From: Oscillospiraceae bacterium MB08-C2-2
GTDB lineage: Bacteria > Bacillota > Clostridia > Oscillospirales > Ruminococcaceae
Assembly: GCA_035621215.1 (NCBI GenBank)
Contig: CP141729.1
Span: forward strand, 1,138,944 to 1,202,943
DNA: 64,000 nucleotides
Direction of reading: 5' to 3'
Positions within the stretch are counted from its first letter, which is position 1. Each line of letters begins with the position of its first letter. The notes beneath the pieces are model-generated. The model did no database searches and was not told the DNA's origin. It saw nothing but the letters and a program-made list of their open reading frames with translations. Both the position numbers and the translations under genes were made by a program. Shown here one piece after another: positions 1 through 64,000 of the stretch.

Positions 1-2
1 CA

Positions 3-3000
3 CTGGCAGCCACAGATCAGAACCTGACCATTCTGGCTTCGGTGGAACATCAAGGAAAAAGCTATAATGTTACCACCATTGGCTCTCGTGCTTTTATGGA
101 CAACGATCAAATCCGTAAGGTAACCATTAGCAGTGGAATTACCAAAATTGACAATGGCGCTTTTATGCGGTCTTCGCTAACCAGCATTGTAATCCCGGAT
201 TCTGTAGAAGAAATCGGCGCCAACGCTTTTATGCTCTGTCAGCAGCTGGGCAATATTTCACTGCCCGCTAACCTAACAAAGATTTCTGAATATACTTTTT
301 CTGCCTGCAAAATGCTCAACAGCATTGTCATTCCTGAGGGTGTTCTCACCATTGAAGCAAATGCCTTCAATCAATGTGAAAGCCTGACCACTGTTTCGCT
401 GCCTGCATCTTTACAGGAAATCGGCGACTCAGCTTTCTGGTCTCTGGAAGCTTTGCATACGGTTAATATTGCTTCGGGCAGCAACCTTAAAAAAATCGGA
501 ATAAGAGCGTTTAATTTCTGCAGCGCTTTGACCACCATTGCTTTGCCCCAATCTCTGGAAAGCGTTGGTGAAAATGCCTTTCAAAAGAGCAGCAATCTGG
601 TTATCACTTTCCCCCAAGGCAGTAAGCTCAATTACTTGGGCGACAGTGCCTTTGGATCCACTCAAATGAAGCAGTTTATGGTTCCCGCCACACTGACCAA
701 CTTTAACACCAATGCGCTCAATGGGTGCACCAAGCTGACCTCCATTACGGTAGAGGAGGGGAACCCCTCTTACAGCAGCATCAATGGTGTCTTGTTTGAT
801 AAAGGTGCATCTACACTGCTCAAATACCCTGCCAGTAAAGCGGAAGAAGAATATACTGTGCCTTCCAGTGTTCGAACAGTAGGAGTTTACGCCTTCCATC
901 AAGCGGCCAACCTGGAAAAGATAACTGTGCAAAGCGGTACTCTCGCAATCAGTTCTTATGCTTTTCAGGATGCAGCCACGCTGAAAACCGTTATCTTGCC
1001 TGACAGCATCACCTCTATTGGTAAACTGGCCTTTTACAATTGCAGCAATCTACGTTCTGTTCGCCTTCCGGCAGGCGTGGAAGAAATTGTGGATAACCTG
1101 TTCTATAATTGCCCCAAGCTGACTAGCATCGCCATCCCCACAGGTGTTAAAACCATCAATAGCAATGCCTTTGGAGTCTGCGCACAGCTGAGCCAAATTA
1201 CAATTGAATCGGCTCTAGTTACTTCTATTGCCTCTGGTGCCTTTAGTGGTGTGGCAGCCGATGCTGTTTTTACTGTAAAGACTGAGGCCATCAAAGGACT
1301 TTTAGCCAACAGTGGAATTGCAGCAGCAAACATTACTGTGGATAACACCACCCCTCAGCCCATTGCTGAATTTACAGTGAATAATATTGTGTATAAGGTG
1401 TTGGCCGATCCCATCGGCGGCAGTAACGGCACAGTCAAAGCTTCTAATGGAGATGCCGCTGCCGGTCAAGTGGTCATTCCTGGTACTGTGCAAAATGCAG
1501 GGCTTACTTATGATGTAATTGAAATTGGGAATAACCTGTTCTACAACAATTCCAAGGTGACGAGCATTACAATCTCCGAAAACGTTGTTGCCATAGGTGA
1601 TCATGCTATCCACGGGTGTGGCAATGTGCTGGATGTAAAACTGCCCGCCAGCTTGGAACGTATCGGAACCAATGGTATTTCCAGCAATATTAAGCTGCGC
1701 AGCATCACTTTTGCACAGGGCAGCAAGCTGAAGGAGCTATCGAATGGTTCTCTAAGTGACAATATGGCCTTAACAAGTATTGTAATCCCTAAATCGGTCA
1801 CCACTACACATGACTATGTTTTGGGTTGGAACTATGGCCTGAAAAGCGTTACTTTTGAAGAGGGAAGCCCGCTGACTAAGCTGAGCAAGGGGATGTTTTT
1901 CCGCAATACCAGCTTGGAAACAGCGGTTCTCCCCACCAATATCACAGTAATTGAAGAAGAAGCCTTTTATAGTTGTGGGTCGCTCCAATCCATCGACCTT
2001 GAAAAAATAACGCAAATTGGCGAAAATGCTTTTTATGATTGTGCATCCCTTAAATCTGTCGTGATTTCCGATAAAGTTCAAATACTGGAAAGTGGCACAT
2101 TTTTCCAGGCAAAGTCGCTGGAAACACTGGTCATTGGGCAGGGTGTTACAGAAATTGGAGAATTAATTTCTCATGGTGAACACGAAGCAGAGGGCGTGTT
2201 CGATGGAACCATCAGTCTGCGCTCCGTAATCATCCCGGCCAATGTCAGAGTAATCGGAAAAAATGCCTTTAAGGGCGCAGAAAAGCTGGAATTGATTGAG
2301 CTGCAAATGGATGTCTTAGAGAACCTTGGTGCCAATGCATTCTATTTGCTGCCTGCCAATGCAAAATTCTATGTTAAAAACCAGGCTGTTAAGGATATGC
2401 TGATTACCAGAGGTGCTATTGCCGCCGATTCCATTATTATTGGTATATTAACGACCAATAAAGTGCAGTTGGTTGAGGCAATTAATAAGGCAGCTGTAAT
2501 TGGTTCCGCTGGTTACACCGCTGCCAGTTATCAAGCATTGCAGCAGGCAATCAGTGCAGCAAGGTCTGTAAATAGCAACACAGCAGCGACACAAGCACAG
2601 GTCAATCAGGCGGTTGCCAATCTGACAAATGCGGTGGCTGCACTGGTGCCGATAACAGCAGGCGAAACAAATAAGGAACAGCTCTATCTGATGTTAAGTC
2701 TTGCCGAACAGTTCGTCAAAGCACAATACACCGCAACAAGCTATGCAGCTCTGCAAGAAGCGGTTATTTATGCTCAGGCCGTTTATGACAGCCCCAAGGC
2801 GGATCAGTTTGCTGCAGATAGCGCGGCGGCAAAGCTAAAGGCAGCTGTTTTGGCACTGGTTCCTGCCTCTGTAGGGGAACCGGCTAATAAAGAGGCTCTC
2901 CATTCTTCTCTGATTTTGGCAAAATCCATTCCTGCACAGGGATATACAACCTTCAGCTACGGTAAAATGGAAAAAGCCATTGTGTTTGCGCAGGCTATCT

Positions 3001-3743
3001 TTGATAACCCCATAACAGCCCAAGGCACAGTGGATCAGGCCACTAACGAATTAACAGCCGCCATATTGGCTCTGAGTAAAATATCCATCGTTGACCGCAG
3101 CGATTCCTCTTCAGGGGGCGGATCTTCCGGAGGATCGGGGAGCCGTGCAACTACAGGCAGCTCCACAACCTCCGAAACCAAACCACCGCTTCCTTCTCTA
3201 CAGCATGTGGAATCTGTATTGGCTGCCAGCACAGGAAGCTGGGTAAATATCAATGCAAGGAATCAGGAATCTGTTAGTTTTTCAGATCTTCGTGCAATGA
3301 TGAACACCTCCAAAAAACAGAATTCACAAAACCCCAAAACGGTCTTCTTTGTTTCTGATATTGTAGAAAACGGTAAGGTGCTTTCCCGTATTTCTCTGGA
3401 TTCCTCCAAGGTAGTACCTGGTAAGGGTACCTTTAATCTGGGTATTGCCCTCAACGACTCCACTCTGCAGAGAACCTTCGAAAAATTCTACAACAACGAA
3501 ATGCAGTTTGTAAGCTTTGCCCAGCAGGATTCATGGGGTATGGAGGTTAAAGTGAGCGTTAAGCTGGATCTTTCCAAGCTGGATACCACTTCTCTTCGTT
3601 TCTATTCCTATGACAAGAAAACAAATACCTATGCCCAGTTAACAGCTCCCTCATATTGGGTAGACACCAATGGGTATCTCCACTTTTCTACGGCTCAGGG
3701 AAAGGATGTTGTGGTCACGGATTATCCTTTAACCCGAAAATAG
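3..3743 (+). CDS. BspA-type leucine-rich-repeat surface protein, 5'-truncated by window edge
   Basis: The reading frame is open from base 3 without a stop, so the gene begins upstream; the GTG at 42 is only the first in-window start-like codon and has no ribosome binding site. Counting from that codon, residues 1-430 and about 450-800 are BspA/LRR_5 repeats, seen as recurrent units of the type AF-x-C-x-x-L-x-x-I-x-LP. Three FIVAR-like helical repeats follow (about 803-870, 876-940, 947-1013, each opening with NK and ending in an Ala/Leu-rich stretch), then a Gly/Ser/Thr linker (about 1018-1050) and a C-terminal domain of about 180 residues that I do not recognise. Proteins of this kind are usually secreted and mediate adhesion. 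No LPxTG motif or terminal membrane anchor is present, so surface attachment, if any, uses another route. The left signal peptide lies outside the window. Confidence 0.85.
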   Translation: MAATDQNLTILASVEHQGKSYNVTTIGSRAFMDNDQIRKVTISSGITKIDNGAFMRSSLTSIVIPDSVEEIGANAFMLCQQLGNISLPANLTKISEYTFSACKMLNSIVIPEGVLTIEANAFNQCESLTTVSLPASLQEIGDSAFWSLEALHTVNIASGSNLKKIGIRAFNFCSALTTIALPQSLESVGENAFQKSSNLVITFPQGSKLNYLGDSAFGSTQMKQFMVPATLTNFNTNALNGCTKLTSITVEEGNPSYSSINGVLFDKGASTLLKYPASKAEEEYTVPSSVRTVGVYAFHQAANLEKITVQSGTLAISSYAFQDAATLKTVILPDSITSIGKLAFYNCSNLRSVRLPAGVEEIVDNLFYNCPKLTSIAIPTGVKTINSNAFGVCAQLSQITIESALVTSIASGAFSGVAADAVFTVKTEAIKGLLANSGIAAANITVDNTTPQPIAEFTVNNIVYKVLADPIGGSNGTVKASNGDAAAGQVVIPGTVQNAGLTYDVIEIGNNLFYNNSKVTSITISENVVAIGDHAIHGCGNVLDVKLPASLERIGTNGISSNIKLRSITFAQGSKLKELSNGSLSDNMALTSIVIPKSVTTTHDYVLGWNYGLKSVTFEEGSPLTKLSKGMFFRNTSLETAVLPTNITVIEEEAFYSCGSLQSIDLEKITQIGENAFYDCASLKSVVISDKVQILESGTFFQAKSLETLVIGQGVTEIGELISHGEHEAEGVFDGTISLRSVIIPANVRVIGKNAFKGAEKLELIELQMDVLENLGANAFYLLPANAKFYVKNQAVKDMLITRGAIAADSIIIGILTTNKVQLVEAINKAAVIGSAGYTAASYQALQQAISAARSVNSNTAATQAQVNQAVANLTNAVAALVPITAGETNKEQLYLMLSLAEQFVKAQYTATSYAALQEAVIYAQAVYDSPKADQFAADSAAAKLKAAVLALVPASVGEPANKEALHSSLILAKSIPAQGYTTFSYGKMEKAIVFAQAIFDNPITAQGTVDQATNELTAAILALSKISIVDRSDSSSGGGSSGGSGSRATTGSSTTSETKPPLPSLQHVESVLAASTGSWVNINARNQESVSFSDLRAMMNTSKKQNSQNPKTVFFVSDIVENGKVLSRISLDSSKVVPGKGTFNLGIALNDSTLQRTFEKFYNNEMQFVSFAQQDSWGMEVKVSVKLDLSKLDTTSLRFYSYDKKTNTYAQLTAPSYWVDTNGYLHFSTAQGKDVVVTDYPLTRK

Positions 3744-3792
3744 ACATAGTGGTAGCAGTCTAAAAAGCTCTGGGTAAAAAATCAATATCGAA

Positions 3793-3835
3793 GCGAGTTG
3801 AGGATGTCAATTATGGCATCCTCAACTCGCCTTTT
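3793..3835 (+). terminator. Intrinsic terminator after the LRR protein
   Basis: A perfect 14-bp stem (3793-3806 with 3817-3830) with a 10-base loop is followed by CTTTT. It lies 50 bp after the LRR protein stop codon. Confidence 0.85.
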
Positions 3836-3980
3836 GTTTAGAAAAAGCAATGGGAGCTATCCCCTATTTTTCTTAACCAAAGTTAAAATAGACATTCAGA
3901 CCCTTCAGTTCCTCAAAGCAGCTCTCCCAAAATGCAGTGGAGCTTCTGTATACATGAGGCAAGATGAAAAGCGGGCCGAT

Positions 3981-4010
3981 AAAAAGAGTGCAGACAAAAG
4001 TCTGCACTCT
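3981..4010 (-). terminator. Intrinsic terminator of the Rrf2-sortase operon
   Basis: An 11-bp perfect stem, AGAGTGCAGAC (3985-3995) with its complement at 4000-4010 and a 4-base loop, is followed on the minus strand by TTTTT. It sits 18 bp beyond the sortase stop codon. Confidence 0.85.
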
Positions 4011-4028
4011 TGATGAAAGCCCCCATAT

Positions 4029-4889
4029 TTAAGAAGGTTCTCTTCTGGCTACAACAACAAAACGCCCGTTTTCGATATGATAAGAGCAGGTCATCAGTGT
4101 AATGAGCTCATCGCCATATTTTGTGTCAACGCCTGTATCGTAGAGCGAAAGAGCCTTAATTTGCTCAATATAGGCATTGAATGACTCTTCGCTTTCAGCA
4201 TTCAAGAAATTATAATGTTTGAACACGGTATCATTCTTAAAATAGACCTGGCTTTCAAACACGGCAACAATGTCATAGTTCTGGGCTTTGTATAGGGTAT
4301 CAAACTGAATGGTTGGATGATTGCTGTAAAAGGCTTTATCCTTATAAAGGAGCAGTTCTGAAAACATGGTGCTGTTTTTCATGTTGTGGGAATAAATGAT
4401 TGTATTGGTTCCAAAGGGCTCCACAGAACAGCGCTTATCAACAAAGGGAACGCCGTTTTTGGCCTCCTGCCGGTCAAAACCATGGCTTAAATAAAAATCA
4501 TCCGCTGTATACATAACAGGATAGTTGATCGCTGTATCAGCTATTTTGATCCATCCAATCATATCAGGGTTCTGTTCATGGAGTTGCCTATATTGCTCCA
4601 ACACAGTGGGTTCTGGCGGTTCTGTCTCGTTTTGTGCTGTTTCGGCCGCCGCAGCGGATGAGGGAATTGGCGGATTATTGTTTTCTACGATTCCAGCCAA
4701 ATCTTCAAGTGCTGCTTTTTCTCTCTCATGTTGCCGATAATCGAATAGGAGAATAACAGCCGAATAAGAAAGCATCGCAACCAAAGCAACAATCAGAAGA
4801 TTGCGCAAACCTGTATATATCTTTTTACTGGACATATTAATATCTTGCTCTGCCTCCCTTTCATGTGCTGCCCAATTATCCTTCCACAT
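4029..4889 (-). CDS. srtB: Class B-like sortase
   Basis: This is a membrane-anchored transpeptidase, expected to attach surface proteins to the cell wall. One N-terminal membrane segment lies at about residues 29-50, followed by a sortase domain with the catalytic His in IIYSHNMKNSTMF and the catalytic Cys in TLMTCSYH, with the conserved Arg eleven to twelve residues later (VVVARR). The TLMTC context and the N-terminal helix region fit class B. The reading frame overlaps the upstream Rrf2 gene by 14 bases, suggesting co-translation. The ATG at 4889 has no clear ribosome binding site; an ATG at 4835 (MSSKK, 268 residues) is preceded by GGGAGG but at a long 17-base spacing, so the start is uncertain. 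A nearby LPNTG protein (5562-7592) is the obvious candidate substrate, although class B enzymes often prefer NPxTG-like signals. Confidence 0.88.
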   Translation of the reverse strand: MWKDNWAAHEREAEQDINMSSKKIYTGLRNLLIVALVAMLSYSAVILLFDYRQHEREKAALEDLAGIVENNNPPIPSSAAAAETAQNETEPPEPTVLEQYRQLHEQNPDMIGWIKIADTAINYPVMYTADDFYLSHGFDRQEAKNGVPFVDKRCSVEPFGTNTIIYSHNMKNSTMFSELLLYKDKAFYSNHPTIQFDTLYKAQNYDIVAVFESQVYFKNDTVFKHYNFLNAESEESFNAYIEQIKALSLYDTGVDTKYGDELITLMTCSYHIENGRFVVVARREPS

Positions 4890-5310
4890 ACTGAAGTTCT
4901 GTCATTTTGCAGATATCCTGTATGCTGTATTTTTTTAAGGAATGAACGATATCATTTTGCACCGTTTCCAGCACTCTATGTACAGAACATTGAACAGTGC
5001 CGCTGCCAAATTGGCTGCAAATGCCGCCGTTTCCCAGACAGCGATTGATGCAGATATCGCCCTGCACAGCGGTGATAATATCATAAAGCGTAATATCCTT
5101 TGCACTTTGAGCCAAGCGATAACCGCCTCCGGGCCCTTGCACCGATTTAATAAACCCGGCCTGCTTGATGGATGAGGCTACCTTATTGAAATAGCTGTAG
5201 GTCAAGCCTAGTCGCTTTGCTGTTTCCGCCGCAGGCAATAGCCGTGGGTCATGCTGTGCCAAGTGAAGGATGATTCGAATTGCGTAATCTGTTGTTAGAT
5301 AAAGCTTCAT
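4876..5310 (-). CDS. Rrf2-family transcriptional regulator
   Basis: The 144-residue protein starts MKLYLTTDYAIRIILHLA, the typical Rrf2 winged-helix opening, with the wing motif GPGGGYRLA at about 59-67. Four cysteines in the C-terminal part (87, 91, 98, 108) lie where IscR and NsrR bind an Fe-S cluster, but the spacing (3, 6 and 9 residues between them) differs from the classical proteins, so an iron-sulfur or thiol redox sensor is inference. ATG 5310 is preferred over an in-frame GTG at 5319 because it reproduces the family N-terminus; neither has a strong ribosome binding site. The gene overlaps the sortase gene and probably regulates this operon. Confidence 0.88.
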   Translation of the reverse strand: MKLYLTTDYAIRIILHLAQHDPRLLPAAETAKRLGLTYSYFNKVASSIKQAGFIKSVQGPGGGYRLAQSAKDITLYDIITAVQGDICINRCLGNGGICSQFGSGTVQCSVHRVLETVQNDIVHSLKKYSIQDICKMTELQYVEG

Positions 5311-5499
5311 GGGATTCACTACTTTCTATGCTGATTTTCCAATATATTTGTCAGTAGTTTGCTTCGGAAAGAGATCCGAGTAAATAATTATACTGAAAAA
5401 TGGCAGTAATTTGTTCTGCGATGCTCTGAAATTATATTGATGTGTTCCGAATTTTTCTCGCTTAGGTTAAGATATCCTCTCATAACCGGAAAAGATTTT

Positions 5500-5547
5500 T
5501 GTTGAAAAGGGGATAACCGAAGGCAATTTTGCTCATCGGTTATCTCC
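5500..5547 (-). terminator. Intrinsic terminator of the LPNTG repeat protein gene
   Basis: On the minus strand GATAACCGA (rc of 5536-5544) pairs with TCGGTTATC (rc of 5512-5520) and is followed by CCCCTTTT. It lies just after the stop codon at 5562. Confidence 0.8.
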
Positions 5548-5561
5548 ACAGTCCTTATTCC

Positions 5562-7592
5562 TTATTGTGCCGCTTTACGCTTCCCTGCCGTGAACAGCAT
5601 GGTTATACCCAGCAGCGATACCAGACCGCTCCACAGCCAAAAAGAACGCAGGCTGTCTCCACCGGTATTGGGGAGCTCATCCAATTCATTTGAACTAAGA
5701 GGGATTTTATCTTCAACAATTTCAATCATTTCGACAGTCGTAGCTTTACGATCGGATTTATCTCTTCCGCTTGTATCGGTGCCTCCACCCGGCTTAGTGT
5801 TTCCGCCGGATCCAGACTCGCCCTCGGGTTCCCAGGCAGCCCAGAGGGTTGTATTCTCTGTTACAGTATCTGTTTCAAAATTCCAGAACACTGGGCTGTC
5901 GTTTCCATCCAAATAAGCATACCATCCCTTGAACAAAAAGCCATCACGGGTGGGGTCTGCAGGCTGGTCGGTTATGGTGCTTCCAGCAGCAACAGTCACT
6001 TTGTAAAAATCATTGTATTCTGTGCCATCAGCTGGATCAAAAACCACAATATAGCTTTTTTCCCATGCGGCCCAGGCGGCCCAGAGAGTTGTATTCTCTG
6101 TAACAGTATCCGTTGCAAAATTCCAGAGCACCGGGCTGTCGTTTCCATCCAAATAAGCATACCATCCCTTGAACAGAAAACCATCACGGGTGGGGTCTGC
6201 AGGCCGATCGGTTATGGTGTTTCCAGCAGCAACAGTCACTTTGTAAAAATCATTGTATTCTGTGCCATCAGCGGGATCAAAAACCACAATATAGCTTTTT
6301 TCCCATGCGGCCCAGAGAGTTGTGTTCTCTGTAACAGTATCCGTTGCAAAATTCCAGAGCACCGGGCTGTCGTTTCCATCCAAATAGGCATACCATCCCT
6401 TGAACAAAAAGCCGTCACGGGTGGGGTCTGCGGGCCGATCGGTTATGGTGCTTCCGGCAGCAACGGTCACTTTGTAAAAATCATTGTATTCTGTGCCATC
6501 AGCTGGATCAAAAACCACAATATAGCTTTTTTCCCATGCGGCCCAGGCGGCCCAGAGAGTTGTATTCTCTGTAACAGTATCCGTTGCAAAATTCCAGAGC
6601 ACCGGGCTGTCGTTTCCATCCAAATAAGCATACCATCCCTTGAACAGAAAACCATCACGGGTGGGGTCTGCAGGCCGATCGGTTATGGTGTTTCCAGCAG
6701 CAACGGTCACTTTGTAAAAATCATTGTATTCTGTGCCATCAGCGGGATCAAAAGCCACAATATAGCTTTTTTCCCATGCGGCCCAGGCGGCCCAGAGAGT
6801 TGTGTTCTCTGTAACAGCATCCGTTGCAAAATTCCAGAACACTGGGCCGTCGTTTCCATCCAAATAAGCATACCATCCCTTGAACAAAAAGCCGTCACGG
6901 GTGGGGTCTGCGGGCCGATCGGTTATGGTGCTTCCAGCAGCAACAGTCACTTTGTAAAAATCATTGTATTCTGTGCCATCAGCTGGATCAAAAACCACAA
7001 TATAACTTTTTTCCCATGCGGCCCAGGCGGCCCAGAGGGTTGTATTCTCTGTTATAGTATCCGTTTCAAAATTCCAGAACACTGGGCTGCCGTTTCCATC
7101 CAAATAAGCATACCATCCCTTGAACAAAAAGCCGTCACGGGTGGGGTCTGCGGGCCGATCGGTTATGGTGCTTCCGGCAGCAACGGTCACTTTGTAAAAA
7201 TCATTGTATCCTGTGCCATCAGCAGGATCAAAAGCCACAATACAGCCTTTTTCCCATGCGGCCCAGGCGGCCCAAAGGGTCATATTTTCTGTTACAGTAT
7301 CCGTTTCAAAATTCCAGAACACCGGGCTGTGGTTCTCATCTAAGTAGGCGTACCATCCCTGAAAGAAATAGCCATTACGGGTAGGATCTTCGGGCTGGTC
7401 TGTCACGGTGCTCCCGGCAGCAACGGTCACTTTGTAAAAATCATTGTATCCTGTGCCATCAGCGGGATCAAAAGCCACAATACAGTCTTCGTCTTCCGCA
7501 AAGGCCTGAATGGGAAATATCCCCATAACCATAACAAGCACCAGCAGAAGACTGACCAGCTTGCCTATTGCACCATATTTTTTTTGTTTCAT
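5562..7592 (-). CDS. LPNTG-anchored surface protein with seven Listeria-Bacteroides (InlB B-type) repeats
   Basis: The 676-residue protein has a signal peptide (hydrophobic core about residues 10-30, cleavage near AFA-ED). Seven consecutive repeats of about 80 residues follow, each opening IVxFDPADGTxYNDFYK and closing WNFxTDxxTENxTLWAAW, the Listeria-Bacteroides repeat (beta-grasp, flg_new) family. A Gly/Ser-rich spacer, the sortase signal LPNTGG, a hydrophobic segment and a positively charged tail (GKRKAAQ) end the protein. ATG 7592 is chosen because GGAGG lies 6 bases upstream and the signal peptide starts there; longer starts to 7637 have no such site. It is presumably anchored by the sortase encoded 0.7 kb away. 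Near identity of the repeats indicates recent duplication or gene conversion. Confidence 0.93.
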   Translation of the reverse strand: MKQKKYGAIGKLVSLLLVLVMVMGIFPIQAFAEDEDCIVAFDPADGTGYNDFYKVTVAAGSTVTDQPEDPTRNGYFFQGWYAYLDENHSPVFWNFETDTVTENMTLWAAWAAWEKGCIVAFDPADGTGYNDFYKVTVAAGSTITDRPADPTRDGFLFKGWYAYLDGNGSPVFWNFETDTITENTTLWAAWAAWEKSYIVVFDPADGTEYNDFYKVTVAAGSTITDRPADPTRDGFLFKGWYAYLDGNDGPVFWNFATDAVTENTTLWAAWAAWEKSYIVAFDPADGTEYNDFYKVTVAAGNTITDRPADPTRDGFLFKGWYAYLDGNDSPVLWNFATDTVTENTTLWAAWAAWEKSYIVVFDPADGTEYNDFYKVTVAAGSTITDRPADPTRDGFLFKGWYAYLDGNDSPVLWNFATDTVTENTTLWAAWEKSYIVVFDPADGTEYNDFYKVTVAAGNTITDRPADPTRDGFLFKGWYAYLDGNDSPVLWNFATDTVTENTTLWAAWAAWEKSYIVVFDPADGTEYNDFYKVTVAAGSTITDQPADPTRDGFLFKGWYAYLDGNDSPVFWNFETDTVTENTTLWAAWEPEGESGSGGNTKPGGGTDTSGRDKSDRKATTVEMIEIVEDKIPLSSNELDELPNTGGDSLRSFWLWSGLVSLLGITMLFTAGKRKAAQ
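5823..7490 (-). repeat. Tandem array of seven 240-bp coding repeats
   Basis: The coding region repeats with a period of 240 bp; one inter-unit distance is 231 bp because one unit lacks a 9-bp WAA codon block. The central units differ by only a few bases, the first (5'-most in the gene) and last are more divergent, as expected when the array expands by unequal exchange in its middle. Confidence 0.9.
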
Positions 7593-7640
7593 AGTTCCTC
7601 CACAATTTTTCATAAGTTTAAATGTTGTTTTTAACAATTG

Positions 7641-7692
7641 ATACCAGCTTCATACTCATATCCATACAACGCCTGTTTACGGGCAAAGTAAT
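7641..7692 (-). repeat. Degenerate copy D of the modular hairpin element
   Basis: The plus-strand text CTTCATACTCAT followed about 18 bases later by GTTTACGGGCAAAG aligns with the 35702-35748 part of copy B (CTTCATACTCAT ... TATTTACGTGCGAAG), and the preceding GATACC matches its TATACC. Read on the minus strand it lies about 50 bp upstream of the LPNTG protein start. Confidence 0.5.
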
Positions 7693-7884
7693 GTTGCTTC
7701 TACCAGTAGAAAGCTTATTTCCGGCCCATGCCGCCTCACTCCTTCGGTATCAGGGAAGTGTTGACCTTTACAGGTACAGTATAATAAAGCATCTGCTCCA
7801 AATGGCGATTGTGTCATGAATGAAGGAGTTCATGTAACGAATTGATGAATTGAATGATATTTTTATTTTTTCAATTTCAAACCT

Positions 7885-7933
7885 AAAAAACGAGCCCAAC
7901 ACCACCGGTATTTTGGTGGCGTCGGGCTCGTTT
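7885..7933 (-). terminator. Intrinsic terminator of the monooxygenase gene
   Basis: Arms 7888-7906 and 7915-7932 pair almost perfectly (ACGAGCCC ... GGGCTCGT, then CCACC/GGTGG). On the minus strand a run of six T follows. The region from 7693 to 7885 holds no gene I can support. Confidence 0.85.
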
Positions 7934-7958
7934 ATACTGCTTGCTTGCAAAGCCAATT

Positions 7959-8246
7959 TTAGATAACTTGAGTAAAGGTTTTGATAGCAGGTGCCACAGA
8001 ACACAGGGCTGCAAATTCCGGAACAAGCGCAGCAAAATGGGCAGATGCGGAATGCTTCTGCAATGCTGCTTGTGATTCCCATGTTTCAAACATCACAAGA
8101 ACATTTTCATCATCATTGGATTTTGCCAGATCGTAGGCAACACAGCCTTTTTCCAAACGGGTCAGCTTAATCAGCTCATTTGCAATGGATATCGCTTTCT
8201 CATAAGCCCCCGCTTTCAATACGAACTCTGCTGTTACTTTGATCAT
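7959..8246 (-). CDS. Antibiotic biosynthesis monooxygenase (ABM) domain protein
   Basis: The 95-residue protein is a single ferredoxin-like ABM/quinol monooxygenase domain: MIKVTAEFVLKAG, then the LIKLTRLEKGCVAYDL segment and the conserved FETWESQAALQKHSASAHF strand-helix. Members oxidise quinols or degrade haem, or act on small aromatic substrates; in most bacteria the substrate is unknown. ATG 8246 is preceded by AAAGGAG at 8 bases, which rules out the longer start at 8264. It is monocistronic, with its own terminator. The 165 bp upstream (8265-8429) show no gene. Confidence 0.85.
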   Translation of the reverse strand: MIKVTAEFVLKAGAYEKAISIANELIKLTRLEKGCVAYDLAKSNDDENVLVMFETWESQAALQKHSASAHFAALVPEFAALCSVAPAIKTFTQVI

Positions 8247-8429
8247 GATAAAAACTCCTTTCAATGACCTATATTTTCTATGTTTGGGGGGTAGGGTATC
8301 TTATCGAACACAAATTCCAACCCCAATATAACCGCACACTTTTTATATATCCAAAATATTCCAGAAAACCAAGTGGAATCCGCCCAAAACAGAACAGGTG
8401 GCGCAAATCAGCCGGTTAAGCAAGCCAAT

Positions 8430-9764
8430 TCACACATCGGGGTGATCATCGGCCTTTGTTTGCGGAATAAAAACCCGAACCGTAAAGAGTTTGTTTTCAG
8501 GAGCAATGTCATATAAAACAAACCCGCCAAGATTTTCAGCAATTTCATTCACAATACCCAAGCCCAATCCATGCATGTCTTTTTCTTCTTTGGTGGTAAT
8601 CAGCTTTCCAGCATTCTCCACAGTTTCTCCGTTGTAGGAATTTTCAACCTTCAGAACCACCCACGAGGGCTCGGCGGTACTGACAATATGCATAAACCGT
8701 TCTGAAACCGGCAGCTTATCGCAGGCTTCCACAGCGTTGGTGGTAAGATTTGAAAAAAGTCGAATTGCATTAAGCCTGGACAAATCTGTGTTGCGGGGAG
8801 CAAAAACCTGAAAGGAAAATTCTATTTCCTTTTCGGCACATTGATTGGCCAAATCCTGCAGCATGGCATCCAGCACTACATTGTCGGAATACTTTTTGTG
8901 AAGGTGAACTTTTTTCTGCATATCGTCATAAACATCATCAACCAGTGCAATTGCCTTTTCAGCTTCCCCTGCACGGATCAGCGACTTCACCGATGCCATC
9001 ATTGCTTTGTAGTCATGCCGAAAGGCCCGAAAACTTTCGGTGTATTTCTGATAGGACTTGTAGTGGGCCAGCTGCCGATTATACTGCTGTTCCAGCATCT
9101 CACTTTGCAGCCGATATTCCAAAAGCTCTGCACTGTAAATCGATTGGTAGATAGCAAAAACAAGCATGCCTAAGGCCAATACACAGGCTCCAAGGGCAAC
9201 CTGCACATACCACAAATTGTTGGGTGAAGATTGTCGGCCTGAATTAATGGCCACCAGATTAATCGTCGCCACCATTTCATAGGCCACAATTGTCTTGAGC
9301 TGGCCTCTGTTTTTCAGAAAGCGTTTCATCTTATGATCGGGGAAAATAGTTCTGCGCAGAACAGAAAAAGAAAGAAGTGCAGCAGGAAGGGCGGCAAGGG
9401 TAATGGCATAGTATGCATCGGCATCGGATAATAGATCACGCCCCCGAAAAATCAAAGCGCCGATGGCTGTGAAGATACCCCGAAAACAATAAGCGCTCAG
9501 GATGCTGGTGGCTCCGCCATATACCGCCTGAAGCCAATCCATGCTGGTGGAAAAACGCAGCCCGATGATCATAATAACTATAATAACCGGCATATTCAGC
9601 ACAAGCAGGCCATGCGCATAAAAAACAGAATAGGATACCACAATCAGGGAAAGGGCCGCCATAAAGGCAGCGAGCTGGATTCGGGAAGCAGGAAAAAGCG
9701 ACCTATAGTAAAACACAAGCAAAGAGCAATATATAAGAGTGAATAAAATTGAAACATACATCAT
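8430..9764 (-). CDS. AgrC-like sensor histidine kinase (GHKL ATPase)
   Basis: The 444-residue protein has six or seven membrane segments in residues 1-205, a coiled linker, and a cytoplasmic kinase core. The phosphoacceptor motif FRHDYK lies at about residue 250, the N box FSNLTTNAVEACD at about 340 and the G box MHGLGLGIV at about 400; the conserved D box Asp is absent from the usual place, as in the HPK10 (AgrC/ComD) class. Such kinases usually sense secreted peptides. The start overlaps the stop of the response regulator (ATGA), so the two are translationally coupled. No AgrB or AgrD-like gene lies beside them. Confidence 0.9.
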   Translation of the reverse strand: MMYVSILFTLIYCSLLVFYYRSLFPASRIQLAAFMAALSLIVVSYSVFYAHGLLVLNMPVIIVIMIIGLRFSTSMDWLQAVYGGATSILSAYCFRGIFTAIGALIFRGRDLLSDADAYYAITLAALPAALLSFSVLRRTIFPDHKMKRFLKNRGQLKTIVAYEMVATINLVAINSGRQSSPNNLWYVQVALGACVLALGMLVFAIYQSIYSAELLEYRLQSEMLEQQYNRQLAHYKSYQKYTESFRAFRHDYKAMMASVKSLIRAGEAEKAIALVDDVYDDMQKKVHLHKKYSDNVVLDAMLQDLANQCAEKEIEFSFQVFAPRNTDLSRLNAIRLFSNLTTNAVEACDKLPVSERFMHIVSTAEPSWVVLKVENSYNGETVENAGKLITTKEEKDMHGLGLGIVNEIAENLGGFVLYDIAPENKLFTVRVFIPQTKADDHPDV

Positions 9765-10525
9765 CTCTTGTTTTCTCCATTGTGCAGATTCTTGTTATAG
9801 ATATGAAGCCGTTTGATATACTGGGCAAAGGCTTCTTTTAAAGGCTGCATATAAGTGGTTCCCACCGGTATCGTCTCGCCCGTTTTTAATACAATGCTTT
9901 GGGCCTGAAACTTAGAGATATACGGCAGGTGCACCAAAAAACCCCGATGAGGCCGCACAAAATGATGATCGGCAAGGTTTCTTTCCAATTTATCCATGCT
10001 GCTGTAAAACTCGGCTGTTTTATCGCTTTCATAATGGACTGTTACAAGTCTTCGCCAAATCTCAAAATATGAGATAGCATGGAATGGAATGACACTTGTT
10101 TTACCATCAAAAGCATAGCTAAACAGTTCTTCCTCTTTTTGAGAAACATGCTCCGCCGCTCGCAAAAATACACTCTCAAATTTGGCTTGGCTGGTATCCT
10201 CTTTAAGCAGATAATGTATGGCATGTACATCAAAAGCCTCGAATACATAATCTTCAAAGCTGGTCAAAAAAATGATCTGTGCATTGCAGCCGCAGCTGCG
10301 AAGCTTCCGGGCGGTTTCCATACCATCCATTTTATCCATAAGTACATCCAAATAGATAATGTCCACAGTCTCCGGTGCATCTCCATATTGAAACAGAAGG
10401 GATTCTCCGTTTTTAAAGCAAGCAAGCTCCATTTTGATTTGATGCTTTTCGGCTATATCGTGAAGCAATGCAGCACATTGTTTGATCCATTTATTGTTAT
10501 CATCGCACAGCGCTATTTTCATCAT
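9761..10525 (-). CDS. LytTR-family response regulator
   Basis: The 254-residue protein has a CheY-like receiver (about 1-125) with acidic residues D8/D9 and phosphoacceptor D60 in IIYLDVLMD, and a C-terminal LytTR DNA-binding domain (about 145-250) with the HFVRPHRGFLVHLPYI motif. It is the partner of the AgrC-like kinase encoded immediately downstream. The start is ATG 10525 (MMKIALCDD), with AAAGGG about 10 bases upstream; the longer reading frame to 10570 adds residues outside the receiver fold. LytTR regulators bind pairs of 9-bp direct repeats; none was identified with confidence. Confidence 0.92.
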   Translation of the reverse strand: MMKIALCDDNNKWIKQCAALLHDIAEKHQIKMELACFKNGESLLFQYGDAPETVDIIYLDVLMDKMDGMETARKLRSCGCNAQIIFLTSFEDYVFEAFDVHAIHYLLKEDTSQAKFESVFLRAAEHVSQKEEELFSYAFDGKTSVIPFHAISYFEIWRRLVTVHYESDKTAEFYSSMDKLERNLADHHFVRPHRGFLVHLPYISKFQAQSIVLKTGETIPVGTTYMQPLKEAFAQYIKRLHIYNKNLHNGENKR

Positions 10526-10814
10526 ACATAACACACCCTTTATGTTGAAATTCGCAGTCTGCCATTGCACAGACCTAAACTTGCTATAGGATGGGCTTTA
10601 ACCCCAGTCTATAGCATTTCCCCCTCTTATTTACTGCACAGAATACACTGACTAAAAGCTGTATAGTGCACATTCCTTATTTTTATGAATACTAATAGTA
10701 TGCCATGCAGCCCCGGAATACACAACGCTTTTGTGCTAATATTTTCATTTTTATGTAACAGGCTTTGGGTGTTGCTCCATTTATTCTATTTTATCCAGAG
10801 TTTTATACCGGCTC

Positions 10815-10843
10815 TTGCTTTTAAAACAGAATTGTATTAAAAT
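10815..10843 (+). promoter_or_regulatory. Putative promoter of the HD hydrolase gene
   Basis: TTGCTT (10815-10820) and TAAAAT (10838-10843) are separated by 17 bp. The predicted start near 10850 would place repeat copy A entirely in the 5' leader. The remainder of 10571-10814 shows no gene. Confidence 0.45.
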
Positions 10844-10858
10844 GGCGGTGATAAAGGT

Positions 10859-10956
10859 TATATGAGTATGAAGTCGGTATAGACCGCCTATGGCGGTCAG
10901 CGGCAAATGGCCGCTGTTTCAAACCACGTTGTGGTTTTAATGCTATACAATTATAA
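10859..10956 (+). repeat. Copy A of the modular hairpin element
   Basis: This 98-bp copy matches the reverse complement of the left part of copy B over its whole length (GAGTATGAAGTCGGTATAG, ACCGCCTATGGCGGT, GCGGCAAATGGCCGC, GTTGTGGTTTTA, CTATACAATTATA), with about ten differences. It lacks the GAAGCTG hairpin module. It contains hairpins ACCGCC/GGCGGT and AGCGGC/GCCGCT and ends 14 bases before the HD gene start. Confidence 0.85.
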
Positions 10957-10969
10957 GGGGTGAGGCATT

Positions 10970-11479
10970 GTGGATATCCAAACGGCAAAGCTCATGACCG
11001 CCATGGTCCAGTATGATCAAGGAGATGCGAAGCGGATTCAGCATTTTATAAAAGTGCACAATTTGGCCGCTGTCATTGGCAAGATGGAAAGCCTTGAAGA
11101 AGATATGCAGTGTATCCTTGAAACGGCGGCAATTCTCCACGATATTGGCATTCATATCAGCGAGCAGAAATATGGCTCCAGCAGTGGAAAATATCAGGAA
11201 ATAGAAGGCCCCGCCGAGGCCGAAAAGCTGATGCTCCAAGTGGGCGGATACTCAAACGAGCAAATAGAGCGTGTAAAATACTTGATCGGGCATCATCATA
11301 CCTATAAAAACATGGTGGGGCTGGATTATCAGATTCTTGTGGAAGCCGATTTTCTTGTGAATCTTTACGAAGATGCCTCTCCCCATTCGGCTGTGGAAAG
11401 TGTACGCTCTAAAATCTTCAAAACCCAAACGGGTATTCGCCTGCTGGATGATATGTTTGGGGAAAAGAGCTGTGAATAG
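10970..11479 (+). CDS. HD-domain phosphohydrolase
   Basis: The 169-residue protein is a compact HD domain: histidine at HFIKVHN, the metal-binding doublet in AAILHDIGIHISE, the IGHHHTY motif, and Asp in LVEADFLVN, in the order typical of small HD phosphohydrolases that cleave nucleotides or phosphate esters. The substrate cannot be assigned. The start is GTG 10970, preceded by AAGGGGTGAGG. It stands alone between the two-component system and SelO, directly behind repeat copy A. Confidence 0.88.
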   Translation: MDIQTAKLMTAMVQYDQGDAKRIQHFIKVHNLAAVIGKMESLEEDMQCILETAAILHDIGIHISEQKYGSSSGKYQEIEGPAEAEKLMLQVGGYSNEQIERVKYLIGHHHTYKNMVGLDYQILVEADFLVNLYEDASPHSAVESVRSKIFKTQTGIRLLDDMFGEKSCE

Positions 11480-11550
11480 CACACGCTGAAAGACGAAAAA
11501 AGCCCTTCCAACACATTAAAAAGCTTATGTCGTCAACTAGGCCGGTCAAT

Positions 11551-11607
11551 TGCAAAGAGAGAAACCCTACACATTCAGTTTGAATCTGTAGGGTTTCTCT
11601 CTTTGCA
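11551..11607. terminator. Perfect 21-bp stem-loop between convergent genes
   Basis: Arms 11551-11571 and 11587-11607 are perfect complements (TGCAAAGAGAGAAACCCTACA) around a 15-base loop. It separates the convergent HD and SelO genes, so a bidirectional terminator is likely, although the downstream T run is interrupted. Confidence 0.6.
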
Positions 11608-11709
11608 TGAGGCTTTATTCGGTTTTGATTACACCGCCTTCAACCATCTAAAATGATTATCCCCCTGAAAAAAACAAACTATAACAGGGCTGGAACCCAA
11701 TCAGCAGAC

Positions 11710-13143
11710 TCAGGTTCCACAAAAGGTCTGATAATTACAAAATTCAGGTGTGGGCGGCTGTGAAAATTCTTCCTGCTCCGGTGTATATCCATAAGGATTC
11801 TCTAAAACGTGAAGGAGCTGATGCATTTTACTGAAATCTCCATTTTCAGCAGCAGCCAACACTTCTTCAACCCGATGATTCCTCGGGGTAATGGCGGGAT
11901 TATGGCTTTTCATAAGCACTTTGCTTTCTTCCCTGGATTCTGGTTGCCGGCTCAGGCGCTCTTTCCATCGCTGATTCCAAAGATGATACTCGGGGCTGGC
12001 AAACAAAGCCTGACCATCGTTTCTATCCAATGTTAACGACTGAAAAGTTTGGCTATAATCCGCCTTGTACTGCTCCATAAGCTTTAAGAGGTCTTGGATC
12101 AACACTTTATCTTCAATTTCTTCGTTGCACAGCCCCAGCTTGGAACGCATTCCCGACAGCCAATGAGCCTGATATAGATTCTCAAAATTTGCAATCTCTT
12201 TTTGCCCAAGCCTGACAGCCTCATTTGGATCAATGTGCAAAAGGGGCAGCAAGGTTTCAGCAAAACGGGCTAGATTCCATGCGGCCAGCTTTGGTTGATT
12301 TCCATAGGCATAGCGCCCATGTATATCAATGGAGCTGAAAACTGTAGCCGGATGGTAGGCATCCATAAATGCGCATGGGCCATAGTCAATGGTTTCACCG
12401 CCAATGGCCATATTATCTGTATTCATTACACCGTGAATAAAGCCAACCAATTGCCATTTGGCAATCAAAGATGCCTGCCGTTTTATCACTTCTTTTAACA
12501 GCAAAAGATATTTATTCTCGAGAGCGGCAAGGCTTGAGAAATGGCGTGTTATGGTATAGTCGGCTAAGCCGCGGACATTCTCTGCAGTCCCAAACTGTGA
12601 AGCATATTCAAATGTTCCTACTCGAATATGGCTTGCTGCAACACGTGTTAAGACCGCTCCGATAAGATCCTTTTCTCGCCTCACCGTTTCTCCGCTGGTG
12701 ACGACCGCTAAGCTCCTTGTTGTCGGAATTCCCAATGCATGCATTGCCTCACTGATGATATATTCCCGCAGCATGGGGCTTAAAGCAGCTCGTCCGTCAC
12801 CACCCCGGGAGTATGGCGTAAGCCCGGCACCTTTAAGCTGAATATCAAAGCGTTCCCCAGAAGGAGTTATCTGTTCGCCAAGAAGGATAGCACGGCCATC
12901 ACCCAGCATAGTGAAATACCCAAACTGATGCCCGGCATATGCCTGCGCCAAAGGCTCGGCTCCCTTTGGAATCTCATTTCCAGCAAACACCTCCAACTGC
13001 AAGGGTACTCCTAAAGAAAGCGCCAACACTTGGTTGAAAATAACAAGCTTAGGGGCAGGCGCAATGGCGGGATGCTGTTTTGTGTAGAAAAATTCTGGCA
13101 ATTCTTTATAGCTATTATGAAAGTTCCAACCTACCTTTTCCAA
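11710..13143 (-). CDS. selO: SelO/YdiU-family protein adenylyltransferase
   Basis: SelO is a pseudokinase-fold enzyme that transfers AMP from ATP to Ser, Thr or Tyr of proteins, linked to redox homeostasis. The 477 residues equal the usual bacterial length. Visible family motifs are [42 protein letters not shown] and [20 protein letters not shown] (the D-N metal site), and the C-terminus ends in CGT with Cys at the position of selenocysteine in eukaryotic SelO. The start is TTG 13143 with AGGGAG 9 bases upstream. It is monocistronic and convergent with the HD gene. Confidence 0.93.
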
Positions 13144-13683
13144 TTTACCATTCTCCCTAAAAGCGATATACTCAACACTGCTAGTATCTACACTATTTGA
13201 TTTTTTATGTTTTAAATACAGCGCTTGCCTGGTAGGCAGCGGCGACAGATTTCATCAGTCGTTGTAGCTTTAAGGACTGTCCCATGTTTATTATAGGCAG
13301 TGAGAAATAAATAGTCCAGCGCTTCCCCGTTTTGGTGCCAAGAGCCGCAATCTTGTTTTAATGCCACTTTAAATAAACATTCGCCTTCTCTTCTGCCTGC
13401 GCATTCTATAAGTGCAAGCAGGATGTTGTTATTCTGGAAAAGCGGGGGTATAATGGGTTTAATCGGCTTGCTTGCCTGTATCGATATCCCTTGGCAGCGA
13501 GCCATACCTGCCGTCCGGAGGACCCGTGAAATAAAAAGATGTTTGCCGTGGGCAACCATCCATGCCCACATCCCATATGAGCAAAGTATGGTCAAAACAG
13601 CTGGAATGAGGCGTTGCCAACAAGCCAATACTTTGTTATACTCAATTTATCCAAACAATTATTCCTTACGAACGGAGACTGCT
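13144..13683. other. 540-bp stretch without a supportable gene
   Basis: Open frames exist on both strands (13212-13628 minus; 13423 onward plus, running into GntR), but neither has a ribosome binding site or recognisable domain and the encoded sequences look random. It may contain a decayed gene and the GntR promoter. Confidence 0.4.
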
Positions 13684-14421
13684 ATGGAACCGAAGACCGA
13701 GGATTTTGTCCCAAATTATGTGAAAATTCAAAACTTTATTTTAGATAACATTCAACAGGGCATCTATACTCCCGGAGACAGAATTCCTTCCGAAAATGAA
13801 TTGGCACAGAAGTTCTCTGTCAGCAGAATCACTGCCAATATGGCTATTAAGGAACTTTCCATTACCGGTGTGGTGGAACGCAAAAAGGGAAAGGGAACCT
13901 TTGTCTGCGAGCCTGTGAATCTGCCCACTTCGGCTAAAATGCTTTCGCACAATCTGCGTTTGAACCCTCTGGCTCCCAAACGGCATCATCTGGATCAGGT
14001 TCGGATTGTGGAGGTCTATCCCGAGCTGCTGAGCAAGTTCCACTTGCAGGAGCATGCCCTGATGTATGAAATCATTCGTACCATCCGCCGGGATAACGAG
14101 CTGATGGCTATTGATTATAGCTATATACCGTTGGATTTGGTTGGTGAGGTACTGATCTACCCAGAGGAAATCAGCAAAAGCTATCTGCACAAATACCTTG
14201 AAAAGCACAGCGAATGCCAGCCCACCTATCTGGAAATCTATATAAATACCCCTCGGTATTCTTTTTTGCAAAACGATCATTTGAAATTCGAAGGTGACTG
14301 CTCTCTGATTTATTGGGAAACCGATATTTTGGACAAGCAGAAGAAAATCCTCTCCACCACCTTTACCATTTCCCCTGACGGCACAGAAGTTGAGCCTTTT
14401 ATGTCATTTGCTATCAAGTAA
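13684..14421 (+). CDS. GntR/HutC-family transcriptional regulator
   Basis: The 245-residue protein has an N-terminal GntR winged helix (about 10-78, with GDRIPSENELAQKFSVSRIT and KGKGTFV) and a C-terminal UTRA effector domain (about 95-240). HutC-type regulators usually repress a neighbouring catabolic operon and release on binding its substrate. It is encoded upstream of, and in line with, the operon starting at 14787, and a HutC-like palindrome lies in that operon's leader. ATG 13684 has GGAGA five bases upstream; the open frame extends to 13423 but the added residues are not GntR-like. Confidence 0.92.
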   Translation: MEPKTEDFVPNYVKIQNFILDNIQQGIYTPGDRIPSENELAQKFSVSRITANMAIKELSITGVVERKKGKGTFVCEPVNLPTSAKMLSHNLRLNPLAPKRHHLDQVRIVEVYPELLSKFHLQEHALMYEIIRTIRRDNELMAIDYSYIPLDLVGEVLIYPEEISKSYLHKYLEKHSECQPTYLEIYINTPRYSFLQNDHLKFEGDCSLIYWETDILDKQKKILSTTFTISPDGTEVEPFMSFAIK

Positions 14422-14462
14422 TCCTCTTTTTGAGTCAATGCTATAGAAGCGGCCGTCTCTAT

Positions 14463-14541
14463 GCAAAAATACAAAACGATCCCCCCGCTGCTTGATACGG
14501 TACCCCGTATGCAGAAAAGCAATGAGGGGATCTATTTTTGC
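14463..14541 (+). terminator. Long three-helix hairpin after gntR
   Basis: GCAAAAATA (14463-14471) pairs with 14533-14541, GATCCCC (14478-14484) with 14526-14532, and inner CTGC/ATACGG (14488-14500) with 14505-14514. The 3' side ends in TATTTTTGC. It acts as a terminator or a structured RNA; it is longer than a standard terminator. Confidence 0.6.
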
Positions 14542-14700
14542 GCGCTTACATGTTTGCGTGGCAATTTTTCACTATGGGAATAAACATAGACTGCTTTCTC
14601 ATTGTATGGAATCTATGGTGAGATAGGCTTTTCGATTGTGTATTATATATAATTAATAAAAACACGAGCTAAAAATTAGGCAATAATAAACTAAAAACTA

Positions 14701-14753
14701 TTGGACAATTGCAAAACAAGATGTTAATATAGGTTGTATAGATGTATATACAT
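14701..14753 (+). promoter_or_regulatory. Promoter and GntR/HutC operator of the 14.8-19.9 kb operon
   Basis: TGGACA (14702-14707), 17 bp, TAATAT (14725-14730) form a promoter with a start near 14737. The 12-bp perfect palindrome ATGTATATACAT (14742-14753) lies at about +5 to +16 and contains GT-x-TA-x-AC, the HutC-type half-site arrangement. This position would block transcription. Confidence 0.55.
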
Positions 14754-14786
14754 TAAATAGTCAATATATCTATATAAGGAGGAGCT

Positions 14787-15818
14787 ATGACCAGAGAAGA
14801 ACGTATCAGAAAAGCCCTTGCAGGTGATGAAGTCGACCGTGTTCCCTGTAACGTGTGGATGCACCTTTCAGAGGTGGATCAGGACCCTCGCTCTCTAGCG
14901 GAGGCAATGGCCGCTTACAATGAGGAGTATGATTTCGACTTTATTAAAATGATGCCTTTTGGTGCTTACAGCACACAGGATTGGGGCGCAAAAATAAAAA
15001 TATATTGCGACTGCTACAAAGAACCTGTTATTGTAGAGTCGGGTATTCGGGATGTGCGGGATTATACCTGCATTGAGCCATTATCGGCCACTTATGGCAC
15101 ATGGGGCAAAACACTGCAGGTTGCACAGCATCTTTCAAAGGTGGTTGCTGCAAACACACCATTTTTGCAGACCATCTTCAGCCCTGCCACAACGCTGAAG
15201 AAGCTTGCCGGCAACCGCCTACTTGCGGATATGATGGAACACCCTCTCGAAGTGCATCAGGCACTGCGTGCCATTACAGAAACAACTGTTAACTTTGTAA
15301 AGGCCAATATTGAAGCAGGTGTAAGCGGCTTCTTCTTTGCCACCCAAACCGCAACCTACGATTATATGACCGATTTGATGTACGCCGAATTCTGCAAGCC
15401 CTATGACTTGGAGGTTCTTGATACATACAAAGATCAAACATGGTTTAACGTGATTCATATTCATGGCTCCAACATTATGTTCGACACAGTCAGCCAGTAT
15501 CCCTGCAATTGCCTCAATTGGCACGACCGGGATACGGCCCCTGATATGAAAACGGCAAGAGAAACTGTATGCAAGACCTTCCTGGGCGGCATACAGGAAG
15601 TTCCCAACATTATCAACGGTGTGTTGGATTATGACAGCTTTTTGCGCCGAAGCACACCCGATCAGGTAACCACCCATGTGCAGGAAGCCATTGCTATGGT
15701 GGATGGCAGAGGGCTTATCATTGGCCCTGGCTGTGTATGCGACCCCAAAACCACAAAAGAAAACCTTCATGCAGTTAGAAAAGCCGTTGAGCGCCAACCG
15801 GTGTTAAGCCAGTCGTAA
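14787..15818 (+). CDS. Uroporphyrinogen decarboxylase (URO-D) family protein
   Basis: The 343-residue protein has the URO-D/MtaA TIM-barrel fold signature: opening MTREERIRKALAGDEVDRVP, central strand motifs, and a C-terminal GLIIGPGCVCDPKTTKENL. True URO-D makes coproporphyrinogen; the MtaA/CmuA branch transfers methyl groups to thiols using zinc held by H-x-C ... C. Here the H-x-C position reads HIHGS, so one classical zinc ligand is missing, while CVCD remains. It leads an operon without haem genes, so a catabolic or methyl-transfer role is more likely than haem synthesis. Start ATG 14787 follows AAGGAGGAGCT. Confidence 0.85.
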   Translation: MTREERIRKALAGDEVDRVPCNVWMHLSEVDQDPRSLAEAMAAYNEEYDFDFIKMMPFGAYSTQDWGAKIKIYCDCYKEPVIVESGIRDVRDYTCIEPLSATYGTWGKTLQVAQHLSKVVAANTPFLQTIFSPATTLKKLAGNRLLADMMEHPLEVHQALRAITETTVNFVKANIEAGVSGFFFATQTATYDYMTDLMYAEFCKPYDLEVLDTYKDQTWFNVIHIHGSNIMFDTVSQYPCNCLNWHDRDTAPDMKTARETVCKTFLGGIQEVPNIINGVLDYDSFLRRSTPDQVTTHVQEAIAMVDGRGLIIGPGCVCDPKTTKENLHAVRKAVERQPVLSQS

Positions 15819-15838
15819 AATTTTGAGGAGGTGTAGTT

Positions 15839-17257
15839 ATGAATGTTCAGAAGGGCCTAGAAGTTGAAGCAAAAGCAGAGGCAAAAGAATTTCCAAGTGG
15901 CTTAGTAATCATTTGCGGATTGATTTTACTTGCCGCACTGTTGACCTACATTATTCCCGGAGGCGAGTATGTAAGAAATACCGTTGACGGCCGAGAAGTG
16001 GTTGACCCCAATTCCTTTAGTTATGTAAAATCCACGCCCTCTACCTTAATGGATATTTTCACTTCGATTCCCAAGGGCTTTCAGTCCACCAGCTGGATCT
16101 GCTTTTTGATCCTTATTGTGGGCGGAGCCTTCAACGTGATCAGCGATACCGGTGCCATACAGGCCGGGCTCCACTCTCTTTTGCGCAAAAGCAAGGGCAG
16201 GGATATTTACTTTATTCCATTTATCGTGCTGCTTTTCTCCATTGTCCCCACAATGATGGGTACATTGGAGGCGTATCTGGCCTTTGTTCCCTTGGGGGTT
16301 ATGCTGGCACGGTCTATGGGCCTGGATGCGCTGGTGGGTATTGCCATCACCGTTTGCGCAGGCGGTGCCGGTCTGGCCAGCGGCATTACAAATCCCTTTA
16401 ACATCGGCGTTGCCCAAGGGTTGGTGGGGCTGCCTGTTTTTTCAGCTATGTGGCTGCGTGTGCTGGCCTTTATCGGGTTTAACGCTTCGGTTTCTTTTTG
16501 GACCATGAAATATGCCTTGAACGTTAAAAAAGATCCCAGAAACAGCTGGATCTATGACGTTGAGCAAAGAGCCGGCGGAGCTGGTGGCGATATTGAGGCT
16601 CCTGAATTTACTCTTCGCAGAAAATTGGTTTTGCTCACCATCTTTGTAGGTATTTCTTATGTCATCTACATGGCTCTTACCGGCGGAGATTTCAAAAATG
16701 GAATTCCTGCTGTCTTCCTGATGATGCTGGTTGTGGTTGGCATTATCATGAAATACTCCCCCAACGAAGTATTCCGCCAGTTCGGAAAAGGCGCACAGAG
16801 CGTTGTAGGCGGTGTGCTGGTTGTAGGGTTTGCAAAGGCAATTGCCCTTCTGTTGGATAATTCCGGTACCATCGACACCATCATTCATGGTGCTGTGCAG
16901 ATGCTCAACGGTGCTTCGGGTGTGCTGACTGCGGAAATCATGTATTTGATTGGTCATATCGGTAACTTCTTCATTATTTCCGATGCAGGTCTGGCAACCG
17001 TTATTGTTCCTATCCTTTCGCCCATCGGCGATATGGCCGGTATCACCCAGCAGACTGTCTGTGCGGCGGCTATCTTTGGCGGTGCCCTTGGCAACATGAT
17101 TATGCCAACTTCCCCTCTCACCTCAGGTGCCATTGCCATGGCCGACATCGACTACCGTGTGTATCTTAAATTTGTACTTCGAATATTCCTTACTAACAGT
17201 GTGTGGGCGGCCATACTGGTTGCTGTTGCTGCCATTGTTCAGGTAGGACCCTTTTAA
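15839..17257 (+). CDS. YfcC/DcuC-family membrane transporter
   Basis: The 472-residue protein has about 11-12 membrane segments and begins with a polar cytoplasmic tail, then GLVIICGLILLAALLTYIIP followed by GGEYVR, the start seen in YfcC-type members of the C4-dicarboxylate/basic amino acid DcuC superfamily. GTLEAYLAF and GLASGITNPFNIGVAQ are typical re-entrant motifs. Substrates of the family include dicarboxylates, arginine/ornithine and acylated amino acids; the following amidohydrolase suggests an N-acyl amino acid. It starts 20 bp after the URO-D gene with GAGGAGG before ATG 15839. Confidence 0.87.
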   Translation: MNVQKGLEVEAKAEAKEFPSGLVIICGLILLAALLTYIIPGGEYVRNTVDGREVVDPNSFSYVKSTPSTLMDIFTSIPKGFQSTSWICFLILIVGGAFNVISDTGAIQAGLHSLLRKSKGRDIYFIPFIVLLFSIVPTMMGTLEAYLAFVPLGVMLARSMGLDALVGIAITVCAGGAGLASGITNPFNIGVAQGLVGLPVFSAMWLRVLAFIGFNASVSFWTMKYALNVKKDPRNSWIYDVEQRAGGAGGDIEAPEFTLRRKLVLLTIFVGISYVIYMALTGGDFKNGIPAVFLMMLVVVGIIMKYSPNEVFRQFGKGAQSVVGGVLVVGFAKAIALLLDNSGTIDTIIHGAVQMLNGASGVLTAEIMYLIGHIGNFFIISDAGLATVIVPILSPIGDMAGITQQTVCAAAIFGGALGNMIMPTSPLTSGAIAMADIDYRVYLKFVLRIFLTNSVWAAILVAVAAIVQVGPF

Positions 17258-17275
17258 CAGAGGAGAACATGCACA

Positions 17276-18466
17276 ATGAACGAGCTGCTTAAACGAGCCC
17301 TTTCGCTGAAAGATGAGCTGAAAGCAAACCGCAGATATCTGCATCAGCATGCCGAATTGGGTATGCATCTGCCGGTAACAGCTAACTTTGTAGAGGCAAA
17401 ACTTCAGGAGATGGGTTACGCGCCGCAGCGGCTTGGAGAATATGGGATTATAGCGCAGGCGGGTAAAGGCCATAAAGGCAAAACGATTCTCCTCCGGGCG
17501 GATATGGATGCCCTTCCCCTGCTTGAAGAAAGCGGCCTGCCTTTTGCATCACTGACACAAGCAGCCCATTGCTGCGGGCATGACCTGCATACAACAATGC
17601 TTTTGGCCGCAGCGAAACTTCTAAAAGAACAAGAAGGCGCCCTTAGGGGAACCATTCGGTTTCTGTTTCAGCCCGGTGAGGAAACCGGCGAGGGTGCAAA
17701 AGCGATGATCGAGGCAGGGGTTCTTCAAGATCCCTGCCCCGATGCAGTTGTTGCTTTGCATGTCAATGCCAAAGCGCCGCTGAACCAATTGAGCTATGGA
17801 ATAGGGCGAACGTTTTCTTCCAATGATCAAATCGACATTGTGGTGCAGGGTGCAGGTGGCCACGCCGCGCGCCCCCATGAGGCTGCCGACCCGATTCAAG
17901 CCGCAAATCATATTTGTTTGGCGCTGCAAACAATTCGCATATCCAACATTATGCCCATGGAGCCGTTTATTTTGACCGTAACTGCCATTCAAGGGGGAAC
18001 CGGCTATAACACCATTCCCGATGCAGTGACCATCAAGGCCACTCTTCGGGCCTATAACGAGGCTATCCGGATTCAGGGGCACAAGCGGATCAAAGAAATT
18101 TGCAGCACTACGGCACAAGCCTTGGGAACCACCGCCCGGGTGAGCTTTTCGGCCGGTATCCCGCCCATGGATTGTTCCCCTGATTTCACAAGGGAGCTTC
18201 TGGGCTATGCGGGAGAGGTTCTATCCGCCGAAAGCATTGCAAATCAAGGCGAAGTGAAAATGGGGTCGGAGGATTTTGCGTTTATCACCAGCCTTTACCC
18301 AGACAGCAGCGGCTATCTCTTTATTGGAGCCGGGCCGGATAAGGCAACCGGATACCCCTATGGGCAGCATAGCTCAAAAGTGGTTTTCAACGAAGATGTA
18401 TTGCCTTATGGAGCTGCCGTGATGGCGCATTGTGCAGTGAAATGGCTGGAAAATACAGAAAAATAG
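17276..18466 (+). CDS. M20-family amidohydrolase (N-acyl amino acid hydrolase)
   Basis: The 396-residue zinc-dependent enzyme belongs to the hippurate/IAA-amino-acid hydrolase group of peptidase M20D. Metal ligands are seen in CCGHDLHTT (C100, H102, H105), the glutamates in PGEETGEGAKAMIEAG (about 136), VALHVN (about 160) and the terminal YPYGQHSSKVVFNED (His about 363). The dimerisation domain spans about 185-300. The reaction is hydrolysis of an N-acyl group from an amino acid in the cytoplasm. It starts 18 bp after the transporter; RBS AGAGGAGA. Confidence 0.9.
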   Translation: MNELLKRALSLKDELKANRRYLHQHAELGMHLPVTANFVEAKLQEMGYAPQRLGEYGIIAQAGKGHKGKTILLRADMDALPLLEESGLPFASLTQAAHCCGHDLHTTMLLAAAKLLKEQEGALRGTIRFLFQPGEETGEGAKAMIEAGVLQDPCPDAVVALHVNAKAPLNQLSYGIGRTFSSNDQIDIVVQGAGGHAARPHEAADPIQAANHICLALQTIRISNIMPMEPFILTVTAIQGGTGYNTIPDAVTIKATLRAYNEAIRIQGHKRIKEICSTTAQALGTTARVSFSAGIPPMDCSPDFTRELLGYAGEVLSAESIANQGEVKMGSEDFAFITSLYPDSSGYLFIGAGPDKATGYPYGQHSSKVVFNEDVLPYGAAVMAHCAVKWLENTEK

Positions 18467-18592
18467 GCGGGTCTTAATCCACCTGCACCTCCATACGTAA
18501 GAAATAGAAAAACAGCTTGCCTTTTTCAGCGGTCATGTGCCAAAAGGTCACTTTGCTGAGAAAAGGCCAAATAAAGGATTGGGAGGATGGAA

Positions 18593-19876
18593 ATGGAAAA
18601 GCATTCGGGACTGTATAAGGCTTATGTAGACATTATGGAAAAAGAGCTGGTCCCTGCCATGGGGTGCACCGAGCCGATTGCCATATCATACGCAGCGGCA
18701 AAGGCCCGTGATTTGCTGGGAAAGCTGCCGGAACGGGTTGTGGTAGAGGCCAGCGGCAACATCATCAAAAATGTAAAAAGCGTGGTTGTTCCCAATACAA
18801 AAGGCCTCAAGGGCATTGAAGCGGCAGCCGCTGCCGGTTTAATCGCCGGGAAATCCGAGCTTCTTCTTGAGGTTATCAGTCAGGTCAATCCGCAGCAGCG
18901 CACGGAAATTCAAGATTATCTGCAAAAAAACCTCATTGAAACCCGGGTGGCGGATTCCGATCTTGTCTTTGACCTTATTGTCAGAGTATATGCCGGAAAA
19001 GACAGCGCAGTGGTGCGAATTGTCAACGAACACACCAATATCGTATATATGGAAAAGAATGGTGCCATTCTGCTGAAAGATCTGTTCCGCTCATCCGACA
19101 GCGATGAAGAGACAAAAGAAAACATCCTGACAGTAGATGGTATTCTGGATTTTGCCGAAACCTGTGATCTGGAAGATGTGCGGCATATTATCAGCCGGCA
19201 AATTGAATACAACATCAATATCGCCGAGGAGGGTCTCACAAACGATTGGGGAGCCAACATCGGAAAAATTATTATGAAAAGCAACGATCCAAGTGATATC
19301 CGAACAAGAGCCAGAGCCAAGGCCGCAGCAGGCTCGGATGCGCGAATGAGCGGCTGTGAAATGCCCGTGGTGATCAATTCGGGCAGCGGCAATCAAGGTA
19401 TTACTGTCTCGGTGCCTATCATTGAATATGCAAAAGAGCTGGGCAGCACAGAGGAAGAGCTCTACCGGGCCTTGGTTCTTGCCAACCTGCTGGGCCTGCA
19501 CCAGAAGGCGGGAATCGGACGTCTTTCCGCCTATTGCGGGGCGGTCAGCGCCGGCTGTGCATCAGCTGCTGGGATTGCTTATCTGATGCATGAAAGCGAC
19601 TGGGTCATCCAGCATACAGTGGTAAACTGCTTGGCGATTACCTCCGGCATTGTGTGCGATGGAGCAAAGCCCTCCTGTGCTGCCAAAATTTCTTCTGCAA
19701 TCGAGGCCTCTTTTCTGGCGCTGGAAATGGCCAAAAATGGGCAGCAATTCAAAGGCGGAGACGGAATTGTTAAAAAAGGCATCGAAAACACCATCCAAAG
19801 CGTTGCCAAGCTGGGGAAAGACGGCATGAGAGGAACCGATAAGGAAATTCTTCAAATTATGGTAGGCAGTAACTAA
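18593..19876 (+). CDS. L-cysteine desulfidase family protein (CdsB/YhaM, UPF0597)
   Basis: The 427-residue protein matches the L-cysteine desulfidase/serine dehydratase-alpha family, iron-sulfur enzymes that split L-cysteine to pyruvate, ammonia and sulfide. Family landmarks are the opening ELVPAMGCTEPIAISYAAA (Cys25), ASGNIIKNVKSVVVPN, NSGSGNQGI, and AYCGAVSAGCASAAG, with further conserved Cys in the 330-350 region. ATG 18593 is preferred because GGGAGG ends 6 bases upstream; the ATG at 18587 directly abuts the ribosome binding site. It is the last gene of the operon, 126 bp after the amidohydrolase. Confidence 0.9.
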   Translation: MEKHSGLYKAYVDIMEKELVPAMGCTEPIAISYAAAKARDLLGKLPERVVVEASGNIIKNVKSVVVPNTKGLKGIEAAAAAGLIAGKSELLLEVISQVNPQQRTEIQDYLQKNLIETRVADSDLVFDLIVRVYAGKDSAVVRIVNEHTNIVYMEKNGAILLKDLFRSSDSDEETKENILTVDGILDFAETCDLEDVRHIISRQIEYNINIAEEGLTNDWGANIGKIIMKSNDPSDIRTRARAKAAAGSDARMSGCEMPVVINSGSGNQGITVSVPIIEYAKELGSTEEELYRALVLANLLGLHQKAGIGRLSAYCGAVSAGCASAAGIAYLMHESDWVIQHTVVNCLAITSGIVCDGAKPSCAAKISSAIEASFLALEMAKNGQQFKGGDGIVKKGIENTIQSVAKLGKDGMRGTDKEILQIMVGSN

Positions 19877-19997
19877 CCGCACAACCGTTCATCAAGAATA
19901 TCCGGGAAGTTAGAGCATAGGGCTGGTCTATAGGCTTTAAGCTATTTCTCTCGGGTATCTTTAAGCAAAATGCAGCCCCTATACTTATACCTTTCCA

Positions 19998-20021
19998 AGA
20001 GCAAACTGCTCTCCCTTTTTT
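19998..20021 (+). terminator. Probable terminator after the cysteine desulfidase
   Basis: A 6-bp stem AGAGCA/TGCTCT with a 3-base loop is followed by CCCTTTTTT. The following 20022-20379 shows no gene or recognised riboswitch; a TTGACA at 20133 lacks a clear -10. Confidence 0.55.
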
Positions 20022-20379
20022 AGATCGTTATGATGAAAGTGTGTCATATCGTCTGATCTTGGGGGAACGGTTTGTTTTTTGTTTTGGGCCTATGAACAAA
20101 GAGGCCAATATTTATTTTATATCACTGTGAATTTGACATTCCATATTAAATAAAGTTCATTTTCCTAATAACTATAAGGGGCACGGCAAAAATTCTTACT
20201 TTAAGACTGCACAAGTTTAAAAACCGGCTGTTGGCAGGCCTAATTGGCATTTCACGCAGAGGCAGGCGGACAGCTCCCCCGTTGCAAAGCGCACACATTT
20301 TGGAACAAATAACCGTATGATAAGCTAGACAGCTGTTTGCATTTCCCTACCACCATGTACGGAAGGAGCACCCGGAGCG

Positions 20380-21138
20380 ATGATTGTACAAATAAACAAT
20401 GTCGACCTGACATACCAAGCGCCGGACGGAGAAATAGATGCGCTGCGCGGGGTTGATTTCGAAATTTACGACAGAGAATTTGTCAGTATAGTGGGACCAT
20501 CAGGATGCGGCAAATCCACTTTACTGTCTGTAATCGCCGGGCTTGAGCCGGTCTCGGCAGGCTCGGTATATGTAGATGGCGATGCCGTTACGGCACCATC
20601 ACCCAAGATCGGCTATATGCCTCAAAAAGACCAACTGTTTTCATGGAGAAATATTTGGTCCAACGTCACCTTGGGGCTGGAATTACAGCACCAAAACACA
20701 GCGGAACGTCAAAAATATGTTCATGAGCTTTTAGAGCGTTATGGGTTGAGCGAATTTCTTCAAAAAATACCATCCCAGCTGTCCGGTGGTATGCGTCAAC
20801 GATGTGCACTAATCAGAACCTTGGCAACAGACCCAAAGATACTATTGCTGGATGAACCATTTTCAGCCTTGGATTACCAAACAAGACTGTCTGTGTCCAC
20901 CGATATCTATACAATTATCCGCCAAGAATGCAAAACTGCTTTGCTGGTTACCCACGATATTTCAGAGAGTATCAGTCTTTCGGATCGGATTATCGTTTTA
21001 AGCAAGAGACCGGCTGCTGTAAAATCTATTCACAGCCTTGAGGAGCTGGCCGGAATTTCGCCTATGCAGCGGCGGGATCACCCTGCATTCCGAAAGTATT
21101 TCAATACCATCTGGAAGGAGTTGGATATCAATGTCTGA
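20380..21138 (+). CDS. NitT/TauT-type ABC transporter ATP-binding protein
   Basis: The 252-residue ATPase has Walker A GPSGCGKST (39-47), Q-loop MPQKDQLFSW, signature LSGGMRQRCAL, Walker B ILLLDEPFSALD and switch VTHD. The sequence is closest in style to SsuB/TauB/NrtD-type ATPases, which energise uptake of sulfonates, nitrate, or thiamine precursors; the substrate here is unknown. Start ATG 20380 follows GGAAGGAGCACCCGGAGCG. It is the first of three overlapping genes. Confidence 0.93.
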   Translation: MIVQINNVDLTYQAPDGEIDALRGVDFEIYDREFVSIVGPSGCGKSTLLSVIAGLEPVSAGSVYVDGDAVTAPSPKIGYMPQKDQLFSWRNIWSNVTLGLELQHQNTAERQKYVHELLERYGLSEFLQKIPSQLSGGMRQRCALIRTLATDPKILLLDEPFSALDYQTRLSVSTDIYTIIRQECKTALLVTHDISESISLSDRIIVLSKRPAAVKSIHSLEELAGISPMQRRDHPAFRKYFNTIWKELDINV

Positions 21139-21946
21139 GCCAGCCATCTCCCAACAGCGAAAAATGTACTTAAAAAAGAGAAAGCAAACCAAGGCAACCG
21201 TTACCGCACTGCGTATCGGCATTTTGGTCGTTCTGTTTACCGGCTGGGAAATTGCCGCACGTCTGGGCGCCATTGACGCATTTATCGTCAGCAGCCCTTC
21301 GAGAATGTGGAATACCTTCATGAGCCTATACCATTCCGGTGATCTGTGGCTTCATGTGGGTACTTCTGTTATGGAAACCATCGTGGGCTTTATCCTTGGT
21401 ACTTTGGTTGGTACTGTTATAGCCATTTTTCTTTGGTGGAGCAATTTTTTATCCAGAGTGTTAGACCCTTATCTGGTCGTTCTGAATGCTCTGCCTAAAA
21501 CAGCACTGGGGCCTATCTTTATTGTTTGGATCGGCGCCGGCCCCTCCTCTATTATTGCTATGACACTGGCCATATCCTTGATTGTGACAATTCTCGATAT
21601 GCACAACGGCTTTTTGGATACCGACCCCCAGAAGATTCGTTTGATGCGTACATTAGGCGCCACTCGAATGCAGATTTTAATGAAGCTGGTGCTGCCCGCA
21701 AACTTCACTACAATGATCAATGCCTTAAAGGTAAATGTCGGTTTATCTTGGGTGGGTGTAATCATGGGCGAATTTTTGGTTTCCAAAGCTGGCCTCGGTT
21801 ACCTGATCGTCTATGGTTCTCAGGTCTTTAAAATGGATCTGGTTATGACAACGGTTTTGATTTTGGCCGCAGCGGCTGCACTTATGTATCAGTGCATCCT
21901 GTGGATCGAAAAAATTATGAAAAAACATTTGGGAGTGACAGTATGA
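21131..21946 (+). CDS. NitT/TauT-type ABC transporter permease
   Basis: The 271-residue permease has six membrane segments and the EAA-type loop around MRTLGATRMQILMKLVLPA. ATG 21131 overlaps the ATPase gene by 8 bases, the expected arrangement; upstream codons in the same frame lie inside the ATPase gene. It ends in an ATGA overlap with the binding protein gene. Confidence 0.93.
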   Translation: MSEPAISQQRKMYLKKRKQTKATVTALRIGILVVLFTGWEIAARLGAIDAFIVSSPSRMWNTFMSLYHSGDLWLHVGTSVMETIVGFILGTLVGTVIAIFLWWSNFLSRVLDPYLVVLNALPKTALGPIFIVWIGAGPSSIIAMTLAISLIVTILDMHNGFLDTDPQKIRLMRTLGATRMQILMKLVLPANFTTMINALKVNVGLSWVGVIMGEFLVSKAGLGYLIVYGSQVFKMDLVMTTVLILAAAAALMYQCILWIEKIMKKHLGVTV

Positions 21947-22929
21947 AGAAACTACTTGTTCTGGGATTAACGATTGTGCTGCTGGCAACTCTGTTTTTAG
22001 GATGCAGCAAAAAACAAGAAGTAACAACGATACAGCTGAATGAAGTGACACATTCCGTGTTCTACGCCCCGCTGTATGCAGCGCTGGAACTGGGCTTTTT
22101 TGCCGAGGAGAACCTGAATGTGGAGCTAACCAATGGCGGCGGCGCCGACAAAGTCATGACCGCCGTTTTGGCCGGGCAGGCCGATATTGGTTTTGCCGGA
22201 CCGGAAGCTTGCCTTTATGTTCTCAATGAGGGCCGAGAGGACTATCCGGTTATCTTTGCTCAGCTCACCAAGCGTGATGGTTCCTTTTTGGTTGGCCGCA
22301 CGGATGAGGACTTTAAATGGGAAAACCTGAAAGGCAAAACCATCATTGGCGGCCGCAAGGGTGGCGTTCCTGAAATGACGCTGGAATATGTAATGCGTCA
22401 AAATGGTGTGATCCCTAATGTGGATGCAGTGGTGGATACCTCTATACAGTTCAACATGATGGCAGGTGCCTTTACAGGCGGCAGCAGTGACTATGTAACC
22501 CTGTTTGAACCCATTGCCACCGAGGTTGAGCTGGAAGGCAAAGGTTATGTACTTACCTCCATTGGTCAGGAAAGCGGCGAAATTCCTTACACAGCCTTCT
22601 TTGCTTCTCAAAGCTACATCAAGAAAAACCCTGCCACCATACAAAACTTCACCAATGCCGTTGCCAGAGGGCAGAAGTGGGTGCAGGAACATAGCGCAGA
22701 GGAGATTGCCAAAGCGATTGTTGACCAGTTCCCCAGCACCGAGCTTGATGTGTTGACCCTCGTTGCCCAGCGCTATAAGGACATTGATGCATGGAACGAA
22801 ACCCCTGTCATGAAGCAGGAATCCTTAGAGCGTCTCGAAACCGTTATGGAAACCGCCGGTGAGTTGGATAAGCGAGTTGACTTCAATAAGCTGGTGGATA
22901 ACAGCTTTGCTGAGAAAACAAGCAAATAA
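21943..22929 (+). CDS. NMT1/SsuA-like ABC substrate-binding lipoprotein
   Basis: The 328-residue lipoprotein has signal and lipobox LATLFLGC (Cys20) and the periplasmic-binding fold II typical of NMT1/THI5-like and SsuA proteins: APLYAALELGFFAEENLNVEL, AVLAGQADIGFAGPEA, and DYVTLFEPIATEVE. The family binds sulfonates, nitrate, or pyrimidine precursors. ATG 21943 overlaps the permease stop (ATGA). No TPP riboswitch signature was seen upstream, so a thiamine role is not supported. Confidence 0.9.
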   Translation: MKKLLVLGLTIVLLATLFLGCSKKQEVTTIQLNEVTHSVFYAPLYAALELGFFAEENLNVELTNGGGADKVMTAVLAGQADIGFAGPEACLYVLNEGREDYPVIFAQLTKRDGSFLVGRTDEDFKWENLKGKTIIGGRKGGVPEMTLEYVMRQNGVIPNVDAVVDTSIQFNMMAGAFTGGSSDYVTLFEPIATEVELEGKGYVLTSIGQESGEIPYTAFFASQSYIKKNPATIQNFTNAVARGQKWVQEHSAEEIAKAIVDQFPSTELDVLTLVAQRYKDIDAWNETPVMKQESLERLETVMETAGELDKRVDFNKLVDNSFAEKTSK

Positions 22930-22982
22930 CCGTTTCTCAAAACACCGAACCAAACATTTCCAACCGAGCGCATCAATCCATA

Positions 22983-23026
22983 GAAAAACAAGGCTGGCGG
23001 TTTATATTCGCTGGCCTTGTTTTAAT
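22983..23026 (+). terminator. Terminator of the NitT/TauT operon
   Basis: AACAAGGCTGGCG pairs with CGCTGGCCTTGTT through two G-U wobbles and is followed by TTAATT. Confidence 0.7.
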
Positions 23027-23147
23027 TCAACATAAAACAACCACCATATTGGCCCCGAATCATTTCAAACAAAGCGTTGCCAAAAGAATATAGAACCTTA
23101 AAAATATTATTAATACTCCGGCATAGCTGCATACACAGCGCCGACAA

Positions 23148-23214
23148 ATGCAAAAACCCGTCCAAGAGAATGCACTGATTGGTTCAGTGCATTCTCTTGG
23201 ACGGGTTTTTGCAT
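23148..23214. terminator. Perfect 31-bp bidirectional terminator hairpin
   Basis: Arms 23148-23178 and 23184-23214 are perfect complements with a 5-base loop; each outer part carries five T on its 3' side. It follows the RidA gene on the minus strand and is also positioned to stop readthrough from the ABC operon. Confidence 0.85.
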
Positions 23215-23245
23215 ATCATCAAGACCTTTTTAAAGACTGTAGAGC

Positions 23246-23620
23246 TTAATCTGCCACCTGTGCTATTGCTTCGATCTCACACAAAGCACCCTTTGGCAGG
23301 GCTTTTACAGCAACACAGCTGCGTGCCGGCTTGGAGGTGAAATATTTGGCATAGACCTCATTGAAGGATGCGAAATCTTCCATGTTTGCAATATAGCAGG
23401 TTGTTTTGATCACCTGCTCAAAAGAACTGCCCGCAGCTTGCAAAACAGCACCGACATTTTTGCAGCTTTGTTCGGTTTGAGCGGCTATTCCCTCCAATAT
23501 ATTCCCGGAAACAGGATCTGTGGGGAGCTGCCCGGAAGTATAGACCAATTCTCCCACTACATAGCCTTGAGAATATGGGCCAATCGCACACGGCGCATTG
23601 GGAGTGGATACGATTTTCAT
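23246..23620 (-). CDS. ridA: RidA-family enamine/imine deaminase
   Basis: The 124-residue protein is a full-length RidA (YjgF/YER057c/UK114) with GPYSQGYVVGELVYTSGQLP, TTCYIANMEDFASFNEVY and the catalytic Arg in ARSCVAVKALPKGALCEIEA. It hydrolyses reactive 2-aminoacrylate and related imines produced by PLP enzymes, protecting the cell. Start ATG 23620 follows GGGGAAAGG. It is 69 bp downstream of the redoxin gene and likely co-transcribed. Confidence 0.93.
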   Translation of the reverse strand: MKIVSTPNAPCAIGPYSQGYVVGELVYTSGQLPTDPVSGNILEGIAAQTEQSCKNVGAVLQAAGSSFEQVIKTTCYIANMEDFASFNEVYAKYFTSKPARSCVAVKALPKGALCEIEAIAQVAD

Positions 23621-23689
23621 GTTGCCTTTCCCCTTAATTAAAGATATTACCTACCACTTGGAAGCCGAATCGCATGATGGCCCCGGAAC

Positions 23690-24253
23690 CTAAAGCAGCA
23701 ACGCCGCAAGCTGGCTGCTATCGGGGATATCCCCTGCGCTTTTGCCGTAATGAACATGAAGCAGCTGGCCCTCACGATTTGCAACAAACAAAGCGGGCAG
23801 CTGAAGCTCTTCCCCTTCGTAATCACCATGCTTGATTCCACGGGCGCTGCTTTTTACAATTTTCCCTACTGTTTTAAAATCCAGCATGCCCAAAGTTGCC
23901 GAAGCCTTGCCGATCCCGAGCATCGAATACAATGCGCCGTTGGGATCACAGATAATATCAAACGGCAATTCTCCCAGAGAAAGCTGTGCTGCGAGCTTAT
24001 CAGGGGAAGACTGCAACACAATGAGGATTGCTGTATCCTCGGCAACGATTTGATCGTAGTTTTGTGCGATTTCCTGGATATCCAGCTGGCAAATCGGGCA
24101 CCCATAATACCGCAGAAACAATATTGCGGTCTTCCGGTTTGCACGCAGCGTGTGGCTCAGCTTTAACCCTGATGCAAAAGGTGTTTGATATTCAAAATCC
24201 GGCATGCACTTTCCTGCTGTGAGCTGGCTATTTACTTTCATATCCTTATTCAT
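23690..24253 (-). CDS. AhpC/TSA-type redoxin protein
   Basis: The 187-residue thioredoxin-fold protein has the motif YYGCPICQLDIQE (a C-x-x-C at about 59-62) and the later strand pattern ALFVANREGQLLHVHYGK of AhpC-TSA_2 proteins. Unlike 2-Cys peroxiredoxins the second cysteine follows directly, so it could reduce disulfides or peroxides; the exact role is not known. The start is probably ATG 24253 (GGTGG nearby) or ATG 24241 (AAGGAT nearby). The frame extends to 24454, but that part is antisense to the YheO-type remnant. Confidence 0.82.
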   Translation of the reverse strand: MNKDMKVNSQLTAGKCMPDFEYQTPFASGLKLSHTLRANRKTAILFLRYYGCPICQLDIQEIAQNYDQIVAEDTAILIVLQSSPDKLAAQLSLGELPFDIICDPNGALYSMLGIGKASATLGMLDFKTVGKIVKSSARGIKHGDYEGEELQLPALFVANREGQLLHVHYGKSAGDIPDSSQLAALLL

Positions 24254-24284
24254 CGGCCACCGTTGCCGCAAGAGCTGCCTGGGC

Positions 24285-24431
24285 ATGTCTAAGGATGAAA
24301 AGGTGCGGCTCATACACAAGCTGAGCGATATGGGAATCATGTCAATGCGTGGGGCCGCAGAAGCGATTATGGAGAAAATCAGCATTTCTAAAACCACTTT
24401 ATACCGGTATCTTGGTGAATCCGCTAAGTGA
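24285..24431 (+). pseudogene. Remnant of a YheO-type regulator (C-terminal HTH only)
   Basis: Forty-eight codons, MSKDEKVRLIHKLSDMGIM ... ISKTTLYRYLGESAK, match the C-terminal helix-turn-helix (HTH_22) of YheO-like PAS regulators, whose consensus is GxFxxKGAVxxVAxxLxISRxTVYxYL. The 150-residue PAS-like part is missing; the fragment starts opposite the redoxin gene and ends before a terminator. YheO-type genes are often neighbours of ridA, consistent with an old linkage now broken by deletion. Confidence 0.65.
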
Positions 24432-24482
24432 AGGCTTGCTGTGGAATATAGCAAATATAAGCGGTGTTTTTAAGGCCGCAAC

Positions 24483-24527
24483 AAAAAAGTGAGAACCTCC
24501 AGCTCAACCGGAGGTTCTCACTTTTTT
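24483..24527. terminator. Bidirectional terminator
   Basis: An 18-bp perfect stem AAAAAAGTGAGAACCTCC with its complement and a 9-base loop, with six T on each strand. It closes the sugar kinase operon on the minus strand. Confidence 0.9.
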
Positions 24528-24552
24528 AAATCATTCTTCTTTTGGGCAGTTT

Positions 24553-26154
24553 CTATCGGATATGCTTTACCGCTGCGCTCTGCACAGCAAGGCCCTGCCT
24601 ATAGCGCAAAAGATATTCTGCGAAACCCTGCACATCACGTTCCATAGGCTCAACACAGGTGACTTGGGTATCCGCAAAAATCTGTTCCTGCAAATATTGC
24701 TCCAAGGGTAAGGCCGAAGCATGGCCAGAAGCAAGATAAGCGGCCAGCAGGGCAATGCCCCATGCTCCACCCTCGCTTGCGCCGGACATCACCGCCACAG
24801 GCGCATTCAGTGCTCCCGCCATTAGCTGCTGCCCGACACGCTCGGTCTTGAACAGCCCGCCATGGCCCATCATTCGTGTCAGACGAACCTTTTCTTGCTC
24901 GGTTAAAATATCCATTCCGATACGCAGCACAGCCATGGTGGAAAATAAAATGCTGCGCATAAAATTAGGCAAGTTAAAGGCCGCATCCGGCAGACGTGCA
25001 AAGAGGGGTCTCCCCTCCTCCAGGGCTGTGATCGGCTCACCGGAGTAATAGTTGTAGCTCAAAAGTCCGCCGCAATCCGGGTCGCCCTGCAGAGCAGTCT
25101 CATAGAGCAAATCATAAAGCCGGGGCTTGCTGATCTGCGCACCGGATAAATCAAGCACCTGACGAAACAGCTTGATCCATGCATCCAAATCGCCGGTGCA
25201 GTTGTTGGCATGCACCATGGCAACGTTTCGGCCTGCGGGTGTTGCCACAAGATCAATCTCGGGATACATCCGGCTCAGGGGGCCATCCAGCACCAGCATA
25301 GCGAAGATGGATGTCCCAGCCGATACATTCCCCGTTCCGGAAGAAACACTGTTTGTCGCCACCATACCGGTGCCCGCATCCCCCTCGGGAGGGCAAAACG
25401 GAATACCCGCCCGCAAGGAACCGGATGGATCAAGAAGCCTTGCCCCCGCATCGGTTAAGGCTCCGCCGCTTTGCCCGGCTGTGAGCACACGGGGCAAAAC
25501 CTGCTCCAGCTTAAAGGAATAACCCCGTTCTGCCAGAATGCGGTCGTAAGTATCCACCATAGAAGCGCTGTAGCCACCGGTTGCATCGTCCACAGGGAAC
25601 ATGCCGGAGGCATCACCAATACCGAGCACCTTTTCGCCGGTCAGCTGCCAATGCACATAACCGGCCAGTGTGGTTAAATAAGAAAGCTCGGCCACATGTT
25701 CCTCACCATCCAGCACCACCTGATGCAGGTGGGCAATGCTCCACCTCAGGGGGATATTAAAGGCAAAGGCTTTGGTGAGCTGCTCCGCCGCCTGCTCGGT
25801 TGTTGTGTTCCGCCACGTGCGAAAGGCCGCCAACTGCTTCCCTTCGCAATCAAAAGGCAGGTAGCCGTGCATCATGGCGGAGATGCCCATGCTTCCGATT
25901 TGAGAAAGCGCTGTGCTGTATTGCTTCTGTACATCCTCAGCCAAATCGGCATAACAGTGCCGCAGGCCGTTCCAAACATCGTCCATGCTGTATGTCCACA
26001 TGCCATTGATCAACTGATTTTCCCAATCAAAGCTTCCACTGGCAAGAGGGGTGCCGTTCCAGTCAATCAAAACCGCTTTGATCCGGGTGGAGCCAAGCTC
26101 AATACCAAGGGAAGTCTGCCCCGCCTCAATATGCTGCTTTGCATTTGCCGCCAT
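24553..26154 (-). CDS. FGGY-family carbohydrate kinase
   Basis: The 533-residue sugar kinase has the actin-like phosphate motif [27 protein letters not shown], and the second nucleotide motif [19 protein letters not shown] kinases phosphorylate ketoses such as fuculose, ribulose or xylulose; adjacency to L-fucose isomerase points to L-fuculose or the chemically similar D-ribulose from D-arabinose. ATG 26154 has AAGGAGG 8 bases upstream. It lies 58 bp after the isomerase and is the last gene of the sugar cluster. Confidence 0.9.
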
Positions 26155-26212
26155 ACCCGCTGCCTCCTTACTTTATTTTCATCCGGCAGGTGCACCAATG
26201 CAGACCTGCACC

Positions 26213-27979
26213 TTATTCATAGAGTGGGCCATATAGAGCACAGGCTCTGTAATCGGCACCAACGGGATCGGTGGCACCAAAAGCACCCCATGCATGGGGA
26301 CGGAACAGTGCTTCCTCCGAAAGGTTATGCAGGCTTACGGGAATGCGCAGCATGCTGGCAAGGGTCACCAAATCCGCCCCTACATGTCCGTGGGCGAAAG
26401 CGGCGTGGTTGCTGCCCCATGCGGCCATCAGACCGTATACATCCTTGCAGGGGCCATTCTCTGTCAAGCGGGGCGTAAACCAAGTGGTTGGCCAAGTGGG
26501 ATCAGTACGCTGATCCAGCACCTGATGCACCCCGTCCGGCAGCACAACGCTCCAACCCTCAACAATTTGAATGGTAGCCCCAATGCCTGCGACAAGGTTG
26601 AGGCGAATCATGGTCAGCGGCATTTCAGCCTGTGTTTTGAAATGGCTGGAAAAACCGCCGCCGGGGAAATAATCCAGTGCAGCCGGGCACCAGTCGGTGG
26701 CTTTAAGGCAGGCATCAACATCCTCATCCTGCATTTCCCACCATTTTTTCATCACACCATTGCCGTTTTCATCCTTGGAGGCACCGGTGGCATCCAGCGC
26801 AGCGGAGCCGCTGTTGATCATATGTATAGATCCGTTTGCCGCTCTATCCTGTGGGGTCCATCCGGTAACACGCTCAATGGCATCGGGGCTCCAATAGGTG
26901 CGGACATCGGCAAACAGGCTTGCCTTTCCGGTCAGCAGATTGGCAAAGAGCATGCTGATGCCGTTGCTGCTGTCGTTCTCGGTTGCAAAAATAAGGGGTG
27001 CTCTTTTCCCGTTCCAATCAAAGCTGGTGTTCAAAATGGCCTCGCAGAAATCCGCGTTAGGCATCCAATCACTCCACATGCGCTGGCCTTGGAATCCGCC
27101 CAGAATAGCGTTGCGCCCAAGGGCCGCCTCGTGGTAACCATCTTTGGCAAGAGCCTCGTTGCCGATCATGATGTCACGCATAATCATGCTCATTTTAACA
27201 ACGGTGGCCAGTTCCTCTGCTTTTTGTTCCTCGCTGTGCTGCCAATCTGCCGGGTTTTTATCAAAGCCGATGGGGCACTTTTCTTTGGCCCATGCATAGG
27301 CCTTTTCAAACTCGGCCTTATCATACAGCTCCAACTTCAATCGGCGGCTCACTTCGCTCATATCCACCCATTCGGCTCGAATGCCGAAATAATCCTGCAT
27401 AAACTGAGGGTCCAAGAAGCTGCCCATAATGCCCATGCTGACAGAGCCGATGCCAACATAAGCCTTGTTCCGCATCTGCCCCACTGCAACGGCACACTGG
27501 GCAAATCGTAGAATTTTTTCCGCCACATCCGCAGGGACAGACGGGTCGTCCGCATCCTGTACATCACGTCCATAAATGGAATAGGCTGGCAGGCGGCGCT
27601 GGTTGTAGGCGCTCAAAACCGCTGCCAAATAGACTGCGCCCGGCCGCTCTGTGGCGTTGAGACCCCATACCGCCTTGATGGTGAGCGGGTCAAGATCCAT
27701 TGTTTCGCTGCCATAGCACCAGCAGGGTGTTACGCTCAGGGTAGCGCAGACATCCTCCTTGGCAAACTGGGCAGCACAGCGGGCCGCTTCTTCGCCACCA
27801 CCAATGGTACAGTCGGAAATCACTACCTTTGCCGGGGTTCCATCGGCATAAAACACCGATGCTTCGATCAGTTCCTTTGCCGCTCTTGCCATCTGCATGG
27901 TTTTTTCTTCCAAACCGCTGCGGACTGCCTGCCGACCGTCGATAATCGGTCGAATGCCAATTTTAGGATACTGTTTCAT
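26213..27979 (-). CDS. fucI: L-fucose isomerase
   Basis: The 588-residue protein follows E. coli FucI closely along its length: opening PKIGIRPIIDGR, TPCWCYGSETMDLDP, GTERPGAVYLAA-like ATERPGAVYLAA, metal-binding Glu in FATENDSSNG and Asp in FADVRTYWSP, and WGSNHAAFAHGHVGADL. It interconverts L-fucose and L-fuculose (and D-arabinose/D-ribulose) using Mn2+. ATG 27979 follows AAAGGAGG. Repeat copy C lies 41 bp upstream, between this gene and iclR. Confidence 0.96.
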   Translation of the reverse strand: MKQYPKIGIRPIIDGRQAVRSGLEEKTMQMARAAKELIEASVFYADGTPAKVVISDCTIGGGEEAARCAAQFAKEDVCATLSVTPCWCYGSETMDLDPLTIKAVWGLNATERPGAVYLAAVLSAYNQRRLPAYSIYGRDVQDADDPSVPADVAEKILRFAQCAVAVGQMRNKAYVGIGSVSMGIMGSFLDPQFMQDYFGIRAEWVDMSEVSRRLKLELYDKAEFEKAYAWAKEKCPIGFDKNPADWQHSEEQKAEELATVVKMSMIMRDIMIGNEALAKDGYHEAALGRNAILGGFQGQRMWSDWMPNADFCEAILNTSFDWNGKRAPLIFATENDSSNGISMLFANLLTGKASLFADVRTYWSPDAIERVTGWTPQDRAANGSIHMINSGSAALDATGASKDENGNGVMKKWWEMQDEDVDACLKATDWCPAALDYFPGGGFSSHFKTQAEMPLTMIRLNLVAGIGATIQIVEGWSVVLPDGVHQVLDQRTDPTWPTTWFTPRLTENGPCKDVYGLMAAWGSNHAAFAHGHVGADLVTLASMLRIPVSLHNLSEEALFRPHAWGAFGATDPVGADYRACALYGPLYE

Positions 27980-28020
27980 AACAATCCTCCTTTGTTGATT
28001 GGTTTCACCGTTATATCTAC

Positions 28021-28136
28021 TTTATAGTTGTATAGGTTTATAACCACTTCATACTCATCTGCGCGCAAGGCGTGTCTGCGAGCTTCGCCCGCAGCTTCAA
28101 AATTGCATTGCAGTTTTGAAGCTATATGAGTATATG
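28021..28136 (-). repeat. Copy C of the modular hairpin element (internal module missing)
   Basis: The 116-bp copy matches both ends of copy B (TTATAGTTGTATAGGTTTA ... AACCAC and CTTCATACTCATCT ... GCAGCTTCAAAATTGCATTG ... GAGTAT) but lacks the roughly 55-bp GCGGC/ACCGCC hairpin block between AACCAC and TTCATACTCAT. It begins 29 bp after the iclR stop and fills the gap before fucI. Confidence 0.85.
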
Positions 28137-28165
28137 TTTTGAACAAGCATATAGAACAACTCAGG

Positions 28166-28933
28166 CTATTTTACTATGCGCTCCCGCAGAGCAAGGGCCG
28201 CTTCCTTCATAATCCGTGCATACTCCTGCACCGCTTCATCTGTAGAAAAATCCAGATTGGGTGAGGACATGCTCAGCGCGCCATACAGGGTATTGGAGCC
28301 TGTCAGAATGGGCACACCCATACAGCGCAGGCCATATTCGTGCTCTTCACGGTCAAGTGCATAGCCCTGCCTGCGAACGGTACTAATTTCCTCACGAATT
28401 ACCGCCTCGTCTGTAATGGTATACTCTGTATAGGCAATTCGATCCTGCCGGAGCACCCGCTCCAATTCATCGGCAGGAAGATGCGCCATCATCGCTTTGC
28501 CCAGCGATGTGCAATACATGGCGGCTGTCTCGCCAATGATGCTGCGGTAAGGATAGTCATACGCCTTGGCTTGGGGATAGCTGTTGCAGAGATAAAACAC
28601 TTCTCCATTGCGATACTTGGCAAAATAAGTAATCACATTCAGCTGCTTTGATACATCCTGCATTACATCGTGAAACAGCCTCTGATAGCCCAAGCGCTCA
28701 TTGATAATGTAGGAAAATTCCAACAGCTTCAGATCCAAGCTGTAACGGCCTGTTTCGGGATTCTGCTCCAAGTAGCCCAGCTGCTCATAAGTAGATACAA
28801 TGTTGCTTACGCTGCTTTTTCCCATGTTCAGCATCTTGCTGATTTGTGTGATCCCCAGCTCCGGGTTCTTGGAATTAAAGCACTCCAAAACCTTTAAAGC
28901 CTTTGCCAGAGACTTTACCTTGGTCTCCTCCAT
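28166..28933 (-). CDS. IclR-family transcriptional regulator
   Basis: The 255-residue protein has an N-terminal winged helix (about 5-70: ALKVLECFNSKNPELGITQI, KSSVSNIVSTYEQLGYLEQ) and a C-terminal effector-binding domain (about 80-250: AAMYCTSLGKAMMAHLP, GYALDREEHEYGLRCMGVPI). IclR proteins commonly control sugar and sugar-acid operons. It sits inside the sugar cluster, so it is the likely local regulator. Start ATG 28933 follows AGGTG. Confidence 0.93.
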   Translation of the reverse strand: MEETKVKSLAKALKVLECFNSKNPELGITQISKMLNMGKSSVSNIVSTYEQLGYLEQNPETGRYSLDLKLLEFSYIINERLGYQRLFHDVMQDVSKQLNVITYFAKYRNGEVFYLCNSYPQAKAYDYPYRSIIGETAAMYCTSLGKAMMAHLPADELERVLRQDRIAYTEYTITDEAVIREEISTVRRQGYALDREEHEYGLRCMGVPILTGSNTLYGALSMSSPNLDFSTDEAVQEYARIMKEAALALRERIVK

Positions 28934-29035
28934 TCTGCTACACCTGCCTATTGATTAATCTTCTCTTAAGGCCTCTCATCCGCTGCTGCTCCACATTTTT
29001 CAAAGTATATCGGCAACAAAGTAGCCTTGCAGAGC

Positions 29036-29146
29036 GTGTATACGGTCATTATACCATACAAGCGAAGCGCTATGGCATAATTGCCCATGGCCATAGGCCG
29101 GGCATAAAAATGGTGTGTATAATGACTGCTTTGCAGTTATTATACC
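29036..29146. repeat. Compound palindromic region between iclR and the dehydrogenase
   Basis: GGTCATTATAC near 29043 recurs inverted as GTATAATGAC (29117-29126), and GTATAATGACTGC (29117-29129) forms a second hairpin with 29133-29145. Between them are ATGGCCATAGGCC and CATGGCCATAGGCC-type palindromes. It could be a terminator region or a structured repeat; no protein is encoded. Confidence 0.55.
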
Positions 29147-29219
29147 CTGTGGGGACCTGTTTAGAAAGAATTTTCATTCTATTATGCACCGATTCTGCGT
29201 TTTTTCGCAAATTGGGCCT

Positions 29220-30176
29220 TTAATTGAGCCTGTTTTCAGGGTTTTTACCATTAAAAACATCCAGAAGTGCCTGCGCTGTCATCAGCCCCACATTTTCACA
29301 AGTTGCATAAGTCTCAGCCGCTGTGTGAGGTGTGGCGATAAAGGTATCCAGCTCAAAGAGCGGATTCTCTGTGCCGGCAGGCTCACTCTCATAGACATCA
29401 GATGCAGCCGCCAAAAGCCTGCCCCCTGTGAGTGCATTAAACAGGGCACTTTCATCCACCAAAGCACCCCGGGCCGTATTGATGAAAACGGAGCCCGGCT
29501 TCATTTTAGCAAAGGTCTCGGCATTCATGATATGCTGTGTCTCCGGGAGGCTGGGCAAATGCATACTCACAATATCCGCCTTTGCAAGCACTTCATCCAT
29601 GGATACCATCTCGGTGTTAAGCTCTTTCGCCAGCTCCATATTGGGGTACAGATCATATGCAATCAGCTTAACATCAAAACCACTAAGCTTTTTGGCAACC
29701 TTCCGGGCGATATCACCAAAGCCCAGAAGTCCCACGCACATGCCGGTTAAATCCCGGCCCATAAACCGTTCCCATGCGCCTTCTCTGGTTGAACGGTTCA
29801 GATTCGGAACATTGCGCAGGCAGCTTAACATAAGCGCAATGGCCATCTCTGCTACCGAGCCGGAGTTCATGCCACGGGCATTGCTGACCGCAATACCGTG
29901 AGCGGCAGCACTTTGCAAATCAATGTTATCCACCCCAACGCCAAAGCGTGCGATGACTTTCAGCCGGGGAGCCTTTTGGAAGATCGTCTCATCCCAAGTA
30001 TCCACGCCGGCAACGACTCCATCAATATCCCCGACCACTTGCAGCAGCTCCTCTTGGGTAAAGGGGCGTCCATGGGGGTTTTCAATTACGTTAACACCGT
30101 TTTGCTCCAAAAGCTGTTTCGCCTTCTGGCAGTAAATGGAGTAACCTGTTGCAGTGACCAGAACATTTTTGCTCAT
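29220..30176 (-). CDS. D-isomer-specific 2-hydroxyacid dehydrogenase
   Basis: The 318-residue NAD(P)-dependent dehydrogenase of the phosphoglycerate dehydrogenase-like family shows RFGVGVDNIDLQSAAAHGI, the Rossmann motif GLLGFGDIA, catalytic Arg in INTARGALVD, Glu in DVYESEPA and His in ATPHTAAET. It lacks the C-terminal ACT domain of serine-pathway enzymes. The context with sugar acid enzymes suggests oxidation or reduction of a sugar-derived 2-hydroxy acid. ATG 30176 follows AGGGAG. Confidence 0.9.
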   Translation of the reverse strand: MSKNVLVTATGYSIYCQKAKQLLEQNGVNVIENPHGRPFTQEELLQVVGDIDGVVAGVDTWDETIFQKAPRLKVIARFGVGVDNIDLQSAAAHGIAVSNARGMNSGSVAEMAIALMLSCLRNVPNLNRSTREGAWERFMGRDLTGMCVGLLGFGDIARKVAKKLSGFDVKLIAYDLYPNMELAKELNTEMVSMDEVLAKADIVSMHLPSLPETQHIMNAETFAKMKPGSVFINTARGALVDESALFNALTGGRLLAAASDVYESEPAGTENPLFELDTFIATPHTAAETYATCENVGLMTAQALLDVFNGKNPENRLN

Positions 30177-30201
30177 ATTCTTTACTCCCTTTTCTGTATG
30201 A

Positions 30202-31110
30202 TCACAGTGCGTCGTATTCTTCCATCACGGCGGCAATTCTGCGCATTTGCTCATCGCTGAGGGTCAGACCCGGCTGGCGCATATAGCGGCTTCCACGGCC
30301 TGCCAATTCACCAACGGCCTTAATGCCTGCATTTCCGTTTTTAAATCCGCCAACCGGCACGATTTTATACAGTACATTGATCTTGGCTTGGCACCGGGCT
30401 ACGGTGGCAGTATCACCGGCCACAGAGGCGTTATACATCTCCACAAATGCCTCTGCCCGTGCGTTGCTCAAACCGGTTACAACACCGTTCGCACCGCAGA
30501 GAAGTGCAGGTGCCGCCAGATAATCTTCGCCCTGAATCCATGAAAAGCCTTCCTTGCGGGGGCCAAACAAACCACGGCTGAACTGGCAGAAATCACCGGA
30601 AGAATCCTTGACACCAGCCACATTGTCCATCTCGCTCAGTGTGAGAATGGTTTCCAGGGCAATGGGGTTTGCCGTGGCAGAGGGGATGTTATAAACAATA
30701 ACCGGTGCAAAGGAATGCTCAATAACCCGACGATAGTGCTCCAAAATCACATTCTGGTCGGCGCCATGGTAATAAGGGGTAGTGGAAACTAAGAAATCCG
30801 GGTCCAGATCGCTGAAAGCATCGATTTCTTTCAAGGCCGAATGTGTATTGGAGCTGATGGCCGCAAGGCAGATGAACAGATCATGCCCCACCACATTGCG
30901 CACACATTTATAAACTTCCTTTTTCTCTTCTATAGATAGGTAAGCACCTTCACCTGTTCCGCCACAAACAAACAGACCGTGAACACCCACATCTTTTAAA
31001 TACTGCGCCTGCTTTTCCAGCAGGGAAAAGGAAATCTCACCATCTTCCTTCATGGGTGTGACAATGGCGGGAACAACTCCGCGCAGCGTATGTTTTTGGT
31101 TTTTACTCAT
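30202..31110 (-). CDS. Dihydrodipicolinate synthase (DapA)-family aldolase
   Basis: The 302-residue class I aldolase has the family motifs GTGEGAYLSIEEK, the tyrosine in VIVYNIPSATAN and the Schiff-base lysine in AGVKDSSGDF. The lysine pathway gene dapA is not expected here; in sugar clusters such proteins cleave 2-keto-3-deoxy sugar acids to pyruvate and an aldehyde. ATG 31110 has AAGGAG at 9 bases; the frame to 31149 overlaps the SDR gene without a ribosome binding site. Confidence 0.9.
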   Translation of the reverse strand: MSKNQKHTLRGVVPAIVTPMKEDGEISFSLLEKQAQYLKDVGVHGLFVCGGTGEGAYLSIEEKKEVYKCVRNVVGHDLFICLAAISSNTHSALKEIDAFSDLDPDFLVSTTPYYHGADQNVILEHYRRVIEHSFAPVIVYNIPSATANPIALETILTLSEMDNVAGVKDSSGDFCQFSRGLFGPRKEGFSWIQGEDYLAAPALLCGANGVVTGLSNARAEAFVEMYNASVAGDTATVARCQAKINVLYKIVPVGGFKNGNAGIKAVGELAGRGSRYMRQPGLTLSDEQMRRIAAVMEEYDAL

Positions 31111-31142
31111 CTTGAAAATCTCCTTATTTTGAATTCTTTCCA

Positions 31143-31874
31143 TTACCAACGGTTAAAGCCACGCATGGTCAGCACCTGGCTGCTCATACCGGCAGAAAGA
31201 TCGCTTGCCAAGAACAGAATGCCGTTTGCAATGGTTTCAGGCTCAAAAAGGTCGCCCCCCGCCTGCAAGATAAACTCCCGGCGTTCGGATTTCTGGAACA
31301 GTTCGGTATCAATAGGGCCGGGGCAGATTGCGTTAACCCGCACGCCCTGACTGCGCATCTCGTCACCTAGTGACATGCTCAGAGCCAATAAGGCGGCCTT
31401 AGAAGCGGAATAAGCCGAGCTTCCGGGCAGGCCACGCAGGGCAGCCGCTGAGCACACATTGACAATATTACCCCCGCCTTGCTCCACCATAGCCGGTAAA
31501 ACCGCCTTGGTTACCATAACGGCTGTGGTCAGATTGGTTGTCATGATACGGTTCCAAATATCCATAGGCATCTCAAGCAGAGGCATTTCCTTAGACATTC
31601 CGGCGTTGTTAACCAAAACATCAATGGCTCCATGCTGCTCCAGCACAAACGCTGTCATAGCGGCCACTTCATCCGGGTTTGTAAGGTCTGCAACAAAGCA
31701 GCTGGGTTTATGATCGGTGCCTGTGATAGAGGCAGTCGCTTCACGCAGCGGCTCCTCAATATTTCCTACTAAAACCACCTTGGCACCCTGCTGGGCAAAC
31801 AATCTGGCAACCGCTTTGCCAAGACCGGTGCCTGCGCCGGTAACAACTGCAACCTTATCCTGCAAATTTTTCAT
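31143..31874 (-). CDS. Short-chain dehydrogenase/reductase (SDR)
   Basis: The 243-residue classical SDR has the cofactor motif TGAGTGLG, NNAG, the catalytic Ser in VCSAAA and Y-x-x-x-K in SAYSASKAA. In fucose-type clusters SDRs oxidise L-fucose or 2-keto-3-deoxyfuconate; the substrate here is inferred only from the neighbours. It follows the permease gene by 14 bp with a GGAAGAGACG site. Confidence 0.9.
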   Translation of the reverse strand: MKNLQDKVAVVTGAGTGLGKAVARLFAQQGAKVVLVGNIEEPLREATASITGTDHKPSCFVADLTNPDEVAAMTAFVLEQHGAIDVLVNNAGMSKEMPLLEMPMDIWNRIMTTNLTTAVMVTKAVLPAMVEQGGGNIVNVCSAAALRGLPGSSAYSASKAALLALSMSLGDEMRSQGVRVNAICPGPIDTELFQKSERREFILQAGGDLFEPETIANGILFLASDLSAGMSSQVLTMRGFNRW

Positions 31875-31888
31875 ACGTCTCTTCCTTT

Positions 31889-32911
31889 TCAGTTTATATT
31901 TTTGTTCAAGCGTTTTTCCTGCCGAATGTCCATATAATAGTTGAAGATCATGAACAAAATCATCAGCGCACCAATGACCAGCTTATTATAATAGGAGTTG
32001 ATTTGGCGGTATTGTGCCAGCGTGGTGGTAATCAACTGAATCAGCATGGTGCCAAGCACAACACCTTCTACCCGGCCTTGCCCGCCGCTGGGGTTAATGC
32101 CGCCAATCATACAAATCAGCACGCCCAGCAATGCATAGCTGCTGCCGTTGACCATATTAACCGAGTTGAAACGGCCCACCATAATCATACCGCCCAACAC
32201 ACTCATACACCCGGCAATGATATAAGGCTTGAATATAATTTCACGGCTGTTGATACCCGCAAACTCGGAGGCTTTCATGCTGGTTCCCGATAAATAAAGC
32301 TGCAAACCAAAGCTGGTTTTGTAGAGCAGAAAGGCCATCACAGCCGCACTGATTACATAGACAATCATGGTCAGCGGAATCGGCCCAAAGGTTTTGGTAA
32401 TCAGCTTTTGATAGGCCTCGGGCACACCGCTGACAGTGGTTCCCTTGGTAAGAATCATGCCGATACCGGTATAAAAGGAGCCTGTGCCAATGGTGGCAAT
32501 AAATGCCGGCATCTCCAGCCTATAAATCAGAAATCCATTGAATGCACCGCACAGTGCACCAATGCACAGAGCAATAACAAAAGCAAGAAAAATGCCAAGA
32601 ACTGTTCTGCCTGCTCCTGCGCCTTCCCCAATAAAGCTGCGCATAAAGAAAGTGGCCACTGCGGAGGACAAATTTGCTGTTCCCACCACAGAAAGATCAA
32701 TGCGCCCTGAAATACGGGTGAGCATAATGCCAAGAGAAATAACACCGAACTCGGGCATTTGGCGAAGCATGTTGCTCACCACAGGCCCGCTGATAATCAT
32801 CCAATTGTTGCTGACACCGGATAGGATCAACACCCCGAGAAACAAAATGATCAGGCGGGTTAAATGTGCATTGGAAAATCCCGGCTTTTTAATTGTGCTT
32901 TGCTTTTCCAT
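31889..32911 (-). CDS. Ribose-type ABC transporter permease 2
   Basis: The 340-residue RbsC/LsrD-like permease has 8-10 membrane segments and the motif GALCGAFNGFLIYRLEMPAFIATIGT. Its ATG shares one base with the stop of the first permease (TAATG). Two different permeases, as in the AI-2 (LsrC/LsrD) and rhamnose (RhaP/RhaQ) importers, indicate a heterodimer. Confidence 0.92.
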   Translation of the reverse strand: MEKQSTIKKPGFSNAHLTRLIILFLGVLILSGVSNNWMIISGPVVSNMLRQMPEFGVISLGIMLTRISGRIDLSVVGTANLSSAVATFFMRSFIGEGAGAGRTVLGIFLAFVIALCIGALCGAFNGFLIYRLEMPAFIATIGTGSFYTGIGMILTKGTTVSGVPEAYQKLITKTFGPIPLTMIVYVISAAVMAFLLYKTSFGLQLYLSGTSMKASEFAGINSREIIFKPYIIAGCMSVLGGMIMVGRFNSVNMVNGSSYALLGVLICMIGGINPSGGQGRVEGVVLGTMLIQLITTTLAQYRQINSYYNKLVIGALMILFMIFNYYMDIRQEKRLNKNIN

Positions 32912-33984
32912 TACAGCACCTCTCCCCTCGCTCGCATTTGCTCTTCTTCATTTCGTTTAATGCGTTTTTTGCGCTCCATCATCACCTGAAGGCCGGTTAC
33001 ACCAATGCCTAAGATGATAATGATGCCGGTTGCCGCATTGGCCCAATAGGGAGACAACCCCAGAAGCAGCAAGCTGTTTGTCAGGATAGTGAGAAATACC
33101 GTTCCCAGCAGCGCACCGCCGAGTGTTCCAACACCACCGGTAATCCGGACACCGCCCAGCACAACACCGGCAATAATGGTCATTTCGGTGCCATCGGTAA
33201 AGACTGTGTTTAAAATCCGGGCTGTAACAACACGGTTATAACCGGCAATACCTGCAAACCCACCAGCAAGTGCATAGACAAGCACCTGCAAAAGCAGTAC
33301 GTTGAAGCCCACTCGGGAAGCCGCATCAATATTGCCGCCAATGGCATAGAGGCCACGCCCAACCATGGTCTTGTTCATCAGAAACCAAGCCAAAATAATA
33401 ATGGCAATCGTGGTGATCGCCAAAGCCGGCAAGGTCGCCGAGATGCCTGTTTCGGCGTTGGTTGCTGTAAATAAATAGGTACGGGACCATTTGTTCAGGT
33501 TGGCAGGCAGATTGAAAGTCAGATTTTTGAGCGGCCCAAACAAAATGCCCCAATACAGATTGGAGGTACCCATTGTGACAATCATGGCTGGCAGCCGGTA
33601 ATAGCTGATAAGAAAGCCATTCAGCGCACCGAACAGCCCACCGATAATCAGGCACATCACATAACCCAGCAGCACATTGCCATCACCGCCCGGATCAAGC
33701 TGAAGCTGACCAACTACAACAATGTAGGATGTAAGTGCTGAAATCGCCGGAAAGGAAAGATCGATTCCCCCGGAGGCGAGCACCATATATGTACCAACGG
33801 CGAAGGTGCAGGGTGTGATGCTGGCCCGAGCCATATCCACCAAATTGTTTGAATCGAAGAACTGGCCGCTTCGGGCCTGAATAATCATACCCAGAACAAA
33901 AATAGCCAGCACCATAAAAACCTCATGCCGGGTTAATTTTTCTTTTAGAAATGATTTTGATTTCATTTTCATATCCCCCATCAT
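32911..33984 (-). CDS. Ribose-type ABC transporter permease 1
   Basis: The 357-residue permease has GGLFGALNGFLISYYRLPAM and ASGGIDLSFPAI typical of the BPD_transp_2 family. The frame opens in an ATGA overlap with the ATPase stop (33984); ATG 33972 or 33966 after GGGGG may be the true start. It is the partner of the following permease. Confidence 0.92.
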   Translation of the reverse strand: MMGDMKMKSKSFLKEKLTRHEVFMVLAIFVLGMIIQARSGQFFDSNNLVDMARASITPCTFAVGTYMVLASGGIDLSFPAISALTSYIVVVGQLQLDPGGDGNVLLGYVMCLIIGGLFGALNGFLISYYRLPAMIVTMGTSNLYWGILFGPLKNLTFNLPANLNKWSRTYLFTATNAETGISATLPALAITTIAIIILAWFLMNKTMVGRGLYAIGGNIDAASRVGFNVLLLQVLVYALAGGFAGIAGYNRVVTARILNTVFTDGTEMTIIAGVVLGGVRITGGVGTLGGALLGTVFLTILTNSLLLLGLSPYWANAATGIIIILGIGVTGLQVMMERKKRIKRNEEEQMRARGEVL

Positions 33985-35480
33985 ACGGTATAGAGAATTT
34001 TGTTGATCTCTTCTTCGTCGGTGTCACGGGTTACCAGCTCCGCAATAAACCGCCCGTCACGCATAACCATAATGCGGTCGCTGCAGGCCAGCACTTCGGG
34101 AATATCATCCGAAATCATAATAATGCTCATTCCCTGCTCAGAAAGTTCACGAAGAATTGCGTGCAGATCAAACTTGGCTCCAATATCAACACCCACCGTT
34201 GGGGAATTGAGAATAAAGATTTTCGGTTCCGTAGCCAGCCATCTGGCCAGTATGACCTTTTGCTGATTGCCTCCGCTGAGGGTCGAGACAGCCCGTTCAT
34301 ATTTATCGGTATTCAGGCGCATGGCCTTCATCCACGTGGTCCCTTCTTCTTCCGCCCTCTTCTGATTGATAACACCCAGCTTATTGGTGTGGCTGTCAAT
34401 ATTGGTTACAATGGCATTATCCATAATGGAGCGGCGCATAAACAGCCCTTCTGTTAAGCGATCCTCCGGAATATAACCGATCCCATGCTTTTCCGCATCT
34501 TCCACGCCTTTTATAACGGTTTCTTTTCCGTCGATGTAAACGCTCCCGCTATCAGCAGGTGTAATGCCGAAGATGGACTGAGCAAGCTCCGTGCGCCCGG
34601 AACCCAAAAAGCCGACGATCGCCAGCATTTCCCCCCGATTGAGAGTAAAGCTTATATTGGAAAAGGCTCCCTTGACCGAAAGGTTTTTAACCTCCATGAT
34701 CGTATCCTGCTCAATGGTGCGTTCCATTTTAGTAAAACGAAGATCCCGGCCTGTCATATAGTATGTAAAAGAATCTCGTGTCAGCTCGGCCACATTTCCG
34801 CTTGTAATATGCTGCCCATTGCGCAAAATGGTGTATTTTTCAGAAATATGGAAGACCTCATCAATCTTATGGCTGACTATAACAACCGCAATTCCCTCTT
34901 TTTTCAGCCCGTCGATGACATCATACAGGCGCAGAACCTCTTTATAGGTCAGTGCGGAGGTTGGCTCATCCATCACAATTAGTTTGGCGTTGTGGTGAAT
35001 GGCTCTGGTGAGTGCCACCAACTGTTTATCCGCAACCGAGAGCTGTTCCACCCGGACATCGGGATCCAAATTCAGGTTCATTTTTTCCAGTGCCGAAGTG
35101 GCAATGTGGTTGATGCGCTTTTTATTGACCAGCTTGCGGTTTGTCATAATTTCTGCACTGAGTGCAATATTCTCCCGAACCGTTAAGTTAGGGAAAATAG
35201 AAAAATCCTGATAAATAATCTGAATGCCCAGCCGTACTGACTCCAACGGTGTCATTTTTTTGAATTCCTGGCCGTTTATCTCAATGGTACCCGAATCCGC
35301 CTCATAAACACCGGATAATATCTTAATGAGGGTCGATTTTCCACATCCATTTTCGCCCGCTAACGCATGTACCTCTCCAGGGTATAGATCTAAATCTACA
35401 TTCTTTAGCGCCTGAACACCGCCAAAGGCTTTTGAGATTCCCCTCATACGAATAAAAGGTGTAGCCTGCGCTTGTTCCAT
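33981..35480 (-). CDS. Sugar ABC transporter ATP-binding protein (two nucleotide-binding domains)
   Basis: The 499-residue protein is a duplicated ATPase of the RbsA/MglA type: first Walker A GENGCGKST, Walker B LIVMDEPTSAL; second domain with the usual degenerate GFLGSGRTE, signature LSGGNQQKVILARW and SPTVGVDIGAK. It powers import by the two permeases. ATG 35480 (MEQAQATPF) gives the family-typical N-terminus; ATG 35507 is possible. Repeat copy B lies in its 5' region. Confidence 0.93.
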   Translation of the reverse strand: MEQAQATPFIRMRGISKAFGGVQALKNVDLDLYPGEVHALAGENGCGKSTLIKILSGVYEADSGTIEINGQEFKKMTPLESVRLGIQIIYQDFSIFPNLTVRENIALSAEIMTNRKLVNKKRINHIATSALEKMNLNLDPDVRVEQLSVADKQLVALTRAIHHNAKLIVMDEPTSALTYKEVLRLYDVIDGLKKEGIAVVIVSHKIDEVFHISEKYTILRNGQHITSGNVAELTRDSFTYYMTGRDLRFTKMERTIEQDTIMEVKNLSVKGAFSNISFTLNRGEMLAIVGFLGSGRTELAQSIFGITPADSGSVYIDGKETVIKGVEDAEKHGIGYIPEDRLTEGLFMRRSIMDNAIVTNIDSHTNKLGVINQKRAEEEGTTWMKAMRLNTDKYERAVSTLSGGNQQKVILARWLATEPKIFILNSPTVGVDIGAKFDLHAILRELSEQGMSIIMISDDIPEVLACSDRIMVMRDGRFIAELVTRDTDEEEINKILYTV

Positions 35481-35615
35481 ATCCTTGCCCCACTTCCTCT
35501 CACGCATCTTTTCAGGCCTGTATTTCCAACCGATTCTATCGTTGTAAAGGCACTTCACCAACAAAGGCCTGCTGCCATCTCAACAATCCCATTGTCTATA
35601 GAATGGCAGCAAGCA

Positions 35616-35785
35616 TTATAGTTGTATAGGTTTAAAACCACAACGTGATTTTAAACAGCGGCAATCTGCCGCTAACCGCCATAGGCGGTCTATACCGACT
35701 TCATACTCATCTACACGCAATGCGTATTTACGTGCGAAGCACGCAGCTTCAAAACTGCTATGCAATTTTGAAGCTGTATGAGTAT
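35616..35785 (-). repeat. Copy B, full-length modular hairpin element
   Basis: This 170-bp copy contains all modules. In plus-strand order they are TTATAGTTGTATAGG, an AACCACAACGTGATTTTA segment, hairpin GCGGC/GCCGC, hairpin ACCGCC/GGCGGT, boundary CTTCATACTCAT, short hairpins ACGCA/TGCGT and GTGC/GCAC, hairpin CAGCTTCAAAA/TTTTGAAGCTG, and boundary GAGTATG. It lies between the binding protein stop (33 bp away) and the ATPase gene and is sense-oriented like the others. Confidence 0.88.
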
Positions 35786-35817
35786 GTCAAAGTTCTTATG
35801 CCCTATGTCCGCATCAG

Positions 35818-36879
35818 TTAGAAGCCGAAGCTTGCCCAGTTTTCGGCGGTAATCAGGTTAATATCGCTGCCGATTACCACGTTGCCGTCCACCTTAACAG
35901 CGTCATAGCCTTGGCCAAGGTTAGTGCCTTCGCTAATGGTTTCACCCTGCAAAGTCAGCTTGGCCGCCATGCAGGCAGCATAGGCCGCATTTTTGGGGTC
36001 CCATGTGATGCACGATTTAACCGATTCATTTGCGAAATATTGCTCCATATAAGAGGGAATGCCCAAACCGCCTACGGCAACCTTACCAATCAGGTTGGCT
36101 TCCTCCAAAGCATTGCAAATGCCGGGCAGATCGCCGGAAGAGGAGGCTTGAATGGCCACAAGATCCGGGTAAGCCTTGATCAGCTCCATGGTTTTTGCCT
36201 GTGCACCCTCGAAGCTTTCGGTGGATTCTACCCGCTCAGCTACAGTCAGGTTTGGGAATTTGGCTGCTCTGGCTTCGGCCGCATCTCCCCATGCATTGTG
36301 AGAGCCATTGGTGAAGTAACCGACCATATAAACATAAGTACCCGCTTTGTCACCCACCTGCTCTGCGATGGTTTCCATACCAAAGGTGCCAAAATCCTCG
36401 CTGGTTACAGCCTCGATGTCATAGTCGGTTTCTTTGCTGGCAGATGCCTCGTGGGTGATAACTTTGATGCCCTGCTCCCGTGCACGTTTCAACGTGGGCT
36501 CCATGGCCTCAACATCAAAGGGAACAACAATAATGGCATTAACTCCCTGCGCCATATAGGTTTCAACCAACGCAATCTGCTGGGCCGAATCCTTGGAATC
36601 AGGTGCATCGTAAATAACTTCATAGCCAAATTCATCGTTGAACTTGGTTACACCCTCACCCTGACGCATGCCCCAGTTGCTGGTGGCAGATTTTGCGATA
36701 AAGGCAATGGTATATACTTCGTCTGCTGTGGAGGTCTTCTCTGCTTCGCTGCCCGCAGGGGCAGAAGCTGCTCCACTGGCAGATGGGGTGTTATTGGCTT
36801 GTGCTGCCGAGCCTCCGCCACACGCAACAAGGGTAAACAGCATAACAAGAGTGAGCAGTGATGCAATAAGCTTTTTCAT
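35818..36879 (-). CDS. Rhamnose/AI-2-type sugar ABC substrate-binding lipoprotein
   Basis: The 353-residue lipoprotein has a lipobox LFTLVAC (Cys20), a Ser/Ala-rich linker, and a Peripla_BP_4 domain with IVVPFDVEAMEPTLKRAREQ, TSEDFGTFGMETIAEQVGD and ITWDPKNAAYAACMAAKL, closest in style to RhaS and LsrB. The ligand is a pentose, deoxyhexose or AI-2-like compound; fucI nearby favours a deoxyhexose. ATG 36879 follows GGAAGGGGA. It is the first gene of the import operon, with a predicted promoter and operator 210-270 bp upstream. Confidence 0.92.
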   Translation of the reverse strand: MKKLIASLLTLVMLFTLVACGGGSAAQANNTPSASGAASAPAGSEAEKTSTADEVYTIAFIAKSATSNWGMRQGEGVTKFNDEFGYEVIYDAPDSKDSAQQIALVETYMAQGVNAIIVVPFDVEAMEPTLKRAREQGIKVITHEASASKETDYDIEAVTSEDFGTFGMETIAEQVGDKAGTYVYMVGYFTNGSHNAWGDAAEARAAKFPNLTVAERVESTESFEGAQAKTMELIKAYPDLVAIQASSSGDLPGICNALEEANLIGKVAVGGLGIPSYMEQYFANESVKSCITWDPKNAAYAACMAAKLTLQGETISEGTNLGQGYDAVKVDGNVVIGSDINLITAENWASFGF

Positions 36880-37084
36880 TTTAGGTTCCCCTTCCAATTC
36901 TCATAACACGTTTTATTTATACTAGAGTCTTATTTCCCCTGGGCCTATATACCTTTTCCCTCCTTTTATTACAGCAGATACTTTTTTGTGGCACATCGGC
37001 CTGTATCAAAGTTGAGCCTAACAGTTTTCGGTGTACCCCATATATCGTACTGCGCGGCACTGAACACCGCTGTTTTTGGTTAGT

Positions 37085-37149
37085 TGTTCATTATTTATGA
37101 ACAGTGTTCTTTATATTTTAATATTACCATGACTAAATAGCAATTTCAA
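37085..37149 (-). promoter_or_regulatory. Promoter with downstream TGTTC-type operator for the sugar operon
   Basis: On the minus strand TTGAAA (37149-37144), 17 bp, TAATAT (37126-37121) predict a start near 37114. The palindrome TGTTCAT-TATTT-ATGAACA (37085-37103) and an overlapping GAACA-G-TGTTC (37099-37109) lie at about +5 to +29, a repressor position. The leader to the binding protein is about 235 bases. The rest of 36880-37456 shows no gene. Confidence 0.55.
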
Positions 37150-37456
37150 TTAGCTTTTTTATTAAAGATTCGATTAAAGAATCATATACAATGACAAATT
37201 TTTTCAATCAGCGTTCTTTTTTGTTCATATATAACTGTAAAATTTGGCGGAGCCACCCCACTCATACAAGGTCATATTAGCCGCTCGGAACATACAATTG
37301 CTTATAGCCCCTAGCCCAGCTTCACCTATGCACTGGATACTTTCCTTTACACCTTGGGGGAAGAGGGGTCTATCCGGTTTCATGCCTCTACATGCGGCCT
37401 GTTTGTGGCTTTTGTCGGAGAAGGCACAGAGGCATAGTAGAATCTCATAATAGAGA

Positions 37457-37492
37457 AAAGGACAGCCTCTGCATAACAGAGACTGTCCTTTT
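37457..37492 (-). terminator. Terminator of deoB
   Basis: AAAAGGACAG/CTGTCCTTTT plus CTCTG/CAGAG form a near-perfect stem 50 bp after the deoB stop; the minus strand ends in TTTTCTC. Confidence 0.75.
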
Positions 37493-37542
37493 GTGTAAAA
37501 ATTTATTCAGTTATATGTCGGTCGCGGTACAGTGTTTCAGGC

Positions 37543-38700
37543 CTAAAAAGCTGCAAGCAGACTTTTCCCTTGCAACACCGGCAGTCCGAAATTCTCGCAG
37601 ATGGTGGCGCTTATATCATAGAAATTACCATCCGGCAAATGTCCGCCTCCCTGCATGGAGGGGGAATAGGCCAGCAGCGGCACATATTCCCGGGTGTGAT
37701 CGGTGCCGGGCTGGGTGGGGTCGTTGCCATGATCCGCTGTGATCAAAAGCAGATCATCCTGCCGCAGGCCCTTGATAATCTCAGGGATGCGCCGGTCAAA
37801 TTCCAGCAGACACTGCCCGTAGCCGGGGGTATCCCGCCTGTGGCCGAATTTGGCATCAAAATCCACCAGATTCAAAAAGCTCATGCCGTTAAAATCCTCG
37901 GCCAGCACCGAAATCAGCTGGTTTACACCATCCATATTATCGGAGGTGGGAATGCTCTTGGTAACACCCTGTCCGCTGAAAATGTCGTTGATTTTGCCAA
38001 TGGCAATCACATCATGGCCACTTCCCTTCATATGATCCATCGTTGTTGCGCCATGGGGCAAAACAGCATAATCGTGCCGGTGGGAGGTGCGAGCAAAATG
38101 GCCCGGGGTGCCGATATAAGGCCGTGCAATGATACGGCCAATCAGGTGCGGCGGCTCCAGTGTGATGGAACGCACATATTTGCAGATATCATAGAGCTCT
38201 TCCAAGGGGATAATTTCCTCATGGGCGGCGATCTGGAGCACCGGGTCAGCGGAGGTATACACAATCAGGGTTCCCTTTTCCAGCTGCTCCGGGCCGTAAT
38301 CATCGATAACCTTGGTGCCGCTGTAGGGCAGGTTGCACACAACCTTGCGGCCGCTGTAGGCTTCAATTTTATCCAGCAGCTCCTTATCAAAGCCGTTTGG
38401 ATAGGTGGGGAAAGGGTTCTTTGTAAGCAGCCCCATCAGCTCCCAATGGCCAGTCATGGTATCCTTGCCGCAAGATTTTTCGGCCAATCTGCCCGCATAC
38501 CCCTTTTCCGGCAATTTCGGGCCTTTGGCCGCCGCCACAATGCTGGAAAGGCCCATTTTCTCCATATTTTCCAGCAAGACACCGGTCTCTTCTAAAATAT
38601 GCCCCAAGGTGTTGGCATCGGCATCGCCATACTCACGAGCATCGGGCAGGGCACCCACGCCTACAGAGTCCATTACAACCACATGAATTCGTTTATACAT
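37543..38700 (-). CDS. deoB: Phosphopentomutase
   Basis: The 385-residue Mn-dependent enzyme of the alkaline phosphatase superfamily interconverts (deoxy)ribose 1- and 5-phosphates in nucleoside breakdown. Visible are [14 protein letters not shown] (metal Asp10), KDTMTGHWE (phospho-acceptor Thr region) and [23 protein letters not shown] 38700 has CAGGAGGTG upstream; the frame to 38745 is not needed. Transcription likely starts near 38958 under a Crp/Fnr-type site, giving a 258-base structured leader. It diverges from the regulator and yjjIW genes. Confidence 0.95.
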
Positions 38701-38882
38701 AAAGCACCTCCTGAAAAATGCGCTTTGATTTGGCAGAGAATACAATCATAGTATACTACTTATCTGCGATTAAACAATCGACAAAAATATCCTATTGTTT
38801 AATCCGGTAAGCAAAGCTTGCCGCTGCACTGAAAGCGCAGGCAGAACGCATTGAACAACATCTCCACGGGCTGTACCCGCTG

Positions 38883-38930
38883 CCGCATTTCATGCGGTCT
38901 ATGGAAAAGTCTTATCAACTTTTCCATAGA
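38883..38930 (-). other. Hairpins in the predicted deoB leader
   Basis: CCGCA/TGCGG (38883-38897) and TCTATGGAAAAGT with its complement ACTTTTCCATAGA (38898-38930) form two adjacent hairpins within the predicted deoB 5' leader. No T run follows on either strand, so they are not simple terminators. Confidence 0.5.
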
Positions 38931-38964
38931 AGATTAGTATAAGCCTTTTTTCAGCTTTATTATT

Positions 38965-39006
38965 AGTATACAAGAATAACCAAGATTTTTACAGGACATA
39001 TGTCCT
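38965..39006 (-). promoter_or_regulatory. deoB promoter with class II Crp/Fnr-type site
   Basis: The perfect 14-bp palindrome AGGACATATGTCCT (38993-39006) is centred at 38999.5. On the minus strand TATACT occupies 38970-38965, which would be -12 to -7 for a start at 38958, exactly 41.5 bp from the palindrome centre; no good -35 is present. Confidence 0.65.
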
Positions 39007-39118
39007 CTTACTGCCGTGTTTCCTATAAAAAGGTGAAGATTTTGTCTGTTTTTATCCCCATCCATTACGGGGCACAAACCACCACTTTTGTTCTTTTTGA
39101 AAATAGGTTATACTTAAG

Positions 39119-39160
39119 TGGTCATATGTCCTTTTAAAATAGCAATATGTTTCATAAAAT
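39119..39160 (+). promoter_or_regulatory. Promoter of the Crp/Fnr-yjjIW operon with class II site
   Basis: A second copy of the palindrome (39119-39132, 12 of 14 matches, core CATATGTCCT) is centred at 39125.5. TAAAAT lies at 39155-39160, the -12 to -7 position for a start at 39167, again 41.5 bp away. The leader would be 16 bases with AAGGAGA at its 5' end. Confidence 0.65.
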
Positions 39161-39182
39161 AGAATCAAGGAGACCGAGAAGT

Positions 39183-39908
39183 ATGAATATTTTAGAGAAT
39201 TTCACCGCTTTGCTGGAAGCCTCTGCACAAGATCAGGTAAACAAGCTGTTTGCGCATTTTCCTGAAGCATTCATGCCTTATCTATCCTTCAAAGAATATG
39301 CGGCAGAGCACGTTCTGCTGCGAGCCTATGATAAAGCCGAAAGCATCTGCTTTTTGCTGGCCGGGCAGGTTCGGGCAATCAAGGAGCACGAAAACGGCAG
39401 TGTATATTCCTTTGCAAGATTTGAGCCGCTTTATCTTTTTGGGGAATTCGAAGCCTTTGCGGGCACCGCGGTTTTCAAAAGCACCCTCATATGTGAGACA
39501 GACTGCTCCATTATGAAAATGCCTGCGGAAATTTTTTTGCAGTGGATGGGGGGCGATGCAAAGGCACTGTTTCTGCGCACCCAAAGCATCACCCAGCAGT
39601 TGTTGGAGCAAACCCGCAACGAACGCAGCTATCTGTTTTTTTCGGGGAAAGAAAGGCTGCTCAGCTATCTGGCCGCTGAATATCGCAAAAATCACAAAAA
39701 TAAGTCTTGTATCATAGAAGCAAGCAGGCAGCAAATAGCCGATGAAATTGGCTTCAGCCTCAAAACAGTTCAGAGAAACCTCAAGGGTTTAAAGGAAAGC
39801 GGCCTGATTCAAACCCAAGGCAGGGCAATCAGCTTGGATGAATCCCAGTATGACAAAATTGTTGCTCTTTGCGATGCCAATGCCATGCAAACCATGGAGG
39901 AACTATAA
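39183..39908 (+). CDS. Crp/Fnr-family transcriptional regulator
   Basis: The 241-residue protein has an N-terminal cyclic-nucleotide-binding-type beta roll (about 25-130, ICFLLAGQVRAIKEHENGSV) and a C-terminal winged helix (about 155-220, SRQQIADEIGFSLKTVQRNLKGL). The cAMP-phosphate-binding RxS motif and the Fnr N-terminal cysteine cluster are not seen, so the signal is unknown. ATG 39183 follows AAGGAGA at 10 bases. It lies 41 bp upstream of yjjI and probably regulates itself, yjjIW and deoB through the repeated palindrome. Confidence 0.92.
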   Translation: MNILENFTALLEASAQDQVNKLFAHFPEAFMPYLSFKEYAAEHVLLRAYDKAESICFLLAGQVRAIKEHENGSVYSFARFEPLYLFGEFEAFAGTAVFKSTLICETDCSIMKMPAEIFLQWMGGDAKALFLRTQSITQQLLEQTRNERSYLFFSGKERLLSYLAAEYRKNHKNKSCIIEASRQQIADEIGFSLKTVQRNLKGLKESGLIQTQGRAISLDESQYDKIVALCDANAMQTMEEL

Positions 39909-39949
39909 AAGAAGTCCTTGTAACAACCAAACCAAAGGGGAGAATTGCA

Positions 39950-41449
39950 GTGGAAAACCAAGTCTATGACATTATAAGTTCCACACACCTGAATTACCGG
40001 CAAAAGCTGAATGCTCTTTGCCTCCAGGCTGAAAACAGCATCGATGTTTTGAGCATATCGCCAAAATTCCAATATTACTACGAGCATGGCGCTCTTTGCG
40101 ATATGAACGAGGGGCATGCCCCTTACCGCCCCCGCTATGTCATGCCGGATTACCAGAAGTTTGTTCGGCAGGGCAGCGAGTTTTTGAAGCTGGCTCCACC
40201 CAAAACATTGGATGAGCTTCTTTCAGCCTTGCAGATTCTTTATCATTATGTTCCTTCCATCACCACCAAGCCGGTTTATCTGGGCAATCTGGATGAGCTG
40301 ATTGATCCCTTTTTGGAGGGGGTTGACGACAAGGATGCCAAAGAAAAGCTCACCCGGTTTTTGATCTACTGCGACAGAACCATCGCCAATGCCTATAGCC
40401 ACGCCAATCTTGGCCCCAAGGCTACCCGTGCAGGCAGGCTTCTGCTGGAGCTTGAGCAGGAGCTGCTGCTGGAGGTTCCCAACTTTTCTCTGAAATATGA
40501 CCCTGACATCACCCCGGATGATTTTGCAGAACAGGCCATACTCTGCTCTCTCAAATGCGGCAACCCCGCCATTGCAAATCACAAAGCCCATAAGGATACC
40601 TATAGCTTTGACTACGGCATTTCCTCCTGCTACAACGTGCTGCCTCAAAGGGGCGGCGCCTATACCCTTTCCCGTGTGGTTCTCCCCCGGCTTGCTAAGC
40701 TTGCTACAAGCGCCGAGGATTTTGTGGAAAACCTCCTGCCCGATGCCTTGCAGGAGCTGGGCACCTATATGAACGAGCGCATTCGCTTTTTGGTGGAGGA
40801 TTCCGGCTATTTTAAATCCGACTTTCTGGTCAAGGAAGGTCTGGTGGACAGAGACCGCTTTGTGGGCATGTTTGGCGTTGCCGGATTGTGCGACTGCGTG
40901 AACAATTTGCTGAAAGATCAGGATAAGCGCTATGGCCGGGATAAAGAAGCGGATGATCTTGCCGAGCGGATTCTCCAGACCATTGCAAAGTTCACCTCGG
41001 AATTTGAAGCCGTTTATTCAGAAGTAGCGGGAAACCGCCTGATGATGCACGCACAGGCAGGCCTTTCCACCGATGAGGGGGTCACCTCCGGTGTTCGCAT
41101 TTCGGTTGGAGGCGAGCCGGAAAATCTATTGGATCATTTCCGCCACTCGGCCCGATTCCATCAATACTTCCCCACCGGATGCAGTGATATCTTCCCCTTT
41201 GATTACACAGCCAACCGCAACCCGGCTGCCCTGCTTGATATTGTGAAGGGTGCCTTCTCCATTGGGGATAAATACTGCGCTTTTTATGGGGCGGATGGCG
41301 ACCTGGTGCGCATCACCGGCTATCTGGTGAAGAAAAGCGAAATGGAAAAATACAACAGCGGTGAAGTGGTGCTGCAGGATAACATCATCAACGGCAGCAG
41401 CAACTATAAGCTGAACCGACTCAAAGACAGGAAGGTACGTGTAGTTTAA
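39950..41449 (+). CDS. yjjI: YjjI-family glycyl radical enzyme
   Basis: The 499-residue protein has the catalytic thiyl motif YGISSCYNVLPQRGG (Cys227) and the glycyl radical loop RITGYLVK (Gly457 between R454 and Y458), in the compact size of the YjjI family (E. coli YjjI is about 516). The reaction of this family is, to my knowledge, not established. GTG 39950 has AAAGGGGAG at 7-8 bases; upstream codons lie inside the regulator gene. The activase YjjW follows after one base. Linkage to deoB parallels the E. coli arrangement, where yjjI-yjjW lie next to the deo operon. Confidence 0.95.
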   Translation: MENQVYDIISSTHLNYRQKLNALCLQAENSIDVLSISPKFQYYYEHGALCDMNEGHAPYRPRYVMPDYQKFVRQGSEFLKLAPPKTLDELLSALQILYHYVPSITTKPVYLGNLDELIDPFLEGVDDKDAKEKLTRFLIYCDRTIANAYSHANLGPKATRAGRLLLELEQELLLEVPNFSLKYDPDITPDDFAEQAILCSLKCGNPAIANHKAHKDTYSFDYGISSCYNVLPQRGGAYTLSRVVLPRLAKLATSAEDFVENLLPDALQELGTYMNERIRFLVEDSGYFKSDFLVKEGLVDRDRFVGMFGVAGLCDCVNNLLKDQDKRYGRDKEADDLAERILQTIAKFTSEFEAVYSEVAGNRLMMHAQAGLSTDEGVTSGVRISVGGEPENLLDHFRHSARFHQYFPTGCSDIFPFDYTANRNPAALLDIVKGAFSIGDKYCAFYGADGDLVRITGYLVKKSEMEKYNSGEVVLQDNIINGSSNYKLNRLKDRKVRVV

Positions 41450-41450
41450 A

Positions 41451-42290
41451 ATGGCCAATGCCCCTGTAAATAAAATCCTGCCTTATAGTGTGGTGGATGG
41501 AAAAGGCAGCCGGGTGGCTGTGTTTTTGCAGAAATGCAACATCAAGTGCGCCTATTGCCACAATCCCGAAACCCAGAATATGTGCATTCATTGCGGGATT
41601 TGTGTCCCTGCCTGCCAGTATGGTGCGCTGCAAACCGTTGACAAGAAAGTGGTCTGGAATCCCCAAAAGTGCGTGAATTGTGATGCCTGTATCGCCGCCT
41701 GCCCCCACTATGCCTCACCTAAAATCAAGGATATGTCGGCGGCAGCGGTTTTTGAAAAGGTAAAGGAGAGTATGCCTTTTATCAGGGGAATCACGGTTTC
41801 CGGGGGTGAATGCGGGCTTTACCCGGCGTTTTTGACCGAGCTTTTTACACTAGCCCAAGAGCAGGGGCTATCCTGCTTTATGGATACCAACGGCACCATC
41901 GATTTATCCCTGTATCCCTCCTTAATGGAGGTTTGCAGCGGCGTGATGCTGGATGTGAAGGCATGGGACCCAGATGTATTTTTCAGTCTGACACAGGGAG
42001 ATAATTTTGCTGTGAAGCAGAATCTCTCCTTTCTGTTTGCTCTTAATAAACTGGAGGAGCTGCGGATTGTGGTGGTTCCGGGGAAGATGGATGCCAAGGC
42101 TGCTATTCTTGGCATTCAGCGGCAGCTTGGCAGAAAAAACGTCAGGGGTATTCCATTGAAGCTGATCTCCTTCCGGCCCTATGGTGTGAAAGGTGATTTT
42201 GCCCAACTGGCTCCCCCCTCAAAATCGGAGATGGATGTTCTCTATCGGCTCGCCGCGGATGTGGGTTTTGAAGATATCACGGTGATTTAA
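41451..42290 (+). CDS. yjjW: YjjW-family glycyl radical enzyme activase
   Basis: The 279-residue radical SAM protein has the SAM-cluster motif CNIKCAYC (Cys29, 33, 36) and an inserted two-cluster ferredoxin segment CIHCGICVPAC and CVNCDACIAACP (45-55, 74-84), the normal activase layout. It uses S-adenosylmethionine to form the glycyl radical in YjjI. TVSGGECGLYP is the conserved GGE motif. It starts 1 bp after the yjjI stop, so translation is coupled. Confidence 0.95.
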   Translation: MANAPVNKILPYSVVDGKGSRVAVFLQKCNIKCAYCHNPETQNMCIHCGICVPACQYGALQTVDKKVVWNPQKCVNCDACIAACPHYASPKIKDMSAAAVFEKVKESMPFIRGITVSGGECGLYPAFLTELFTLAQEQGLSCFMDTNGTIDLSLYPSLMEVCSGVMLDVKAWDPDVFFSLTQGDNFAVKQNLSFLFALNKLEELRIVVVPGKMDAKAAILGIQRQLGRKNVRGIPLKLISFRPYGVKGDFAQLAPPSKSEMDVLYRLAADVGFEDITVI

Positions 42291-42294
42291 TAGT

Positions 42295-42331
42295 ATAAAA
42301 AGCCTTTCATTTTTATAATGGGAGGCTTTTT
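42295..42331 (+). terminator. Terminator of the yjjIW operon
   Basis: AAAAGCCTTTCAT/ATGGGAGGCTTTTTT stem with two wobble pairs, ending in a T run, 5 bp after the yjjW stop. Confidence 0.75.
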
Positions 42332-42356
42332 TGCTGCTATACCCTTGGAGAAAGGT

Positions 42357-42398
42357 AAAGCCTGTGTGCTGAAACCAGAAGTTCAGCATACAGGCTTT
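42357..42398 (-). terminator. Terminator of the first chemoreceptor gene
   Basis: AAGCCTGTGTGCTGAA pairs with TTCAGCATACAGGCTT with one wobble; the minus strand continues into a T-rich segment. It is just after the chemoreceptor stop at 42422. Confidence 0.7.
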
Positions 42399-42421
42399 GA
42401 CCATGTTGATGCACATTACAG

Positions 42422-44182
42422 TTAGTATTTATCCGATCCGGCTGACATGGCAAACCCAGTGAAAATATTGGGTATTTCAGACTCAGAAGAGGTGTAAAGA
42501 ACAGAATCTTGCCTCAAACGGAACCTTTCTACAACGCCATTGAGCACACCAGCCTGTGCGGACATCTCCTCGGATGCGGCGGCCGATTGCTCGGATGCGG
42601 CCGAGTTGGCCTGAACCACCTGTGCTATTTGATCAATCCCCGAATTCAGCTCAACGATGGCCTGATTCTGGCTTTCTGAAGCGGCGGCAATCTGCCGAAT
42701 CCAGTTTTGGTTTTCTGCGGAGGTTTTGGTAACAGCGGCCAGATCGGAATTGGCCCGCTCAACAATTCGGTTGCCCTCCTGAACATTTTGAGAGCTTCCT
42801 TCTATAAGGAGCGCGGTTTCTTTTGCAGCAGCTGCTGATTTAGCCGCCAGATTGCGAACCTCGTCGGCTACCACGGCAAAGCCCTTGCCGTGCTGGCCAG
42901 CCCTGGCCGCTTCTACAGCCGCATTGAGAGCAAGAATATTGGTCTGGAAGGCAATGTCATCGATTACCTTGATAATCCTTGTAATGTTCTTGGAGCTTTC
43001 ATCAATGCTCTGCATGGATTCCAAGACACGGTTCATGGAGCCAATGGTGTTGGACATTAAAGCCTCGGATTCACGGGTCAACTCCAATGCCTTTTGAGCA
43101 GCGGAGGCATTATCGGCAGTCTGGATACGAACACTATCCAAAGTGGCAGAAAACTCCTCCACACTGGCGGCCTGCTGGCTGGCTCCGGAGGCAAGCTCCT
43201 GAGCTCCCTGCGCCACCTGCTGTGCACCTGCGGAAACCTGCCCCGCCGCACCTCTGATCTCGGAAATCAGCTTGTTGTTGCTATCCAGCATTTGAGAAAT
43301 GGCACGGTTCACTACATCCTTTTCAGAGCGAACCTGAATGCTGCTGGTGTAATCCCCAGTAGCAATAACCGAAAGAACCCCGGCCTGCTCCTGAATGGCA
43401 CCCGCCATTTCATTAAAGGCTTCTGCCAAAACACCAAGCTCGTCCTTAGAACGTACCTCCAACTGGACATCCACATCACCGAGGGCAATACGCCGGGCCG
43501 CCTCTGCCAATTCTTGGGTGGGAGCTGCAACGATATTGGCTATGTAAAGCCCAGCCACAATCGCATATGCTATCGCCACAAGCACCAGCGCTATTGTGAC
43601 CACAGTTGCAAAAGTTGCAGTGCGGCTGCCCTCTTCAAAGGTTTCCTGGGCATAACGCAGATTATAAGCGCTCAGATCACTGGCACTGGAAAACAATTTT
43701 TCCGCTACAGGGAGCACCTCAGCCAGAGACTTATTGACCCCACTCACATCACCACGTTCCGCAGCAACAGCAATGGCCTCAAGAGCTGGCTGATAGCTTT
43801 GGCCAAACTGGGTAGAAATATCCTTCAGAAGCTGTTTCTCTTCTCCATGTTTGTCAACGGTAAGGTGGCTATATTGATTCAACAGATCAGAATATGCCGT
43901 ATTACTTTGGCGGATAGTGTTGGTGTAACCCTTTATTTTTTCGGCATTATCAATATTGATGATAATCTCCCGAACCGCAACACGATTCTCGTAAAGAAGG
44001 GCTTCCATTTGTGAAGAATAAATAATCCCCTGTATAGGGCCGGTATACATATACTCCTGCTCATGGTTGAGAATATATAGGCTGATTCCCGCACTAATCC
44101 CAACAATTACTGTCAAAAGAGCCACTGTAGAAAATGACAGCAGTAATTTTGTCCGCATTTTTAGATCCTTAAACCTGTTCAT
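42422..44182 (-). CDS. Methyl-accepting chemotaxis protein with 4HB-type sensor
   Basis: The 586-residue receptor has membrane segments at about 10-32 and 193-215 flanking a helical four-helix-bundle (4HB_MCP) ligand domain, a HAMP domain (about 215-270, with the [21 protein letters not shown] region) and a signalling domain with the hairpin tip [19 protein letters not shown]-type sequence. It controls the CheA kinase. The C-terminus ends [11 protein letters not shown] after a flexible linker, matching the second receptor in this window. Start ATG 44182 follows GAGGAGAGG. No che or fla genes are adjacent. Confidence 0.95.
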
Positions 44183-44583
44183 TGATACCTCTCCTCAATT
44201 TTGGTGTTTTACATCCCTTTGCTTTAAAGCACCTTTTATGGTGGTTTCAAAGCTGCAGTCCCTGCAGAGCACAGGTTAGCCGCAAGTTGATAAGCGAACT
44301 GGCCGTACGGTTTGGAGCAATATGTATAAAGCAGGCAAAGCCGCTTCTAAAATGTGGATAAGATCATTACATTCTAATCTGTATATTCATAATTGTCAAG
44401 AATCAATCTATACTTTTTTGCTAGATATTGTAAATAAAAATTACCATAAAATCCCATTGTTGACTGGAATTAAGTCACCGACAGCAATTCAGTGACAGCA
44501 TTATAGTAAAGTAGTATTTCACCAATATATATCTTTTGGCCGCATACCAAAAAGAAAAATTTAGCTAATTTTAATAAAACCCA

Positions 44584-44611
44584 TTGAATTTTTGCCATCT
44601 AAGGGTATAAT
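44584..44611 (+). promoter_or_regulatory. Promoter of the KimA-like permease
   Basis: TTGAAT (44584-44589), 16 bp, TATAAT (44606-44611). The leader is about 66 bases, too short for a ydaO (c-di-AMP) riboswitch. The rest of 44183-44583 shows no gene. Confidence 0.6.
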
Positions 44612-44683
44612 ATAATGCTGTGTAGCTGTATCCAAGCCATCCGATTTAGGATAACACAAGCAGCTTACAGAGAGGTTTTTGAA

Positions 44684-46570
44684 ATGCAACACAAACGAAT
44701 ACACCTTAAAGATATTTTCCTTGGGAAAGCTCTGAAAAATGCTGATTTAAGCCACGAAAAGCTTAATCTGGCGTGGGGGCTTCCCATCATGGCTTCAGAC
44801 GCGGTTTCCTCAGTCGCCTATGCTATAGAGGAAATCCTGCTGGTTCTGGTTCCGGTTTTAGGCTTTGCAGCCGTAGGCTATGTGGATTATGTGGCGCTCC
44901 CTATCCTGCTTCTTTTGCTGATTCTGGCTTTTTCTTATTCCCAAATTATTGACAGCTACCCCAATGGCGGGGGCTCATACATTGTTTCTGCTGAAAACAT
45001 AGGAAAAAAGGCCTCCCTCTTGGCGGCCTCCTCCCTGATTATTGACTATGTCATGACTGTGGCGGTGAGCCTTTCCTCGGCGACAGCTGCTTTTTTGGTG
45101 GCTTTCCCCCAATTTATGGAATACCGGGTTCTGGTGGCTCTGCTGTTCCTTTCAGTGATTACCTTGTTGAATCTCAGGGGCATCAGTGAATCTTCCAAGG
45201 TATTTGGGATTCCCACCTACTGCTTTATAATTGTAATGTTTCTGCTGATTGTAACAGGCCTGGTTCGTTTTTTCAGCGGAACTCTGGTTCCCATCTCCTA
45301 CAGCCATACCCTGCCTCAGCAGCAGGCTCTAACCAGCGGTATGCTGCTGCTCCTGCTGCTCAAGGCCTTTTCCTCCGGCTGCTCGGCTCTGACTGGTATT
45401 GAGGCGGTCAGCAATGCGGTGCCTTCTTTTAAAGAGCCTTCCACCAAGGTGGCAAAGCATGTGCTGTATGTTCTTGTGGGCATCATTCTATTTATTTTTG
45501 GCGGCTCTATTTTGCTGGCTACCCGGCTTGAAGTGGTTCCGGCGCAAGGCCAGACTGTTATTTCCCAGATGGGTGAAGCGATCTTCGGCAAGGGCTTCCT
45601 CTTTTATATTCTACAGTTTGCAACCTCTTTGATTCTGCTTCTTGCCGCCAATACAGCCTATAACGGCCTGCCCACTCTGCTGGCTCTTTTGGCTCACGAT
45701 GACTATATGCCCCATCAGTTTGCCCAACGTGGAAGCAAGCTGAGTTTTTCCAACGGCATTATGTTCATCTTTGTGGTAGGCGGCATTTTGCTGATTGTTT
45801 TCAAAGCGGATACTCACCATTTGATCCCCCTGTATTCGGTTGGCGTGTTTCTTTCCTTTACACTGGCACAGCTGGGAATGGTTTTTAGATGGATTAAAAC
45901 CAAGCAGCCCGGTTGGAGGCATAAGTTCATCATCAACGCTATTGGCACCTTTATGAGCCTTGTGGGTATGGCAATCGTGTTCCTGACCAAATTTGCAGAT
46001 GGAGCGTGGATGCTGGCCATCGCGATTCCTCTGCTCTCCCTGATCATGCTGTATATTCAAAGGCACTATTCTTTTGTAAAGCAAGATGTCATTATCGATG
46101 CCGAGACTGCTAAAAAGCTGTACAAGCCCTGTACAAGTGCCGACCACCTCCCTTGTATTGTGCTGGCCTCCTCCTTCTCCAAGCCTGTTATCAAGGCTCT
46201 CAACTATGCCAATACTATGAGCGCCAATGTAACAGCGCTCCACATCTCGGTGGACAGTGAATCCACCGAGCGCTTCAAGCAGCTTTGGGAACAGACCGGG
46301 ATTGAGGTTCCTTTGGAAATTGTGGAAGCACCCTATCGGGATATTATTCCACCGCTGGAGGAATACATTTCACAGGCGGAAGAAAAACTGGCCAACGGGC
46401 CGATTCTTTCGGTGGTGTTTATCAAGTTTGTGGAAAACCGCTTTATGGATAAGATTCTGCACAACCAAACCACCTATTTTATTGAGCGCAAGCTTCGCTC
46501 CTATCGGCGGGTTGCTTCGGTAATCATCCCTTATCACTATAAAAAGCCGGAAAAATCCGTTCAGCAATAA
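44684..46570 (+). CDS. APC-superfamily permease, KimA/YdaO-like
   Basis: The 628-residue protein has about 12 membrane segments (to about residue 460) and a C-terminal cytoplasmic universal-stress-like domain (about 490-620). The motif GLPIMASDAVSSVAYAIEEIL and the C-terminal LHNQTTYFIERKLR match the KimA potassium importer/APC group of Firmicutes. A potassium or amino acid substrate is therefore possible; I favour potassium with moderate confidence. ATG 44684 follows AGAGAGG; the frame to 44615 is not preceded by a ribosome binding site and overlaps the predicted start of transcription. Confidence 0.85.
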   Translation: MQHKRIHLKDIFLGKALKNADLSHEKLNLAWGLPIMASDAVSSVAYAIEEILLVLVPVLGFAAVGYVDYVALPILLLLLILAFSYSQIIDSYPNGGGSYIVSAENIGKKASLLAASSLIIDYVMTVAVSLSSATAAFLVAFPQFMEYRVLVALLFLSVITLLNLRGISESSKVFGIPTYCFIIVMFLLIVTGLVRFFSGTLVPISYSHTLPQQQALTSGMLLLLLLKAFSSGCSALTGIEAVSNAVPSFKEPSTKVAKHVLYVLVGIILFIFGGSILLATRLEVVPAQGQTVISQMGEAIFGKGFLFYILQFATSLILLLAANTAYNGLPTLLALLAHDDYMPHQFAQRGSKLSFSNGIMFIFVVGGILLIVFKADTHHLIPLYSVGVFLSFTLAQLGMVFRWIKTKQPGWRHKFIINAIGTFMSLVGMAIVFLTKFADGAWMLAIAIPLLSLIMLYIQRHYSFVKQDVIIDAETAKKLYKPCTSADHLPCIVLASSFSKPVIKALNYANTMSANVTALHISVDSESTERFKQLWEQTGIEVPLEIVEAPYRDIIPPLEEYISQAEEKLANGPILSVVFIKFVENRFMDKILHNQTTYFIERKLRSYRRVASVIIPYHYKKPEKSVQQ

Positions 46571-46575
46571 AAACA

Positions 46576-46624
46576 ACAAGGCCCGGAAATCAGCGCAGCC
46601 CCTCTGCTGATTTCCGGGCCTTTC
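46576..46624 (+). terminator. Terminator of the permease gene
   Basis: AAGGCCCGGAAATCAGC pairs perfectly with GCTGATTTCCGGGCCTT across an 11-base loop, then TTCAG. Confidence 0.8.
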
Positions 46625-46646
46625 AGTAAATGTTAGGAGTGATAAT

Positions 46647-46826
46647 ATGGCTATTAAAAGTCTTTCCATCCGCATTGAAGAAGAAATGCTCAACAAGCTT
46701 CATGTTGTGGCGGATTATGAGGGTTGCTCGGCCAACAGCCAAATTCTGATCCTGATTCGGGATTGCCTTGAAGCATACGAGCAGAAGCATGGAAAAATCG
46801 AGCTGTCAGGCGGCTCCAAGCAATAG
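46647..46826 (+). CDS. Small ribbon-helix-helix-like protein
   Basis: The 59-residue protein MAIKSLSIRIEEEMLNKLHV... has the beta-strand/helix/helix pattern of Arc/MetJ-type proteins (SLSIRIEEEMLNKLHVVA, then ANSQILILIRDCLEAYE). GGAG lies 7 bases before ATG 46647. Such proteins bind DNA as dimers; the target is unknown. It starts directly behind the permease terminator. Confidence 0.75.
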   Translation: MAIKSLSIRIEEEMLNKLHVVADYEGCSANSQILILIRDCLEAYEQKHGKIELSGGSKQ

Positions 46827-46978
46827 AGAACCGGTAAGACAGATCTGGGCGAAAAAAATATATTCTGCGCAAAAAATGCGGATACAACTGCCTAAACAAT
46901 GTCTTTGGCCATATTATTGGGCCAAAGCGGCTGACCATTTTACCCCAACATCGCATATACTGTTTCAGGGTGATTACT

Positions 46979-47158
46979 GTGACTCCTTGTGAGCTGAACG
47001 TATTGATTACGGCACTGACCAACTATTTCTTTACCCATCTTACAACAGATGAATTCTATTGCCTGAGCGTTTTTTTCAATGAGCTGAGCAAATCTATGTT
47101 TGCCACCTCCTTGTTTCAAAAACTATGCCCCGGGGATGATTGCAACCGCCCGAAATGA
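46979..47158 (+). CDS. Small conserved-type protein (DUF6774-like)
   Basis: Fifty-nine codons from GTG 46979, opening TPCELNVLITALTNYFF and containing LTTDEFYCLSVFFNELSKSM, resemble short clostridial proteins with a T-x-CEL start and two helices. AGGGTGA lies 5 bases upstream. The function is unknown; the family name is from memory and not verified. Confidence 0.55.
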   Translation: MTPCELNVLITALTNYFFTHLTTDEFYCLSVFFNELSKSMFATSLFQKLCPGDDCNRPK

Positions 47159-47227
47159 CCTCTTCACTTGTATGAAGCCATATGATTTGGGAAAGCTAAC
47201 GTTAAAATATCCTCAGGAGGTCTTATC

Positions 47228-47383
47228 ATGGCCAAGGCAGGTATGCGCCGCCCTGATCCTAGGGAGCCCCACGGTACTGAAAGCAATCACAAACCTCATT
47301 ACCCCAAAAACGATGTTCAGCCCGTTCCCGAGCTTCAGGGAAAGGCCAAACACACAAAAGAAAAGGCTGGCCCCATTCAGTAA
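47228..47383 (+). CDS. Small basic protein, 51 residues
   Basis: MAKAGMRRPDPREPHGTES... is a polar, Pro/Lys/Gly-rich, probably unstructured protein; similar 50-residue clostridial proteins exist as I recall. CAGGAGG lies 7 bases before ATG 47228, a strong ribosome binding site. The following hairpin (47412-47455) ends it. Function unknown. Confidence 0.6.
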   Translation: MAKAGMRRPDPREPHGTESNHKPHYPKNDVQPVPELQGKAKHTKEKAGPIQ

Positions 47384-47410
47384 ATTGGGACAAGCTATCC
47401 CCCAGAAATA

Positions 47411-47590
47411 TCAAAAGCGCAGAAACGAGGATTCATCCCTCCATTTCTGCGCTTTTTCTCTTTTATATGCCCGTGGGTTTTCTGCTTTGCGGCTCACCGG
47501 GTTCAGTTCACCCCAAGTTTTCCTCCGCTCTGCATGCAAAGCCCGTTTTTGCTTTTTTGAAAGTTTTTCCAAAGGAACAAACTTTTCCAT
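47411..47590 (-). CDS. Small basic protein, 59 residues
   Basis: MEKFVPLEKLSKKQKRALHA... is a highly charged helix-forming protein with a KTWGELNPVSRKAENPRAY motif; proteins of this form occur in clostridia and their role is unknown to me. GGAGA lies 6 bases before ATG 47590. Its 3' end overlaps the terminator hairpin of the convergent gene. Confidence 0.6.
   Translation of the reverse strand: MEKFVPLEKLSKKQKRALHAERRKTWGELNPVSRKAENPRAYKREKAQKWRDESSFLRF
47412..47455 (+). terminator. Terminator of the 51-residue protein gene
   Basis: AAAAGCGCAGAAA pairs with TTTCTGCGCTTTT and a T-rich tail follows on the plus strand. The 5' arm is inside the coding end of the opposing gene. Confidence 0.7.
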
Positions 47591-47694
47591 ACTCTTTCTC
47601 CTGTTACTATATATTTGGTTGGTGGCGCAGCATCCAGTTGCGCCATTATCCATTTCATTGCCTAAGCTGATAGAATGAGAGGACAATAGGCCTG

Positions 47695-47872
47695 GCGGTT
47701 ATCTCCAAGGACTTCGCGTCCGTTGAAAAGTCAGTCAGTCATCCTCTCGCTCGCAGCGTTCGATTTGTGCAGGTAGAGCCGCCATCCGGCGCGTTCGTGT
47801 CATCAAACAGATAGAATCGGCAGTGAGAAAAGGATGGTACGCCAATTGTAAATCTGTGATGGGAGCGTGGGG
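47695..47872 (+). ncRNA. Candidate IS110 bridge RNA
   Basis: The leader between the left end and the transposase start is about 180 bases, the length of known IS110 bridge RNAs. It can form a 5' hairpin GGAC-TTCGC-GTCC (47709-47721), and GCCATCC (47780-47786) can pair with GGATGGT (47832-47838) enclosing a 45-base internal loop. No covariance evidence is available. Confidence 0.4.
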
Positions 47873-47874
47873 TT

Positions 47875-49113
47875 ATGAACGCAGTCGGGATAGATATTTC
47901 CAAAGGGAAAAGCATGGTGTCGGTTCTTCGTCCCTTTGGGGAGCTGGTGGCAAAGCCCTATGAGGTACGCCACACCTCCAGTGAACTCAGCGAGCTGACA
48001 AAGCGGCTGAAAAGTCTGGAGGGCGAGACGCGGGTGGTTCTGGAACACACGGGGCGGTACTATGAACCGGTGGCCCAGATGCTGCATGACGCCGGAGTTT
48101 TTGTCAGTGCGGTCAATCCGCTGCTCATCAAGGAATACGGGAATAACTCGCTCCGTAAGGTCAAGACGGACAAAGCGGATGCGCTCAAGATTGCCCGGTA
48201 TGGCCTTGACAACTGGGCCGAATTGCGCCAACATACTCCTATGGATACGATTCGCTACCAACTGAAAAGCATGAACCGGCAATATGGTCTGTACACCAAG
48301 AACAAGACGGCGCTGAAGAACAATCTCATTGCCCTGCTTGACCAGACCTACCCCGGAGTCAACGCCCTCTTTGAAAGCCCCGTTCGTGCGGATGGCAGCC
48401 AGAAGTGGGTGGATTTCGCCGCGTCCTTCTGGCACGTGGACTGCGTAAGGGGTATAGGACAGATCTCCTTCGTGGAGCGTTACCGCAAGTGGTGCAAGCG
48501 GCACGGATACAATTTCAGTACCGCCAAAGCTGCCCAGATTCACGCGGAAGCGAAAGAACTGATTGCCATGCTGCCGAAAAATCCGCTGTCCAAAGTGATG
48601 GTGCAGGAAGCAATTACACAACTGGGTACCGTTTCCAAAACCGTGGAGGTGTTCCGCGCGGAGATGAACCGGCTCGCACAGGAGCTTCCTGAATACGAAG
48701 TGGTTATGGGGTTGTATGGTGCCGGAAAATCTCTCGGGCCGCAGCTTATGGCGGAGATTGGCGATGTTCGCCGCTTTGCACACAAGGGCTCCTTGACGGC
48801 CTTTGCAGGGGTTGACCCGGGCGCAAACCAGTCCGGAAGCTACGAGGCGAAAAGCACGCGTTCGTCAAAGCGGGGCTCTCCGGAACTGCGAAAGACGCTC
48901 TTTATCCTCATGACAATCCTGCTGCAAAAAGCGCCCCCAGACGACCCTGTGTTTCAGTTTTTGAACAAAAAACGAGCCGAGGGTAAGCCCTATCATGTCT
49001 ACATGACCGCTGGCTGTAACAAATTCCTGCGTATTTACTACGGCAGGGTAAAGGAATACATGAATACTCTGGACAAGCCTGTGGATATGGATTCCACTGG
49101 GCTATCTCGCTAA
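47875..49113 (+). CDS. IS110-family transposase
   Basis: The 412-residue DEDD transposase/recombinase has the RuvC-like acidic residues D7 (GIDISKGK), E57 (VVLEHTGRYYEP), D99 and D102 (KTDKADA), and a C-terminal Transposase_20 domain with the serine of AGVDPGANQSGSYEAKS (about S320) followed by SKRGSPELRK. All key residues are present, so the element may be active. ATG 47875 lies behind GGGAGCGTGGGG. The IS110 family uses a non-coding RNA from an element end to pair with donor and target DNA. Confidence 0.94.
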   Translation: MNAVGIDISKGKSMVSVLRPFGELVAKPYEVRHTSSELSELTKRLKSLEGETRVVLEHTGRYYEPVAQMLHDAGVFVSAVNPLLIKEYGNNSLRKVKTDKADALKIARYGLDNWAELRQHTPMDTIRYQLKSMNRQYGLYTKNKTALKNNLIALLDQTYPGVNALFESPVRADGSQKWVDFAASFWHVDCVRGIGQISFVERYRKWCKRHGYNFSTAKAAQIHAEAKELIAMLPKNPLSKVMVQEAITQLGTVSKTVEVFRAEMNRLAQELPEYEVVMGLYGAGKSLGPQLMAEIGDVRRFAHKGSLTAFAGVDPGANQSGSYEAKSTRSSKRGSPELRKTLFILMTILLQKAPPDDPVFQFLNKKRAEGKPYHVYMTAGCNKFLRIYYGRVKEYMNTLDKPVDMDSTGLSR

Positions 49114-49331
49114 ACTCGTTCCGCATAGCTTTGGTCGGCGCTACTGGCGGCGGCCTATTAGTGTTCCACCTTTTCGCGTTGCTGTTTTTCTTCATTTTCC
49201 TATTGACTTCTTATTTGCAGGCTTTTCACAACAGATTCAAGGTGGAATGAGTATAGCACAAAAACAAGGTGCCGTCAAAGGAAAACCTCTCCTGCATCCG
49301 TTAGGCCAAAACAATCTGGGCGGCATGCCGC

Positions 49332-50513
49332 CTATTTTGCTTCGCTCTCTTGGCTCAGACCCGAAAGCCGTTTAGTGCATAGAAATAACCCAATCCCACA
49401 AAGAAGCAAGAGCGGAGACAGCCAATGAAAAGAGCTCCGCTCAAAAATCTGACCAAACAGCGGAGGGATGAGGGTAATACCCGCATAGGCGCTGGCCATT
49501 TGCAGGCTCATAACTCCCTGTGCGTTCTCTTTGCCGAAATAAACCGGGGTTTGGTGCAGCAAAGAAGGAAAAACAGGCGCAAACCCTGTGCCCACCAGCA
49601 CAAATGCCGCCAATGCAAAGGGAACGGGCAGAGGCAGCAGCAGCAAAATCAGCCCGGTGAACATGGTCGCCTCCCCTATACGAATTAAGCCTTCAGAGCC
49701 AATCCGCAGCGAAGCAAAGCCGCTTATAAAACGCCCAAGCGTGATTCCCACAAAGAAAAGGGAGCTCCACCCAGCGGCCGATTCTCCCCCTAGCCCCCGT
49801 GTGTTGACTAAATAACTGGCACCCCAAAGCATAAAGGTGTTTTCCGCCGCTGTATAAAAGAAGAAGGCCAGCATAGCACTGGGCGCACCAGCCAGCCGCA
49901 AGGAATTAAACAATCCCACTCTTTTTTCCGGGAGCTTCTCGGCCTGATTGGGATTAGGCAAGGCTTTGGCTGCCATTTTTTTCCACATAGGCAGAGAAAA
50001 AAGAAGCAGAACCACCAGCACAACCTGAATCATGGCAACGCCAAAATAACCGCTGCGCCAGCCCCCACCCTGCCGGGATAAAAAGGAAATCAGAACCGGC
50101 CCCAGCATAGCGCCCACTCCCCAAGAGCAGTGCAGCCAGCTCATATGGTAAGCCTCATAATGCTCAGCCACAAACTCATTGAGGCCGGAATCCACTGCAC
50201 CTGCACCCAATCCAAGGGGAATAGCAAGAAGCAACAGCCAATAAAAAGACGGCGCATAAGAAAATCCAAGAAGCGCCAGCGCTGTCATGGCAACGCTGAC
50301 CGCTGTGACTTTTCCGGTGCCAAACCGCTGTATAACTCGGTGAGAAAACAGGCTGGAAACAATGGTGCTGCAGGAAATGGCCACCGAGATATACCCGGCA
50401 TTTCGCACCGGTACCCCAAAGGTCTGCTGCATCAAAGGCCACGATGACCCCAAAAGAGAATCGGGAAGCCCCAGACTGACAAATGCCAGATAGATGAGTG
50501 CCAAAAAAACCAT
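49332..50513 (-). CDS. Major facilitator superfamily transporter
   Basis: The 393-residue protein has 12 membrane segments and MFS motifs such as HRVIQRFGTGKV and LGLGAGAVDSGLNEFVAEHY. It resembles sugar-type MFS carriers (FucP/YfkF style), but the substrate is unknown. A perfect palindrome GGCGGCATGCCGCC follows the stop (49319-49332). Start ATG 50513 with GGAGG nearby. It is divergent from the second chemoreceptor gene. Confidence 0.9.
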   Translation of the reverse strand: MVFLALIYLAFVSLGLPDSLLGSSWPLMQQTFGVPVRNAGYISVAISCSTIVSSLFSHRVIQRFGTGKVTAVSVAMTALALLGFSYAPSFYWLLLLAIPLGLGAGAVDSGLNEFVAEHYEAYHMSWLHCSWGVGAMLGPVLISFLSRQGGGWRSGYFGVAMIQVVLVVLLLFSLPMWKKMAAKALPNPNQAEKLPEKRVGLFNSLRLAGAPSAMLAFFFYTAAENTFMLWGASYLVNTRGLGGESAAGWSSLFFVGITLGRFISGFASLRIGSEGLIRIGEATMFTGLILLLLPLPVPFALAAFVLVGTGFAPVFPSLLHQTPVYFGKENAQGVMSLQMASAYAGITLIPPLFGQIFERSSFHWLSPLLLLCGIGLFLCTKRLSGLSQESEAK

Positions 50514-50734
50514 ATATAAGTGCCTCCTGCCGCATTTTATTTAGTAATCTTAAAATACCGGGGAGATATTCGAACATAAACAGATGATAGCACTACTACC
50601 AAATTCTGTCAATTGTAAAGAGCCAAAGTGTTTTCTTAGCCTTACATGAGACAGACCTTTTGTTGTTTTGCTCTATATATTTCCCTGAAAGATTTTACCT
50701 TCTCTTATATATCGCCGATTTTCCCCTCATCAGG

Positions 50735-50762
50735 TGGACTTGCTGGTAAAAAGTAGTATAAT
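50735..50762 (+). promoter_or_regulatory. Putative promoter of the second chemoreceptor
   Basis: TGGACT (50735-50740), 16 bp, TATAAT (50757-50762). A GCCGAT at 50714 recalls a sigma-28 -10 box but has no matching -35. Confidence 0.4.
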
Positions 50763-50899
50763 AACCTTATATTTTATAGGAGAATTGTAGCTTTTATTTT
50801 TTAACCCCGCTTTTGTCTCACAATCGCTCCCCTCCTTTTTGCGGCATGCGAGGGAGAGCACTTTTTGGCAACATTTCCACGATCTAAGGAGGAGTAGGT

Positions 50900-53056
50900 G
50901 TGTTTATGAAAAGAAAAGACAGCCCAAGCAGCACTTCCGGCAAAAAACTCAAGGGAATGAAGACCCTGCGGTCTAAGATTCTGCTTTTTTTGGGTGGATC
51001 TGTTATTCTTTCCTATCTGGCAGTCGGCGGCATGCTGTTAAGCTTAGTAGCAAACTCGGTTTCACATTTGAGCAACAATGAGCTGAGTGCGAAATCTCAA
51101 TCCGCCGCCAACGACATTAAGGGCTATTTTGAGCGATACCTTGAAGTCTCAAAACAGCTTTCTTCCAACAGCCAAATGGAGGCTCTTTTTAACGGAGTGA
51201 AATCAGGCGGAAAAATCGACCGTTATAAGGATTTCACAGCTGTTCGGCGAACTTTGGAAAATGTACATAAATCCAACGAAAGCACCATTCTTTCCGCTTG
51301 GGTGGCGGATGTTGATTCCAGCACGCTGGCCCAGTCGGATGGCTATATTTCCGGGTCTGACTTTCATGTAACCCAGCGCCCTTGGTTTTTAGAGCTGGAT
51401 ATTGCAAAGCAGCCCATTATGACCGAGCCTTATGAGGATTTTGTAACCAAATCCCAGATTGTAACCATTGTGGCTCCTGTATTCAAAAGCGGAACACAAG
51501 AAATCATCGGGGCAACCGGCGTGGATATTCTTCTCGATGATTTGGCCAAGACAATCCAATCCTACACACTGGGCGATACCGGTTTTTATGTTCTGGTTAC
51601 CGGAGCCGGCAAGGTTATTTATCACCCTGTGGGCGAGATCATAAACCAAAGTATTCAAGATGCAGATATGTCCCCCAACATCAAGGAGGCACTGCTCTCT
51701 AAAAGTGAAGGCAGTGTTGAATATTCTTCTTATGGGGTGGATGCCCACGGCTATGTTACCCCGGTGGGAGACACCGGCTGGGTGGTGGCAACCGGGCTGC
51801 CTGCCACTGAATTTTATCAGGAATATACCCAAGTGCTGCGTACTATGCTGATCAGCTTTATCCTTGCACTTGTGCTGGTCTTGATTATTCTGGTGATGAT
51901 CTCCAACGGTATTGTTACCCCCATCAGGAAGCTGACCAAAACAGCGGATCTTATTGCGGAAGGCCGGCTGGATATAGCGGTGGATGTGCAGACACGGGAT
52001 GAGATCGGGCGTATGGGAATCGCTCTCAACCGCACTGTTATGCAGCTTAACCAGTATGCCTCTTACATCGCAGAAATCACCCATGTATTGGACCGTATGG
52101 CACAGGGCGATATGTGCATTCGCCTTGAGCAGGATTATGCAGGGGAATTTTCCGCCATTAAATCCGCTTTTCATCGTATCTCCGAATCCCTGAACCACAC
52201 TCTGCTTTTAATCAACACCTCTGCCAATCAGGTGTATTCCGGTTCTTCTCAGGTTTCCAGCGGCGCACAGGCACTGGCAGCCGGTTCCACCCAACAGGCC
52301 TCCTCAATCCAGCAGCTTTCTTCTGCCATCCACCTGGTGGCTGATCAAGCTGCCGGGAACGCCGCTAATGTCCGCCAAGCCTCCGAGCATATGGGCGAAG
52401 CCGGTGAAAACCTCAGCGAAAGCAACCGCTATATGGAGCATTTGATTACGGCAATGAAGGAAATCGGAGATGCCTCCGCCCAGATCACCAACATTACCAA
52501 GGTCATAGAGGATATCGCCTTCCAGACCAACATTCTGGCTCTCAACGCCGCTATTGAAGCCGCTCGTGCAGGTGCTGCGGGTAAAGGTTTTGCCGTTGTT
52601 GCAGATGAGGTCCGCAATTTGGCGGCAAAATCCTCTGAGGCTGCCAAAAAGACAGCGGAGCTGATCGGGCATTCCGCCCAAACCGTGGCCAACGGTGAGC
52701 AGATCGCACACGACACCGGACTGATTCTGGAGAAAACAGCGAAAAATTCCGCCATGGTGGAAAAGCTGATCAAAGAAATTGATATTGCCTCTGCCCAGCA
52801 AGCAAGCGCCATTGAGCAAATTACCCAAGGCCTTTCGCAAGTATCCGCTGTTGTGCAGACCAATGCGGCCACCGCCGAGCAAAGCTCCGCAGCCAGCGAG
52901 GAGCTGACCGCACAGGCCTCTATACTCCGTCAGGAGGTTGCCAAATTCCGCCTGGAAGAAGAAACCGCTCAGGATTTTAGCCCGGCCCCTGCCCTTTTCA
53001 GTGAACCCAATCGAGCAAACGGGTTTGCTCTGAATGCGCCATCGACAAAATATTAA
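50900..53056 (+). CDS. Methyl-accepting chemotaxis protein with dCache sensor
   Basis: The 718-residue receptor has membrane segments at about 25-50 and 310-335, an extracellular double Cache domain between them (with QRPWFLELD and [12 protein letters not shown]), a HAMP domain (about 336-390) and the signalling domain with tip [18 protein letters not shown]. Double Cache receptors often bind amino acids, amines or other small ligands. The start is GTG 50900 (AAGGAGG at 6 bases) or ATG 50906. The C-terminal tail ends [11 protein letters not shown], like the first receptor. Confidence 0.95.
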
Positions 53057-53085
53057 TATGAGCTTCTCTGCTGACAGCTAAAAAA

Positions 53086-53124
53086 ACTGCCCCTGCCGGG
53101 TTTCCGGCAAGGGCAATCTTTTTA
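53086..53124 (+). terminator. Terminator of the second chemoreceptor gene
   Basis: TGCCCCTGCCGG pairs with CCGGCAAGGGCA with one mismatch, followed by ATCTTTTT. Confidence 0.8.
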
Positions 53125-53138
53125 TGCAAGCTATAGAA

Positions 53139-54092
53139 TTAACGATTCACAATAAAGGGGCATTCTTTTCCGCTGAGAACATCAATCAGATTCTGCACCG
53201 ACATATTGGCCATATTGTTCATAGCCTCGGCAGTGTGAGCAGCGGTGTGAGGAGTCAGCACTACATTATCCAAATCGAACAGAGGAATGTGCTTGGGAGG
53301 CTCATCCACAAAAGCATCAATTCCCATGCCGCCCAGATGCCCGGATTTGAGCAGCTCATAGGCTGCGCCATCATCAATAATACCGCCGCGGGCAGTGTTG
53401 ATAATGATAGCACCCTTCTTCATCTTGCTCATGGCCGCTTTATCCAGCAGGTTGAAGGTTTCGGGAGTGGCAGGCAGATGCAAGCTGATAAAATCAGACT
53501 GCTCCAACAACTCATCCAGAGAAACAGGGGTAATGTTGTTGCTCTTGGCATATTCCATGTTCATGAACGGATCATAAGCCAGAACCTTCATGGAAAAGCC
53601 CTGTGCACGCTTGGCAACACCCTTGCCGATAGCGCCCAAGCCCAGAATACCAATGGTCTTCTCATAAATTTCCACACCATCGGATTTAAGCCATTTATCT
53701 TCCTTCATGCCTTTATCCAGACGGGGAATTTCCCGGGCAACAGCCAGAAGCAAGCCTATTGCCAAATCAGCCACAGCCATGGCGTTGGCGCCGGGGGTAT
53801 TGGTAACCACAATGCCATTTTCCTTGGCGGCAGCAATATCTACACGATCATAGCCTACGCCATAACGGGAAACCACTTTCAGCTTGGGGCAGGCGTTCAG
53901 AACTCTGGTAGTAATAAAATCAATACCGGCTACCATACCATCACAATCCTGAAGCAGCTCTATCAGCTCGTCTTCTTCCAAGGGGCGGTGCTGGGGGTTG
54001 ATGACAATTTCATCCGCAAATTCCTTCAAAGCGGTCAGAGCAGGGATTTCCTCCTTGGATTTAAAGGAAGATGGTGTACAAAGCACTTTCAT
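53139..54092 (-). CDS. D-isomer-specific 2-hydroxyacid dehydrogenase (second copy)
   Basis: The 317-residue enzyme has SRYGVGYDRVDIAAAKENGI, Rossmann motif GILGLGAIGKGVA, catalytic Arg in INTARGGIID, Glu in AFVDEPP and His in TPHTAAHTAE. It has no ACT domain and is only partly similar to the dehydrogenase at 29220. The substrate is unknown. ATG 54092 follows AAAGGAA. Terminators on both sides make it a single-gene unit. Confidence 0.9.
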   Translation of the reverse strand: MKVLCTPSSFKSKEEIPALTALKEFADEIVINPQHRPLEEDELIELLQDCDGMVAGIDFITTRVLNACPKLKVVSRYGVGYDRVDIAAAKENGIVVTNTPGANAMAVADLAIGLLLAVAREIPRLDKGMKEDKWLKSDGVEIYEKTIGILGLGAIGKGVAKRAQGFSMKVLAYDPFMNMEYAKSNNITPVSLDELLEQSDFISLHLPATPETFNLLDKAAMSKMKKGAIIINTARGGIIDDGAAYELLKSGHLGGMGIDAFVDEPPKHIPLFDLDNVVLTPHTAAHTAEAMNNMANMSVQNLIDVLSGKECPFIVNR

Positions 54093-54492
54093 AATCAGCA
54101 TTCCTTTCCATTATTCTAATAACAGGCAAATCGGCACGGTCCGCACAGTCAAAAATCAGTCCCTTTACCGGATGCTGCTGAACGTTTACAAAACGCCCTC
54201 CCGCTTGCGGTGTATACAGGGAATAAGGCATCCCCCTATCATCTGCGGAGAGGCTATGTAAATACAAATTTAGTATACCAGCCTGCATGCTCCGTGTCAA
54301 CGGATTTTCTTCTCTTACCGGCCGTCTTCGCAAGAATTTGTTTAAAGAGATGCACACCCAATCGTTAGGGTTCTGCGAAATAGGGCTGTGCACTTTAAGC
54401 TGATTGTGATACAATTACCCAAGAAACGTGCGTAATAATATACCGCTTACAGCTCTAACAAAGTTTTCGCTATAAGATAAGGAGACTGCCAC

Positions 54493-55083
54493 TTGGATAT
54501 TATTGAAACCCGCCGCCTGCGTCTGCGGCCAATGGAAGAACCGGATGCTCCCGCCCTTTTTCTATGGGCCAGCAGCCCTCATGTGGGGCCGGATGCCGGA
54601 TGGAAGCCCCACCAAAATGAAGAAGAAAGCCTCCGGGTCATTCGCTCACTGAGAAAACAGGAGGAGCTATGGGCCATCGAAAGCCTGGATACCGCAGAAT
54701 TGCTGGGCAGTATCAGCCTGCGAGGCGATGCAAGGCGCCGCAGTGTTGCGGGTGCCTATTCCATGGGATATGCGCTGGCGGAAACAGCATGGGGCAACGG
54801 TTACATGACCGAAGCGGCCAAGGCGTTGGTTTCCTATACCTTTGAGGTGCATGGTGCACAGCTGCTTTCGGCAGATCATTACCCTCACAACCAGCGCTCC
54901 CGGCGGGTGATTGAAAAATGCGGCTTTTCCTATGAAGGTTTGCTGCGCAAGGCGGCCCAGCTCTATGATGGGCAGGTGCTGGATGTGCTGTGCTATTCCA
55001 TCACAAGAGAGGAATATGCCGCCGGTAAAAAGCACTCTCTTCCCTCACTCATTTCTCTCGGCGGAGCCAAGACTAAAAACTAA
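54493..55083 (+). CDS. GNAT-family N-acetyltransferase
   Basis: The 196-residue protein has the acetyltransferase_3 (RimJ/RimL) pattern: TRRLRLRPMEEPDAPALF at the start, GYALAETAWGNGYMTEA as the acetyl-CoA site, and NQRSRRVIEKCGFSYEG at the end of the fold. It acetylates an amine, substrate unknown. Start TTG 54493 follows GGAGA at 7 bases. Confidence 0.88.
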   Translation: MDIIETRRLRLRPMEEPDAPALFLWASSPHVGPDAGWKPHQNEEESLRVIRSLRKQEELWAIESLDTAELLGSISLRGDARRRSVAGAYSMGYALAETAWGNGYMTEAAKALVSYTFEVHGAQLLSADHYPHNQRSRRVIEKCGFSYEGLLRKAAQLYDGQVLDVLCYSITREEYAAGKKHSLPSLISLGGAKTKN

Positions 55084-55127
55084 CTGGTTTTGGATATACC
55101 CAACACTTTCTCAATTTACCAACAACA

Positions 55128-55153
55128 AAAGCCGTCCTTTAAAAGACGGCTAA
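55128..55153 (-). terminator. Terminator between GNAT and DeoR genes
   Basis: AGCCGTC/GACGGCT stem with an 8-base loop; TTTGTTG follows on the minus strand. It serves the DeoR gene, though 110 bp past its stop. Confidence 0.5.
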
Positions 55154-55261
55154 AAGGGCGACCAAAACTGAGTCATTGATCGAAACGTTTTTTATTCAGT
55201 TTACTAAGCTTTATTAAGTAAAATAAGCTTCTCTAACCAACACTCTTGTAAGTGCCAGAGG

Positions 55262-56020
55262 TCATTCTGCCACATAGAGAGCCTGATTGTTGCCTCTAAG
55301 ATGGCTGAGAATGCTATCCGGGGGCTGTTGATCGGTAATCATGGCGTTCACGTGTTTGAGAGAGCAAAAGGTCATCAGGGAAACCACATAAAACTTGCTG
55401 GCATCCACCAACAGATAAACCTGCTGGCTGTTTTGCGCCACCATGCGCTTAATATCATACTCTAAAGGAGAAGAATGCGTCACATCCCCATTGCTGGAAA
55501 TACCGGTGGAACTCATAAACGCTTTGCTGATATTAAAACTTTGCAGCACATCAACAGCACTTGGGCCCACAAAAGACAGTGTCTTGCGATCAAGGGTACC
55601 GGATAAAGAGAGCACATTGATGTTTTTATAACGCACGGCCCGAACAATCACCTCCAAATTATTGGTGATGATGGTCAGGTTGGGGACATTCTTTAAAAAC
55701 TCGATCATATGCCGGGTAGTGGTACCCGAATCGATAAAGATAACATCTCCATCCTCAACCAGCTGAGCAGCTTTGGCTGCTATACGCTTTTTGGCCGCCA
55801 AATTGCGAACATTGCGCTCATCAAAGGAGGTCATTTCCTTAGCAGTACGGACACTGACCCCGCCATATATTTTACGGATGGTTCCCCGGGCCACAATTTC
55901 ATCCACATCCCGGCGAATTGTATTCTTGGAAACACCGAATTTCTGGCACAAATTATCCAGCGATACAGTACCATTTTCAAAAATGTAGTTTTCAATCTCG
56001 TTAATTCGTTTGGAACGCAT
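55262..56020 (-). CDS. DeoR-family transcriptional regulator
   Basis: The 252-residue protein has the N-terminal HTH (ENGTVSLDNLCQKFGVSKNTIRRDVDEI) and C-terminal DeoRC sugar-phosphate-binding domain (DGDVIFIDSGTTTRHMIEFL, DASKF). DeoR proteins respond to phosphorylated sugars. No catabolic operon adjoins, so the target is unknown; fucose and nucleoside genes are farther away. ATG 56020 follows GAAAGGTGA; upstream ATG-like codons are not preferred. Confidence 0.92.
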   Translation of the reverse strand: MRSKRINEIENYIFENGTVSLDNLCQKFGVSKNTIRRDVDEIVARGTIRKIYGGVSVRTAKEMTSFDERNVRNLAAKKRIAAKAAQLVEDGDVIFIDSGTTTRHMIEFLKNVPNLTIITNNLEVIVRAVRYKNINVLSLSGTLDRKTLSFVGPSAVDVLQSFNISKAFMSSTGISSNGDVTHSSPLEYDIKRMVAQNSQQVYLLVDASKFYVVSLMTFCSLKHVNAMITDQQPPDSILSHLRGNNQALYVAE

Positions 56021-56416
56021 ATCAGCGTCACCTTTCCCGTCAGCTGCCGGAGCAGCCAAGCATACGATGATAGTCTAGCTATTTAAGTATACATGTAAAG
56101 CAAATGCTAGTCAAGTTTCAGATATATTTAATTCGCATTCAACTGTTTTTCAGCAGTATATCTTAATTTTTTTGCAATTTTATTGTATATATTGTCGAAT
56201 AAAGCTGTAAAAATAAGTGGGGTTTATAGTATAAGCGAATGGATTCGGGAGGATTACGCCAATAATTCTCCAAGTTGTACTTTATAATTACCCAATTGAT
56301 TCCAATAATATATCCAAGAAGAACTCATTTTTCGATTTGTCAATAGCTTTTTATCGCCGCCACTCTGTCAATACGCCAAATATGGGATGAAAGAAATAGC
56401 AGAGAAGGCAAATTCT

Positions 56417-57223
56417 TCAGTTTAAAAAATCCATAAGGGTTTTGTTGAAAACTTCCGGCTGATCACAATTTAAAGCGTGGCCGCTCTGATCGAAGGGATA
56501 GAGAACGCTTTGGGCAATTTCCCGATGCAGCACCTCCGCCATAGAAAAGGAGCATATTCGATCCAACCTTCCATGTAAAATGCCGCAGGGTACACAAATG
56601 GATTTCAAATCCGCCTGCACATCTTCATCCCGAAGGGCCTCCAACGCCTTAATGGTGGAATATCCCGCTGCTTCCAAGCAAAGGGAGCGCATCCATTCTT
56701 TAAAGGCCGCAGGCGGATTGGAGGCAAAAAGCTGCTCCACAAACTCCCGGACCGTTTCCGGGCGGTCCTGATAAAGACTTGTGATAATGGAATTGACTTC
56801 CGCAAGGGTTTTTCCATAGGGGTAGCCGGGCCTCTGCACAAAGGAGGGAGCCGCCGCACCGCACAGAGCCAGCTTCTGAACCCGATACCCTTTATACCTT
56901 GCCATATAGCGGATGCAGATCGCTGCACCCATGGAAAAGCCAATAAGCTGCACGCTCGGCACCCCAAGGGAACAGATCACGCTGTGGAGATCATCCGCCA
57001 TACGGTTATAGCCATAGCCATCCCATGGCCGGTCAGAGCCGCCAAAGCCTCTCAGATCAAGCAGCACACACCGATAGCCCATTTCGGGCAGGACATTGGT
57101 TTGCAGCTCATACATATCCATACTTAGGGGCCAGCCGTGCACAAACACACAGGTTTTGCTGCCCCGGGGGTTGATATCCGAAATTTGCAGACGAACATTG
57201 CGTTCCACACACAAATAATACAT
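56417..57223 (-). CDS. Alpha/beta hydrolase
   Basis: The 268-residue protein has the oxyanion motif VFVHGWPLSMDMYE, nucleophile Ser in LIGFSMGAAICI, Asp in LHGRLDRI and His in QSGHALNCDQPE. The set is complete, so an active ester- or C-C-hydrolase or haloperoxidase-like enzyme is likely; substrate unknown. ATG 57223 follows GGGAGG at 7 bases. The gap to DeoR (56021-56416) shows no gene. Confidence 0.9.
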   Translation of the reverse strand: MYYLCVERNVRLQISDINPRGSKTCVFVHGWPLSMDMYELQTNVLPEMGYRCVLLDLRGFGGSDRPWDGYGYNRMADDLHSVICSLGVPSVQLIGFSMGAAICIRYMARYKGYRVQKLALCGAAAPSFVQRPGYPYGKTLAEVNSIITSLYQDRPETVREFVEQLFASNPPAAFKEWMRSLCLEAAGYSTIKALEALRDEDVQADLKSICVPCGILHGRLDRICSFSMAEVLHREIAQSVLYPFDQSGHALNCDQPEVFNKTLMDFLN

Positions 57224-57400
57224 ACAGCAGCCTCCCATTTCAAGCGGATACCTTGCAAGTGCTGATCCTGTCTAACCCTATGCGCTCAGGGAAGTCCGCT
57301 AGAACCACTATGCTGTCATTTTTCTTGGTGGAGTTGCGCAAACAGCTTGGACGATGTATACTTGCCCTGAAACCACTCAAAGCAAGGAGGAGAAAACGCT

Positions 57401-58642
57401 GTGAATGCAAAGCAAGACCGTGTCATCCTGCACTGTGACTGCAACGCTTTTTTTGCCAGCGTGGCGGAAATTTCTCATCCTGAGCTTCGCAAAGTACCCA
57501 TGGCCATCTGCGGTGATCCAGAGAGCCGCCGGGGCATCATTCTGGCCAAAAATCAGCTGGCCAAAGGCTTTGATGTTCAAACCACCGATACAGTCTGGCA
57601 GGCACGCCAGAAATGCCCGGAGCTGGTGCTGATGGCCGCTCAGCATCACCTCTATTCCCACTACTCCCGTATCATCAACAGCATTTATGAGCAGTATACC
57701 GATCAGGTGGAGCGCTTTGGTATTGATGAAAGCTTTTTGGATGTAACCGGCAGCCTGCACCTGTTTGGCGGCGACGGTGTGGCGCTGGCCCATCAAATCC
57801 GCAGGCGTGTGGAAAAGGAAGTGGGCCTGACCATTTCTGTGGGCGTATCCTACAACAAAATTTTTGCTAAGCTGGGCTCGGATTACAAAAAGCCCAACGC
57901 TGTCACCCACATCAGCCGCGAGAATTACCATGAAATTGTCTGGCCTCTCCCCGCCTCTGCCATGCTGATGGTGGGGAAAGCCACGCAGGAAAGCTTGGAT
58001 AAGCTGTATATCCACACCATTGGAGAGCTTGCTGTTGCGGACGAAGAAATGCTCAGCAGGCGGCTGGGAAAGATCGGTTCCCAGCTGCACCTTTACGCCA
58101 ACGGCTTGGAAGATAGCCCGGTGCTCCATGCCGGTGAGGAACCGGAGCTCCAGTCGGTGGGCAACGGCATGACCTTTCGCCGTGACTTGGTGACTCAGGA
58201 GGATATCAAAACGGGCCTGACCGCTTTGGCAGACAGCGTTGCGGTGCGTCTGCGCAAGGCGGGGCTCCAATGCATGACTTTGCAGGTTACCATTAAGGAT
58301 ACCAACTTGAAGGTGATTACCCGGCAGAGAGGTCTGAGAAACCCCACCTTTCTGGCGGCAGAGCTGGCCCGGGAGGGGCTTGAAATTGTGCTTGCTTCTT
58401 GGAAAATCGGCGTGCCCATCCGCATGCTGACTCTGACTGCCTCCAAGCTGGTGCCTATCGGCGAGGCCCCCACACAGCTTTCGCTGTTTGAAGCCAATGC
58501 TCCGGCGGATACTGCCCGCAGGGAACAGCTTGAAAAGGCTATGGACCGCATCCGTGACCGTTTTGGTGCTGAAAGCATCTCGCCCGGCAGCATTCTGAAA
58601 AACGATTTGGGCATTCAGGATCATCACGAAAAAGAGGATTAA
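57401..58642 (+). CDS. dinB: DNA polymerase IV (Y-family)
   Basis: The 413-residue translesion polymerase has the catalytic motif HCDCNAFFASV (Asp13), RFGIDESFLDVT (about 105-115), the GVSYNKIFAKLGSDYKKP fingers motif, HhH region and little-finger domain. A beta-clamp-binding motif QLSLF is at 359-363. GTG 57401 follows AAGGAGG. No LexA box was recognised in 57224-57400. Confidence 0.96.
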   Translation: MNAKQDRVILHCDCNAFFASVAEISHPELRKVPMAICGDPESRRGIILAKNQLAKGFDVQTTDTVWQARQKCPELVLMAAQHHLYSHYSRIINSIYEQYTDQVERFGIDESFLDVTGSLHLFGGDGVALAHQIRRRVEKEVGLTISVGVSYNKIFAKLGSDYKKPNAVTHISRENYHEIVWPLPASAMLMVGKATQESLDKLYIHTIGELAVADEEMLSRRLGKIGSQLHLYANGLEDSPVLHAGEEPELQSVGNGMTFRRDLVTQEDIKTGLTALADSVAVRLRKAGLQCMTLQVTIKDTNLKVITRQRGLRNPTFLAAELAREGLEIVLASWKIGVPIRMLTLTASKLVPIGEAPTQLSLFEANAPADTARREQLEKAMDRIRDRFGAESISPGSILKNDLGIQDHHEKED

Positions 58643-58665
58643 AACCCTTTCTTGCTCTAAGAAAT

Positions 58666-58715
58666 AAAAAAGCGCAGACCTCGCACCAATCAAGGTGAAG
58701 GGTCTGCGCTTCTTT
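58666..58715. terminator. Bidirectional terminator between dinB and yfhO-like gene
   Basis: AAGCGCAGACC pairs with GGTCTGCGCTT across a 19-base loop; A/T tracts flank both sides. Confidence 0.75.
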
Positions 58716-58730
58716 CGTGATGCAGTCGGT

Positions 58731-61310
58731 TTATTTCTGCTTTTGCCGACGGCTGAAAACCCAGATACATACAGCGGTGCTGATTCCCAAGAAAGAAAGG
58801 AACAAGCCGGTATTCCATCCGGCCGGTGTATAGACCATTTCCACCGTATGCTCGCCTTGTGTCACCGGAACGCCCAGAAAAACTTCTGCTACAGCTTCGG
58901 TGGGAATTTCTTTGCCATCCACCTTCACTCGCCAACCATTATCAAAAGGGATGGTGGTGGTGATAATCCCATCGTCGGGAGCGGATAAAGTTCCCCGGAG
59001 GGTGCGGTCATCAAAATAAGAAAGCTCCATAGCACTCTCATTGGCCTGCTTAGCCGCTTGCGCCAGCAGTTCTGTATCCATACAGTAAAAATCAGCCGAT
59101 TGATAGCGCAGGCGGTCGGAATTCACATTAAAAGTAAGGTTTATATTTTCTTCGCTGCCCAATGTCAGCACTCCATCGTGGCGGTAAGAGAAATAAGGCC
59201 CAGCCTCCCTATTGTTAATAAAGGTATCCGCCGCCTTGAAATATTTGTTTTTATAAACCTTGATCAAACCATAGGCCGGCTTTCTCTGGGGGTTTTCCAC
59301 GATAAAACGCAGCTTGGCTCCATCCAGCAAGCTCAGCTTCTCCATTTGAGTAAAGTCTTCGGCTTCAATCTTTTGCAGGTTCGCTGCTTTGATATCCGAA
59401 ACCTCCAGCGGTGTAAAGATATCGTCGTATTCCTCTCCCAAAAGAGAGCTGAGGAGATAATTCTGAGCCACAAACGCATCGTAGCCCTCCAAGGAAATAC
59501 CAACAACATCCTCGTTGGCAAAGAATGCCATCGGGAACACAGCGGGGTTCTCATACACATAGGTTTGGCCATCGTAATCCAGAAGGGTATAGTGATTCTC
59601 CAGAGGGGTTTCCGACAAGATATATTTGATACCCAGCAGGGAATTGGTCACAGGAGTGGCTGTATTAAAGCGCACCTCATTGATGGTGCCGATATCATAG
59701 CCCAAAAGGTGAAGCAGGCGGTTGAGGCGTTGGTCGGTGGTGGTGCTGTAGTGGGAAATCCCCCTATAGCCCAGCCCCATTCCCCCATTGGCGGAGCGCA
59801 GCTTTGTCAGCTCCATGCGGTAAAGCCCTTGATCCTGCTGCTGGAGCTTCTTGACAACCGGTTCATACTGCTGGCGATACTCTGTATAGCTTTGATATTC
59901 GGTATAGCCGAACTGTTTGGAAATGCCATCAATAATTGTAAAGGAATTGAGATAGGTTTCGCAGCAGATCACGGTGAGCATAAACACCGCCAGCACTCTG
60001 GCATTGTAACCGGAGCGCCCTGCCATAAACAGAAGAATGGTATAAATCAGCGCAAAAAGCCCCGTAACAACAAGCTGCTGCCAAGTGACCTCTTCGAACT
60101 GCTCCAAAGCCACCAGCCCCAAAATCAACAGCAAAATACCACAGGCCACCCCCAGCACTTTAGCGCTGATTTGCTCAATATGGCTGACACAGCGAAGCCC
60201 CATATGCAGCAGTAAAAATCCGAAAACGAAGGAATAACGTGCGGGATACCAAGTGGGATATTCAAAGGCGTGCCATGCCAAATCCAAAGCACTGTAGGAA
60301 AAGCTCACCAGCATAAAAAGGGTGAACAGGCCAAAAATCACCTTTTCCCGCCCGGATATGGCCTTGCTGAGGAAGAAGACAATCACCAGCAGCAGTGCCA
60401 GCGTTGTGCAGAAAATATTGGGTGAGCCTGAATTGGTCAGCGAATCATAGGCACCCACTGTCATTTTGGCCATCAGTTCAGTGAAGGTATAAGTCAGCTT
60501 GTGGGTAATGGTAAGCTCCCACATGCCCTCCTGCCCGTCCCGCAGGTTCATAAAGGCAGGCAGCAAAAGAGCGGCACAGCAGCAGGCCGCTAAAAAAGCC
60601 GAACCAACAAAGCGCCCCAGCTTAGCCAGATACTCCCGAAAGCTGTGGCTGTAGCGGCTATCCGCAAAATAAACGGCAGTGAAGTAGAGGAAAATAAAAA
60701 CCCCAGCCATAAAAGAAATATAGTAGGTGGTGATAAAGATATAGATCAGGCTGAGAAAGAAAAGCCTGCACTTATTTTCCCGCAGAAGCTTTTCCGCTCC
60801 CATGGCCACCAGCGGCAAAAAGGCTACTACATCCAGCCACATCAGATTGGAGGTATAGGCCAGATTGTAAGAAAGAAGGCTGTAAGCCACCGAAAAAGCG
60901 ACGTTCATATGCCCCTTCAATTCAAAGGTATAACGGGTATAACTCGAAAAAAGCAGCCCGGCCAAGCCCAGTTTGAGCAAGGTCATAAGCAATACGGCCT
61001 CAGTGATTTTCTCCAACGGAAACAATACAACCAGCAGCAAAAAAGGGCTTGCCGTATAAAAGGCCACCAGCCCCAGCATATCCAGCCCCATGCCCATATT
61101 CCAGGAGCGAAGAAGACTCCCCTCTCCCCGGAAAAAACGGTGAATCTGCGCATAATAGTCAATGTATTCGCTATCCATATCCAGAGTCAGCAAAGTGCTG
61201 TCTCCAAAAGGGTAGGCGCCTAAAATCATAAATACAGCCAGAGCAATGGCCACCGGCAGAATAAAAGCCAGAAAAAGCTCCCATCGGCCGATTCTGTTCT
61301 TTAAATGCAT
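58731..61310 (-). CDS. YfhO-family integral membrane protein
   Basis: The 859-residue protein has about 12-14 membrane segments in the N-terminal 460 residues (GAYPFGDSTLLTLDMDSEY near the start, MNVAFSVAYSLLSYNLAYT) and a large extracytoplasmic C-terminal part ending in a final membrane helix. YfhO members are GT-C-like proteins that decorate cell-wall polymers such as lipoteichoic acid, so glycosylation of an envelope polymer is inferred. Start ATG 61310 follows AAAGGAGA. Confidence 0.88.
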   Translation of the reverse strand: MHLKNRIGRWELFLAFILPVAIALAVFMILGAYPFGDSTLLTLDMDSEYIDYYAQIHRFFRGEGSLLRSWNMGMGLDMLGLVAFYTASPFLLLVVLFPLEKITEAVLLMTLLKLGLAGLLFSSYTRYTFELKGHMNVAFSVAYSLLSYNLAYTSNLMWLDVVAFLPLVAMGAEKLLRENKCRLFFLSLIYIFITTYYISFMAGVFIFLYFTAVYFADSRYSHSFREYLAKLGRFVGSAFLAACCCAALLLPAFMNLRDGQEGMWELTITHKLTYTFTELMAKMTVGAYDSLTNSGSPNIFCTTLALLLVIVFFLSKAISGREKVIFGLFTLFMLVSFSYSALDLAWHAFEYPTWYPARYSFVFGFLLLHMGLRCVSHIEQISAKVLGVACGILLLILGLVALEQFEEVTWQQLVVTGLFALIYTILLFMAGRSGYNARVLAVFMLTVICCETYLNSFTIIDGISKQFGYTEYQSYTEYRQQYEPVVKKLQQQDQGLYRMELTKLRSANGGMGLGYRGISHYSTTTDQRLNRLLHLLGYDIGTINEVRFNTATPVTNSLLGIKYILSETPLENHYTLLDYDGQTYVYENPAVFPMAFFANEDVVGISLEGYDAFVAQNYLLSSLLGEEYDDIFTPLEVSDIKAANLQKIEAEDFTQMEKLSLLDGAKLRFIVENPQRKPAYGLIKVYKNKYFKAADTFINNREAGPYFSYRHDGVLTLGSEENINLTFNVNSDRLRYQSADFYCMDTELLAQAAKQANESAMELSYFDDRTLRGTLSAPDDGIITTTIPFDNGWRVKVDGKEIPTEAVAEVFLGVPVTQGEHTVEMVYTPAGWNTGLFLSFLGISTAVCIWVFSRRQKQK

Positions 61311-61957
61311 CTTTTCATGTTCTCCTTTGATTTGCTACAGCCAATCCAAAAGGCCGGACAGAAATCTCGTTGTCGTTTTCTTGGCCCTATGTCCTGTACC
61401 CAAAAAAACCGCTTTCTATTATACTATGTATTTTTTTCTCAATTATAGTAGAATTCGTTTTTCACTGTGATTTAAAATGTTTTCTATCCTGAGAATGCAC
61501 CTCCACATCAAGCCTAGTTTTATGGATTGTGCAAATAACTTTATACAATACCGCTCCAGCAAAACAGACCCTATATTTAAAGCCGTTTTGATTGTATGCA
61601 GGCCGCACGCTTATGCCTGCCGGTGCACCTCCGATTACATCTGTATGGCTTGGGATCAACAGCGCTGTTTCGAGGCAAATACAATCAGCCCCGGCAGCAA
61701 AGGAAAAAAATTCACTATTTCGAAAAAGCCTTTTGTTGCTTAATAAATTAAAAATGAAAATTCCGCAACAAAAACCCCGGCCATAAGCCGGGGTCAGGCT
61801 GTTCGTCTTCCTGCAAAAGCATTTGCAGGAAATCCCTTGCAATTTATTAAAATTGCGGTTCTAGCCAAACGTATATGCTTATAATTTCACAGAACAAAAT
61901 TACACTTTAAGACTCTATTACTATAAAGCCCCCAAGTTAGTTTTGTCAAGAGCCAAT
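61311..61957. other. 650-bp gap with terminator and no convincing gene
   Basis: Open frames 61477-61743 (plus) and 61462-61842 (minus) encode protein sequences with no recognisable motif and no ribosome binding site. The hairpin ACCCCGGC/GCCGGGGT (about 61773-61792) with five T on the minus strand would terminate the membrane protein gene at 61958. Confidence 0.5.
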
Positions 61958-63016
61958 TTAACGAGCCACCGGCCTTGTGGGATCAGCAGGCTGCCGTGGC
62001 CGAGCAGCCGCAGGTCTTGCGCCTGCCGCCCCAGAACGAACAGCGGCCGTGCGGGTAACCTCTGCCGCCGGATTGGGGATATAGCAGCCATGCAGCAAAA
62101 AGCCAGTCAGCAGGCCAAACAGCAGCAGGCTGACGCCTCTATCCAGTGCCATGGCCATACGCACATCCGCAGGAATCAGCGGCGAAGGCCCCAACAGCAT
62201 GGCGGCATCCGATAAAAACAGCAAAGCCACCAGCACCATATAGCTCAACCGCTTATCCAAAAAAGAGCGTAGGGGAACCACCGCAATCAGAGCATAGGCC
62301 AATCCTTTGAGAAGAAGCACCGGAATCAAGCGGATATTTGTGAGCAATACATTAACCAGCTCCGTATCCATTCCTTGGTTTTCAGCTACACCAGAAAAGA
62401 AAACCCGTGCAGCCTCAAAGCGCCATTGCAGAAAATACCAGCTTACAAAATACAGGACCACATAAACAACGGTGAGCAGAAGTATTTTCAGAAGAAGCCC
62501 CACGACATTCAGCTGATAGCCTGATTTAACTCTGGCCTTTTCGCCATTGGAATCCAATTTGGGGATGCATAAAAAGGCAAGGAGCAAAAGCAGAGCACTA
62601 ACCACCATTCCTCCTGCCACTGAGACCAGTGTATCGTTGAAGGATGCTGTGCCGGGCGTGCCCTGAAGCAGCAGGCCGCTGAAATTAGGGATAACACACC
62701 ATGCGCCAAAGCAGGCAAGCAGCAAGGGCAAAAACAGCTTTGGGCCCCTGCCCTCTCCTTCTGAGGCCCCAATAACCGCCGCAGTGGAGCAAATAAAGGC
62801 CCCTGCCATCATAAAGCCATATTCCCGAAGGGAAGGAAGCAGCGCGGCAATCTTTTCCCGGTGCTCGCCCGAATAGGGAAGCAGCAGTTGAATAAATACC
62901 ATAAACGAAGTATATACCACCGCTAAAAGCAGCGCCACAGGTATCTGCCGAAGTATATCGGATGGTGACGAAAGATCAGCTGGCCGGCCGGTGGATCGCA
63001 AAGTATTATTAGCCAT
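61958..63016 (-). CDS. Uncharacterised polytopic membrane protein
   Basis: The 352-residue protein has about eight predicted membrane segments (about 25-46, 66-84, 93-109, 128-151, 172-197, 227-247, 256-275, 292-310) and a C-terminal Ala/Arg/Pro-rich basic tail, RSGAAGARPAAARPRQPADP. I recognise no family. Expected to be in the cytoplasmic membrane. ATG 63016 follows GGAGG at 8 bases. Confidence 0.75.
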   Translation of the reverse strand: MANNTLRSTGRPADLSSPSDILRQIPVALLLAVVYTSFMVFIQLLLPYSGEHREKIAALLPSLREYGFMMAGAFICSTAAVIGASEGEGRGPKLFLPLLLACFGAWCVIPNFSGLLLQGTPGTASFNDTLVSVAGGMVVSALLLLLAFLCIPKLDSNGEKARVKSGYQLNVVGLLLKILLLTVVYVVLYFVSWYFLQWRFEAARVFFSGVAENQGMDTELVNVLLTNIRLIPVLLLKGLAYALIAVVPLRSFLDKRLSYMVLVALLFLSDAAMLLGPSPLIPADVRMAMALDRGVSLLLFGLLTGFLLHGCYIPNPAAEVTRTAAVRSGAAGARPAAARPRQPADPTRPVAR

Positions 63017-63309
63017 TATTTATTCCTCCAACCCCCCTGTGGTGTATCCGGGAGCCCCAATTCTATATTTTAAAAACCCAGTGAGCTGCCAATTAAGCGT
63101 ATCACTGCTTTACATGACTACTATTTATATACTTCGTCACTTATCCCAGAAACTGAACGCGGCAATGTGGAATTTTTCTGAAGTTTTCCTTCTTTCGCCA
63201 ACAACCCGCTGAATACCTTTGCTGTTTTTTCCATCTCTGTGAATTTAAGCGCATTGCTTTTTAACTAAAAAACGCAAGGCTTTTCGGTCAAAAACCAATA
63301 TAATATGTA

Positions 63310-63338
63310 TTGACAACCAATTAAATCAGTATTATAAT
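63310..63338 (+). promoter_or_regulatory. Perfect consensus promoter of the alcohol dehydrogenase
   Basis: TTGACA (63310-63315), 17 bp, TATAAT (63333-63338), both exact consensus. The predicted start is near 63345, leaving a leader of about 125 bases. Confidence 0.85.
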
Positions 63339-63402
63339 ATCGATATAGTCCTCTTATTTATAGAGAGGCTAGATTAAAGGTTGTTTTCTTTTTTAAGCTT
63401 GT

Positions 63403-63420
63403 TTGTTAAATAATTATCCA
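63403..63420 (+). promoter_or_regulatory. Possible Rex operator
   Basis: TTGTTAA-ATAA-TTATCCA matches the Rex consensus TTGTTAANNNNTTAACAA except at two positions in the right half. It lies at about +58 of the predicted transcript. Rex is an NADH-sensing repressor of fermentation genes. Confidence 0.5.
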
Positions 63421-63470
63421 AATCCCTGTACACCCCGAAACCCGAATAAATCAGCAGGAGGTTTATCAGA

Positions 63471-64000
63471 ATGGCAAGATTTACATTACCAAGAGATCTT
63501 TATCACGGTGCAGGTTCTATTGAGAATCTTAAAACTCTTATAGGTAAAAAAGCAATTGTGGTTGTGGGCGGCGGAAGCATGAAGCGCTTCGGCTTCTTAG
63601 ATACAGTTGTTTCCAACCTGAAGCAGGCCGGTATGGAGGTTCAGCTTTTTGAAGGTGTTGAGCCTGATCCTTCTGTTGAAACTGTTATGAAGGGTGCTCA
63701 GGCCATGCGGGATTTTGAGCCTGACTGGATTGTTTCCATCGGCGGCGGCTCCCCTATCGACGCTGCAAAAGCAATGTGGGCTTTTTATGAATACCCCGAA
63801 ACCACTTTCGAAGATCTGTGCATCCCCTTTAACTTCCCCGCCTTGCGCACCAAGGCTAAATTCTGTGCCATCCCTTCCACTTCCGGCACCGCTACCGAGG
63901 TTACCGCTTTCTCGGTTATCACCGACTACCAAAAGGGGATTAAATATCCTCTGGCCGATTTTAACATCACCCCGGATGTTGCCATCGTAGACCCGGATCT
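63471..64000 (+). CDS. Iron-containing alcohol dehydrogenase, 3'-truncated by window edge
   Basis: From ATG 63471 (AGGAGGT at 8 bases) 176 codons are open to the window end. The N-terminal NAD-binding domain shows MARFTLPRDLYHG, IVVVGGGSMKR, the DWIVSIGGGSPIDAAKAMW nucleotide motif and the AIPSTSGTATEVTAF loop of the Fe-ADH family. Metal-binding histidines lie beyond the edge. These enzymes interconvert alcohols and aldehydes with NAD(P)H; alcohol chain length is not predictable from this part. Confidence 0.95.
   Translation, partial: MARFTLPRDLYHGAGSIENLKTLIGKKAIVVVGGGSMKRFGFLDTVVSNLKQAGMEVQLFEGVEPDPSVETVMKGAQAMRDFEPDWIVSIGGGSPIDAAKAMWAFYEYPETTFEDLCIPFNFPALRTKAKFCAIPSTSGTATEVTAFSVITDYQKGIKYPLADFNITPDVAIVDPD

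Follow-up and report, generated by a model that had tools for sequence, protein, structure and literature searches.

The locus studied here raised the question of what a hairpin-rich repeat is, and whether it acts on its neighbours, when it occurs four times within 64,000 nucleotides of the genome of Oscillospiraceae bacterium MB08-C2-2 (the window, i.e. the whole stretch of DNA that was analysed). A sequence-only reading had described four co-oriented copies before four unrelated genes and proposed either a repeated structured RNA leader or a small MITE-like palindrome with a preferred orientation. All four copies (A to D) were located where that reading had placed them, and repeat finding independently paired copy A with B, C and D, which confirmed the repeat as real. 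Three of the neighbouring genes encode a sugar ABC ATPase, an L-fucose isomerase and an HD-domain protein, as proposed; the fourth, previously called an LPNTG protein gene, matches the Listeria-Bacteroides repeat domain. Seven tandem repeats were additionally observed in and around this fourth gene (window 5831-7561), with a spacing of about 240 nt and 72-95% identity to the reference copy. The features of the four copies are as follows.

35616-35785, + strand: copy A, full-length double-cloverleaf element (blastn, RNA and DNA folds)
35617-35629, + strand: copy A, left terminal repeat and 5' strand of the module 1 outer stem, TATAGTTGTATAG (sequence reading)
35630-35656, + strand: copy A, hairpin h1, A/T-rich, loop AAC (sequence and fold)
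35657-35673, + strand: copy A, hairpin h2, loop ATC (sequence and fold)
35675-35689, + strand: copy A, hairpin h3, loop ATA (sequence and fold)
35690-35701, + strand: copy A, 3' strand of the module 1 outer stem and inter-module linker, CTATACCGACTT (sequence)
35702-35710, + strand: copy A, 5' strand of the module 2 outer stem, CATACTCAT (sequence)
35713-35727, + strand: copy A, hairpin h4, loop AAT (sequence and fold)
35731-35743, + strand: copy A, hairpin h5, loop GAA (sequence and fold)
35745-35775, + strand: copy A, hairpin h6, A/T-rich, loop TAT (sequence and fold)
35777-35785, + strand: copy A, right terminal repeat, 3' strand of the module 2 outer stem (sequence)
28021-28136, + strand: copy B, hairpins h1-h3 of module 1 lost, module 2 retained
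10859-10956, - strand: copy C, module 1 and linker, module 2 lost
7641-7692, + strand: copy D, degenerate fragment consisting of the linker, h4 and part of h5

Copy A represents the complete unit of two closed modules, each formed by an outer stem around three hairpins. The motif GAGTATG/CATACTC, which had been assigned to every block boundary, proved to be the outer stem of module 2 only (CATACTC/GAGTATG). The modularity noticed before is real, but the differences between copies are best read as hairpin loss from a six-hairpin unit, and the absent blocks were redefined correspondingly: the three module 1 hairpins in B, the entire module 2 in C, and most of the unit in the fragment D. The h5 loop of copy B, TTC at 28084-28086, is the inverse of the h5 loop GAA of copy A.

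A blastn search with copy A of its own 3.29-Mb genome (G000) gave 52 matches at E<=0.01. These correspond to 39 copies after 12 opposite-strand self-matches were subtracted, two split copies (two rows each) were merged and one copy was added from the end motif. The copies lie on both strands, the full unit measures about 170 bp, and none of the 39 overlaps a gene of our own gene calling by more than 15 bp. All ten segments of the unit were matched at >=60% in 9 of the 39 copies, the others being without at least one hairpin or an end, and one copy (L055) consists of a single hairpin between both ends. The end motif alone was matched 50 times in this genome at up to 2 mismatches (30 times for a reversed control), and none of nine such places fetched beyond the 39 copies revealed a cloverleaf on visual inspection, with L049 as a possible remnant. 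The same genome also carries a second hairpin-rich repeat family of about 180-230 nt (L022/L025 at C1:874761-875124, L030 and L067, also L057, L060 and L062), one copy of which is situated inside hairpin h3 of a double cloverleaf, with an apparent duplication of h3.

By blastn, the element was detected in three of 61 genomes (own and related), namely G000, G002 and G007. A covariance-model search of related genomes, recommended along with the sequence-only reading, revealed further hosts of the same architecture. A model of eight G000 copies matched at least six of 297 genomes of the family (G000, G001, G009, G075, G179 and G210; nine candidates scored per genome), with G009 (E 0.003) and G210 (E 0.008) barely detected. 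With their own representatives as queries, the congener G009 showed at least 34 places (39 matches), G210, from another genus, at least 40 (50 matches), and G075, from a genus other than those of G210 and G000, at least 40 (71 matches); these counts include fragments and rest on 40 scored candidates per genome, and opposite-strand duplicates were removed for G009 and G210. One copy was found in G001. A genome pattern scan with the exact end pattern, which may omit records of the window's own genome, returned 22 stretches, 20 in G002 and 2 in proteobacterial MAGs; the latter two were rejected as chance because no cloverleaf followed the end pattern. In G002, several module 1 copies (L037, L040-L044) run straight into a different repeat beginning approximately with TATAGTGAATTCGC, and L041 then ends with the last hairpin and end of module 2, i.e. 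is a modular chimera.

Searching 394 genomes of the order with a broader model (seven candidates per genome) gave matches in at least six including G000, and two of the other five are credible. G389, from another family, has one copy (L152, E 5.9e-15), next to genes without Pfam matches. G370, also from another family, has two 98%-identical copies at unrelated loci (L153 and L157), which are the best candidates for recent movement; at L157 the TAA stop codon of the upstream gene takes its final two bases from the element. The G370 units are partial fits, with two module 1 hairpins and no clear second outer stem when folded with their flanks. Weaker order-level matches were dropped as a different tandem-like repeat (L154), for poor folds (L155, L158) or as partial (L156). 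Searches for carriage on phages or plasmids gave no match of viral contigs to two end patterns, of plasmids to L152 or of phages to copy A.

Representatives of these genomes (L081 in the case of G179) share one plan, consisting of an outer stem, three hairpins, a linker, three hairpins, an outer stem and TATA-type ends, with the second outer stem formed in the fold of L084 and unformed in that of L069. A structure model built exclusively from G000 copies scored five G075 elements at 73-81 bits, whereas a sequence-only model from the same alignment scored four of them at 19-25 bits and missed the fifth at E<=1. Likewise, L071 (G009, 36.5 bits) and L081 (G179, 50.5 bits) were found by the structure model and missed by the sequence-only model. 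At E<=0.0001, L079 (G179) and L072 (G210) escaped the G000 structure model, L072 reaching E 0.0003 in another search. The claims across genomes rest on structure models because MAFFT misaligned h2 and h6 between genomes. The architecture has been retained in several lineages while the sequences have diverged, and sequence searches miss double-cloverleaf relatives because only the shape is common to them.

The common orientation described before holds for the four window copies and not genome-wide. Flanking genes relative to the element were of type ++ at 16, -- at 12, convergent at 6 and divergent at 5 of the 39 copies in G000, and therefore the reading as a co-oriented RNA leader is removed; random orientation or convergent placement had been named beforehand as speaking against a leader. 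In G075, convergent regions were the commonest class (convergent 14, ++ 11, -- 5, divergent 5) among 35 places with both neighbours, after removal of 2 duplicated rows and as raw counts. The annotated stops lay 15-170 bp away in this tabulation, so that an element beginning at a stop codon is retained for L157 of G370 alone.

The fold of copy A was far more stable than that of shuffled sequences, both as RNA (z -8.5 on the + strand and -9.1 on the - strand) and as single-stranded DNA (z -9.4). Two four-way junctions were formed by 23 of 33 full-length copies compared with 9 of 990 shuffles; just 7 of 16 copies formed both in G075, whose elements have a short second outer stem. Covariation was found in G075, with 14 pairs changed on both sides and 92.9% of cells paired (25 of the 35 copies, shorter or more divergent ones excluded; shuffled mean 5.4, reached by 0 of 500 shuffles), and in G210, with 12 such pairs and 98.8% of cells paired (the 6 copies fetched as loci; shuffled mean 5.9, 0 of 500). 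It was weaker in G000, with 6 double-changed pairs and 95.1% of cells paired in 8 copies, a value reached by 26 of 500 shuffles. These shuffles ignore relatedness, and sliding the partners gave lower values in every case.

The loops were mostly 3 nt long (132 of 192 loops). Both orientations of a loop, one the reverse complement of the other, occurred at 8 of 11 hairpin positions (null mean 2.0; equalled in none of 20,000 trials). Weaker positives among the eight are G000 h1 and h4, whose loops are a single base away from their inverse, and G000 h6, which rests on 4 copies. The test used fixed loop columns and dropped copies without two intact closing pairs (e.g. 17 of 31 at G000 h1); it replaced a first version (9 of 18 positions, null mean 3.2, P 0.0002) that had wrong hairpin centres in the A/T-rich arms. 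Where inverting the commonest loop of a position changes all 3 of its bases, 16 copies carry a loop that departs from it in every base; 9 of the 16 have exactly the inverse, and independent inversion events number fewer than 9 because copies share ancestry. Loop inversion and multi-base compensatory change are described as marks of template switching during replication in the excerpts of PMC8794818, where complete loop inversions are also reported to be very rare in rRNA, whose loops are constrained. Short palindromes that are present in dozens of copies per genome and were amplified separately in several species represent a natural data set on the possible formation, correction and inversion of hairpins by template switching.

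The terminal inverted repeats are imperfect, with 10 of 13 positions matching between TATAGTTGTATAG and TATACTCATATAG in the window's genome and 10 of 12 between TATAGTCAAACC and TATACTAAAACC in G075. In most copies the ends are fixed as TATAG...GTAT(A), i.e. with a terminal 5'-TA-3'. No variable duplication was seen by eye beyond these ends, a TA duplication being indistinguishable from the ends themselves without an empty site. Locus L143 of G075 contains two full elements and one fragment by the structure model, while the orthologous stretches in the sister species G179 (L186) and G300 (L187) gave no match with this model at E<=1; two intergenic regions orthologous to L143 were also compared by eye, and G300 carries the element elsewhere (L188). 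Since the orthologous flanks align at 65-76% and are too diverged for an exact empty site, we infer insertion, target duplication and the exact boundaries. Comparing the positions of partial copies in G000 and G075 by eye revealed no autonomous form in which genes separate the modules. Two facing partial copies on contig C61 of G075 were considered as such a form and rejected, as their order is wrong and the end of the contig truncates one of them.

Taken together, the element is probably mobile DNA of the non-autonomous, MITE-like kind, about 170 bp long, with hairpins that are maintained at the DNA level. Its body consists of two inverted-symmetric cloverleaf modules, a short linker and TATA-ended imperfect terminal inverted repeats. 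It is dispersed, conserved in shape, subject to loop inversion and without orientation preference; insertion into a TA target, and maintenance of the hairpins through template switching, would fit these observations. Copies might spread in trans via a recombinase that recognizes the ends, possibly on a folded strand, at TA-rich sites. Template switching at the replication fork would preserve the pairing of the palindromes and invert them from time to time, and copies would afterwards decay through hairpin loss, with effects on adjacent genes being incidental or local. The MITE-like palindrome of the sequence-only reading is hereby retained with respect to its dispersed and intergenic occurrence, its TATA-ended repeats and its presence or absence between sister species, though not with its preferred orientation.

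The element is probably a member of an ordinary class, the non-autonomous and mobile intergenic repeats, with an unusual body plan. The family had been left unnamed before, and this still applies: the 64-kb window gave no Rfam match above the gathering cut-off, four loci searched gave two sub-threshold matches, both located where L069 begins and at the terminator-like hairpin preceding it, and the literature searched, which mostly excluded subscription papers, contained no description of a double-cloverleaf element. According to the excerpts of PMC2229807, bacterial MITEs such as Correia/NEMIS, ERIC and RUP are similarly shorter than about 200 bp and non-coding, with imperfect terminal inverted repeats, terminal TA, strong secondary structure and many intergenic copies. 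Those listed there other than CIR form a stem-loop by pairing of the 5' and 3' ends, whereas two closed four-way cloverleafs joined by a linker are present here; the architecture here also persists despite divergent sequences, and the search for a partner IS gave none. Caulobacter CIR also has two structured arms and a linker; in the same excerpts each of its arms is one long inverted repeat carrying a GANTC site, and it is listed without terminal inverted repeats, whereas the arms here are three-hairpin cloverleafs and the ends are TATA-ended repeats. Pneumococcal BOX elements, as presented in the excerpts of PMC3049150, are likewise intergenic hairpin repeats of Firmicutes, built of modules whose set varies, and are over-represented between convergent genes, the commonest class in G075. 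BOX is built from tandem boxB between boxA and boxC, whereas the copies here lack hairpins of one fixed six-hairpin unit, no tandem array of the boxA-(boxB)n-boxC type was seen in the copies as read, and the species-specific versions, unlike BOX, share shape and not sequence. The element thus adds a distinct architecture to the bacterial MITE-like repeats.

A more specific identity, a TA-targeting, RUP-like MITE moved by an IS630/mariner-type transposase that has since been lost, is possible and deserves consideration, although we regard it as unlikely. The TATA termini without a longer duplication suggest such a mobiliser, as do the size and intergenic placement, which fit the class in the excerpts of PMC2229807. 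However, no DDE_3 domain, which marks IS630-type transposases, was detected in any of G000, G002 and G075; with G002 70% and G075 94% complete, loss or missing contigs might account for this. To our knowledge, transposases of this type have no need of the conserved six-hairpin body.

More tentatively, and with a rather low likelihood in our judgement, the double cloverleafs might constitute a shape-inherited class of mobile elements across genera and families of one order, for which folded DNA and not sequence is the recognition signal. The mobilising enzyme would in that case act on single-stranded or cruciform DNA, with the two four-way cloverleafs as complex ends, and template switching would keep the palindromes paired and flip the loops, so that lineages could re-invent the sequence and keep the shape. 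Such a logic is comparable to that of integron attC sites or parvovirus hairpin ends. Identification of the mobiliser would reveal whether DNA shape is read by a recombinase.

The selected unit could instead be a structured RNA, spread in a SINE-like manner or serving as a genome-wide RNA-processing or mRNA-stabilising element, which we consider doubtful. Conservation of architecture rather than sequence and the covariation in G075 and G210 are consistent with it. On the + strand, G-T exceeded A-C combinations in G000 (32 vs 11 cells; 22 vs 10 distinct pair types) and in G075 (70 vs 37 cells; 28 vs 21 types), which is the direction expected of RNA selection but is biased, since the structure was drawn from RNA folds of the + strand. 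One-sided pair changes also exceeded two-sided ones in G000 (32 vs 9 cells) and G075 (49 vs 31 cells). This relation was reversed in G210 alone (21 two-sided vs 6 one-sided cells), and against a structured RNA also stand the missing orientation rule and loops that are mostly 3 nt long and flip, complete loop inversions being reported as very rare in rRNA with its constrained loops (excerpts of PMC8794818). Two observations, loop length and loop inversion, hence favour DNA, and the excess of two-sided changes does so in the single lineage G210. We judged the sum of the evidence favourable to maintenance of the hairpins at the DNA level, short of proof, so that covariation here need not mean RNA function. 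Covariation by itself would have suggested a functional RNA family, which might serve as a warning against taking it as proof of RNA function. Copy A is situated directly 3' of a periplasmic (solute)-binding-protein gene and 5' of the sugar ABC ATPase gene (window 35564-35818), a possible mRNA-stabilising site, and intercistronic hairpins are able to stabilise upstream mRNA. A single copy may therefore be co-opted, and an individual copy such as A could still act on its neighbouring gene within a family of mobile DNA elements.

It is very unlikely that the element is a selected host chromosomal site, i.e. a nucleoid- or gyrase-binding site or a terminator, and not a selfish mobile element. The strictly intergenic placement and the 14 of 35 convergent places in G075 would suit such a role, as would the terminator-like hairpins seen by eye directly before copies L069, L088, L089 and L153. 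Against it stand the lineage-specific amplification with absence at orthologous places, the incompleteness of most copies and the lack, by eye, of a T-run after the consensus end. An excess between convergent genes was also reported for mobile repeats: in the excerpts of PMC3049150, such over-representation of BOX, RUP and SPRITE is read as evidence of parasitic mobile repeats.

Movement by a Y1 transposase, in the manner of REP/REPIN or IS200-like elements, appears highly improbable. Hairpin ends, the absence of a visible variable target duplication and 17 Y1_Tnp matches in G000 point in this direction, but G002 and G075, both rich in copies, gave no Y1_Tnp match, and the IS200-like element of G000 has ends unrelated to those of the double cloverleaf. 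REP/REPIN sequences with their RAYT (Y1) are also palindromic, intergenic and non-autonomous in the excerpts of PMC3733652 and PMC3116915; REPs measure 20-40 bp there compared with about 170 bp for the full element, and the Y1 gene was not found in two of three host genomes here. Thirteen of the G000 matches (L098-L109) have equal scores and represent an IS200-like element of about 730 bp that was apparently amplified recently.

A cis-acting leader of the following gene, similar to a riboswitch or attenuator, is scarcely tenable and refuted as a general role, since the strong fold of copy A and the position of all four window copies 5' of a coding start are outweighed by the mixed orientation (++ 16, -- 12) with convergent places in both genomes (6 of 39 and 14 of 35), by unrelated downstream genes, by hairpin sets that vary between copies, by variable and often inverted loops and by the absence of an Rfam match.

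Two further palindromes of the window were noted besides the four copies. Both are near-perfect inverted repeats with a spacer of 3-5 nt, at 23148-23214 (31 bp, 100%) and 11551-11607 (27 bp, 96%), and possibly represent terminators.
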